A stretch of DNA of 64,000 nt, taken from NCBI GenBank assembly GCA_947568835.1, contig OX387607.1:5642001-5706000 (forward strand), given 5' to 3'. Shown in pieces: positions 1 to 64,000 of the stretch (the stretch's first letter is position 1; every line of letters starts with the position of its first letter). A program made the translations under genes and the position numbers. This DNA comes from Protonemura montana (taxonomy: Eukaryota > Arthropoda > Insecta > Plecoptera > Nemouridae). The notes under the pieces are model-generated. The model was not told the DNA's origin. It ran no database searches and saw only the letters and a program-made list of their open reading frames with translations.

Positions 1-3000
1 TCGTGGTTATTACAAAGTGAAACTGAAATTATAAAGGATTTAAACTTTGGATAAGCTGCTTCATATATGCGAGAGCCATTTAAAGCTTTAATCTTTTGTT
101 GATCTTTATTGATCTTGAATTTCACTGGAGAGGAAAACTAAATTGCCTATCACCGGCCTAGATAATGTTTCTGTGAAGATGGCTTACGACCTGACGGGTT
201 TTCAGCAGGGAAAATGTTGTGGACCCAAAGCATTGTGTTTATAAGTAAATTCAGATAGCCAGGGTTGTTAAACTTTTTGCCGAAAAATAGAAAGGCAACA
301 TGTTGTTACGGTAGGTGCTACTCGATGGCGCTTGCGGCAGTCCGGTGTTCACAAACCTCTACAATTAAATTATTAAGACCTAAAATCCTATTATTGAGCG
401 TAAAACAGTGTAAAATACGAGTAATCTGCGAGAAATAACGAAATGGAATTTTTACAACACTTGAAACAATGGTTATTCCACCTAGAAGCATCCTTCATTT
501 TTGTTGGTAAAGTATTCATTTGGCGGCCATGTTTTGCTAAGTCAGTTAAACACTTTAACGCTGGCCCTCTGCAGACTACACGCATGAATTCAATGTCCGA
601 AGGTATCGGCAGAAGTATCTTTGCTAAGATTTAACTAAGTTTTTCTGTACGTATCACCAGAAAATATTTCAGAAGCGTTCATTAAGCATTTCGCATACTG
701 AAAGAGAATTGGTACCAAATGACGAATATTTTAAATTCTCTTGTCAAAATTTAACAGGTTTCTTATAAAAAATAAAAAAAATAAAAAATAAAATGTCATT
801 ATTTTTGCACAACAGCAAGAAAAAGCGACTTTACAACGAATTATCATCGCTGTGAACTTCTTTGACGATAAATAATTAGCATTATACTAATATCCATAAA
901 ATAAATCAGATTCCCATGTTTTAAACATGTGAACTTGAGTCCAAAAATAGTTTTTTGTAAATTGACTTGAAATCACCTTATAAATAAATCTAGCACTATT
1001 AATCGTGAGCCAGCATCCGCGCTATCCCATCAGACTACCGAGGCGTCTATGTGACAGTCAGCGTCGTCAACTGACATGCATTTGCGCGACGCTTGGCAAA
1101 GAGAACCGACGCCCTGAGTGACACCTACGTCGACGCCGACGCCGACGCGCGGATCATAGCGACGTCAAACGACGCCCTATTACTATGATAATGACACGAG
1201 TGAAGTCGGGAGTCGCGTTGCAAGGATATATTATTTACATCGGACCTAGAAGGTGTTTTTTTTTCTAGGGGTATAGCAAAGGATCTTGGTTGGTGTTTTT
1301 ATGTGGAGCTTTGCAACTGCAAGAGTGTGCATCGAAGAGTGTTGAAATGTATGGTGCATACAAATATGTGGCATGTTATCATTTTGAATTAAAAAATCTG
1401 GATGTATTTTGAGCTGAAAGAGCCCAGAAGATTGTCACAGAAGTAGGAATGTTTTTAAATGGTCTAAAATATATATATTTTTTTTTAATTGCAATTTGTT
1501 CAACTATTTCCTAGTTATAAATCAAGTCAAGGTACCAGTTTGTACGTAGATACAACTAGTTAATTCCACCAAGATAAGGTGCAAGGAACTTAGGCTACAA
1601 AATTATTTTTCTGTTAGGAATATTGCTAGCATATTTTTGAAGGGCAATCTTTGGCATCTTTAATATGCTAAGCTAAGCGATCGTATCAAATTATTGTTAC
1701 TCGAGTCAATATTGAACGAGTATTTTACAAATTAACTGTTTTTAGAACGCTTACAAAACATTACACTGCCGAATAACAAAAAGAAAAAAATATCAAGCGA
1801 ACATCTTTTTTTATTATTTGGTTAGAGGAACACAAATATATTTTAAAATTTGTTTAATTTTGTGCCAGTTAAAAAAATTTACATGAATCCAATACGCACA
1901 CTTCCCTTGACAGACAATTAACTTTTGAATAAACTTCTACAAAAAAAAATCATATGATTTTCTTGGCCTGGTTGGATTCATGGGCACTGCGGATTTAAAA
2001 TTTCCATAACTTAATTCAACTATACTCGGGTATGAATTTAAAGTTGATATCACTCTAAGAAACCATAACCACCACTTTGTAGACAATTCGATGCACAGTC
2101 GTGAAGCTTAGAAAATTACACAATTCTGTCAGTGTCGAGCTTATGTTTTGAGAGATTTCGTTTTCGGGACAATCAAGTAAATTCCAACCTCACCGGTTCC
2201 GCTTTAAATTATATTTATGAAATATTCATACAAGAATGTGTATAGCTAAAATGTCCCATATATGTAATTCTATATATGCACGTACACTTCACGTGAAAAG
2301 TTTCATGTTGCAAATTCTAGCGAAGTCTCGTGAGTGAACCCATAACTTGAATAATGTTACATATTCTATACATACCCACACTACCTATAGTGGTACCTGC
2401 ACTAAAGAGACTGTACTGATACATAAAGCCATTCTGTCTGTGTACTACAAGGCATAAGTACGTGGGTTGATGTCTATACGTCTACGACGGCGACGTCGTC
2501 GAAAGTACACCGAATATAGCGACGCCGACATGGGTGAAGAGGGTCCCGATACACACCTTTGACATTGGAACTGAGACGTGTAGGTACTACACACCAAAAC
2601 ATACTTTACTAGCAGAGGCGTCACCGGTCGTTTTTCAGGTGACATGCGGGCCAAGTTTCATTTTTCGAGCTATAATCAAAATTTTTTACCAGTTGTATCA
2701 ATCGTGGGAATTATTTTGCAGATATATTAAGTTCTTTGGAATCATAGCTGGAAGCATAGCTAAAATTTCAATAACGAGTTGATCGCAATGCTAGGGGGAA
2801 GTCCTTTGGTTGGCTGCCTTTGGCTATCTTCTCTCACGGGCTACACTTGTAGGTCGATGCAGCTATTGCATTTCCACGCAGCCTTTGGCCAATTAAAGTG
2901 AAATGTTCAGCGTCTAGCTATGTTTTATTTCTATCAAAAAATAAATGCTTCGTGATGCAGAGGGAGAAAATGAAGTACACATATTGATATGTGAACAGCT

Positions 3001-4581
3001 ATTTCAACTTGTTTCTGTACAGTTGAAACAGGCAACAGGGTCAATACACCTCATTTGAAGCTATGTTCCTAATTGCAATTAGATACCATGTTTCTGATCC
3101 TAGTCTACCTTACAGGAGATAACAAGCAAACATGCAACCATTCTTTGTCTTGTTACAATGTCTTATTGTCTCCCCAATGTCAAACCTCAACAGAACCACA
3201 TCGCATAAGTCAAAGTTTACAAGCAGAGCTCAATCCACTCAAACGCAAAAGCTCAATTTTCTATTTTGATTTGTGTTCATCGTGAAGCAAGAATTTCTAC
3301 ATCCAGTTTGTTTTTTTGCGGCCATGATTGCATGCAGTGAACATTTTAGAAAGAAGACGTTGCAACCATCTATCGGCTTCTTTGCTCATGGGTAAATAAC
3401 TCGTCGAGAGGGTATACATGAAAAATAGTTAGGTACAACATAACCTATAAACTTCTAGGCGCTGTACGACGACCACATCCATGTGCTTATATGAGTGTTA
3501 TTTGTATTAGTGCGATAAATAAAGCGATGTAAAAACTTACATAATTGAATGGTGAATTACTTCTTACAAAAATTGTAATGGAATGGGATTCCTACAATTA
3601 TTATTGTAATGTTTCAATACACTTCACTTCTAAAATAACTGCCAGCGAAAAAGTTCCTAATAATTCAAACGATCAAAATTCAAAAATGTAACGGTTTTCA
3701 CGATAAGTTTTAGGTGTAAAAAAATGTAAAATAAAAATATGACACATTCGATTTCAAATGGTGTTATAACAAAGGAACTTTTTTATTTTTGTATTAGCAC
3801 ATGATTCTTAAAATCCAATAGTATTAAGTTTGGTGCTCGAGGATTTAGGCTTCTGTAAGAAATCTCAGCTCTCAGAATTCGTGTAGGTATACGAGAGCGC
3901 AGACTTTCGGGCCTAATGGTTTTTCCGCAACCAATTCGCTGACATTTTGTTCGGTTCACCTTATCGAATACCGATATCGCATATAGGAATTTTATATATT
4001 TCTATATCATCCAGCCACCACCACCACCACTGCTATCACCTTTATCTCAAAATCTCTAGAGTATATGAACCAACGAGATTCTAAATTTTCCCATAGAAAC
4101 GTGAACTTTCAATGCACACAAACCAAACCACCCACTATTTTGTGTTAAAGTGATGGGCGGGAGACTTCGGAAGTGCAATTTCCCGGGAACGCGAATACCC
4201 CTATAGCACGTGGGCCGTGCAGGATGCGAGGGTGTGATGTAATGGGAGTTTGCAAGTCGATTGTGTGAGCTCGAGGAACTATAAGAAGACGTTACTAAGG
4301 GTGTCGCCTGTTTGACGGCGCATGTCTTCACTGAAATCAATTGAAATCCAATTGAATAGTACTTCCTTGAATGAGATTCTCAAAAGGGCAAATAATGTAC
4401 CCTGAAACTCTACAGACATTTACTAAAGCATTACAAACAGAAAAACATCTCAAAAGCCTTATCACAGCCCCTGTTAATTATACAAAATAATGCATTTTGT
4501 ATAGTTATTTTAAAAAAACGTGTCCATGTCATTACACATGCAATGTGGAAATGTAACAGTTCGTGACCGATACAAATCTGC
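1..4581. other. AT-rich region without a recognisable gene
   Basis: I see no exon chain here. The open frames are short (at most about 95 codons), have no recognisable domain and are not joined by good splice sites. The stretch holds A/T runs, a short (CCA)n tract near 4017-4030, and two GC-rich patches with repeated GACGCC/GACG words near 1023-1210 and 2480-2540. It may be the 3' flank of the minus-strand gene at 4582-6575 plus intergenic DNA. A distant non-coding exon cannot be excluded. Confidence 0.6.
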
Positions 4582-6575
4582 TCAATTCTTTGTCTTCAGT
4601 GACTTCGAGAGCTTATTTGGTTTCATCAGCTTGTCGATTATCTTCATCCCATTCTCGTTCTGAAGCAAAATCACCTCCTGCCTTGGCGAACATTTGGGAG
4701 CAGAGTTCCAATCGGGCATCTTGACCTTCGGCACAGCCGCCATCTTCAGTTTCTCGGCCGCTCGAATCAAGCGCTCCTCTGAGCGTGGCCTCATGCCCCG
4801 TTTGCCTTCCACACACTCTCGGGGGTCGACGAAACTTGGGACGTCGACCAAGCTGGTTTCCGACTTGGTAACTTGCGCCTTCTTTCCGAAATCGCCCATT
4901 GGCCGTGGGCTCGGCCTCTGCGACCGCAATTCCTCCAGCAACCTCTTCTCGCCTTTAGTTTTCCTCGAAGGCTCTTTGGTTACCTCCTCAAGACAGTACA
5001 ACTGATTCGGGTTGTAAAATGGACTTTCCCATGGCCTTCTGCATTCTTTGAGTTTGTACCTCCGACCACGCATCTTGCGTTTTCCTTGCTTTAACTCAAC
5101 CTCTAAAGGGACACATCTATCATTATTCGCAGGAACAGAGACAGCTCGAACTTTCCTGATCTCGTTCACCACACTCCCGGTACCGGGGTACTTTTTTGCG
5201 AGGTTTGAGGGTGAGTAAAAAGGGTCATCGAACGTAGCCCTGGCTGTCGACGCTATCGTCGGTTCCATGTAGCGTTTCGAGGAACGATAACAGATGTCTC
5301 CGAAGATGGAAGATGCTCTCGGTATTCTCTGGGGCGGTATGGGAGGAGGGATATTGCAGGAGCTAGACTCAGATTCAGGTGGAATCTTCTTTATTCTTTG
5401 TTCGGGCGTCGTCTCTAACACCCTGGCGCAGGGCACCCCCAATTCCTCGCTGTTTTCCACGGCAGAGTCTTCCACGTTACGCTGTAAGGGAGCAATGCAA
5501 TTGGTTGTAGTTTTGAGGGTGATGTGCTGAGAATTGTCTCCGCCATCCGTACGTTACCTACATTCTTGTTACTTACCTTGTTCACGTCCTGCTTGAGCTG
5601 TGAACAATCCTTGGGAATCGATTGTTGCTGGGGCAGGAGTTCCCGGTTACTCTTTTGTGGGGAAAACTGTTCGTCATTTTCGCTGGAAACATGGATAATA
5701 TAATCAATGCGTTCTAGTTACTTAACTAGATTCTGTATTAAAAAATGTTGTTCACCGTCATATGAGGTTTATAATTATTTTTCTTGTGTATACCTATGAT
5801 GTTCGTCTTCATTTTTCTGGTTCTGTATGAAAATATCGTTGACGGGTACACTTATCTCCCCATCCATCACCTTCATGATCATTTTGGGAACATCGCTAAC
5901 GCAAATATTGCTCTCTGACAGTTTTGGCGTGATCTTTTCCCTCATAATCAGATTCGGAATATCTTCAGGATTCAGTATAGGAAATGATTTTTTTGACAAG
6001 TTCCTTGATCTCTGCACTATACGTGACACAAGCACAGCTATCTCTTCTTTGCTAATCGAGACTGGACCTTTCTTCTTTGTCTTGCACTTACTTCTAGGCG
6101 TGAACGCTTTCTTCTGAGCACTTTGCCCATCTCTTGGCGACCAAAACACTTCACTCGACTCCGTATCACTTTTATACATGAACCTGTCTTCGTCAGAGTA
6201 AACATTACTTGCTAAATGTACCTCACTTTTATAACGTATGTTATGACAGCGATGTTCGATTATGTGGCTTAAAAGTCGAGGCATGTTATCCATGTCTAAG
6301 CACAGGAGCGGTGAACCGGAAAGAAGACTCTGAGCTTCGAATATTGTTATCATTTCAGTGAGAATGCTTTTCAGGTCGCTAATGTGGATTATGTGAATAT
6401 GTTGAGCATTTTCCAAGCTCTCTCTTGATTGAGCCGAAATAGATTCTAGCGATGTTGAAGGCGTATGACATTTTTCCGACTGTTGGTTGCTCTTTTGATC
6501 GATTCGTTTTGGAGGAAATTGTCTTTGGTTTTTCTTTCTTGTCAATCGTGACTTCTCTACAAGCCGCACGGACAT
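4582..6575 (-). CDS. Uncharacterised basic 595-aa protein, three exons
   Basis: I do not recognise this protein. Exons on the minus strand are 6575-5794, 5682-5577 and 5481-4582. Donors are GTATAC and GTAAGT, acceptors TTTCCAG and TTACAG, and the phases join to 595 codons plus stop. The start chosen is the first ATG in the frame (6575); upstream codons in that frame are non-ATG. The protein is Lys/Arg/Ser/Pro-rich and looks largely disordered, with no signal peptide or membrane segment. The third exon has two related motifs, DPFYSPSNL and SPFYNPNQL, about 70 residues apart, each near basic sequence. A helical stretch (ISKEEIAVLVSRIVQRSRNL) lies in exon 1. The ATG is 366 bp from the start of ARL3 on the other strand, so the two genes probably share a promoter region. 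Gene structure is fairly secure; function is unknown. Confidence 0.75.
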
Positions 6576-6940
6576 TTTTAGTTTCTGCCAGTTAGTAACA
6601 TTCCGTGTTTCGAAGGAATTCAAGTGCAAAAAAATGTGTAGAGGTCTATGAAAAGTATGGTAGGGCTTTTTATTATAAACATTTTACTTTTTCTTGAAAA
6701 TATCGTGCGGAATAAATTAAAGATTATTTTATGAAAAACAGTTGAAATACCCCAAAACTCCCGCCAACTTCGTCTATGAGCGTACTGTAACGCCATCTCT
6801 TGAGTAAAGTTGAAAACATTTAAAATGTTATTTAAAAATGGCTTACAGTTTTGTTGATTGAGTTAGAGTTACAAATTTTGTTAACGATTTGAGAGTTATA
6901 ATCAAGCAATCTACATTCTACCTATTTATTTTGGTATATA

Positions 6941-8103
6941 ATGGTAGGTTACAAGCTTTTGGGATATATTTTTTAAGAAAACCGCGAATGTGTGTGCAGT
7001 AAATAAAATTATATCGCACTTAGCCTAGCTTCTGCATATTTTCCTGGCACTGATATATGACATCAGTCTTGTAAATAAATTATAATTTCTAATGGTTTTG
7101 CTGTGTTTTACTTTTTCCCAGGGATTGCTAGCCATTCTTCGAAAGCTAAAAGCGCACAAAGATAAAGAACTCCGACTACTCTTACTTGGCCTCGACAATG
7201 CAGGAAAAACGACGATTTTAAAGAAGCTTGCTTCAGAAGATATATCTCATATTACCCCTACTCAGGGATTTAACATAAAATCAGTCCAGTCCGAAGGTTT
7301 TAAGCTTAATGTCTGGGACATCGGTGGACAACGGAAGATTCGTCCATACTGGCGCAACTATTTTGAGAATACCGATGTTTTGGTAAGTCAATGCTGCCCA
7401 TTGATTGAATTACAGGAGCGCCAGCAGCTGGTTGTTTTTAAGGTTTCAAAGAATTTGAAAATTTAAAAAAATGTTACTCAAATTTGAGACTTGCTTGATG
7501 ACGTCATCAAGTTTGCACGAGTGTCCAAGGAAAGTGCTCTCACTCGATCAAGCTGGCAGTGAATTGGTTACAGTGGAATACCGATAATTTTTTAGCAAAG
7601 AATATGCTCTGATAGTGACCCGAGGGCAAGCAACACTAAGAACACATGGCAAGCTATCAAAAATTATATTTAAAGTGGTTATTTCCTTATTGCAGATCTA
7701 TGTAATTGACAGTGCAGATGCGAAACGTTTAGAAGAGACGGGCCATGAACTAGATGAGCTTTTGCTGGAGGAGAAGCTGGCCTCTGTACCTCTCTTGGTA
7801 TATGCCAACAAACAAGACCTGGGAGCTGCCCAGTCTGCAACGCACATTGCAGAGGCACTTGGTCTTCACATGATCAAAGATCGGCCCTGGCAAATTCAAG
7901 CTTGCTCAGCTCAAATGGGAGAAGGTGTCAAAGTAAGATTTCAGATTTTTCAAACTTAAATCTATTAAAATATCCATCCATAAAATACCTTATATTTCCA
8001 TTTTGTATTTTTTTATTTAAAAATTGTTATTTATTAATTGACTGTGTCATTTTAATTGCAGGATGGAATGGAATGGGTTTGTAGAAACGTGAAGAAGAAA
8101 TAA
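6941..8103 (+). CDS. ARL3: ADP-ribosylation factor-like protein 3 (ARL3)
   Basis: Small GTPase of the ARF family. ARL3-GTP releases lipidated cargo (UNC119 and PDE6D clients) into cilia; that role is family knowledge. Coding exons are 6941-6943, 7122-7382, 7696-7932 and 8062-8103, giving 180 aa (human 182). The first coding exon is just the ATG, followed at once by donor GTAGGT; the next exon starts with GGATTGCTA, giving [10 protein letters not shown]. Visible motifs are the P-loop GLDNAGKT, the switch 2 element [17 protein letters not shown] for guanine specificity and a C-terminal VCRNVKKK. The segment [14 protein letters not shown] is typical of ARL3 rather than ARL2. Every intron is phase 0. 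Intron 2 contains a perfect 18-bp palindrome with a CRE core (7494-7511). The gene is head-to-head with the unknown gene at 4582-6575. Confidence 0.97.
7494..7511. promoter_or_regulatory. Perfect 18-bp palindrome with CRE core
   Basis: CTTGATGACGTCATCAAG reads the same on both strands and contains TGACGTCA, the consensus site for CREB/ATF bZIP dimers. It lies in ARL3 intron 2. The sequence match is exact; binding is inference. Confidence 0.4.
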
Positions 8104-8976
8104 CAAAGTGATTCACGCAACTTAATGGTTTAAAGTTGACGACAATGCGATCTCCAAGAATTGATTCTTACTGTCGGTTGTTTCCTAATTCCTAGTCGAG
8201 TGACGAAGTTTGTTAGAGTTTCCTTTTCAAACATTACGCACTGCACTCTTGCTCAAGTTGGCAATACAACATTTCAGCTCTCACTTCAGCTGAAGGGATC
8301 TTATCTAGTCATTGAGGAAAAAAGGTGTTTTACTCATTTGGGACGAGTTGCACGTTTTATTTTATATTTTAATAATGTGTTTTATTATATAACATTTTTT
8401 GGGCACAACAAAGATTAAGATTGCAAGTCATTAAATTCATGTGCTTATTTCTGCACACGATCCTAATCAACGAGATCTCAACTGATCACAAGATTGCCTT
8501 CGCCGCACGTTTACTTAGGTATTGACCAATTTCCGTCCAGTGTTTCCGTCCGCTGAATTATACGCTAATTAGCGTTTATAGTTCAGCATTTATAATGTAT
8601 TATGATACTTCTAGTCAATCTTATGTTTAAAGATTTTTGATTGGTGGTTTGTATTGCAAATAAATTGACCAACCTCAGAAACCACATTTGTTTGATACGG
8701 TTTTGAAACCTTAGCACCTGAAATCAAATTCCCTTCCTGAGAACGTACCAACAAGCAAAAACAGATTCAAACAATGGAATCGTTTCCCTTTGTCAAAGTG
8801 GACAAAACAATCATAGGTACATTTTCTGACATTCTGGCTTAAAAAAGACTTGCCACTGGGCAGAATTCACAAGGACACAATCAGCATGGTAGGTCATTAG
8901 AATTCGTAACTTGGACGGTAGAATGCAGCTTTCCTAAGAGATACTTTTCCTTGTCCGCTCGACAGCGCTTTTCATT

Positions 8977-11900
8977 TCAGAGCTCATTGTGGATGTACTC
9001 TGTGGTTGTGGCGATGTCAAATTCGTGGTAGCCATCGCAGGAGCTCTCGAAGTAGTTCGCACATGGCACGTGCTCGGTGGCCGCGGTGTACAGTTTCCAG
9101 AACGGCGTCTGCGTCATGCTCGACATGAACCAGCTAGCGGCGATACTGTCGGTGAGAAATTGCACAGTTAAGAATGACTGCAATTATAACATCCCAAAAT
9201 TGTATCGGTTAGTCGGACTGAACCAACAATCAGTTCGATACTAAGCAGGTTTTATTTTGTAAACTTCTAGTTCTTTATACCTGCAATCCTCTTATGAGTT
9301 ATACCGTTAGTATTCCCATAGAGAAAGTTATTACTCAGCAGGCACAAGATTAGGTGTGAAAATTGTGTTAAGTGCAAAAATAAATTCCTTTCATTTGTTG
9401 TTAACTAAGGAGTGGTATTCCTAGAATTATTTTATTGGCCCTCCTTCAAAAGGGACGTTAAGCCTATGGTCCCCCTTGGCACCGAGTTTCTCCTTTTCCC
9501 TTGTTCATCAATATCCTAATCATCACTCACTCATTCACCGGCGCTATTAGACCAGTCCCACAGGGCCCATAGCCAAAGTGCTAACACACCATTTCAGTTA
9601 TGTGGTTGCATGTTTTTACCCACTGACTCTGAATATTGAAAGCATTACTGGACTGTAATGCACTAGTTATGAACTTGTTATGCGATGCCAAACGGGCCCA
9701 TTAATATGAATATCATTTAACGTGAACTGTATCCCCTGAACTCGAGCCTATCTCTGGTTGACTCACGTAGAAATCTTGGTGACTCCGGGCTTGAGCCCTC
9801 CACCGACGTGGCCATCTTCGTTGAGCGTACACACAACAAACCGGTCACATGCAGGTTGCTCACGACAGAAGGTAAATCCTCGCCACACCCGAAGAATGGG
9901 CTCGATGACTTCTCCGTTCAGTGTGTCAGCCATTTTGCTCTCCAGCTCTCCTGGTGCCAGATGACTCAAGCTTAGGCCCTTACTCTGACCCATGCGGAAC
10001 ACTTCCTGCAATCAGCGGAGAAAGCTTTTGCATGAGCTGGTACTTGGAAGGTGTGTGGGGGCAACTTGCTCCAAACATGGTTAGATATGAACATCAATGC
10101 AAATGCAACAAATTCTGCCTAATTATTTGCTTTACGTAATAATACTGCAATATTTTACCTAGATTTGCTCACATATATTACTCATGTTGTCGGTATATCT
10201 TGGTACTGGTTTTAACTTTTAAGAGTTCTAAAAAAACTCTCCAAGTCTTTTCAATAAAATAATAGCATCACAGCAGCAGACTGAAAATAAAATGTGCAGA
10301 CTTATCGAGCTCTCATACCTGAAGGTATGCCACGGCTGGCTTGATGTAAGTCTTGGCCTCGATCTTCATGCCAAACTGTCTCTTGAAGACTGCGTTGGCC
10401 AGATTGCTCAAGCTCTCTGCGGGCCGGCTCGAATCAAACTTTGCATAGCCTTGCGAAGACAGGAAACTGTTGCCAAAAAACTGTGCAGTGCTCATGTATC
10501 TGGAAGAATAATGCAGCAACACTTCAGTAAGGTTTCTGTGGGTCTTGTGGTCAGGATTGGAGTTGGAAATGAAGTTGAGGGGAATTTTATGACTGTTTGA
10601 GAAAGATATTCAACGTTTGAGTTAAATCTGTTAAATGAGAATAAAATGAGGAGCTAGCTTTTTTTTGTGGCTAAGATAGGAACCGAACTATTTATTTAAA
10701 AAATTGGTGAGAAAGCAAAAATAAACTTCTATAAAAATCATGGGAAACCCCAAATATTATATTCATTGCGTATATAAGATTCTAAATAAAAATATGAGTG
10801 ATAAGGTGGCAGCCGTGGGGCGTGGAATCTGACATCCCAAACGGCAAACAGCAAGTCGTGATTTTGGTCGTGATGCTGCACAAATTACAACCAGAACCAG
10901 GATATGAACTGCTGCCTTCCAATTACCGGCTATTTCAGTTTTCATTTCAGTTCAGTTTTCACTTAACTTATAGACAAAAAAAATGGTTAAGTTTGCAGAC
11001 GAAAGGAAGAAGGCGCCTGCGTGCTTACCAGTTACAGCACATTACAAGGTAACTGTGAAGTATAATTACTCCACGGTACAGCGATATCGAAGCCAAGAGC
11101 GTGAAATGATGCTTCAGTTAATTGCAGTTATCACTCAAAAGGGGATTAACTGCGTCCGATAGCGTTTTGATTAATTACATAATTTAAATATCCGTATCGG
11201 ATGAATGACACACTTGAGTCACCTATACACGAACACGACCTCAACTTTCTTTACAGGAACGACATTACGTAGATTCACATTTTGGTTTTTCCTTTCCACC
11301 AGTGCACTACACCATTGCAAAACATGAAACAAGTGCCTAGGTGATAACGACCCCTGACACCCTGGATCAGCCCCTGAAGTAAAGAAACAGCCTAATCTTA
11401 ACCCCTATTTTAATGGAGTGAAATGACAGATCAAAGTAAGTAGGAATTTGGCTATCCATTAATAGTGGATTATGAATAAAGACTATTTAACTTTTTACTA
11501 TTACTATTTAATCATTACAATTAACCATTAACTAATTAAACCACCTGTAGCGCAGACCACACATTTTATATGGAAGACATAGGTACATTGGAAGTGACGG
11601 GTCCAGAAAAGTGACACAACTAGATAAGCAGCCCCAAGGGCTGCACCCCCCCCCCCCCCCCCCCCCATAAAATACACTTAAAAAATAGGGGCAGTATTAT
11701 TAGGGGTTCATTAGGGAATAGGCCCAACAACCCAAACCATCTAAACACGGTCCTACGACCACTCACCTCGCCTGTGTGACGGGATCGGCGATGTGCGTCA
11801 CCCATTCCGCCACGAAGCTCGTCAAACTCTTAATCCAACGCCTCCTGAAGCTCGGGTTCTGCAGCGACCGGAAAACTTTGTCCACGTCAAACTTGCCGGA

Positions 11901-12680
11901 CTCGTCGGTAAAAAGCTTCATGATAGCTTCCAGCCCGCTGTTCTTCCACAACGCCTCCCCCAGCTCGGACGTCTTAAAGTGTTCCCAGTATCCCATGAGA
12001 TGCTCTACAAACGGCGGCATGAACGACACCGGCTTTTTCGTGCTCCGCTCTTGACGGACAGCGTCGTTGCTGCCTCCGATACCTTGCATCAGCATGGGTA
12101 GAAGATTCATGATCGTCTCCATTCCTGCTCCTTGCTTGTTACCTTGGCCCATAAAAGTGCTGGCAAGTCCCATGATGGCCTGTAGATCGATGCCTCCCGA
12201 CTCTTTCCGCCCGTTGACTTCATTGTTGTTGACGTCGACGGTGCTGTCTTGTCCAGCGAACATACTGACCACGGAGCCAATCATGTCGCCACCCCCTGGT
12301 TGTGTTAGGAGGGACCCCAACCCCGAAAGGATGTCGGCGGCAGGACTAGGCTTGTCACCTTCCGATGGTTGGGTCAGGAGCGATCCGAGTCCCGAAATCA
12401 AGTCTCCGGCTACGTTATTTCCACCCCCGCCTCCTGTGAGCATATCACCTAATTGTTTTCCACCTCCTGATTGCAAGAAACTTGCGACCATACCTCCCAT
12501 TGCGCCGAACCCTTGTGCATTCGGATTGTTCTGGATTTGATTCTGGATTAGCGACTTAGCTGCCTCAAAAAACGGGTTTGATTCTTCTTCAACGTCATTC
12601 TCGGAGGCGATGACGGCTGAATATGTCAACGACAGTAGCACGAGACTCGCGAAATACACTTGCCTCATCCTGAATCCCAT
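8977..12680 (-). CDS. Secreted Gly-rich 500-aa protein, four exons
   Basis: Exons on the minus strand are 12680-11767, 10499-10319, 10005-9767 and 9145-8977. Donors GTGAGT, GTATGA and GTGAGT pair with good acceptors, and the phases close to 500 aa plus stop. The start is MGFRMRQVYF; the second Met (12668) leads straight into a hydrophobic signal peptide (VYFASLVLLSLTYSAVIAS). Next comes a Gly-rich region, about residues 60-200, with repeated GDMLTGGG, DLISGLGSLLTQP and DILSGLGSLLTQP units. A less repetitive C-terminal half follows, rich in Trp/Phe with several Cys (REQPACDRF, HVPCANYFESSCDGYHEF). No catalytic motif is evident. The look is that of an uncharacterised arthropod secreted family, a recognition I hold only moderately. 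An upstream extension in the same frame lacks an ATG and is left out. Confidence 0.85.
9452..9473. repeat. Possible LINE 3'-end fragment
   Basis: The word GGGACGTTAAGCC followed by TATGGTCCC, then TTGGCACCGAG, lies in the last intron of the secreted-protein gene. It resembles the kind of sequence often seen at 3' ends of arthropod non-LTR elements. No reverse transcriptase remains nearby. Assignment is from general memory only. Confidence 0.3.
11646..11666. repeat. 21-nt poly-C run
   Basis: An uninterrupted run of 21 C (poly-G on the minus strand, the sense strand of the surrounding gene) lies about 100 bp inside intron 1 of the secreted-protein gene. It is striking in AT-rich surroundings and is a place where assembly length may be unreliable. 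Confidence 0.95.
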
Positions 12681-13849
12681 TGTGTCACTGAACGGTTGAC
12701 GTTTGCCGAAACGAAAGGAAACGTCAGAGTGAACTGCCTTCTGTGGCGGCGCGGACACTTCTGACGTGTTATTGGCGCATCCTAATCTTACGTGGCTCTC
12801 GGAGAAGTAACTGTACTTGCCTACCTCTTCGGATTCAAGAATGTCCGATGAATTAAAGTCCGATCCAAAAACATCATGCAAAATGTATCGACTTTTTTTA
12901 GCTAAATGCATGGTCCAGAGCAAAGTCCAGAGCAGTCCAAAGATAGGTTGGATTTAAGTTAGACGTTGCGCTGGTCTGAACAACGTGCCCCCTCACACGA
13001 GGCGGGTGCATTGTTATTTTTGGTACAGCTAACGTCTCCTAGTTTTTATTAGTATCATCGATGGCATTTGGAGATGTACACAAAAAAGTGTTTTCGCCTT
13101 GTTGCATAGGTTTCTCAATGTAAGCAAAATCAATCGATCGATCGATCGGCTAACACACCTCTAGCTCTAAGAAGAACATCGCACTTATCTCAAATTCAAA
13201 TTTACAACTATCTAATCAGAGGCCGAAGGCTTTTAACATTATTCCCAATATATATGATTAATTTTCATCCCCTTGTCACTGCCATAGCCGATGTTTTTCA
13301 CCCAGCCGCTACAGCTGGCCTGCCAATGACCTTACTCCAAGTCATCTACCTGCTCCGTAACAGCTGTTTTGTCCATTTCCTACTGGCTGGCTTCTGGCTG
13401 GTCTAGTGGTGTGGGCCTAATCACATGGTGGTTGGCTTCCTTCATAATCATTTCCTAGCCGCATGCTAACGCGGCTGTCACGACAACGTGCCTGCACTAA
13501 CGACCCTGTGTGATCAGCATTGTGCAGACGCTGATGGCTGCATGAAATGTTAAACAATTTGATGTCGCTCGTTTTGATAACTGTTTCCTTCACAGAACAG
13601 TTGGATTTACTTCTGATGATTTGCATGGTGTACTTGCCGATATGCCAAAGCAACCAAAGCAAAAGATGAATAAAAAAAAACATGCAGTGACCCAAAGACA
13701 ATAAATTACAGGTAAAATAGGAAACTCCCTTTCAGTTTGTTAAGTTTTATCACAAAATCGACTGAGCATCTAATTTGCAGAATATACAATAAATATCACA
13801 GAAATTTTGAAATACATGTTTTGCAATTCCATATTAAATTAGATTAGTT
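12681..13849. other. Intergenic stretch between two minus-strand genes
   Basis: This holds the 5' flank of the secreted-protein gene and the 3' flank of the OTC-like gene. It contains a short (ATCG)4 tract at 13133-13148. An open frame at 13417-13701 on the minus strand has no recognisable content and no splice partners. Nothing else is supported. Confidence 0.5.
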
Positions 13850-16204
13850 TTAAAAGTTGGGATTATTTGTGCATTCCAGATTATCACCATCAAAATCTGG
13901 TCTTTTTATTTTCGGTTGAAAGTCCTTCATCAGACGTAGGATTATTGCCTGTGAAAAATTTGCATTTCAGTACTTGAAACAATTTAAAGTTAAGCAATAA
14001 CCGATCTAGACAAATGTTGGATGGATGAATGACCACAATAAAAACTATCATTAATTATTGAATGTTTCTTGTGGTGTTTACTTTAATTAGGAATTCTGTC
14101 GTAACAGGTGAGTCATTTGAACCCTTCCTTAACGATGAGAAACTAGATCCAAGTCTCCGCTAGTCTAGACTTCATTCTGCTTGTCTTTTATATCATACTA
14201 TCACATATATTTCATGCATATCACACACATATATTTCACCAACAACCTTAGATCGTCACCTCAACTAATACTTATTAATTATGATCCATCGACAGTTTAA
14301 TGGCCAAGCCGTTAAACAAAAAGTAATCAATAATGACGACACTTACCATAGCTACCCACACCGTGTTGCCGACGGACTTCCAGACAAGCGACCGGGAGTT
14401 GTTGAATATGCCATCGGACACTTGGCAAGAGGTTCGTGGGAGACTGTGCAAAAACACCCAGTCTACAGAAGCCTCATTGGCCATCTAAAAGCAAAAGGCA
14501 CAAAATTCACATTACCAAAGTTACCCTAAACTCCAGTCATTACAACCACTCAACAGGAACTGTTTATATTTGTATTTGTATTTTATTAGCTGTTGTAGTA
14601 CATTTTTAAATGTGTATTTATTGTCATCAGATAATATTACTAGTAGCAGTCTAACATAACATATATGTCTAAACAAGCACACCCTAACCTAATAATCCCC
14701 ATTGCAAAATTCCTCTAAATTATAAAACTCTTCTTGGAGAAGGAAGATCTTGAGGTTAAGTCTTTATTGGTTTGGTGCATTGCAAATACTTGGTTTCAAG
14801 GTCAGCAAGGTTAAGCAACATTATGCCGAGTTAGATTGTTGGTAGATGACCACCATATCTGTGGCCAGTTTTTTTTTAGGGGAGATGTGAGGGGATGAAA
14901 TTCTGCCATCTATTTGCCAGCATCAGGTCTCACCTCTAGGATTTTACAGGAGCTGACCAGGACTGAACCTCTTTGGAATGAACTACACTTTCAACTATCA
15001 AATCAGTTGTTTCTCTGTTCTTGCCAAACATTTTTATATATCATTGTCAATTTACTTGCTTTTGATAGTATCTTTGAGTTGAGAAATCGATGTCATATCC
15101 TTTGCTCATATCCTTTGCTCGTATCCTTCATTATGAATTCTTATCAGCTGTCAAGTCCTCTTAAAAAAGTACCCAATACTTATACAGTAATAAGATATTT
15201 AAGATGGATTGTCTGGGCATACCTCGTCAGTAATGCATAGATCTGGGTCTTCGTGGTATGTTGTGGAAAGTATATCAACACGATCCATTGCCTCTTCAGT
15301 TGAAAAAAACTGGTGCAAGCATGTCTCGTACCGCTGGCTGTACTTCCGAGCCAAATCCAACTGCTCACTTATATCCTGCCAAAAAAAAATTTTAAAATTA
15401 TGTCAACTCCAACAACATTTTTTGCAAGAAATAATTTAAAAAAATCATTTGTACCTACCTGACTGCACCCTGAATTGAATCGAAAGTCCATACCAAGACG
15501 TGGAACTGTGGTTAAGTATGAATTAAAAAGTGGTCCCGGCAAACCAGAGTATCCCATCCCAAGCTTCCGAAGTCGGCCGAAATGCTCCACAAGTGTGAAT
15601 AGATCAACTAGACACTTGACGGGAGCATAGCGATCACTAAGAATGCTTACAATCGGCGTGTTTGAGCCGTCAGCCAGCAAACTAGTGTTACACTGAGAAT
15701 CACCTAGGGAGAAGACCACATCAGCCTGTGCACCAACAAACCTGGAAACAAAAATATGAAAATGCTTGGAAGTGTAAATGATTTTGAGTAGAAATTGGCT
15801 GTTTGTCCCTAGTTGAAATGGTTGTTTTACCTTCCTATATCAGGCACACTGTGAGATTTTTCCCAATTGTCTACAAAGACATTGCAATGCGCACCCAGAA
15901 GATGAGCAGCCATAGGTATAGAGAGCTGGGTCTTGATGCAAGGCCTTGCAAGAAGGACAGCCACAGAGCGTCCTTCCAGCCAAGTCTGCGTTTCCTGGGA
16001 AAATTTTAATGGTTTTTTGAAAGAGCATTTATTGGGCTGGCAGTCACACTTAATAAGGTTTGTATTCTTACCAAGCTCTTTTTGGTAAACACGCGATCTT
16101 TTAAATCTAGTGCCGTCCACAGAATATCTTTAATCTCATCACCCGTCCAGTCGTTAAGATCAATAACATCTCTCCCTACCACCGTACACGGTGCTTTAGC
16201 TTTT
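13850..16204 (-). CDS. Ornithine carbamoyltransferase-like protein, likely pseudoenzyme (5' exon unresolved)
   Basis: Minus-strand exons are 16204-16072, 15994-15831, 15741-15459, 15375-15223, 14484-14347 and 13948-13850 (stop). All junctions are GT-AG with matching phases. The fold is that of ornithine carbamoyltransferase: LNDWTGDEIKDILWTALDLK at the start of the CP domain, LSDRYAPVKCLVDLFTLVEHF, DWVFLHSLPR and SRSLV near the C-terminus. By ungapped comparison with remembered human OTC, the signature motifs are changed: STRTR reads CIKTQ, HPIQ reads APVK, DGNN reads LPGP, DxxxSMG is absent and HCLP reads HSLP. About 14 residues seem missing between exons 15223 and 14484, so a short exon may be unfound. 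The first coding exon, which must end in phase 2, is not settled; one candidate is MKFTVAHTLDV ending near 16533. The frame is open throughout, so this looks like an expressed non-catalytic paralogue rather than a dead gene. Confidence 0.8.
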
Positions 16205-17088
16205 CTGTAATGTAAAAGGTACAATTAGGGAATAGGATTCACAAAAATGAAAGGGACTGTTCAGAAATGACATTCACATCAGCACTCCTTTCATATCCTG
16301 AACCTTATTTTCAAGTCAGAGAAGAAGGCAAATCCAATTTAACAGAATTAAGAGTTGTGGTGAGTCATTTCTACTGAGAAATATCAATCTTACTGTGCAC
16401 ATGTCGAAGCAGAGCGATACTTTATTATTTGTTTTGAAATGAGTAGAGCACGTGCGGGTAAAGCCATGTTGCCCGCCGGTGAAGTTTGACAGCTGACATC
16501 TGCTAGGCAAAACGTGCGCTCTGCCATCTGTATACTTGGCTATAAACCAAACTTGAAACCAAAGCTTGAAACCAAGCTTAAACGATATGCACACGTCCAG
16601 TGTGTGGGCGACTGTAAATTTCAAGAAGCAAAACCTTGCACAAAATAAGAGAATGTTTCAATCTGTTTGAATGATTTATCTCACTTTAACTGATGTAAAA
16701 ATATCTCCAAAAAACCCCAACCTTATCCATTCCATAATGTATGAGAAATGCGGCCCAGCATGCGATACGTGTGTATAGACGCAATACAAGTGGATGGCCC
16801 CGAACCGCCATTATGTTAATTTGATGGAAGGCGAAACAGTTCTTGCAGAGGATTGAAATCGTGTTCGGGGTTCTTTGTATCGTCGCCTGTAAATATTTAC
16901 GGCGCAATATTACAATGCTGGCTGTGTTCCCAAAGCTTTCGCGTGCGAGATTGTGTTTAAGCGTTTAACACGATAGACAGAAAATAAGTAGGGTTAGCTA
17001 GTTGTTTACTGGCTTGTTTTGGTTCATTTTGAAGCCAGAATCATCGGTTTTCAGGTGAATCTTTAAAAATTTCGACTTCTTTGTCATA

Positions 17089-20000
17089 ATGGGGCTAGAC
17101 TTTGACGTTTTGGAATTTTGCAAAAAGCTCAAAAATTCTAAACAACCACCATATCAATGTCCAGTAGTAGAATGTGCTAAACCGTACAAAAGTATGTGTG
17201 GTTTGCAATATCATTTGGTTAACTTCGATCACAATGCGCCACCACCTCTTACACCAGTTCCAACTCCAGGTAAGATCAATTAATTGACAGATTTTTGCTT
17301 CAAGAAATCGTAGGTCAAGCCAAGATAGAAGGTATACCTACATTCTAACTCATTGACAATTCAAAAATGTTAACAGGACGAAAGAAAGGAAGGGGGTCTC
17401 ACCATAACCGACAACCATGCAAAACGTCAGACCTTTTAAACTCCCCCACCCGGGAGGGTCTTACCTATGCAGAAGCACAAAAGATGGTAGAGTTCGAGTT
17501 CGGTGGACGTGCCACAAGAGTTAGCATAACAGATCCACTTCCTCTTCTTTCAACCGAAGAGTTCGAGGCCAAGTACAAGAACTGTGTGATTCAGATTGCT
17601 GGCCAGGGTACCACAGATGGTCGACCAGCAGTTGCAGAAGAAAAAGTACGACTGCCCGAGCCAAACTTTTCTGTGCTTGAATCATACAACATTCCAGATG
17701 CACCTCCAAGGCCAAATGCATACATCAGGTAAATACATGTCCTTGCAATAGACCATTAAAAAAATGCATCAATAGCATAGTGCATGAGACCTTAAAACAA
17801 AAAAGGTGAAACAGGAGTATCTAAGATTATATATACCTAATCTTTATTTTCTTGAAATCATGGTTCTAATGGCCTGGTTCATGTTTTTTTTCCAGGTTCA
17901 TCGAGCGTTCAGCGGAGGAGCTTGATGCAGAGGTAGAGTACGACATGGATGAGGAAGATGCCGCGTGGCTCACTCTCGTAAACTCTAGGCGCGGTTCAAC
18001 GGGAGTCGGAAGTGTTCCAATTGACGCATTTGAACTACTCATGGACCGCCTAGAGAAGGAGTCCTACTTTCAAATGCAGGTGGGTGTATACTCAAATTGA
18101 TGTATTAATTTACTGAACTTTCAATCTCTTTACTGAAGATTGTATCTTTTTTATGAACACTACCAAAATGAATGAATTAATTAAATGGTTTGATCTTTCA
18201 ACACTTTTACCCAACTTTGATTGCCCTGCAAAGTTATGAATTTTTTATGTTATTTTGTAGGGTTCCAAGATGCTAGATAAATAATTGTTGTAGAAAGTTA
18301 ATTTATTAGAGAGCGTAACTTACGTAGGAAACTAGATTAACAAAATGTCTCAACTCTCTAGTAATCATATAATAGTAGTGATTTACGGCAAGCTGTTTGG
18401 TAGATTTTGTCGGTTCTAAATGCCTACTGGTCCCAAAAGCATGTGTCCTAACACTAACACATGTATCTGCTCAGAAGACCAGCCACCAAATAAATTCTAT
18501 AGTTGTTCAATGTTTCAGCTGATGTTTCTATCCCTGAGAGAAGTAATGAGATGGTAATTAGTGAGTTTAATGACCTAATTATTGACTTTCGCTGTTTTCT
18601 ATCTAAGGCTTGTGGCCCAAGCGGCGAGGCAGTGGCCGTGATCGACGACGACGCGGTCTGCTGTATCTGCATGGATGGCGAGTGCCAGAACTCAAACGTC
18701 ATCCTGTTCTGCGATATGTGTAATCTTGCTGTGCACCAGGTCAGTTGATCATACACCATCATTCAGTGTGGCAATCACTGGCTTGATTTGACGTGTTCAA
18801 CGGTTTTGCTCTGGATAAATGGTTTGCAGCCCTAAAAAGGGTTTTAAATCTCGACGTTTCGGCGAGGTCTGGGTCGCCATCTTCGGGATCTTCATTCTCC
18901 AAAGCAAAACCGGAGAACATGTCAAATCATCATACCATGTCTCTGAAAACCATCATGCATCAATCACTGGTAAACTGCAAACTGCAACACCATATTGTGT
19001 TTCTGGCTCTGACAATTAAAAACTGTAGCTAATTAAGATTCTAAAAATCTGCAATTAAATAGATTTCATTTTAACTCTAACAAAAATATTTTAACAATTT
19101 ATCATTGGTACCACAGCTGAGAATCTCTTGCCAGATTTCAACATCCTTTTTCATTTGTGTTGAACTGACCTATTTGGAATTCTACAAGATCTGATTTATC
19201 TGACCCGATTCTTTTTTTATTTTTGATTTATTTGTGAAAACAGCTTAGAAACTAGTATACATACTAGTATACATTTTAGATAAAATGTATTCTCTGGCTA
19301 ACTGTTCAGTGAGTCCTGCATTAAAGGCAAGAAAATTTCAACTCCCCAATCAAAGTCAAGCCAAAAACAACATAACAACAAAAGCTCTTCTGGCTGAAAT
19401 GTATATTTGAAGCTTTAGAAAAAAACTGATGACAGTCAAAATGGCATGCTTTGATTGTTATGCTTTGTCGCCAGGACTGCTACGGAGTGCCATACATTCC
19501 CGAAGGCCAGTGGCTGTGTCGCCGATGTCTCCAGTCTCCGTCTCGTGCCGTCGACTGCGTGCTTTGCCCAAACAACGGGGGTGCGTTCAAGCAGACAGAT
19601 CGCGGGCACTGGGCACATGTCGTTTGCGCTCTGTGGATACCAGAGGTGAGACTGTTGACCGCTGAATGGTGCGGCCTAAATACTAAATTCACTTTAAAAA
19701 GCACCAGTTAAAATTATGGACCGCACAGATGTCTTCTTTATTCTTATAGAAAATAAGTTAATTTTTTTTAGAAACATTTTGAATGGTTCTGCTCTGATGG
19801 TATTGACTTTAAGTTCCTATTAAGAGCGCAGATTAGGCTCTTAAAAGAATCCAACCTCAATCCCATCAGAGCAGAACCGTTCAATGCGTTGCTATCTGAC
19901 TGTTGTTCTGGACCCCAGCTCAACAAGTTTGGTTTTTATTTTTTTCTGTCAAAACTTCATTTACCTAATTAAAATCCTATTTCAAATGGTATGGACAACC

Positions 20001-23000
20001 AGGCAGCTACAAAAAAAAACCGTGTCCCATATTCTACTTTTCACAAAAAACTTCTCATTACTTTTTTCTTCATATAATTTATCATAATAATTTAACTTGT
20101 TATTCACTCTTATTGTAATTATGTCGTTTTAGTATCCATACACTCAACGCTCTCATGATATAACAATGAAAACTGTCCTAGTTATTAATGTATGGCTTTT
20201 TACCCAGGTGCGCTTTGCAAACACTGTGTTCCTGGAGCCGATTGACAGCATCGAGACGATCCCGCCGGCACGGTGGAAGCTCACGTGCTACATCTGCAAA
20301 CAACGTGGGGTTGGTGCATGCATACAGTGCCACAAGACCAACTGCTACTCGGCGTTCCACGTCACTTGCGCTCAACACGCGGGGCTTTTCATGAAGATGG
20401 ACACCGTTCGCGACTCACACTCCGCTGGTTAGTCCTGTGCATTCATTGTATATTAATATTCGTTAACGTTTTTTCATCTTCGTTTGATTACTTCTTTGTC
20501 GAAGGATTTCAGGATAGCTGGTCTTCAAATTATTTCTCTAGAAAGATACCGTGCAGAAAAATGCCAAAGAGATTCGGCACCAATTGTCCAGTACTCTAAT
20601 CGTATTTTATTTCAACTTGAAACGTTTTCCAGCAGCAACTGTGGAGGGCGGCCCGGTGATGGTGCAGAAAACTGCGTTCTGTGACACCCACACACCAGCG
20701 GACGCCGCACCTCGACCAGTGCCCCCCGGGCGCAAGGACAAGTCGCCTGACAGCGATGACGCCCGACAGAAGATGAAGAAGGCACGGCGGATACTGGCAA
20801 AGAAGCGGTCTTCCGTGCCTGTCATCTCCATACCAACCATTCCACCAGACAGGTTTGTGAAAACTGCTGAGAAATTATAACTTTTGGTGGGATTTTTGAT
20901 GCTATGCTATTTTAGACCTTATACTGATGCTAGTTACTTCAGGTGAGTAAAGCTGTATTAATTGAGTGTGTTGCTACCTGTAATAACTTGTTAGATGGCG
21001 CATCTACTGAGTTAATTATGAGCTCTCTTGAACAAACTTTATTAATGTACCAACTATCAAAGGAGCTTTATTCCTTTCTTACCACAAGATGTCTTAAAAA
21101 AGATGATGGAAAAAAAATAGTGAAAGATTAGTTTACTTTGAAGAATCAAAGACCAAGCTGGTTTTAATATTTTAAACAAATGTTTTTAACTAATGGAGGG
21201 TCTGGATAGGACATCTAGCAACTGCTAGATCACTTTCCAAAGCATGTCCTCATACTAACTAACCAATACAATCGCTGCGCAGGATACAAGAGATAGCGTC
21301 GCTCGTCAACGTTCCCAAGAAGAACCAGCTGATCCAGCGGCTGATAGCATACTGGACGCTTAAGCGGCAGTATCGCAACGGCGTTCCGCTGCTGCGACGT
21401 CTGCAAACGAGTCACCTGTCGCGGCGCGACGATGCCCGTACTGGCTCCGAGGTGGGGCCCAGTATCGTAAGTGAACCACGCCGCCGGCGTTCCTTGATCC
21501 TGACGGCAGGGTGGCAGCAAAAGGCTGGAAGCTTTATTTGCGCCCTCACATTTACTAGATGGGAAGATTTTTTTAATTAATATTGGGTCTTGTACTCTTA
21601 CTTAATAAATTTGTTACTGAACTTTCTTGAGCCAAACCTTAGCCAACCTTAGCTCTATTTAAAAAAAAATGTTTCCAAGTTGTTACTTTTTATTTTGAAT
21701 AACAAGTAACTACTAATAATGGTAATAATAACGTATAGATAACAAGTAATGATATGTGCTAATAAAATAAATGAAAGTCGAGCTGTTGCAGAGATATTGA
21801 GCATTCATTTCAAATGATAATTTGAAGAAAAAAAAACTCTACATAGAGAATGGACTGTTGCAGTTAATGTTACTGCTTGTTGGAAATACAATTGTAGAAG
21901 GTACAGGACATAAAAGGCAACCAAACCAATAGACTCTGTCTTCTGTTAGACTGTCATCTTGCCGTTCTTATTTTTTGTTTCACGACTACGTTATTGTTTT
22001 GTTTTTTTCCATTCCTTGCCTATCCTCGATGCGGTTGTGGTTTGCTTGCTGTGTTTCGGTGTTGTCATCGTTTGGTGTTTGTTTGTTGTTAAGCCTTCAG
22101 CTGCTGAAAAGCACACTTTTCTGAACATCTGTCATACAATTTCAAATCTAGTAACAAATTTAAATCATCTTTGAAGTAAATATGTGATTGATGGTGATTG
22201 ATGGCTTGTTATGGTTGCTTCTAACTGTCCCTCCTAAATTTTACTAACTGCATAGATTTTAACACGAGACTGAGAAATAACCTGTCATTGACTGTAAATT
22301 ACAAAATATCAAACTACATATGCTTATGAGACGATTTTTGTTTTAAATATTCTGGCCAATTTATTGTAGGAAATTTAAAGTCTGGAAACAGATCTATTTC
22401 ACAGATCTGCTTTCTGTTGCATTTTGAGCTAGAATCTTTGTTTAATGTAATGTCTGTCGTTTAAAAGAACGGCGAATGCAACTAACGTGCTTATGCAAAC
22501 AGGATGAGTTGTACAGACAACTCAAGTACTGGCAACAGTTGCGCCAAGACCTCGAGAAAGCCCGGCTGCTCTGCGAGCTCGTCAGGAAACGAGAGCGCCA
22601 CAAGAATGAACTTACAAAAGTGTAAGTCTTTGTACTGTACTATTCATTATGATGATACCTAAATATATACCTGCATATAAAAAAAAAAGTAAATGCAGTC
22701 TGAGAATCGGGGTTCACTACAAGAAAAGCTGGTGCCTTAATGGATGCCAATATGGTAGCCTGCTTTAAGCTTTGTTGTGTGGCAAAACATTGCATTTTTT
22801 TATGATTTACCTTTTTAGTCTTTACCAATGCTTTTTGCATTCTTATCCATTTTTAAGTGCTGTGTTTTCTGCTTCAATTCAAAGAAACCAATTCCAATCG
22901 TATCCACCGTGAAAAATGAGAACAGATTCTTTTGCAGGATTCTGGGAATTATAAGTTTTTACTAGAAGCATGAATTCCTAAATCAATTAAAATTAATTAA

Positions 23001-26000
23001 AGGTGACTGGACTTCAAAATGTTATTCATTCAACACTAATATTTAATTTCTTTGCTCTGCCTTTGTAAATTGGCTATCTACACTCGGGGAAGGAGACTGA
23101 AGTTATAAAACCTGTTGCTGTTGATAACTTTAAACAGGAAAGTCTCCTAGAAGCTACCCTGGCTGAATGGAAGCCATGCAAAGCCAATTGTGTCTTTCTT
23201 AAGCTTTATTCAGCTGTTGCTAATTCATCTCTGCCTCGTCAAGTCTCTTCAAGTTTAGGTTTAAACTACTGCTGATCTATCCCGAGATCCCATCAAGTCT
23301 AAACCAGTGCGGACTTACCTCTGTTCCCTGCAGGTCTGAGCTTGTGTTAATGGGCCGACTGCAGCCACTGGCCTGCTCGCTGCGCCGCCTCCTGGAACTG
23401 ATCCAGCTGCGAGACACGGGCGACATCTTTGGCGAGCCCGTCGACCAGACAGAGGTGTTGGACTACTCGGATGTAGTCAAGGACCCCATGGATTTGTCAA
23501 CGATGAAGGCCAAGATCGACGCTCATCAGTACCACAGTCTGGACTCATTCGAGGCCGACTTCAACCTGATGATCAAGAACTGCATGGCATACAATTCAAA
23601 GTTAGTATACTTTGTCGAGCTCGCTACCTCCATCATGAAGAAGTACTATCACAATAAAAAAGTGAATCTATCTTTTGGAATGTTTTTATAAACACAGAAA
23701 TAGACTTGGTACTCAAAACTTAGAAATATAGTTCCTCTACCAGTGTGTGCTGTGCACTTTATTTGAATAACTTGATTACTTACTAAATAGCTTTGTTTAC
23801 CATACAGAATTATTGCTGTGTTCAGTTCTGGCAGCTGTTCTGACACCGGGACCCCCTGTTTGTGCCCCCTCTAGAGCAGTGTAAGTTAGTGTGGAGACTT
23901 TTGGAACTGGCAAGGCAAGCGAACTCACTGGAACTTGGTTTGGCAGCCCGGAACCTGTGTATCGATCATGTAACTTTTTCGTTAGAGATCACGAACGTCA
24001 TCTCGCTAAATAACGTGTATTAACCCTGTAATTTACAGAGATAACATTTCTTATCTCTAACAAAATAGTTACATGATCCCTACCCAGTACTTCTTTGTCA
24101 ACGTAGTGTATATAATATTATGACGAGTCAAGAGCTGGCAAACGGACCCAATAACCAAATGATAGTCTTGTTATTAGTTTTTTATTCCACCCACCAACAT
24201 CTCTTCCGATGCCGTTAGGGACACGATCTTCTACCGCGCTGCTATCCGTATGCGCGACCAAGGAGGTGCGCTGATCCGGCAGGCGCGGCGTGACCTGGAT
24301 GCCGCCGTCGACCCCGGCACCGGCATGCTATCCGAGGGGAACACAGCAAACACCGTCGTGGCTGAAGAGAACCAGCAGACCGATGAGGGTCTTGCCGCTG
24401 AGGTCGACGCAGAGATCGCCGCAATCGTCGACAACGACCAGAACCTGGTAAGAAAGTGTTGTGACTGAATCTTAGTAACAAATCTTGCCTTATTTTCAAA
24501 GCATCTTTTTTCAATGTGCCGTATTTAAGATCCAGGCCCCGGCGATACTTTTACACTATAGTACTTTCGGAATAAACCACCAGTAAAAATGTTTGGCATA
24601 CTGCCTTCGAGCAACATTTACCCAAAAGAGCATAATACATGAAGGCATTCTTAGTGGCAGTTCTAATCCTAAAAATAATACAATCTCGTATCACAGCTTT
24701 GTGAGTGATACGGGTCACCATGTGGTGAAAGCAGATATTTCTTAAAAAGACGTCGTCTACCTTTTTGTTGGAGTTGGCAGCAGTAACCCATAGATAGAAA
24801 ATGTTGACAACCTACTTGCAAAGGCAAATTGCGTGTTGCAATATGTAGGTTGAGTTTTACAAATTAGTAATATAGATCTTGACAGTTCAACCATCCAAAT
24901 ATATCAATGAAATGTTGTTTAGATGGGAATTAAGCAGTAGCAAATTCGAAGGACTAGGAACTCAACGGCTGAAGGACTAAAAAAGTCAAACTCTGTATTT
25001 TACTTTTAAAAAAATCACGGTTAGCAACAGCAGTCCATGAAGAGAAACACAACATCAACGCACAGCACCTGTAAAGCAAAATCAACCCGTCATACATCCC
25101 TTTTTGCTTTCAGGCACTAGGCGACCGTCTGGCCGCTCTCCTGCGCCTGCAAGACCGCAGCCAACAGCTGAAGCCAAGCCTGCGACTGCGCCGTCTACGC
25201 CACGTCAAGAACGAGGTGGCCAAGCTGCGGCGCAAGATGGCGCGAGCAGCCGACGACTGTGACGACTCGGAGCGCGAGGAGAGCTCGGACGATGAGAAGA
25301 CCACGCGACATGCGAGGCATACAAAAGTGGAACGAGGTATGTAACGGTCGCTTGGTTCTTAGGAGATGTGCCCTTCATTGTTTCATAATAATTGTAATTG
25401 TAATTGTCATCTGCAACATAGGATATTAAATGAAAGATTATGAAATTAGATGTACAATTATGGTGGTTACTTTTCCTTTTAGTTCAAGAGTTTTTCTTCG
25501 CAATGTTGTTCCAGAGTCTTGTAGCCCAGCCGAGGAGGGGATTCTGTCCTGTATGGTCTTTTAGTGCTTAAGATAAAGCTTCCTTTGGTTATCATTGGGT
25601 TAGACAAAGTAGCCCGGTGCCAAAACGCTAATGAATTTTATTGTTTGTCCTAACGATGTAAAAGGGCATTTGTAAAAATATTGTATCGCCCTGTTGTTAG
25701 CTGATCCAGGTGGTTTAAATCTTTCTATATTGGGGTTTTTTTTGCCTGGAACTTTAAATTAGAAGGGCTTGAAATTTTAAATTTATTCTGCAGACATGAT
25801 ACAGCTTTTATGAACATGCAAGACTGCTCCTGCTTTATATGAGTTATGATTACGGAAAGGAACTGCTGATACAATGAGGACAGAAGAAAATGTAATACAT
25901 CAAATATCCAAGATGGTAAAAAATTCTAGCAGGCAACATCTTGTGACTTGCCAAAATTCCAAATATCCAGAAACTTTAAAACCGAATCTGCCGCTGTCAA

Positions 26001-28893
26001 CCCAACCTGCTATTGTTCCAGCTGAGCCTGTTCCAACCCCCGAAGTCAAGCGCCCGCGCAAGAAGAAACCCAGTGAGTGCTCGCCCCCACGAGCCCCGCC
26101 ATCCGACAGCCTGGGGGCAGCGGAGGCGGCACACCCGACCACACCGGCCAAGTCGGGGACGGCAGAAGGAGCGGTGGCCGCCTCTCCTTCTGGGGTCAAT
26201 CGCCGGACCGCCGTCCTTTTCACGCGCAAGGCGCAGGCGGCATTTCGAAAGTCCGACCCGCCGCCCAGTCCTACGCCTACGTGAGTGACTCGCTTTTTTG
26301 AGATGTCTTTGGTTACTCTTAGTTTGCATTGATTCGCAATACGTTTGTCAATCAGTGCCGGCTAGGGTTTTATTTTTCCGAAACCCGGTCAGTACAATAA
26401 TTATTTATCTCTGCGGGGTGGTTCTTAAAAAAATTTGTTGACGAGAATTCTTTTTAATCATTGGTTTTATGTTTTAAAGCAAGAACCAGAAATTCTTGTC
26501 AACTATATATTTAACGACTAGGCTCAGTGATCTATTGTTATCGAACTTCTACCAATCCTTTTCTCAGTCCATTAAGAAATCTTGTATTGACTATTCAGAA
26601 TATGAACCTTTTTAACATTCTCAATTATTAATATTTTTTAGATTGTGGTAGCTTTTCTAAAACCACTATCAGCCAAATTTTGTATGTTTTCCCAGAATTA
26701 TGTAGTAATATTTTTCAATGCTTATATAAACTACAAGTTGGATGGTGGTTTAGGTACCATGAATACTTTTATACCCCTGCATCCATCTAACCCTAGGATT
26801 GTTCAACCCCACGACACTTGCCTAACGCAGTAATTCTTGTCGTAGAGTCGAGGTCCCCGTGTCTACGGGTTCGGGTCGACGCCGTGTAGGTCGTCCCCGC
26901 CGCAACCTTGAGGTCTCGGAGGCAGCCGTCTCCTCAACCAATCAAAGCCTAGGGGCGGAGTCGCAGGACGACAGCGAGAGCACGCTCATGCCAGCCCCCA
27001 CGCTGCCATGCTCCGAGAGCTTCCGCGTCTATCGCAGCGGAGGAGGTGTGAACACATCAGCTGTGAAAATAACCCCTTGATTCCGTATAAATATTCTACC
27101 TAGCTGGTCACAGAGTCACGTGTAAAGACGAGCTAAACCATTGCCTCTTTGCCTTCACAGATATCCCTGCAGGGACAGACGAAGACTCGCAGTCGGACTC
27201 AAGCTGCTCAAGCTGCTCGTCTACGGATGGAAGCTCAGGTACCACCGAGGCCAGCTCGAGCCTCGACCTGCAACCGCGAGGCACTGAGTCGTCGACCGAG
27301 GAGGATGCATCCGGCGCCGCCGCCAACAACTCGTCGCTGGAACCACTCGATCTCGTGTGGGCAAAGTGCCGTGGCTATCCGTGGTACCCTGCGCTGGTGA
27401 GCGAATGCGTTTGAGTCATAGTGCTGCGAGTTTAATGGGTTTCAGGATTGGAATGAATTGATCCGATAGGAAATTCTCGGTGGGCAGGTATTGGGATTAT
27501 TTGAGGTAAAATTGCTGATTGTTACGTTGAATGACACAATTGGCCAGGTTGAGATCAAGTACAACATGTTGTAAAGCTGGAATACAGTCATCACAAGGAC
27601 TGCCCATCAACTCATGAATGAAATTTCAGTTATGATTTCAGTAGCAGGATTTAATTCCAAAGATTATTATAGTTGGTAGAAAAATTCTTATAATAGTGTG
27701 AAAAACAATATATCTTGTAACAACAAAAGCTTCAGACCGAAAGGAAAATGGTGGGCAAAGTTCGGACGGCTACTGCGCATGAACGGTGCGACATAAAGGT
27801 TAAAAAAAAAAAAAAAAATTTACTCAATGCACAAAAATATATATTTTTTATTTTCAAATATAAAATGGTCAGATTTCATGCTGTGTTGATTTGATGAATT
27901 TTAACTTGGTGGTAAGCAAGAAATCAGTGTCGCAAAGTGTGTCCGATTTGTGCGGCGATTGCTGAACCGTGCCATGGTGCTTACAGATAATCGACCCGAA
28001 AATGCCGCGGGGATACCTGCACAACGGCGTTCCGATTCCTTCCCCGCCAGCCGACGTTCTCGCGCTTGCCGCCAACTACACGGAGACTGTCTACCTAGTG
28101 CTTTTCTTCGACACCAAGCGCACATGGTAAGTTTAACGTTTATACTCTTTCGAGCTGCTATGCTGTGAAGTTCATGCTATGGAAGCAATACGTTTTTGAG
28201 TTGGTGTTTGTACTCAAGTTCTATGGTCAATTATCCATTATCCATGGTCCATTATTGAGCATTCAGCAACTATTGGCATTTGCAGTACAATGCGATTCAA
28301 TTCAAAGTTGTTCATTCACTTATTCAATTTCTTCTCAAAATAGTTGTGCCCATTGGGCAAAGGGCAATAGACAGTGACTACATTTTTTCAAGTGGATGGA
28401 TTCATGAAATGTATCTACCAAGTAAGTTTAAGAGTTAAGCTTAGTTATAAGTCTTCATTTTCTTATCATGGCTTAACATACAATAAGGACACATGTTTTA
28501 ACATTTTCATCTTTTGAAATAACTGGTTCTGCATCTCGTTTCTGATCCCTTACAATTTTGCAACGTACTGTGTCAATATTATGAGGACTTGTGTATTTGC
28601 AACTTATTTTGACTCTTTAAAATTTTTAGACCTGTATTGAATTTCAAACTGTCTGTCACCTCCCCAGGCAATGGCTGCCGCGAACCAAGCTCGAAATGCT
28701 GGGTCACTCGAATGAAGTGGACGAATCCAAACTGACGGAGTCGCGCAAGCCGACTGACCGCAAGGCAGTGCGTAAGGCGTTCCAGGAGGCTCAGACACAC
28801 CAGGGCCAAGTGTCAGGCGGAACGCGACGGAACCGAGCCAACAGCACCGCAACTTTGGCTGTCGTCGAGGCACCGCCGACCCCGGAAAACTGA
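17089..28893 (+). CDS. BRPF1: Peregrin / BRPF family scaffold of MOZ/MORF-type histone acetyltransferase complexes
   Basis: Seventeen exons give 1180 aa (human BRPF1 about 1214): 17089-17269, 17377-17728, 17896-18079, 18608-18739, 19475-19645, 20208-20427, 20633-20852, 21283-21466, 22503-22621, 23334-23600, 24219-24447, 25114-25336, 26022-26280, 26846-27045, 27161-27396, 27987-28126, 28668-28893. All phases agree. Domains in order are an N-terminal C2H2 finger (Cys24, Cys29, His42, His48), the EPcA region (about 60-240), the PHD1-zinc knuckle-PHD2 module (about 250-450; [20 protein letters not shown], then [14 protein letters not shown]), a bromodomain (about 590-700; [29 protein letters not shown]), a charged linker, and a C-terminal PWWP domain with YPWYPAL (about 1045-1130). 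The family holds MOZ/MORF (fly Enok), ING5 and EAF6 together and reads histone H3. Exon 7 has a CAGCAG tandem acceptor. The symbol names the family; BRD1 and BRPF3 are vertebrate paralogues. Confidence 0.97.
18845..18905 (-). repeat. Possible transposable-element remnant with a short open frame
   Basis: In BRPF intron 4 the minus strand reads [16 protein letters not shown] and continues open on both sides for about 40 codons. The core CGAAACGTCGAGATTTAAA with the preceding GAAGATGGCGACCC is more GC-rich than the intron and looks like a dispersed element fragment. No other copy is present in this window, so the assignment is weak. Confidence 0.3.
19779..19884. repeat. 106-nt nested inverted repeat in a BRPF intron
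   Basis: Outer arms 19779-19800 and 19863-19884 are 22 bp long and complementary at all but one position; that position would be a G-U pair in RNA. Inner arms TTAAGAGC (19820-19827) and GCTCTTAA (19837-19844) enclose a 9-nt loop, and the sequence between outer and inner arms pairs partly. It could be a small MITE or a microRNA-like precursor on either strand. Confidence 0.8.
26437..26503. repeat. Short inverted repeat in BRPF intron 13
   Basis: GTTGACGAGAATTCT (26437-26451) is nearly complementary to AGAAATTCTTGTCAAC (26488-26503), with about 36 nt between them. A weak hairpin or decayed foldback element. Confidence 0.45.
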
Positions 28894-31716
28894 GTGACGG
28901 GCCAGGATTTATTTTATGAAAAGGAAAGAAGTTCGTTTAGATGAAATCTAATGAAGTTCACATTTTTTTCTTAACTGAAGTGTTATTTTTTTGTCTCAAG
29001 AACAACGAGCATCTTAGGAACGCCAGAAAAGTGAGGAAGTCTTCGACTGGCTACCCCAGTCCCCCTGGGGTGTGTACTGGGGGCAATCTTTGTGTTTGCC
29101 CAGGCATGTGACTCAGCCCCAGTGCAACATTCACTTGTTCGGCTGGCAGAGTAAAACACCCTCGGCACTTTTGTGGTTTCGATCATTTTTATGATGGACT
29201 TGAAAACAAATTATTGCACGGACAGCTAGCAATCATAAGTTTGGTAGGGAGCGCTCTTGCTCGGAGCTGGTACCATCCCAGTGGAGAGCACGAAGTCATC
29301 AAGCATGTTTCAACTCCGCCCTGGTGCAGACCAGGCTAAAATGCCACGAGTCTGACGTACCTTGAGCAATCGGATTTGTTTGTACAGCTTTTCTTTGAGG
29401 TGACAAAGGAAAGTATTTTTATTTTTTCGTATGAAGCGTTCTATTTCAACTTTTGTTTTCCATTTGTTACGGCCAAACAAAACTGAAACAACTTGTTTGA
29501 GGGGAAAATAATGTGCCTAGTACCTCAATAACATCAGAAGACGGTTCATAAATTTAAATGTGCTTACTGCCCGTTGCAAGCAATCACAAGCAAAATAAAA
29601 TTCACTTGGTTTAACAAACAAACTGTGCAACTTAAAATAACAATTACTGTGTGTTTATAAGAAAGGTTTGAATTTAGGAGGTTTACGGTGCGCGGTTCCG
29701 CCAGTACAACGTTTCTTGAAGATCTGCAGTAATTTGAGCAATTATTTTCTTTTAATCTTCATCCCACCATCCCCCTCTCTAAATTACTTGGGAGTTGACT
29801 TTGTAAAGATACCAAATGAGCTGAGTTATCTCTGGCACGGACCAGTTGAATCCCAAAAGTTATCTCGCGTCATTTTTTTTGTCAATTTTTACACAATAGC
29901 CCTCCTGGTCTTGTTTCTTCCAGCATCCTTTCCTATGTTCTGCTGTGCTACTTCCCTCTGTCAGCTGATTATGATGTGTGTAGGTTGTCGATTAAATATG
30001 GTTAAATGTTACTGTTTGATCTCTCATTGTGTCCAGATGGCATATCGTCATCTAAATTGTTAATTCTTAAATGATTGCTTTAATGTAGTTAGGTACCAAT
30101 GCAATGCAAGTATTATATCTTATTGTTCATTGATATTATTAGCAGTGTAACTTGCAGTTTGATTTATGTATAAACCTGATTAAATTTAATGTATTAAGCT
30201 TTTTTCAGATTGGACTTTTATTTATTACATTGTTGTTTTTCCATCTCCACAAAAACAAATTCTTCTAGATCAAATTGAAATGATATCACCAAGAGCTGCT
30301 AGAAGTTCAGAATAAGGAACTGATACACCGAGTTGAAAATGTCTGGGTGCGAAGACATGGGAGAACGATTGAGATGAGAGGAGAATTTACCGAAGTTGAG
30401 AAGGAAGGACACGATTGAAGAGTCGTGAGTGGTTTGATAACGTTTTGGCATTGGGATTAAACTAGGGGTGTGCAGTCAAGGGTAGGCAGGGTAAGTAGTG
30501 CCTACCCAGACTTCATCAATTCATTCAACCTCATATTTTTGTTTAAGGTTTACTTTTTCAAACAAAATCAATTTATTTTCTCCCGGAAACATCTTGGTAG
30601 CGATAACTTTTTCATTCTTTTTAAAAACCAAATTTAAAAAGATGCGCCTTTCCATTTTCACCGAGAGTCGATGTTTTACTGTGCGTGCCAAGTATCAATG
30701 CTTTTGATGTGCAATGGTAATCTTGCCATGCACGACGCCTGGTGTGAGACCAGCACTGCGCTGTGCTAAAGTGTAGCAAGGAGTATGCAGATCGCCCCTG
30801 CATGACATTGCAATGCAGGTTGCTTTCCTGTGGGCGCGAACAATATGAAGGACACTTTCAGCGTGAACATGCACTTACAGGCTAGGTTGATACGTAGCTG
30901 GTTACGCACGCAGCATTCTTTGTGTTAATTCAATGTAAAATAATATTTTGTTATATTTTAGTGCTGTGTTAATTAAATAATATGGTTGGCAGAGTGACCA
31001 AACCCCTTCCCAAGCCTCCTCCAACTTGCGATACTCGTGATCTGTTTCGGTAACTATTTTACCAGTTCATTTTGTAGGTAAAGAAGTGTGGTTAGTGCAG
31101 GCTGCAGCCTGTGATACACAAGTTTAATATACAAGTGACTATAAAAGTGAGGTTTATAATCTAGGGTGTGACTGTGTTTGTGATTTCACCGTAGTTTGAT
31201 TTCAATGGAATTTGACGCTTCAACCATTGAGCCATCAAAATCAGTTTATCACAAACATATTTAATAAAGAATCAATCATGCATGTGATCCACAAAAAAAA
31301 GTATTTTTTTTCAGTCTTGAAAAAGTCCAACCTTAGATTATGAATAGGGTGGTCATTACCCTGTTTTTATTTTGTAACACGTTTTAGATTCCCGGTAATA
31401 GAGTTCTTTCACTCGAGAGGGGATACCCATCTAGTACTTGAATCTGTTGGGGCCTCAAAGCACTAGCTGCACAAGCAGATAGAAAAGTACAATACTTTTT
31501 TCTTGTCAACAGACGTAATATTTGTGTGCGAAATTATTCTAACTTTACATTAGAGCTCGAAATGTTCCCGCTCATTTTTGACCGAAGGAAATCTAGAGTG
31601 CGCTACTAGCTATATTTTCCTGACGCGCGGTTGTGAAGCTGGAAAAACAACTGTAGCTGGAAAATTGCGAGTTTGGCGGTTTGTGAGCACAGAACTTATT
31701 ATTACGATTTATTGCA
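28894..31716. other. BRPF 3' UTR and intergenic region
   Basis: A candidate poly(A) signal AATAAA for BRPF lies at 29594-29599. A small perfect hairpin, GGGTAGGCA with TGCCTACCC, sits at 30480-30507. An open frame at 29668-30063 shows no domain and no splice context. The last part must contain the RANBP1 promoter. No further gene is supported. Confidence 0.5.
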
Positions 31717-34387
31717 ATGGCAGACGAGAAGGTAATTTTATATTTCTCATGCGTAATGTATATTCGTTGATTTATGTTTACTTTTACTGATCCGATGGTT
31801 CTCTTTGTTTGGGATGCTAATCTTTGTGGGGTACGTCGAGGTTGAGGTTAATGGCTCAATGTTTTTCTCTTTTAGGGTGACCACGAGGATCAAGCAGTGG
31901 TAGGACGAGTAGCTGCCGATTTAAGGAATGGTGATGAGACAAATGGAATTGACCACGACCATGACCCTCATTTTGAGCCAATTGTGTCCCTGCCAGAAGT
32001 CCCGGTTTCTACAATGGAAGACGAGGAAGTCGAAATGATAAAATTGTAAGGAGACCATCAAAATTTTTGTAATGAAGACACTGCTTCTAAAACTTCGATG
32101 ATCAGGTTGAACTTCTGTTTTACAGGAGGGCAAAGTTGTTTCGATATGACACTCACGAAACCCCGCCAGAATGGAAGGAGAGAGGCACAGGAGATGTGAA
32201 ACTTCTGCGTCACACTGTGAAAAACTGTTGCCGGGTTGTTATGAGACGTGACAAGACATATAAAATATGTGCCAACCATTACAGTAAGAACTTTGACACT
32301 TCTCAGAAGTCTTCAATGCTTCAATCTTTGATGAGAAGAAATGCTTCAAAACCTAGTAATTAACATTGGCATGACAAACTGTCAGGAGAGACCAGATTTG
32401 GTCCCAAGCCCCAGAGGGAATCATAAATAGTATAATCAAATACAGCCTGCTATACAGAAGTATTCTTAAATTAGCCACATTTTAAAATCTTCCTTTCGTC
32501 CTTCATTTTTATAGAAAAATGTACCCTATCACCCAACTGCAGCCCTACAACCTTGTTACCATGTTACCAGAAACATCGTCAAGGCCCCAAAGAGTAGAAC
32601 ATCCGAGATGCCCTTGGAGCTAAAATTGTGATTTCTATTCAAACTCCTGGGTCTTTAAAAGAAATTATTCGGCTGTTTTATTCTAAACTTACCATTTTAG
32701 TCTTGTAGCTATGCTCATCTACAACGAAAGTCAAATTGGGTTCGCAAAATCTTGGTGAATCAGCTAATTTTGTCTGAAACGTTCATTTTCCCCCAAATTA
32801 ACTTTAAAATAGTACTTTTTTTCTTGGGGGCTACATCCTGAAAACCTCTCACTTAAATTTTTGTATTCTCACCATTATCAGATACAGTGTAAAAATGGGG
32901 TCTAATGCCCTAGTGCTTACTGGATTTTTAGACCTCATTTCATTGACCGATAATGGTTTTGGGTTTATTCCTGCAAGCTAAACATCTTTGACAAGTTCGA
33001 CAACATAACTTTGCTATAGTCAATCATGTCAAATTTAACCAAGCAATATTTAAAAAAAAACCACATTAAGGGTCACAAGAATTTTTCTTAAAAACATGCC
33101 CCGGGAGATTTAGGGTCATTGCAAGGCCAAAGGAGTGAGAATTGGAGGGCAAATTATAATGTTTGGCAATTTAAGAATGTTTAGTGATACACTGCATCCA
33201 CTGCAATTCATTGCAGTCATGTTGTTTGAACGGCTCATGAAGTGCCGGCACTGGTGCGTCAATCGCTCATGCAATAAAATGCATGACTCAAGTGGAACGT
33301 CTTCAATGGTATTGGCTATTGACCAATGCAAAACATTTCCCTTTTTTTTTCCAGTTACCCCATGGATGGAACTAAAGCCCAACTGCGGTAGCGACAGAGC
33401 TTGGGTTTACAGTGTACCTGCTGACTATGCCGACGAACAGATTAGACCAGAACTTTTAGCCATCAAATTTGGAAATGCAGAAAGTAAGCTGCGTTTTGTA
33501 TTTGCTTGAACTTAAATAATCGCACTTTAAACAAGTTTTGTTGATCAGTGACTTTTCTCTCTCCAGATGCATTGAAATGGAAAGAAACTTTTGAGGAGGC
33601 AAAGAGAATTGTGAACACTCAATGTGATCTATACACCAAGACAGGTGAGTGAGTGATGAGTGACAAGTGAGTGATGGTGGTGAGTGAGACAGGTAATAGT
33701 TGAGTGATCTACACACCAAGATAGTAAGAAATATAAATGCCGGGCAGAAGACTTACCGTCAAAGTAAAAAAATCTACATGAAGCTATCCTTCTAAAAGCT
33801 TTTGCTTAGCTAAGCCCAGTAATTTTGTGAATGTAGCCGTAGCTAGAAAAACATCATTTTAGGAAACAGTTTGTTGTAAAATCATTATCTCACCGCCACC
33901 AACAACATGTGAAATTGTATCTAGTCCCAGAGGTATGGCAATCTGTAAAAATATGAAAACGTAGAAATGTTGAAATACGGAAGGAAAATACATGCATATA
34001 CATAGTAGAATTTTGCTTGGAATGCGCTACAAAATTATCTTAGGAAAATTGGAATAAAATGTATGAAATCTGATCAAAATCAGTTAGAGCAACATCCGCG
34101 ATAGGTGGAGATTGGGGTTCGAGTCCTCGTTTGGGCATCCATTTTTGAGATGGTAGTAGTGTTTAGACTTAATTTTTGTTAATGTCACTTGTTATTTTCT
34201 CCCGCCCTCAGGTCCATCCGACTCCGAGGATGGGGAAAGTGATTCCGACACGGCCGAAGGTGATTCAGCAGACGAAGGAGAGAAACCAGAGTGTGATAAG
34301 AAAGAATTGACTGAAACAGAATTGCAATTGACAGAGGAACTAGAGAACCTTTCGGTTGCAAGCGCAACCGGTGAGGAAAAAGTGTAA
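31717..34387 (+). CDS. RANBP1: Ran-specific GTPase-activating protein (RANBP1)
   Basis: Cytoplasmic Ran-binding protein that promotes RanGTP hydrolysis with RanGAP and releases RanGTP from transport receptors (family knowledge). Six exons, 31717-31731, 31876-32045, 32126-32283, 33355-33483, 33567-33644 and 34212-34387, give 241 aa with matching phases. The Ran-binding domain starts at [14 protein letters not shown] and continues through [47 protein letters not shown] and [16 protein letters not shown]. The C-terminal tail is very acidic ([17 protein letters not shown]) as in animal RANBP1. The first exon codes only MADEK. Just downstream of exon 5 the exon end and donor are partly duplicated (33704-33725). 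Confidence 0.97.
33624..33727 (+). repeat. Tandem partial duplication of a splice donor region
   Basis: GTGATCTATACACCAAGACAG at the end of RANBP1 exon 5 recurs 80 bp later as GTGATCTACACACCAAGATA followed by GTAAGA, itself a good donor. Between them is a degenerate GTGAGTGA repeat. Use of the second donor would extend exon 5 by about 80 nt and change the frame. Confidence 0.7.
34081..34145 (+). repeat. tRNA-like, SINE-type sequence
   Basis: A full RNA polymerase III B box, GGTTCGAGTCC, lies at 34116-34126, 26 nt after an A-box-like CAGTTAGAGC (34081-34090), and a T run follows at 34142-34146. I could not fold a complete cloverleaf, so this is more likely a tRNA pseudogene or SINE in RANBP1 intron 5 than a working tRNA. 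Confidence 0.5.
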
Positions 34388-35968
34388 AGCCATACAGGCA
34401 GTTTTGGAGTACAAATCATTGCAACTGTTTGAACCATATTTTAAATTTACTAATAATCTACTAATGAAAAATGTATAATTTTTTTGTTTTTCAACAAATA
34501 TTTATTCAGTACTCTGAAAAAAATCTTACACAAAACAATTGGTGAACACTCGTAGTTCTCAAGGTTAATACATGATTACCAGATCGCTTCAATCGGCAAT
34601 TTTCTGGTGTCATTTGTACCATCGTGCAACAAAAAGCATTGCATCACATTCTGATTGGCTATCTATCATATGCGTGTCACTATCTGTGACGGATTAATTT
34701 AAGATGCCAATGCACGGAATCTGTCAATGATTCTTTGGTGAGGCGACAGCAGCAAGGACTCTTGTTTTCGATTCAGCAATGCACACAATGTGCAATTTTG
34801 CTCCATCGCAAGTCGATGTTGATTCAGTGCTGAATCTCGATGTTGGCTGGAATAATTTTGAAGCGCATCTTTCTAATCGTGACAACTCTTTTTGAGTGCA
34901 GTAGATGAGACTTGCACCCCATTACTGGTATGACAAGCTCCACTTGACCCTGCAGCACTATATTTGGAATGTTTCTTTGAACTTGCACCAATTTCACCAC
35001 TCGTCATCTCAGTACTGAGTTATTTTTTTTTACGATTTTATCAATATTGAGATTCCACCTTATCAGTCCCATCTCGGCCAATGAGAGTATGGTGCAGGTT
35101 GAGATATATTTAAAATTAAGTAAGAAAGAAGTAAGAACTTATACCCAAACTTATAGACTAAAGCCCAATATTTTTGCTAGTGGGTGGAGGCTTGCATTAG
35201 CTGACTATTACCACCTGTTCACTTGGATACTATCAGGCTATTTTATTAATTATTTACTCTAGGTAGTTACACCATTTTCTTTGCAAATAAAAGTCCAGTG
35301 TGAGGAGAAGAATAAGAGGGAGTGCAACTTACCAAAAAGCTGACAGATTGGCTTTGAGAGGTGTGCTTAATTGTTAACGTTTTGGTGATCTCGACTAATT
35401 AAGTGCACCAAACGACACCAACCCTGACGTATTTTAGTAGGTTGTGCATTTTCTCTTTAACCTTCAATCTTCACTCAGCCATTTGGCACCCTAACTACAT
35501 TTATCAAATGACAACCATTAAAAAAAAATGCCATTGAGTCGATCATATCCATCTGGTATTAGCCTTGCATAGTCATTCGTAACATTTTGTCTCTGCTTTG
35601 GCAGGAAGAAGTTGTGCTGAGTTAACTTTTTAAAACTATCCATTCAACAAAATATTGCACATCTCCCAAAATACTTGCCAAGTTACTGGCAAGTTTGTGA
35701 GCATCATCATCAAATTTCAGTTCAAAAACACAGTGTGGACCAATATGTGCTGACTATAAGAAGCATAAACAATTTTATTAGCAAACAGCTGGTTTTTTGT
35801 TACCATTTGAATTAAATTCACATTCCAAATTATCGACTAGCTAATATTTGAAGTGCCACACAATTGGTTTATTTCGTGATCTTTTACCTTTATAAACATT
35901 TGTAATTTTATTTTTTTTTTATTGGAATGTAACAGTAAAACTTATAAAATATGAACTATGTTCTGGTC
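34388..35968. other. Tail-to-tail intergenic region, RANBP1 and ERp29
   Basis: The 3' ends of RANBP1 (+) and ERp29 (-) face each other. Possible poly(A) signals are AATAAA at about 35285 (+) and its complement TTTATT at 35907-35912 and 35918-35923 for the minus strand, 46-62 bp past the ERp29 stop. Nothing else is seen. Confidence 0.5.
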
Positions 35969-36865
35969 TCACAGTTCGTCGTGGTTGAAAGAATTTAAGA
36001 TGTTAAGACGCTGCTGCATCTCTTCTTTCTTTTCAAGACTTAGTCTTCCTTGTGTTAAATTTTGAACTCTCTTCAGTTCGTTGGTTACAAAGTCATCTCC
36101 TTTTTCTAATACTTTGCGCATTGTTTTGACGTAAACCTCGGCAGTTTTCTGATCTGTCCGGCCCTCAGTGTTGTCCCAGAGTTGTTCAGCTTCTTTTAAT
36201 AGAGCATTCCTTTCTTCTTTTGCTGAGCTCTGTAAAAACTTTGCAGCAATTTTGTCAAAAGCCTCCAAACATCCTGGTAGACCAATGTGTATTCCCGATT
36301 TAGAGCGGATGAATTTCTTTATGTTGTCAGCAGTGAATTCCGTTGAGCTGAATGTGAAGGGTTCGGATTTCCCTGCAACGATCATCTTCACCACAGGGAA
36401 ATCGTCTTTGTTTATATTGAACCTTTCAGCCAGATCTGAATTTTCCTTTTCACCGTAATCTTTGATGCCGACCTCACCGATTAGCAAATCTGGAATGGCA
36501 TGAGCTGCATCCGACACTTTAGCAAACTCATCGTGCTTTGGTCCATATGGGTATGCTACATCGAATTTGATTACCGATGCTTTAAACTTTGTCACAACCT
36601 GTAAGAAATGTTGATATTTTAGAAATCATGTGAGAAAGAACTATAAAAATAAAATAAAAATCCATGAAAACCCCATTGTTTGTCAAGCTGTACTGTGATA
36701 TCTTTATAGGCTGTACCAGATACTACCAGTGAGCTGTTCTTCTTACGCACTTACCTTGTCAAAAGTGTAGGAATCGAGCGGTAGGCAACCTTTGCAGTTA
36801 ATGGCATTTGTTGAAATGAAGAGGAAAACTAGAATTAATATGCATCTCATTGCTCTCAGAGACAT
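35969..36865 (-). CDS. ERP29: Endoplasmic reticulum protein 29 (ERp29 / windbeutel-like)
   Basis: Resident ER chaperone of the PDI-D family. It has a thioredoxin-like domain without a catalytic CXXC, then an all-helical D domain, and helps secretory cargo; fly windbeutel escorts Pipe (family knowledge). Exons on the minus strand are 36865-36755 and 36598-35969, joined in phase 0 after GACAAG by donor GTAAGT, for 246 aa. A signal peptide precedes NCKGCLPLDSYTFDK; this N-terminal CxxC resembles CTGC in fly windbeutel. The thioredoxin-like part holds VIKFDVAYPYGPKHDEF; the D domain ends with LNILNSF. The last four residues are HDEL, an ER retention signal. The start codon is 336 bp from the DDX55 start on the other strand. 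Confidence 0.96.
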
Positions 36866-37200
36866 AGTAAATGACGCCCTACCCCAGTCCCCTAAAATTA
36901 AAACACTTGAATACGAATATAATACGAATACCGGGTAAAGCCTAAGGAAAAATGCGCCAGTACCACTCAGTGCAATGTTACTGCTTTGGTTACTGCGTTA
37001 CTGCCAAAGGTGTTAATCAAAGACGTTAATTAAGTTTGACAGTTGACAGCTGACGATTGACTGGGCGGCTCTTGCATTCCTGCGCACAACCAACTGCGCA
37101 GTGTACTATCGTTTTCGCCGAGGACCATGTGGCTTCTCCTCGCGGAGTTTCTGTGCAGAATTTTCTTATTAACGCCGTAATTGTAATCAAACATCTTAAC

Positions 37201-40043
37201 ATGAATGTTGATTGGAGCCATTTATCCGTTCCTCTAAGTGATACGGTGAAAGAAACTATTAAAGATCTAGGATTCAAAACCATGACCCCAGTGCAGGTAA
37301 GGTTAATGGTCAATGCTTCGGATGGGAAAAGCAACTGCATGGGTTTCATTTTAATAAATTTATCCGTAATATTTAATGTTTTCAAACACAACAGGCAGCT
37401 TGCATTCCTCTAATGTTGAAAATGAAGGACGTAGCAGCGGAAGCTGTAACTGGGAGCGGTAAAACACTTGCATTTCTTATCCCGTTATTGGAAATGCTTC
37501 AGGTATGTTTAATGTAATCATCCAGTATGCACTTAAATTCTTAAAGTAAGCAAAACAAAAGATTGCAAATAGATTTTTGTATTTTTACAGAAACGCAGTG
37601 AAGCACTGCGGAGTCATGAGGTTGGCGCGTTGGTTATCTCACCTACGAGAGAATTGGCTGGCCAGACAAGCGAAGTTCTTGCCAGCTTCTTATCAAGAAT
37701 CCCTCACATCAAGCAGATACTTTTTGTGGGTGGAGTTGATGTTGAAATAGACGCACGTCGATTCAAAGAGCATGGTGCCAACATTGTGATTGCTACGCCA
37801 GGCAGACTGGAGGATTTGCTGACAAGAAACAACAATGTCAGTCTGCCAACAGCATTCAAGACTCTTGTAAGTTTTTTATCAGTCTACCCTTCTAAGTGAT
37901 TTGATATTTGTTTTTATATTTCTGTTTGGAGGTATAGATTGAAAGAAAGATTTGACTAAATGATAAATCTCTTACTACAGAAAATAGATGTTCATATTTT
38001 ACTTTATTTAACATTTTATATCCACAGAACTGAACCCTGTTTTCTCTCAAACTTGGAGCAAGACATTTTGATTCCTAACTTAAAAAAAAAAAAAAAAAAA
38101 AAAAACGGCATTCACTATAATATCTTAGCTCCAAAATCTTTTTTTTTCACCGACTTAACTTTCCCATTTCAAAAAGTATACCAATATCAGTGCCTAATGC
38201 AGCTTTATTTAAAAGCAAACCGCAATCTGTTGAATAGGAGCTGTTGATCCTGGACGAAGCAGACCGCCTACTTGACATGGGCTTTGACAAGACGCTGACA
38301 TCGATTCTCCGGTATCTACCAAGGCAGCGTCGGACTGGCCTTTTCTCTGCCACTCAGACTCGTGAGGTGGAGCAGCTGGTGAAGGCGGGCCTCCGGAACC
38401 CTGTGCTGGTAGCCGTCAAGGAGAAGACCAACGTATGTTGACTTAAAATTCAGCTGTTGATGTTCACAGCACTACGTATTTCAAACAATTTTTTTTTCAA
38501 ATTTCAAGACAATTATTTGTCATAGTACTTTATTCTGAATAATAGCTAATAGCTGGCGATCTAGCTGTGTTAATATTTCTCATTCTACGAGATAAATAGC
38601 ATAAAACGTGGTTTTCAAACATTGCAAACATCGCATACGTGTCTTTCAGCTAGCGGAGACATCGACGCCAATGTCGCTCAACAACCACTACATAATTTGC
38701 CAGCCGGAGCACAAGCTGGGAACTCTCCTGGCATTTCTTAAGAAGAACGGGAAAGACAAGAAATATATGCTCTTCCTGATGACCTGTGCCTGCGTGGAAT
38801 ACTTCACCATTCTCCTCAAAGCGTAAGCTGTACTTTGTCTATTGTCTATTTTACAAGGAGTCGAGGCTACGTGTAGATTGACATTTTTTTGGTCACGTCT
38901 TATCTATTTGTCTTAAATCTACATGACGTTAAACCTAAGTATGCCTTATTGTCTAATGCCATATTGTTATAGACAACACAGCCAACCACTTTGACCTTTC
39001 CTGATTTCTTAACAGGCTTGTACCTGAAATGAACGTGTTTGGAATCCACGGCAAAATGAAAGTGAAGCGGTTCAACATATTCGACTCGTTCCGTGCATCC
39101 GATTCAGGCGTACTACTTTGCACAGACGTGATGGCGCGAGGCGTCGACATCCCCGAGGTACACTGGGTGGTGCAATACGACCCCCCGCGAGCCGCGGCTT
39201 CATTCGTGCATCGTTGCGGTCGAACCGCCAGAGTCGGGCGTGAGGGTTCGGCCCTCGTTCTCTTGCAGCCCAACGAAGACGCCTACGTCGACTTCATCCG
39301 CCGCAACCAGAACGTCAAGCTGGAAACAATGGAAACTCCTGAGCCGGTGGCGGGAATACTGGAAAAGGCGAGAAAGTTGCAGATTGGCGATCGACTGGTC
39401 TTGGACAAGGCAGAAAGGGCATTCGTGTCTCATATTCAAGCGTATGCCAAGCACGAGTGCAGCGTGATTTTACGGGTGAAGGATCTGGACTTTGGCAAGC
39501 TAGCAACTGGATTCGGATTGGCGAGGTTACCGAAAATGCCGGAAATGAAGGGAAAAGACTTGTCGGGCTTTGTGGCTGCAGATGTCAATTTTAATAACAT
39601 AAAATATCAGTAAGTGCCTTGGTTCAAGTGAATACTTCCTTATTATTTGCCCTGTCGTTGGCAAATTGTATGATTATTTCATTGGTCTTTTCAGGAATAA
39701 GGAGCGAGAGAAATCAAGGCAAGACAAGTTAAAAGTTTTCTTCGACACCGGCTGCTGGCCCGGAACTAAAAATAAGGTGCAGCGCATGAAGCAGACGGAA
39801 GCGTGGGCCACGACCAAACAAAGGAAAGAGGAAAAGAAAGAAAAGAGAACGGTTCGAAAAGGGAAGAAGGAGCAAAAGATAGCTGAGGGCAAAGTAAAAA
39901 CTAAGAAGAAAAAGAAGAGGAAGCTTATTTCAGAAGAAGACATGGCTGATTTAGCAAAGGATGTTGCATTAATAAAGAAATTAAAGAAAAGAAAAATAAC
40001 TCAGGAACAGTTTGATGAGGAATTTGACGAGGACAGTGATTAA
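37201..40043 (+). CDS. DDX55: ATP-dependent RNA helicase DDX55
   Basis: DEAD-box helicase of the Spb4/DDX55 group, which acts in nucleolar assembly of the large ribosomal subunit (family knowledge). Exons 37201-37296, 37395-37502, 37591-37866, 38238-38432, 38650-38822, 39016-39609 and 39695-40043 give 596 aa (human 600) in one frame. Motifs in order are Q motif region [69 protein letters not shown] and [10 protein letters not shown]. The DUF4217 region follows ([20 protein letters not shown]), then a very Lys-rich tail ending in an acidic stretch. Intron 3 contains a 24-nt poly-A run (38082-38105). A poly(A) signal lies 48 bp after the stop. Confidence 0.97.
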
Positions 40044-40090
40044 TTTCTCTTTCGGGAGATCATGTACAATTATTGCAAAAATTTGTGAGG

Positions 40091-40096
40091 AATAAA
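40091..40096 (+). terminator. Poly(A) signal of DDX55
   Basis: AATAAA lies 48 bp after the DDX55 stop codon, and the testin start codon is about 200 bp further on, so transcripts must be separated within this short gap. Confidence 0.6.
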
Positions 40097-40294
40097 TTTT
40101 TATTGATCTTTTACCAAATATCTTTGTTTGAATTATACTATGAATTTCTTGCAATTTCAAATCCACCTCCTTTCCATTTCCTGTTCTTTGTTGTTTTCGT
40201 GCTTATCTGTCAGTTTCACAAGGTGTGTCATCGATGAGTCATCTCCTAGAAGAACGTCTTCCCTTCATTCCTTTAATCAGATTAGTCGTGCATC

Positions 40295-43200
40295 ATGACT
40301 ACACCAACGTCTCCTGACAAACCTCCGCCCCAGTGGATGCTTTTACTGGAGAAAAAGAAAAATCGAGTAAGTTTTACACTACGTTAATTTCAAGAATTGA
40401 CCTCTAACCACAGATATTCATGGTTTCATGCTGACATATGTACCTGTTTGATTTGGTAGCCCCATCGACTTGCACATGAGATAGGGGCTGGCGCTCCATG
40501 TCTGACCTGTGGGGAAAAATGTCCCGGTCTGGATCTACACTTCTGGCGCAAAGTTTGCCGCAACTGCAAGTGCAAGAAAGAGGAGCATGACGTGAAAGAT
40601 GATGACGGTTACGAACAGTTTGAGATTTTACTGGGAGCAGGTAACAGACGTAAAAAGCCAGGGGCAGTGCTGAAAATCAAAGTGCCTGACGTCGATGTGG
40701 CAGTATCAAACAAACAGTTTGACTGGGTCCCTCCAAATGTTTCTGATGACGTGGCGGCAGAGTACATGCAACAGCTACCAGCTTCGAAACTGCCGATTAG
40801 TGGAAGTGATGGAGCTTTGTATCGTCGCCAACAGCTCGAGAAGCAGATGCCCCTCCATGATTTAGATGCTGCTCGTTGTCATAATCTGACTCCTCAAGAG
40901 ATTGAACAGTAAGCTTGAATATACACATATATATATTTTTTTAAATTTTAAGCCCGCTTGGAAATGAGCACGAGTTTGGTTTACCAGCTCTACTCATTTC
41001 AATGAAGAATAGATATTACTTTAAGAAGACTAATGTAGTCCTGAATGAATGGGATATTTATTGTGTAAGTATTCCTTAAGTATCTGGTGTAAATAAAATC
41101 TCGTTTGAAATTAATTTCTGTAAGAATATTGTTGAAAAAAAAATCTTTTTGCAGACTTCAAAAATACCTGGACAACCTTAAGAACAACGTCGTAGGCCAA
41201 GGTCGAGTCACCAAAATTCCTGGCCTCTACTTGGAACAGCGCCACTGGTATGGCACCTCTGGTGTCAAGTTAGCCTCAAGCACCTCGCTTCCGTCATCAC
41301 GCTCTGACCAATCCCTGCATTCTCTGCCACCTTTACCCCACCTCTACAATGCTGTACCACGCCCTTTTCAGCCTACAGTTTGTGATGACAGTCAACCACC
41401 CCCTCTGCCTGACTCATTACCTCCCGGGGAACACGGAGGTGGTTTCTCATTAAGGACCCCTGGAAAATTTAACCCATCGGGACAAAAGCACTACGGAGGC
41501 CAATTAACTTCCTCTGAACAAGGCTATGGACAGAATCCAGAATATTCTAAATCTTTTGGAGCTACAGATGGTTCAGGTGTGCCATTCCAATTCTCGTCCA
41601 GCGTTGTCAACTCTTCAAAAGTCCCCGGTTCTTTCTTTTCTGGACAAGAAAACACTGCAATAAAATCTGGTTCCAATAATCAGCACCCTGCAGATGGGTC
41701 TGTAATTTACTCCAATAGCCAGCTAGATGTTGCGAACTCATCGGCCGTATCTGGCAGATTTGTTCCTGCCGGTTCTCAGCCTTCCAATAAACCTGGCAGT
41801 TTAAGGGGGCTGATCTCTGAAGATGGGTCAGCTGTTTTCTCTAGCAATGTGTCTAGCATAGCAAACTCTTCAGGACTTGACGGTTCAGCCATTCGTACCC
41901 TTGGCCAATCTAGCATTGCAAACTCATTTGGAGTTGGTGGGAAATTTTATCCAGGACAGAATCAAAGCTCTGAGCAGTATGGAAGCTTCCCTAATTCCAC
42001 CCCCCAAGATAGAGCAACAGATCTTAATCATGGTGAAGTCATTGATGCATACAGTTTAGGAGTGCATCGAGAAAATCACCCAGGCCAACGTCAAACTGCT
42101 AATCACCCTGGAAGCTACGTTCAAGCCCCTCATCCCAGTGAAGGCTCGGCAAACATTTTACATGGTGAAAGGAATGTTGCAAATTCGTCGGGAGTTGGTG
42201 GTAGATTTTACCCTGGGCAAAATACAAATTATGACCAGTTGGGAAATGTTTCCAACAAAGGAAATCCACATGACGGTTTAGTAATTCATTCCCATGACCA
42301 ATCTGGCATTACACACTCATCTGGAGTTGGTGGTAAATTTTATCCTGGTCAGAATCAAAATTATGGGCAGTCAAGAAATCTTTCCAGCAATACAAATCCC
42401 CTGGATGGTTCAGCAAATCATTCCCATGACCAATCTGGCATTGCACGTTCATCAGATGTAGGCCAATTTTATACTGGACAAAATCAAAATTATGGGCAGT
42501 CTGACAACATTCCTAACGTGCATTCCTTGAATCATCCAAACAATGCTAATTCCTTGGGAATTAATAGCCAATTGCTTCCAGACCACACCCTGCACTCCCA
42601 TACTTACTCCAACGTAACATTCCCTAACGAAATGACATCAACGCTATCACCCAAACAAATGCACTCTGCCAATCCATTGAACATTCCTGGAGAATATCCT
42701 CCAGGAAGTAACCACCCTTCGAAGCAAATCGATCCGATACAAATGACAGGAGCGGCAGTAAACCCTACGGTGGGTGAAGCTGGCAACTGGCCACCCTCTC
42801 AACATCCAGAATCTGCTCGCTTCGAGCACTCCTATGTTCCAATGGGACTTGCCTCCTCTTCTGACATTGGCGGCGATTCAATGCCACGCTCTGCGCAAGT
42901 CATCAAACAGAGCAACGTGGTGGACAATGAACTTGCTTCTCAGCTGGAGGTAATAGTCTAAATGACTAATCCACAGATTAATTTTTTATTTTTGTCTTAA
43001 CTATTCACATACATAATTCAGGAATTAGGCTCAAATTATGTATTACCAGATTGGTCCACGACAGAGGGAAACACCTCTGCAGTTTGCAATAATTGGATGG
43101 TTTCTGCAACACCAAAATATTTTTAGGAATCAACTTGTGATGGGTGTTGTCAATCAATAACCAGAACCAAGTGGTAGCTTTGCCAGAACATGACAGTCAA

Positions 43201-44654
43201 AGGTCCACCTACTCATATAATAACTAAAACCAAGTCAGGTAGTTACCAATTCTTTAACTCGCCTGTCCATTGCAGCTTCTGTCAGCGCAAGAGCAAGCTG
43301 CAGGCTCCGGTCTGAACTGCCGCCGATGTACAGGCTCGTTGGCTGCTGGGGAGGTGGCAGTGTTCGCGGATCGCGCAGGCCCTGATGCCGCTTGGCACCC
43401 AGCATGTTTTGCATGTCGTACCTGCTCTGAGCTGCTCGCCGATCTTGTCTACTTCTTCGGCCGAGGCGACGTCTACTGTGGCAGACATTACGCAGAGCTG
43501 TTGGACATACCACGGTGCCGTGCTTGTGACGAGGTAAGATTTCATTTTTTATTAATTTTATTTAACATTGATTTTATTAATTAAAAATAAACTGATAGCA
43601 TATTTTCTTTTTAAATCAATATCTTTATGCCTTTGGTGGTTTGGGCATTACAAAAGGAACAGGATTTGATAAATATATGTCTAAAATTACATTTTTTTTC
43701 CATTTATTACATGTAAGATTACATTTTACCTAAACTTAACTAACTACTTTACTATAAGATAATTTATGTACTAATCAAGATTAACCATTATTAGGTAGTA
43801 CCATTAAGTTACTGTAGTTCAACAGTGTGAATAGGGTTGGCTTACCCATTTGCCTCAACCCTAAGCTAATGCTCAAGTGTATAACCATACATTTATTTAG
43901 TCTTATCTACTTTCACCCTAATTTCACCCTATTTGCTATTTACTTACCAGTTAAACCCCTATATCTTGTAGTTTTCTATTAAAATTCACTATTTGCAAGC
44001 TTTTTCATTACAATTATATACCTATTCGACAATTCTTGAGTATGCCTGATCATTGAAAGTAATTATTAATCGATGTCTGCCTGGCAGTTGATTTTCGTGA
44101 AAGAGTACACGGTGGCTGAAGGGATGACATTCCACGTGAAACACTTCTCGTGCTACGAGTGTGACGAACCACTCGCAGGCAAGCAATATGTGCCTGTCGA
44201 TGACATGCCCACTTGCCTCGACTGTTACCAGGAGATCTTCGGCAAGGTAAAGTCCCTGTCGAAATCACAATTCCTCAATCATGCCCTGTTTTGTAACAGA
44301 TTTTGTTACCAAATAACTGACCTGCCTCTAAAAAAGCTAGCATAGGCTATGAAATTTTTACAAAAAGAGCCAGTGCTTCTCATTCAAAGACCTTGTGATA
44401 TTTTCATCAGGTATTTTCTTTTTTATGTAAAGAAATAATGTTTAATGCTTTTGTCATTTCAGCGGTGTGCTACTTGTCACCTGCAGATTCCTGCAGGGCA
44501 ACAACGCGTGGGCTGGCAGGAACTCAATTGGCACGCTAAGCCCGAATGCTTCTGCTGTGCCGGGTGTTCGAATTCGTTGCTGGGAGGGAAGTTTGTCATG
44601 TGTGAACAGAAACCGTTCTGTAACAAAGAGTGTGCCTCACTGTTGCCACCTTAA
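40295..44654 (+). CDS. TES: Testin (PET and three LIM domains) with a large repeat insertion
   Basis: Cytoskeletal adaptor of focal adhesions and cell contacts (family knowledge). Six exons, 40295-40366, 40460-40908, 41155-42949, 43276-43533, 44088-44246 and 44463-44654, give 974 aa, over twice the 421 aa of human testin. The N-terminal Cys-rich motif ([20 protein letters not shown]) and PET domain (about 112-200; [18 protein letters not shown]) are typical. Three LIM domains occupy residues 773-974, with zinc ligands such as [30 protein letters not shown] and CATCHLQ. Between PET and LIM, exon 3 codes for about 560 residues rich in Ser, Asn, Gly, Gln and His, with degenerate units of 35-45 aa around [18 protein letters not shown]. 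No predicted fold is visible there. The frame is open through all 1795 nt of this exon. Confidence 0.96.
41550..42520 (+). repeat. Degenerate coding repeats in testin exon 3
   Basis: About seven to nine imperfect units of roughly 110-135 bp encode (D)GS..I.S..QS.IANSS followed by [12 protein letters not shown]. The clearest copies of the [16 protein letters not shown] core lie near 41940, 42200 and 42340, with FYTGQN near 42470 and weaker ones upstream ([10 protein letters not shown] near 41755). Confidence 0.8.
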
Positions 44655-45813
44655 GACTAGCCAGGGACTTGCTAGTTATGTTTTTTGAACTGTTTACCAG
44701 GGTAATTTAATTCAATTGAGATTTTCCATTACTAAAAAGGTATGAGGGAAGATCTTTTTAGATCCAGATCCATGAAATCTATGGAACTGTTTGGGACATT
44801 GATGAGTTGTACTTGTATTGTTTGGATCTGTTTGAAATGGTTTTCTGTCTGTCGATGCTTCATCTGCACTGGCCTTGACATGTTCATGTTTCCATCAAAA
44901 GTGAGCAGCTTTTAATTACTATTGAGACAAGCGGTTATCTTTGTTACATTTACTGAGTAACAGGAACAAAACAGTGGTTATTTTTTACGTTCGCTCTTCC
45001 CTGTAATGTTTAACGGTATTTTAAGGTTCATATGTATCCATTGGCTGTACCTAATTTTCTAGATTAAGCCCCATAACTTCATTAGCCAATATCTGTAGCA
45101 TAATAACAAAAAAAATGACGCCATTGGATAAGGTAGTTGGATATGTGATACTGAATTGAAGGTTTAGTTAGGCTAGGTTTGAATTTTTATAAAATAGGAC
45201 TTTAAAGTGAGAAATTTTAGAAGAAATTTTAGAAGAGGAGCAAGTTCTTTTTAATCTTTATTTTGCTTGAGACATTCCGGTTTACTATCTGTGTAGTTAG
45301 ATGTTAGGAAAAAAAGGCCAACATAAACCAAGTGCCAATGCTTAATGCATGTACATGAGCTTTGAATTTTTACACATCAATATGCAATATTCATATATTG
45401 ATGCAGCTTTTTTACAATCTATTTTATCAGTTTTTGGAGGGTAGAAATAAGAATATGTATATTTTGGTAAATGTTTATACTTTGTCTTAAACTTTTGTAT
45501 TTTTTATACTTAAAAGTTAAACAAAAACACTGTTACGTCTTTTATATTGAAATAAAGCATATACCGAAAAATGTAATATTAATCTAATCTCCATAGACCG
45601 TACAGCATACTATTTGTCAACAATAACCGCAGTAACTTAATGATTGAAATCGGTGTAGTCAATAAAATAATATAGACAGCAATACTGTTCTGGAAATTTT
45701 TACTTTATTACAAAAATATTCTGAGTGACATGCCATCACAGATGAACTGAAGCTAGCCTGTTTCTTTGATGCCACAAGGTCAGCAAATACATTGAAACAA
45801 GACCAGACTCCAT
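44655..45813. other. Tail-to-tail 3' UTR region, testin and DLEC1
   Basis: Holds the testin 3' UTR, with AATAAA at 45551-45556, and that of the minus-strand DLEC1 gene, with TTTATT (AATAAA on the minus strand) at 45704-45709. The signals face each other about 150 bp apart. No other gene is seen. Confidence 0.6.
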
Positions 45814-48800
45814 TCAAAATCCACGCAGACAGAATATCTGATTGAACGTTCCATGTCCAGTAACATGGATTTCCTGGTGTGATTCTGGCACTATCGTCTT
45901 CACTAGCACCACTGCGTTGTAATCTCCAGCTTCCTTGGGAGTGAACTGAATTACTACACTCTCCCCGATGTATATGGCTGGTTGTGGCCACGGTGGCAGC
46001 AACCCTCTTTTCTTGTCCAAAGCGAAGCAGCTATGGTCATCTTTAATTGATACCCAGTACTCTAATGGTTCGACCGCCATATTCTCTATCTCAAACGTAA
46101 TTCGCTTCGTCTCATGAAATACTACTGGGCCAAAGTCAATCTTAGCAGCGGACAAACGCAGAAATGGAAATGTTATGTTGAGACAAAGCTGCATTATTTG
46201 GTCAGGAAAGCCCCTCTGGCTGATAGTTAAATTTCTTACGTGAGTGTAGGATATTTCGTAAGGCTTCTTGCGTGCTTTCACAGAGTCTTCATTGACTTTC
46301 AACAGCTCCTTTGTCCCAAGAGCATTCAATTCGCTGAGTTTGCAATCGACGTAAACTTCCAGAGAATTTCCTGGATCAACGGTGATAACATCTAAACTTG
46401 TCACCCCAAGAGTACGCACCTTTGTTATTATAAAAGGATCCGGAGCTTGTATATGTGCATTTATCACTACATCGTGGTCATTTCTTAAGAGAATCATCTT
46501 TGATAATGTGATAGTTTCAAAGGGGGACAGCGTCAAGAGCCTCACAGCAGATATAGTGAAACAGAAGTCAGCCTCTCTGCATTGTGTCGTGAAGAAAGGA
46601 ATGTCTGTGGTGGTTTCACAGTGGACAACAAGGTTGGTGGTTTCGTTCCCTTGCGGTCGATGGAAGCAATCTCCGTTGGCTTGAGACTCATTTTGCAGGT
46701 ACACAAACCCAATGGCTACCGCTCGTAAGTTCTCGATTGTAGATTCTTTGTTGATGCGGTAACTTGTGTTCTGTGTCACTGTGAATGAAATCTCTGATTT
46801 GGCAGGTATCGCCACTTCGTTGGGTACCATCTGAAACATTCAAACTCTCCATAAAACAGTGCAGATTATTATTACGAACAGTGGTATTAAAAAAAACGTC
46901 AAAATTGGTATGAGCGAGAGTCTATTTTTGCCACAGGCAAAATGTTTCTACACTTGTCCATGAGAATTGCTGCTGCAAGTTATACGTACTTTAAATAATT
47001 CAGACACTGGCTGTCCGAAGCAAGAAATGAGATCCATCAGTGGTTCCAGTTCGTTGCTATCCTTCTTTGACAGTTCAATACTGTTTTCGCTCGATTCCTT
47101 TAGTAGCCAGGCATTGAACTTTACTGCAAATGGCTTATAATCTTTCACTTTCTCGTTGTTAACATCGGTGAGGAAGAATTGCCAGACCAATCTCACGTCC
47201 ATGGAGCTTGTGTTGATTGCTCGGAGTCTTCTATGTATTGGACCACTATCTAGAATAAAATATACAGGGGAGAGAAACATGAGCATGCATTTTAAACTAA
47301 CCATGGTATACATAGATAACAGGAAAAGAAACATTTGGGTTTTGATTTTTGAATGCTAATTGTGAACTCTCTGGTTATAAATAATGCATGCCCAGATCAA
47401 AGTGCTCTAGTTACTACCTGAGAATCTAATGGTAGCATTTTCATATAAAAACCTTCTGCCAGATTTTTTAATTACAATTTATGGACATACAGCTAAAATT
47501 AACAAGAAGTGAGTCTATAATATTCCATTTTTTTGCCTAATAACATCAATATTCAGTGTACCAAGATCTTTATCAGAAACATGTAAACAGATTTAAACTA
47601 CCAAAAAGAACGGTCCCAAATCTAATGATGAGATCCTTGTCTTTTGGAGCAGCAGGAAACACGATAGGGCTGCCGTTTACTCGAATTTGGAGTTGGATCT
47701 GGAAAACAGGTAGTCCTTTTACGTCGCAGATGATCTTTTCCGAGTAGATGCCCCAGGTGTCTGCGTAAACCCACACCGTGACCGGGACTACGCTATTTCC
47801 GGAAACAGTCACACGAGACGGCTTCACAAACACGGCCAGGCCTGGGAGAAAATAAAAACAATATTTCATGCCAATCTTCACCTTTCAATTTGGTACTTAC
47901 ACTAGATTTTAAAAATATATGTACATACATTAAAATTATATATACATATATATATATACTTATATATGTATATATATATTTTTTTAATAAATCAATTTTA
48001 AAATAATTGTTATTTTTACTCTGGTCAATTATAATTTTTCCTTGATTAATTTCCCTTCTGAGGTATTTTGAGGTGTATCTTTAATATTTGCTTAACTTTT
48101 AAGAGATAATTTTGCTTCTAGTCAAGATCTCCATAGTGTTTCCAAAAAATGTATTACTGCCCTTTTCCGAATTTTTACCGTGGTGAAGAAGGTCACAGAA
48201 AGGGAGCCTAACATATCGGAGAAGAAAATTAGCTTCAAGTGGTTCACTTGTCGAGGAATTTAGCAATATAAAATTTACCCACCAATGTAACATCCTTGCC
48301 TAACCAACCTGTCAATTTCTGTTTCAATTCTAAACCTTCCTCGAAAATACAACTAATTCCTGGGTTCAAGGCACAGGTATTGCTACAAAACACAACAAAC
48401 CATTTTCCTTGTTTACTCGAGCACTCCATTTATCCCGCTGTTTACCCGCCAGCCGATTTGCAATTTCTGTGACTGTGTTGTCATCGTCGATGTCCTCACT
48501 GTTCTCAACTCCAGCAAAGTTGGACACAGTCACTTGCATTTCAGTTTTGAGCGGGGTTTCATTTCTCAACTGCAGATGAAGGTAAAAACCCAATTAGATT
48601 CAGACAGTAAAGTATCATGCCCAAAGTCATTGATACAAATGGTAAAAAAGAGCCTAGAATATGGTTGAATGTGAGATAATCTCACTTTTCACCTAACATC
48701 TCAAAAACAAAATGAAAAAGTAAAAATTGCTTTATTCTATGCTTTTAGTAACTCATTCCTTTTTCATAGCTAATACATTTATTCTTATGTAAATTTGAGT

Positions 48801-51800
48801 TCAAGTTGCTTCTTTTTTAAGGTTGTGGAGCTGTAAGCTCTAATTTTACTAAAAACTGTCGCTTAAAGTATTAATTCTTCTTAAAAAAATTTGCTTTTTG
48901 TTTAAATAAGAACTAAAACATAGATTTTGACAATCTAGAGAGACAATCTATTCACTACTGAAATATTTGTAATAAAGACCGAATTTTTAAACAACACACC
49001 ACAAACATTCTGCTGGTGTGTGTGCAGACCGGGAGGTCAATCTCGATGATTGCCTTTGACTCGAGCCAGTCAAGAATGGAGTCAGGCGGCGTTGGTGGGA
49101 ACCCTAGGAGGCTCTCCTCCGACGGGGGAATCGGCTCTGGTACTGGTACCTCATCTATGTCCAACACTTGCAAAACGCGGGGAGCCACGGAAAGAATAAC
49201 GTCCCGCGGAACTAATTCGATGACCTTTTCCATCCGACCTTCGGCTTTCTCGCGCTCGATGCATACTGGCTCGACCGCTTCCATCGTAGCAGGTGCGCGC
49301 TCGAGGTTTTCAGGGTCGCCGTGACAAATGCACGGGTGGACTATTTTTGGAGTTTCTGCTTCGGCTACGATGTCTTCTGTAACATTTTCTGTTACTTGAT
49401 CATCAAGCACTTCTGTTACTTCCGCTTCCTTTACTCCAATGCCGTCTAGTAATTCTTGTGGGAAAGCTTGGTCGTTATCGGTTTCCTCGTGGATAGAAGG
49501 TTCCATTAAATCTTTTAAAGTCATGTATTCGCCATCAAAACTAGTTTTATCAAGCTCTTCCGAGAGGACAGAGGGAAATGGAACTATCATTCCCGATTCA
49601 ATGTCTGGCTTTGGAGGCTTGGCTATCCAGGGGTAGTTGATGTCTCTTCCTCTAACCCCCCACGATATCGGGTCACAATTTAACATGTCTATTGGGGTGA
49701 AGCATTCTTGGTAAGGATTCTTCGGCATGTGGAAAGTAACGTTCAAACAATCTACCTTGCAGATAACCGACATTATTATGGGCAGTGTTTCCTTCTCTAC
49801 ATAGCAGGGCACGTAGAATTCTGAAACGTCTCCTGTCTGTTGTGGTCTTATGATTACTTGAATCACCCGTTCGCCACTACCTGCTACATGTCCTGTGTAT
49901 GGAGAGAACGCAATGTCGAGTTTCTTTATGTCGGATCCTGTGGGCGTGTCCCAATGAAAGACACTTTTGGCTTTGGTCAAATTCAGCAAAGTGATCTTGA
50001 ATCGTCTAGTCTGCCCCACGAAAAGCCTATCACAGATTGTGAAGACAGCCGAGTTGTCGATCGGTGCTTGAATCGCTAGTTTTGGGGTGACGACAGTGGC
50101 AGTCACTAGGACGTAAGCGCAGGGGATGCATTGCTCGTTGAAGAAAGTCGATACCTCCAACAAAAAACAGTAGATCCCTGGAACTTTTGTTTCAAGGTAG
50201 TAGTTGATCTTCTGCTGGTTTCCCTCGTAGTGTAACCAACCAAACTCCTCGCTAAGTTGTGCGTCCTTGATGTAAAGTTTGCGGTCGTTGATATCGTAAG
50301 CATATTCTTTTATCGACCATAGAACTGGTAACACCGACTTACTCTTGATTTTAAACTCTCTGTATGCAGTCGATCCTCTTCTTATTACTCCAAAGTCAAG
50401 TTCCTGGGTGTTAGTTGAGACTAGGGGGTACCAAACTTCCCCGATGATAATCGTATCAAGTATCATTTCTCCGTCATTGATATTGCAAATTATTTTTTCC
50501 TTAAATTCTTGGGGCTTTGAGGCCTGTATTGTGACAATACAAGAAAGTGATGCACCTACATCTAGCATAAAGTTATTAGGGTTGATGCTTATTTTTACCA
50601 CCTCTGGATCACTGACAGGAACTTCAAAAAATACATTTAAGTCAATTATTGATTTGTTGGTCACAGTTAAAATGCGTTCGATTGGTTCGTTTCCGATTCT
50701 TAGTTTATCCCCCGTAATTAAAATATATGTTGGCATCAGAACAGCGCTGATGTCTAAAACACTGACCCATAGTTCTACCTGCCCTGTAATCATGTCAACA
50801 AGTCCTTGCTTTTCAGGGTCATTATATACAATTGGACCGCTCTCTTCGGTAATGGCCTCGCTAGGAATATCCAAGAGAACAAAATTCAGAGCATGTCTGT
50901 ATTTACCAGAGTGAGCTTCATTCATTTGGCATTTCACCTGAAAGGTTACTGTGTCTTTCGGAAGAATTTCTCCCTCTGCTGGTAATATTTCGTACGATTC
51001 CATTGGAAGTTGAAAGAGATCCTCCTTAATCATCATGTTGTAACGCACATCTCGCTTGTCCCAGCGGTACTTGAGTTTTGTAGCTGTCCTGTTTCTTACG
51101 CAGAAACATTTGTAAACTAAGCCATTGGACACAGTGACTCCAAGATCAAGCCACGAATCGCAGTCTTCATCGTCATCTCTGTCAATAGCAAACGTTTTTC
51201 TCATTTCAACAAACTCGACAACTCTTTTTGAATAGATAACTCCATCACCAATGAGTTCAAGTGAGCGCACCGTGCAATTATCGCAGAGAATGTATAATTG
51301 CTCGATGGCTGCTCCAAATTCTGTCGGTGAAAATGTCAGGGTGAGATCAACTTTTTCCTCGGACTCCAAAGAAAAAAAGAATGGGCTGATTGTGAAAGGG
51401 AGCAACGGTAAGATATTGTCCAGAGTTAGGTTGTTCAATTCAGCGAAGCACCAGCCTTCTTCTCCGCAGATCCAGAAGCGACCACTCCCACCTACGTTGT
51501 AGAGAGGGACAGTTGTTGTAACACAGTCCCCAAGGAAGCATGTACCACATTCAACTGTACATCTTTTCACAACCTCTCGCTCATTGAGTGTTGACTTTGA
51601 CGAGTAAAGAGCAAAGTTGAGAATTGGAGGTATTCTGTGCACTTTTATCTTTATTTTCACAGGGTTTCCCTCAGAAACAAATATTTTGAATTCTGTTATG
51701 AGTTCTTGGTAGGGGTCACCTTGGTATTGAACTGTAAGAGAGACGGCCATTCCAGGAGCAATAAACTTTCTTGCGCCTGGAAGAGGTTTCCAACAAACAC

Positions 51801-52578
51801 GGAAATTTGAACTCTTGGGGAAATTGCTCAAGTTAAATCTGGCAATATTGCTACTAACATTTTTCAGCGCCACTGTTTTCTCATACAAAATTCCTTTCTT
51901 GCAGTTAATGAATTCAACAAAATCAGGATCAGCTTTTAAGATTTCTCTTCTTACCTTTTGCCTTGCATTATTTTTAGGTTCAGTGGAAATATTTTTGCCA
52001 AATAGGGAAGCACACTTCTTGATTGATTTACTTATCTGCAACAAACTTCTAGAAGTTGACAGAAAAGGTAATGTTTCAAGTTCCACAAGTCGGAAGTCTT
52101 TTGCTCGCTCAAAGGCTTCGGGCAACAAATCCCCTGCCTGAAGTAATGAATATTTTTTTATATCTGCTTCCTTCAAACTCATAAATATTTGATCTCGCTT
52201 TAAACGCAAATGCTCCTTTAGTCGGAAATCTTTGTTTATTGCATCTTCCTTGATAATTTGATCAGCATGGGTTTTCATAATTCTGGCTTCCACACGTTGT
52301 ATGTCCATCATAAGTGAATCATAGGATTTGTATGTCGACAGTACTTTTTCGGCATATTCCTGGCTTGTTGATTTAGGTTTAGCAGCATCAAAAATTACTT
52401 CAGCCTTTTCTAAAATGACTTTCTCTTTACGCAAAATATCTTGCAATAGGCGTTGTAAAAGGCTTACAGAGTCTGCTGAAGGCAAACCCTCAAAATTTTG
52501 TATGTCGGGAATCAAATTATGAGGCACATTAAATGTTTCTCCCAAAAAGAAATCCTCACTAATAAATTGTTCGCTCAT
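45814..52578 (-). CDS. DLEC1: DLEC1-like ASH-domain ciliary protein
   Basis: Minus-strand exons 52578-49000, 48569-48446, 47841-47602, 47249-46990 and 46830-45814 join in phase to 1739 aa (human DLEC1 about 1755). The first exon codes 1193 aa without interruption. An N-terminal charged helical part (about 40-200) is followed by repeated immunoglobulin-like ASH/MSP segments, with typical phrases such as LDFGVIRRG, VYADTWGIYSEKIIC, RFGTVLF, RRLRAINTSSM and IDFGPVVFHETKRITFEIEN. Such domains are found in axonemal and centrosomal proteins (HYDIN, CFAP65, DLEC1). I prefer DLEC1 because of total length, the helical N-terminus and few exons at the C-terminal end; other ASH proteins are possible. MSEQF is the first ATG in frame. 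Two splice choices, GTG|GTGTGT at 49000 and G|GTAAAC at 48446, rest on domain continuity. It is head-to-head with PP1, 576 bp apart. Confidence 0.75.
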
Positions 52579-53006
52579 GTTGCTTGGAGTAGTTACTTTG
52601 ATAAAATGTATTAGTAGAATGAAAATCACTCCTAGCAGTAAATACTTCTGAATGTCGCTTGAATATAAAATCTTTCCACAAGTCTAACAAGTAATTGGTT
52701 ATGCACAGCACAAGTGATGCTCAATTTTTTTCTAAGAAGCTGACATTCTAACCAGAAAACAAGCAAAACAAGGTTGTTTTTCTCCCAGATTGAGCATAAA
52801 CCTGACTTCTGTTTAGTTTTCTCAAAATTTTGAGTGCAGTTTCTTATAACTATATTTTGTAAACCTATGTATGAATCATGACGTGGTAAGATTTTGGAAC
52901 TTTGAGAGCGATTTTTTTAGGGCGTGACAGAAAATCAAATTTTGGGCGCGTCATCGCCTTATTAGTTCCGTTGGGTGCCGTTGCTGTCGTCGGTTGATAT
53001 CGGTAG

Positions 53007-53014
53007 TGACGTCA
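53007..53014. promoter_or_regulatory. CRE/ATF site in the DLEC1-PP1 shared upstream region
   Basis: A perfect TGACGTCA lies 141 bp upstream of the PP1 start codon and 429 bp upstream of the DLEC1 start on the other strand. The motif is exact; activity is inferred. Confidence 0.4.
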
Positions 53015-53154
53015 AATAACAACCGAGCTGAGTGGAACCTACCCGCCATTACGTTCGCCGAATTTCTGGGCTATTTCTATTGCATTATATACAGAGCATC
53101 CTAACAAGTTATTCATTTTTAAATACGCAGAAAAGTTGTTAATATCTTAGACCG

Positions 53155-60300
<7,146 letters not shown>

Positions 60301-61451
60301 AGTGTCGTCGGTAAGCAAGCCAAGCCCAACGTGATGTGGACCATGTCATTAAGTTCGATTAGGTTTTTTTCTTTCGATCCGTTCAGCGTGACTGTGAAAG
60401 TAACGCGGCACCATTACGTATCAGTGAAGGAGTGTATTCTCTATTAGGAAGTGCGAGTGGAAGATTTTTTAGTTCTTTGTATATTATGATTTTTGATATT
60501 TGTCCTTCCGGATTTTTTTTCTATTGTGGGGAGGGAGGGTGTACACGACATGTTTAGAGCATGCCTCTGATATGTTTTTGGAGTAAACGCTGTGGGGCTG
60601 CCAATGACGACAATTTAAGGTACCAATAGCAGTCTGTATTAATCTTTCGTCCAAAGGTACTAGTGTTTGTAAATTAACTTGCATTTTGTAGTGATATCTC
60701 TTTGATGATAGCTAATGAATACGACTTACGACAGTTGACCATTTTGAGTACTTTTGTCTTAGACACGAGCCCTTCGAATAGTTTTTGAAAAGGCTGTACA
60801 AAACAATTACAAATTTAGTTGTTGCAATAGTCTCTTAGAGGCAGATAAATGTCACGTGACATAAAATTCAAGCAGCATGAAAAATTGTACTATTATTACT
60901 AATTCATATTATTATTATATTATAGTAGTACATGGCCTGATTGGTGAACTAACGGGCTCCAAGTGTATTGGCGATAGAAGCTTTCGGTGAAACAGAAGTT
61001 GTGTAAACATACCTAATTTTAGAAAAGATTCCTAATTTAAGTGAGAAAATCTAAGTATAGAATTTCTCTTTTCATGTCTAGCCAGTTTATCCTCATCACC
61101 CCTGAATAAAGCTGTCAAAATGTGGAAACTGTGTTTTTAGTCACCTGCAACCAAAGACCACCTGCCACTGTATAGGTTGCTGTGGGTTGGTGTTTCGAAT
61201 GACGTTACGGTATGTATGACATATTTTCAAATTTGTCTGTTTTCTGTGGGCCAATCCCTGACGATCTATGAGACCGAAAGCAAAGGTTGGATGCCGCGAT
61301 TGGTTGACTGAGTTGTAATGAGTGACAGGCGTGTCCAAAGACGGCGTGTCGTACCCAAAGACCGTCGTACCATAGGTCCGTATTGGGTCCGTAGCAACGC
61401 TATGTCATGAGTTAAATAAAGGTTAAATTGCGGTCTTTGAAAAAGTAAGAA
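60301..61451. other. PP1 3' UTR and INTS10 upstream region
   Basis: The PP1 poly(A) signal AATAAA is at 61105-61110, about 800 bp after the stop. The remaining 340 bp lead to the INTS10 start codon. No further coding potential is seen. Confidence 0.6.
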
Positions 61452-63536
61452 ATGGTTGCTAAAAAGAAGTTTATAAATGCTTCAAATGAAGAATATTTAG
61501 TTATCAAGGCGAAAGAGGCGCTGCAAGCTGGTAACCCGGTGTCCGCGAAATCATGGATGATTACAGCGAAAACGTTGTATCCAAACAACTTTGGTGTGCA
61601 GTTCGAAGCATATTTAATCGAAAAATCGGCAAAAAATGTAAAGGAAGCGGCTAAATGTTTTGCAGCTGTGTAAGTTTGACTATTTCCTTTGCTTTTAGTG
61701 TTTACAACGTTCTTTAAAAGGACTCGTAGATGGTCATAACCTTACTTTTTAGTTGTGGTGATCTCTGGTATTAAGCCAGGAATGCGTATTTTTGAAGGGG
61801 ATGATCTTGTACCAGTTCTGAACTTATTCTGCGTGACAACTTACCATGAACACTCTCATAATTGTGTAGATTCAAAAAATTCCAAGATGATACAGAGCTG
61901 TGGGCTGAAGTGCAGGCCATCACAACTGCGCTGCGCTCCGACAGTGGAGAGCCCGAAACGGAATTCTTGCGAGACATGTTCGGTCATATTCCTTCTGGTT
62001 AGTTTCAATTGGTTCTTTCAATGGTTCAATGGTTCACAAATTCTTGATCATAGAAACTCGTTTCTCGTGACATAAGTCAATGCATGTCCAGTTACTATTT
62101 TTATAATAGAGATTATTAAGTTAGACTTATATGTTATATGATTACTACAGATAACAATGTATACACACTGAAAAATGTACTAAACAGCTAATAAAATACA
62201 ATTACAAAATACATTCCAAATTTGCAGATATTCAACGAGAGCTTCTCCTGATGACAGCTGAGCGTAGTGAAGACACAATGGAGCATTGCAGGCTCCTGTT
62301 ATTACTACTGAACAGATTTCCCGAGGCAGTTGCACTTCATGGAGTACGTTCTTGAGCTATGCAATTTCTAACTTCTTACTTACAAAACCTCATGACGTAA
62401 TGTGATAATTGACTTTTCTCATTGCAGTCTCGATTAGTGGACACACTGCTAACCGCAGAGAAACATTGCCACTATCAAAACTCTGTCAACTGCTATCGAA
62501 AATTACTAGGTGCGTAAATGTTGAATAGAATAGTTCCTGATGCTCAATTCATTGAAACCAAGTTACCATAGCAGCTTTAGTCTGAGGCTACCACTTTTGA
62601 AACTTACTGTCCACCCATCCTCTCAAGCATAGCAGGGGAATGTCTAATACACTTTTTGGAGTTGGTTCTACCTATTATGGTTTTTAGACTATTGTCTACT
62701 TTATCTACCTACCGTGTATTTTCTGCCACCTACTCGCCCTCGTACCGTACGTAATACCAGGCCATACATCAACACAAAAGTTCAATAGAATGCTTTTTCT
62801 GGATGCCCCTACTGGTCTATAAACTCCGTGGTTATGAATTAGTGCTTAAAAATATTGCCAGGTTTAATTTAGAGGATTTTTTTTGTTTTTTTTGTGAACA
62901 TAGCATTAAGTTCATTACATGGTAGAAACAAGAATGTATGCGTGTAAATTAAGTTCCCATATTTGAAAAATGTACCGTTAGGAAGTGCTTACGCGTAGAC
63001 CAGTCCAGCTGATCTATATTTCTCAACTCTCTAAAAGATGGTGATTCTACGTAGCAGCATCCATTAGTGAACCTATGAGCTAATTTATCGGCGCTAGTAG
63101 CATCTACCATTTTTGTTGGTTAATTGCTTGGGTCAGTTGGTATATTTTGCAAAGTCTGATTAACATTAGCACCAAAACTCTGATTAAAACGATAAACCCA
63201 ATAACTAATAAGCATTAGATATATTGCAAACTTCTCTTGTGATTCCTCAAATTCCATTGCCGAAAGTCTTGTTTTATTTTCTCGTTCAGTGTGTGACCTG
63301 CTGCCGCTTCTTGGACCCAGCCACGTAGAGATTCAACCGAAACAGATGCTACGACTCCTGCACAAATCCATTGAGTTCTTCTTTTTCTACTTGGCCGCAC
63401 CTAGCCAGGCGATCGAAAATCTTCCGGAGTGTGAGAGCCGCATTGAAGATCCATGGCGATGTCTCTTCCAAATCCTGGAGCTTACCGGGAGGAAACTGCG
63501 CTGGGAAGTCAATTGCGCTGTCTTCAGCCAAACAAG
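61452..63536 (+). CDS. INTS10: Integrator complex subunit 10 (5' part, runs off the window)
   Basis: Integrator is the metazoan complex that cleaves snRNA 3' ends and paused transcripts; INTS10 sits in its INTS10-13-14-15 arm (family knowledge). Exons seen are 61452-61669, 61870-61997, 62228-62343, 62428-62509 and 63290-63536, covering about 263 codons of a protein that is 710 aa in human. Recognition rests on YLVIKAKEALQAGNPVSAKSW (in human a like-placed AKAWLITARSLYP), SWMITAKTLYPNNFGVQFE, AEVQAITTALRSDSGEPETE, LLLLLLNRFPEAVALHG and VCDLLPLLGPSHVE. Helical TPR-like character fits. The last donor, AG|GTGCAC, is followed by 464 bp of intron to the window edge. The exact A of the ATG is placed by reading frame. 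Confidence 0.92.
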
Positions 63537-63715
63537 GTGCACTTTGGATTTGAATACTGTGGAATAGACGTATTCTCAATATTCACAAAACGCATCCACT
63601 CAATATAAAATAAGTTATTTCTAATTTAAATAAATGATGAATCATTACAATCCAGAATCAACTTATTTAACATTTTATTTAACATAACAAATAATGTGTG
63701 TTCATTTTCCCCTAC

Positions 63716-63772
63716 TTAGCTCAGGTGGTCAGAGCACCTGCAGCAACAGCCAAATGGCATAATTTGATTCCT
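63716..63772 (+). repeat. tRNA-like sequence with a good A box
   Basis: TAGCTCAGGTGGTCAGAGC (63717-63735) is an excellent tRNA D-arm/A box, but the expected B box is degenerate (ATTTGATTCC, 63762-63771) and the acceptor arms do not pair. It lies in INTS10 intron 5. Most likely a tRNA-derived SINE or pseudogene. Confidence 0.5.
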
Positions 63773-64000
63773 TGAATAAGCTGACTTTTTTGAGTCATTA
63801 TAATGTAGATACCAACTACCAACAAGTAATAGCAACCATCGAACATGAATTCACATAATCACCACTTCATAATATTGACCAACCTTATTGATACTGGTAG
63901 TAGGATCCCTAATCAGCTCTCTTCCAAAGAGATAAACAAATTCATAACTCTGTATCAGAACTGGAAGTTCTACAAAAACAATATGCTCGATTCCAACAAA

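Follow-up and report, generated by a model that had tools for sequence, protein, structure and literature searches.

An intact ornithine carbamoyltransferase-like gene of the stonefly Protonemura montana, probably an inherited mitochondrial enzyme turned pseudoenzyme

Why should an insect carry an ornithine carbamoyltransferase (OTC) gene that is whole in its frame and its splice sites, and that has lost the catalytic motifs of the enzyme? The question is raised by a locus in a window of 64,000 nucleotides from Protonemura montana (contig OX387607.1, positions 5,642,001 to 5,706,000; the coordinates below are those of the window unless a contig is named). The original prediction placed there, at 13850 to 16204, an open and correctly spliced chain homologous to OTC, and proposed that it might be a pseudoenzyme.

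The gene runs from 16467 to 13850 on the minus strand, and consists of seven exons with 347 codons and a stop. All six introns are GT-AG, and the spliced chain of 347 residues has no internal stop, so the description as open and correctly spliced stands. Both predicted end points are correct, since the stop codon (13852-13850) ends at 13850 and exon 2 begins at 16204. For the first exon, which the prediction had left to be found, a candidate is proposed at 16467-16394 on the minus strand. This exon 1 (16394..16467) supplies an ATG and a leader, MALPARALLISKQIIKYRSASTCA(Q), and ends at a GTAAGA donor in phase 2, which fits exon 2. The start has A at -3 and G at +4; there is also an in-frame ATG at 16527, 60 bases upstream, and for that reason the true start is putative. 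The leader (the first 25 residues) has four K/R and no D/E. The hydrophobic moment of its helix is no better than that of shuffled leaders, 1611 of 2000 of which reach the same value, and because of this mitochondrial import is something that we infer.

The remaining exons, all on the minus strand, divide the motifs of the enzyme between them. Exon 2 (16072..16204) encodes GRDVIDLNDWTGDEIKDILWTALDLKDRV. Exon 3 (15831..15994) has CIKTQ where OTC has STRTR, and ends in phase 2 within an arginine codon that aligns to human R129 (c.386). Exon 4 (15459..15741) contains three further replacements, of R141 by L, HPIQ by APVK and DGNN by LPGP, while exon 5 (15223..15375) covers the D263/SMG region, lacks the SMG loop, and ends at or near human intron 8 (c.867). 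Exon 6 (14347..14484) encodes WVFLHSLPR...SRSLVW...NTVWVAM, with C303 replaced by S and R330 by T, and exon 7 (13850..13948) the C-terminal helix and a tail, AIILRLMKDFQPKIKRPDF.... Identity to human OTC is highest in exon 6 (19 of 42 aligned residues) and exon 2 (16/36), and lowest in exon 5 (10/49).

The prediction had also asked whether an exon lies between 14485 and 15222. This is intron 5 (14485..15222, minus strand, 738 bases), and a scan for in-frame exons between 24 and 150 bases long found 18 candidates. The top score among them was matched or beaten by the best candidate in 45 of 200 shuffles. A hidden exon that would restore the SMG loop in the intron at 15222-14485 is therefore rejected, there being no candidate above chance, and the motifs are not restored. 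A promoter and terminator scan at the 3' end of the gene yielded nothing informative.

Two neighbours may be noted here. On the plus strand at 17089-18080 there is a gene head-to-head with the OTC-like gene, whose product begins in a way that we take, by recognition, to resemble a BRPF/Br140-type chromatin protein. The two start codons are about 620 bases apart, and with this arrangement a shared promoter is possible. On the other side, at 11763-12953 on the minus strand, is a stop-to-stop frame of 396 codons with a glycine-rich middle, in which an inner start resembles a signal peptide (MRQVYFASLVLLSLTYSAVIASE).

The frame itself is the evidence for constraint. The 347 codons contain no stops, compared to a mean of 18.7 and a minimum of 6 in 3000 letter shuffles, and the GC content at codon positions 1, 2 and 3 is 0.53, 0.41 and 0.44, with 0.34 in the introns. 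A random substitution in this frame creates a stop in 3.5% of cases. When stops, splice sites and indels (the last assumed to arise at 0.05 to 0.15 per substitution) are all counted, a gene freed from constraint would have been broken, at the 95% level, by neutral drift of more than about 0.02-0.03 substitutions per site. Frame and splice sites being unbroken, the gene was therefore under constraint until recently at least, and by this reckoning neutral decay over a long period would have left the frame less intact than it is.

The claim that the protein is a homologue of OTC is borne out. A phmmer search of the whole PDB has at its top 1c9y (127 bits, E 7.3e-36) and 1fb5 (122.8 bits, E 1.4e-34), which we take to be human OTC and a near-identical mammalian OTC. 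The next protein after the mammalian OTCs, presumably an archaeal OTC, scores 61.3 bits (E 7e-16), and the matches to aspartate carbamoyltransferase (ATCase) are weak (best 47.2 bits, CAD 25.6 bits). Two Pfam domains are found, in order and above their gathering thresholds, namely OTCace_N (PF02729; 60.0 against 29.9 bits) and OTCace (PF00185; 41.9 against 29.4 bits), and judging by these two domains the protein belongs to the aspartate/ornithine carbamoyltransferase superfamily. The NCBIfam model for OTC, TIGR00658, gives 97.8 bits, below its curated cut-off of 280.85, and no other enzyme family is above cut-off in Pfam or NCBIfam. In a MAFFT alignment, 90 of 293 aligned residues are identical to human OTC (31%), leaving 203 differences.

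A tree with true OTC and ATCase, as the prediction had recommended, was calculated for 30 proteins, with 22 rows taken from the best 80 of 595 confirmed bacterial/archaeal OTC loci. The OTC-like protein groups with human OTC (97/85), and these two group with the mitochondrial OTC of Coccidioides (99/100). In this 30-row tree the animal and fungal mitochondrial OTCs are separate from bacterial OTC and from ATCase, with a bootstrap that is not fully settled. The branch of the OTC-like protein is 6.29 changes per site, compared to 0.22 for human OTC, and because it is so long the position of the protein is less sure. A branch of this length would mean either strong relaxation or positive selection. 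For ATCase in the same tree, the branches are 0.26 for the protein of this genome and 0.16 for human CAD, so that this further member of the family, at least, has not evolved fast in the insect.

The introns provide a separate line of evidence. Those of the OTC-like gene follow coding bases 74, 207, 371, 654, 807 and 945, in phases 2, 0, 2, 0, 0 and 0. Human OTC has introns after c.77, c.386 (within Arg129), c.663 and c.867, and also after c.298, c.540 and c.717; its intron 2 lies between c.211 and c.219 and its intron 9 between c.996 and c.1019, which we take to be at c.216 and c.1005 exactly. All six introns of the OTC-like gene share their phase with a human OTC intron. Intron 3 splits the arginine codon at R129 and coincides with the printed position of human intron 4 exactly, in both alignments, and intron 6, after the methionine at human 335, coincides with human intron 9 if this is indeed at c.1005. 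By phmmer, intron 5 separates human residues 289 and 290, exactly as intron 8 does, whereas in the MAFFT alignment it adjoins human 293, beside a six-residue insert and about four codons off. Intron 2 is about one codon or less from the presumed position of human intron 2. Intron 4 lies in a loop with gaps, at a distance from human intron 6 that varies between 2 and 4 codons with the alignment used; and intron 1, like human intron 1 (c.77), is in phase 2, with a position that falls within the unalignable leader. There are thus two or three exact positions, with the other alignable ones near. If introns are treated as thrown at random, the chance of three exact positions among six (human 4, 8 and 9) is 1.3e-5, and that of two is 1.1e-3. 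Nothing in the OTC-like gene corresponds to human introns 3, 5 and 7. The shared introns therefore support common descent with the vertebrate OTC genes, and argue against a recent bacterial gift or an origin from ATCase. Overall the gene looks like a vertically inherited animal OTC, and a complete gene model, with introns of the animal OTC type, points to an inherited OTC, not to contamination or ATCase.

What remains of the active site was judged against a set of 83 OTCs, made up of the best 80 of 595 confirmed bacterial/archaeal loci together with human, Coccidioides and Pyrococcus, a set that leans to Bacillota. The prokaryotic loci were gathered by a second genome scan with a three-row profile; an earlier scan of prokaryotic genomes, for which human OTC was the query, gave 115 stretches, and none of these was confirmed. 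The predicted replacements, of STRTR by CIKTQ, HPIQ by APVK, DGNN by LPGP and HCLP by HSLP, together with loss of the SMG loop, all hold against human OTC and the 82 others (the best 80 of 595 prokaryotic loci among them). The ligands of carbamoyl phosphate are changed (R92K within STRTR, R141L, H168A, Q171K and R330T), and S90, R92, R94, R141, H168, Q171 and R330 each reach a conservation of 1.00 across the 83-member set (with the best 80 of 595 prokaryotic loci). On the ornithine side, the alignment has a gap at D263 and SMG, S stands in place of C303 and P in place of N199. Only T93, L163 and L304 are kept among 16 substrate contacts that are at least 90% conserved in this set, 13 being replaced or missing; H302 and P305 of HCLP are also kept.

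The contacts have fared somewhat worse than other conserved positions. Among non-contact positions that are at least 90% conserved in the 83 OTCs (the best 80 of 595 prokaryotic loci included), 26 of 55 are kept, and Fisher's test of contacts against others gives p 0.048. In the same 83 OTCs, again with the best 80 of 595, a 95% threshold gives p 0.034 (3/15 contacts against 21/39 others) and an 80% threshold p 0.15 (3/16 against 30/74). The contrast is a weak one. The list of contacts, originally of 17 positions, is partly provisional, with H117 dropped as not conserved in this OTC set, and the contrast is weakened because the class of others includes D196, G197, N198 and G269 of the catalytic motifs. 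The features by which an active ornithine carbamoyltransferase (EC 2.1.3.3) would be recognised, namely the carbamoyl-phosphate motif, the ornithine side and a TIGR00658 score above cut-off, are all wanting. With most of the carbamoyl phosphate ligands and the ornithine-closing loop gone, OTC chemistry is very unlikely, and the sequence strongly implies that OTC catalysis has been lost.

Could the protein then serve a functional OTC elsewhere in the genome? The genome searched comprises 258.48 Mb in 34 contigs, and a search with the OTC-like protein gave seven matches, all of them its own exons. A second OTC is rejected: PF00185 and PF02729 match only CAD, and TIGR00658 only CAD and the present gene. 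A very divergent second OTC could escape such searches, because exon-by-exon Pfam searches missed the OTC-like gene itself. Apart from the OTC-like gene, the searches found one carbamoyltransferase, the ATCase of CAD, at 11.93 Mb on contig C1 (33.1 Mb), in which the motifs are intact. It has the superfamily and the fold in common with the OTC-like protein and is a separate gene, but it keeps STRTS and HPTQ and has the short branch of 0.26. No carbamoyl-phosphate synthetase other than that of CAD was found in the genome, all eight matches lying within about 22 kb of ATCase. Argininosuccinate synthase, argininosuccinate lyase and an arginase-family gene have matches above cut-off; the arginase family also includes agmatinases. 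The insect thus seems to be without the first two steps of ureagenesis, and since no other OTC was found in the assembly, the OTC-like protein is unlikely to tune a live one. Among viral contigs, none of three candidate stretches was confirmed as a relative. It is worth adding that five of the seven matches to argininosuccinate lyase, at C1:13294852-13296420, are in one open frame of 575 codons, so that this part of the gene perhaps has few introns.

The prediction of an arthropod host is supported in the form of a pancrustacean one, by a mitochondrial gene order of COX1-trnL(taa)-COX2, which we take to be a pancrustacean hallmark, and by ND2, which is closest to PDB 8b9z, presumably from Drosophila (363 bits, compared to 192 for the next). 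Contig C34 was taken as the mitochondrion. The COX1 at C34:3504-4841 scores the same as a second one at C4:5760925-5762262, on a contig of 25.9 Mb, which may be a recent nuclear mitochondrial insert or an assembly join; partial COX1 matches are found on C4, C12, C16 and C3. Five contig starts, of which one opens with N, showed no telomere repeats.

We consider it probable that the OTC-like gene is the insect's own mitochondrial OTC, inherited vertically and turned into a pseudoenzyme. The main rival is that the OTC fold has been rebuilt for another reaction, with a new substrate and a new pocket. A changed function would fit both the fast divergence and the intact frame, and outside the SMG region the pocket positions are filled by residues (C, I, K, Q, L, A, K, P, S and T), not by gaps. 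However, the carbamoyl-phosphate ligands are changed, from R92K to R330T, the SMG loop is missing and no other family is above cut-off in Pfam or NCBIfam, and we regard a new enzyme as unlikely. A pseudogene in early decay appears less likely still. It would explain why the catalytic residues are gone, why the first steps of the pathway are not found in the genome and why the branch is very long; but neither the frame nor any of the six introns is broken, the neutral bound of about 0.02-0.03 substitutions per site contrasts with 203 differences in 293 aligned residues, and OTC-like proteins occur in several insect orders according to the accessible sections of PMC12419136.

The possibility that the protein is a weakly active OTC or a related transferase, its chemistry kept with altered residues, draws on the presence of T93, L163, H302, L304 and P305. 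It is made very improbable by the 13 of 16 contacts that are replaced or missing, which include R141, H168, D263, C303 and R330, and by the undetectable OTC activity of two insects that PMC12419136 cites in those same sections. Descent from ATCase or from a horizontally acquired bacterial protein has a common superfamily in its favour, and we give it hardly any credence in view of the weak ATCase matches (best 47.2 bits, CAD 25.6), the grouping with mitochondrial OTC in the tree, and the introns common to human OTC. The most likely reading of the sequence is thus that of a pseudoenzyme of the mitochondrion, retained for a role other than catalysis.

On this preferred reading as a retained pseudoenzyme, the gene would descend vertically from animal OTC, the basic leader would direct the protein into the mitochondrial matrix, and the OTC-like fold would be retained. 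Compared to vertebrate mitochondrial OTC (EC 2.1.3.3; human 1OTH/1C9Y), it would have the same fold by homology, with a basic leader, the C-terminal part and tail, the intron phases and several intron positions in common, whereas most of the catalytic and ligand residues are replaced and the SMG loop is absent. Retention for a non-catalytic role is plausible, and the protein may be a binding or scaffold protein, a more tentative proposal than descent, import or fold. The OTC body (the N-terminal helix, the helix around SDRYAPVKCLVDLFTLVEH and the C-terminal part) might then hold a surface that a partner still needs, and this surface might lie in the N-terminal or the C-terminal part, both of which are better conserved.

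The gene is not of a new kind, since arthropod OTC-like proteins lacking active-site residues are already reported in the accessible sections of PMC12419136 (Insect Mol Biol 2025), which count 40 arthropod species, 25 of them Lepidoptera. There, a predicted Helicoverpa structure is taken to suggest an ancestry shared with OTC, the best BLASTp hit is reported to have 27.43% identity to bovine OTC, a distance from mammalian OTC similar to the 31% to human OTC found here, and another role for these proteins is said to need study. Both that group and the present protein lack D263, C303, R141, H168, Q171 and R330, whereas T93, L163 and L304 are kept here and absent there, as far as can be compared from the description. 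What the present gene appears to add is a full gene structure (fuller than in the accessible part of that paper), the shared introns and the genome context. Among the papers listed by a literature search, none dealt with the function of OTC-like proteins; in PMC7013401, as far as accessible, the Bombyx OTC-like gene LOC101738188 is listed in a table of embryonic methylation and expression.

The finding bears on two broader matters. KEGG files the arthropod OTC-like proteins as OTC (K00611), according to the accessible part of PMC12419136, and this bears on claims of complete insect urea cycles. PMC6444547, to the extent seen, compared 27 insects for their urea cycles and depicted the cycle as complete or almost complete in 17, the monarch included; PMC12419136 says that this 2019 genome paper credited four Lepidoptera with all urea-cycle genes, and disputes it. 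The presence of one dead OTC, with no live one found, also argues against the common view of pseudoenzymes as regulators of their live paralogues. It is conceivable, though we hold it to be rather unlikely, that OTC always had a second, non-catalytic job in the mitochondrial matrix, and that the loss of ureagenesis in pancrustaceans freed the enzyme from catalysis while its body was kept for that job over hundreds of millions of years. If this were true, insects would represent a natural separation of the structural role of OTC from its chemistry.
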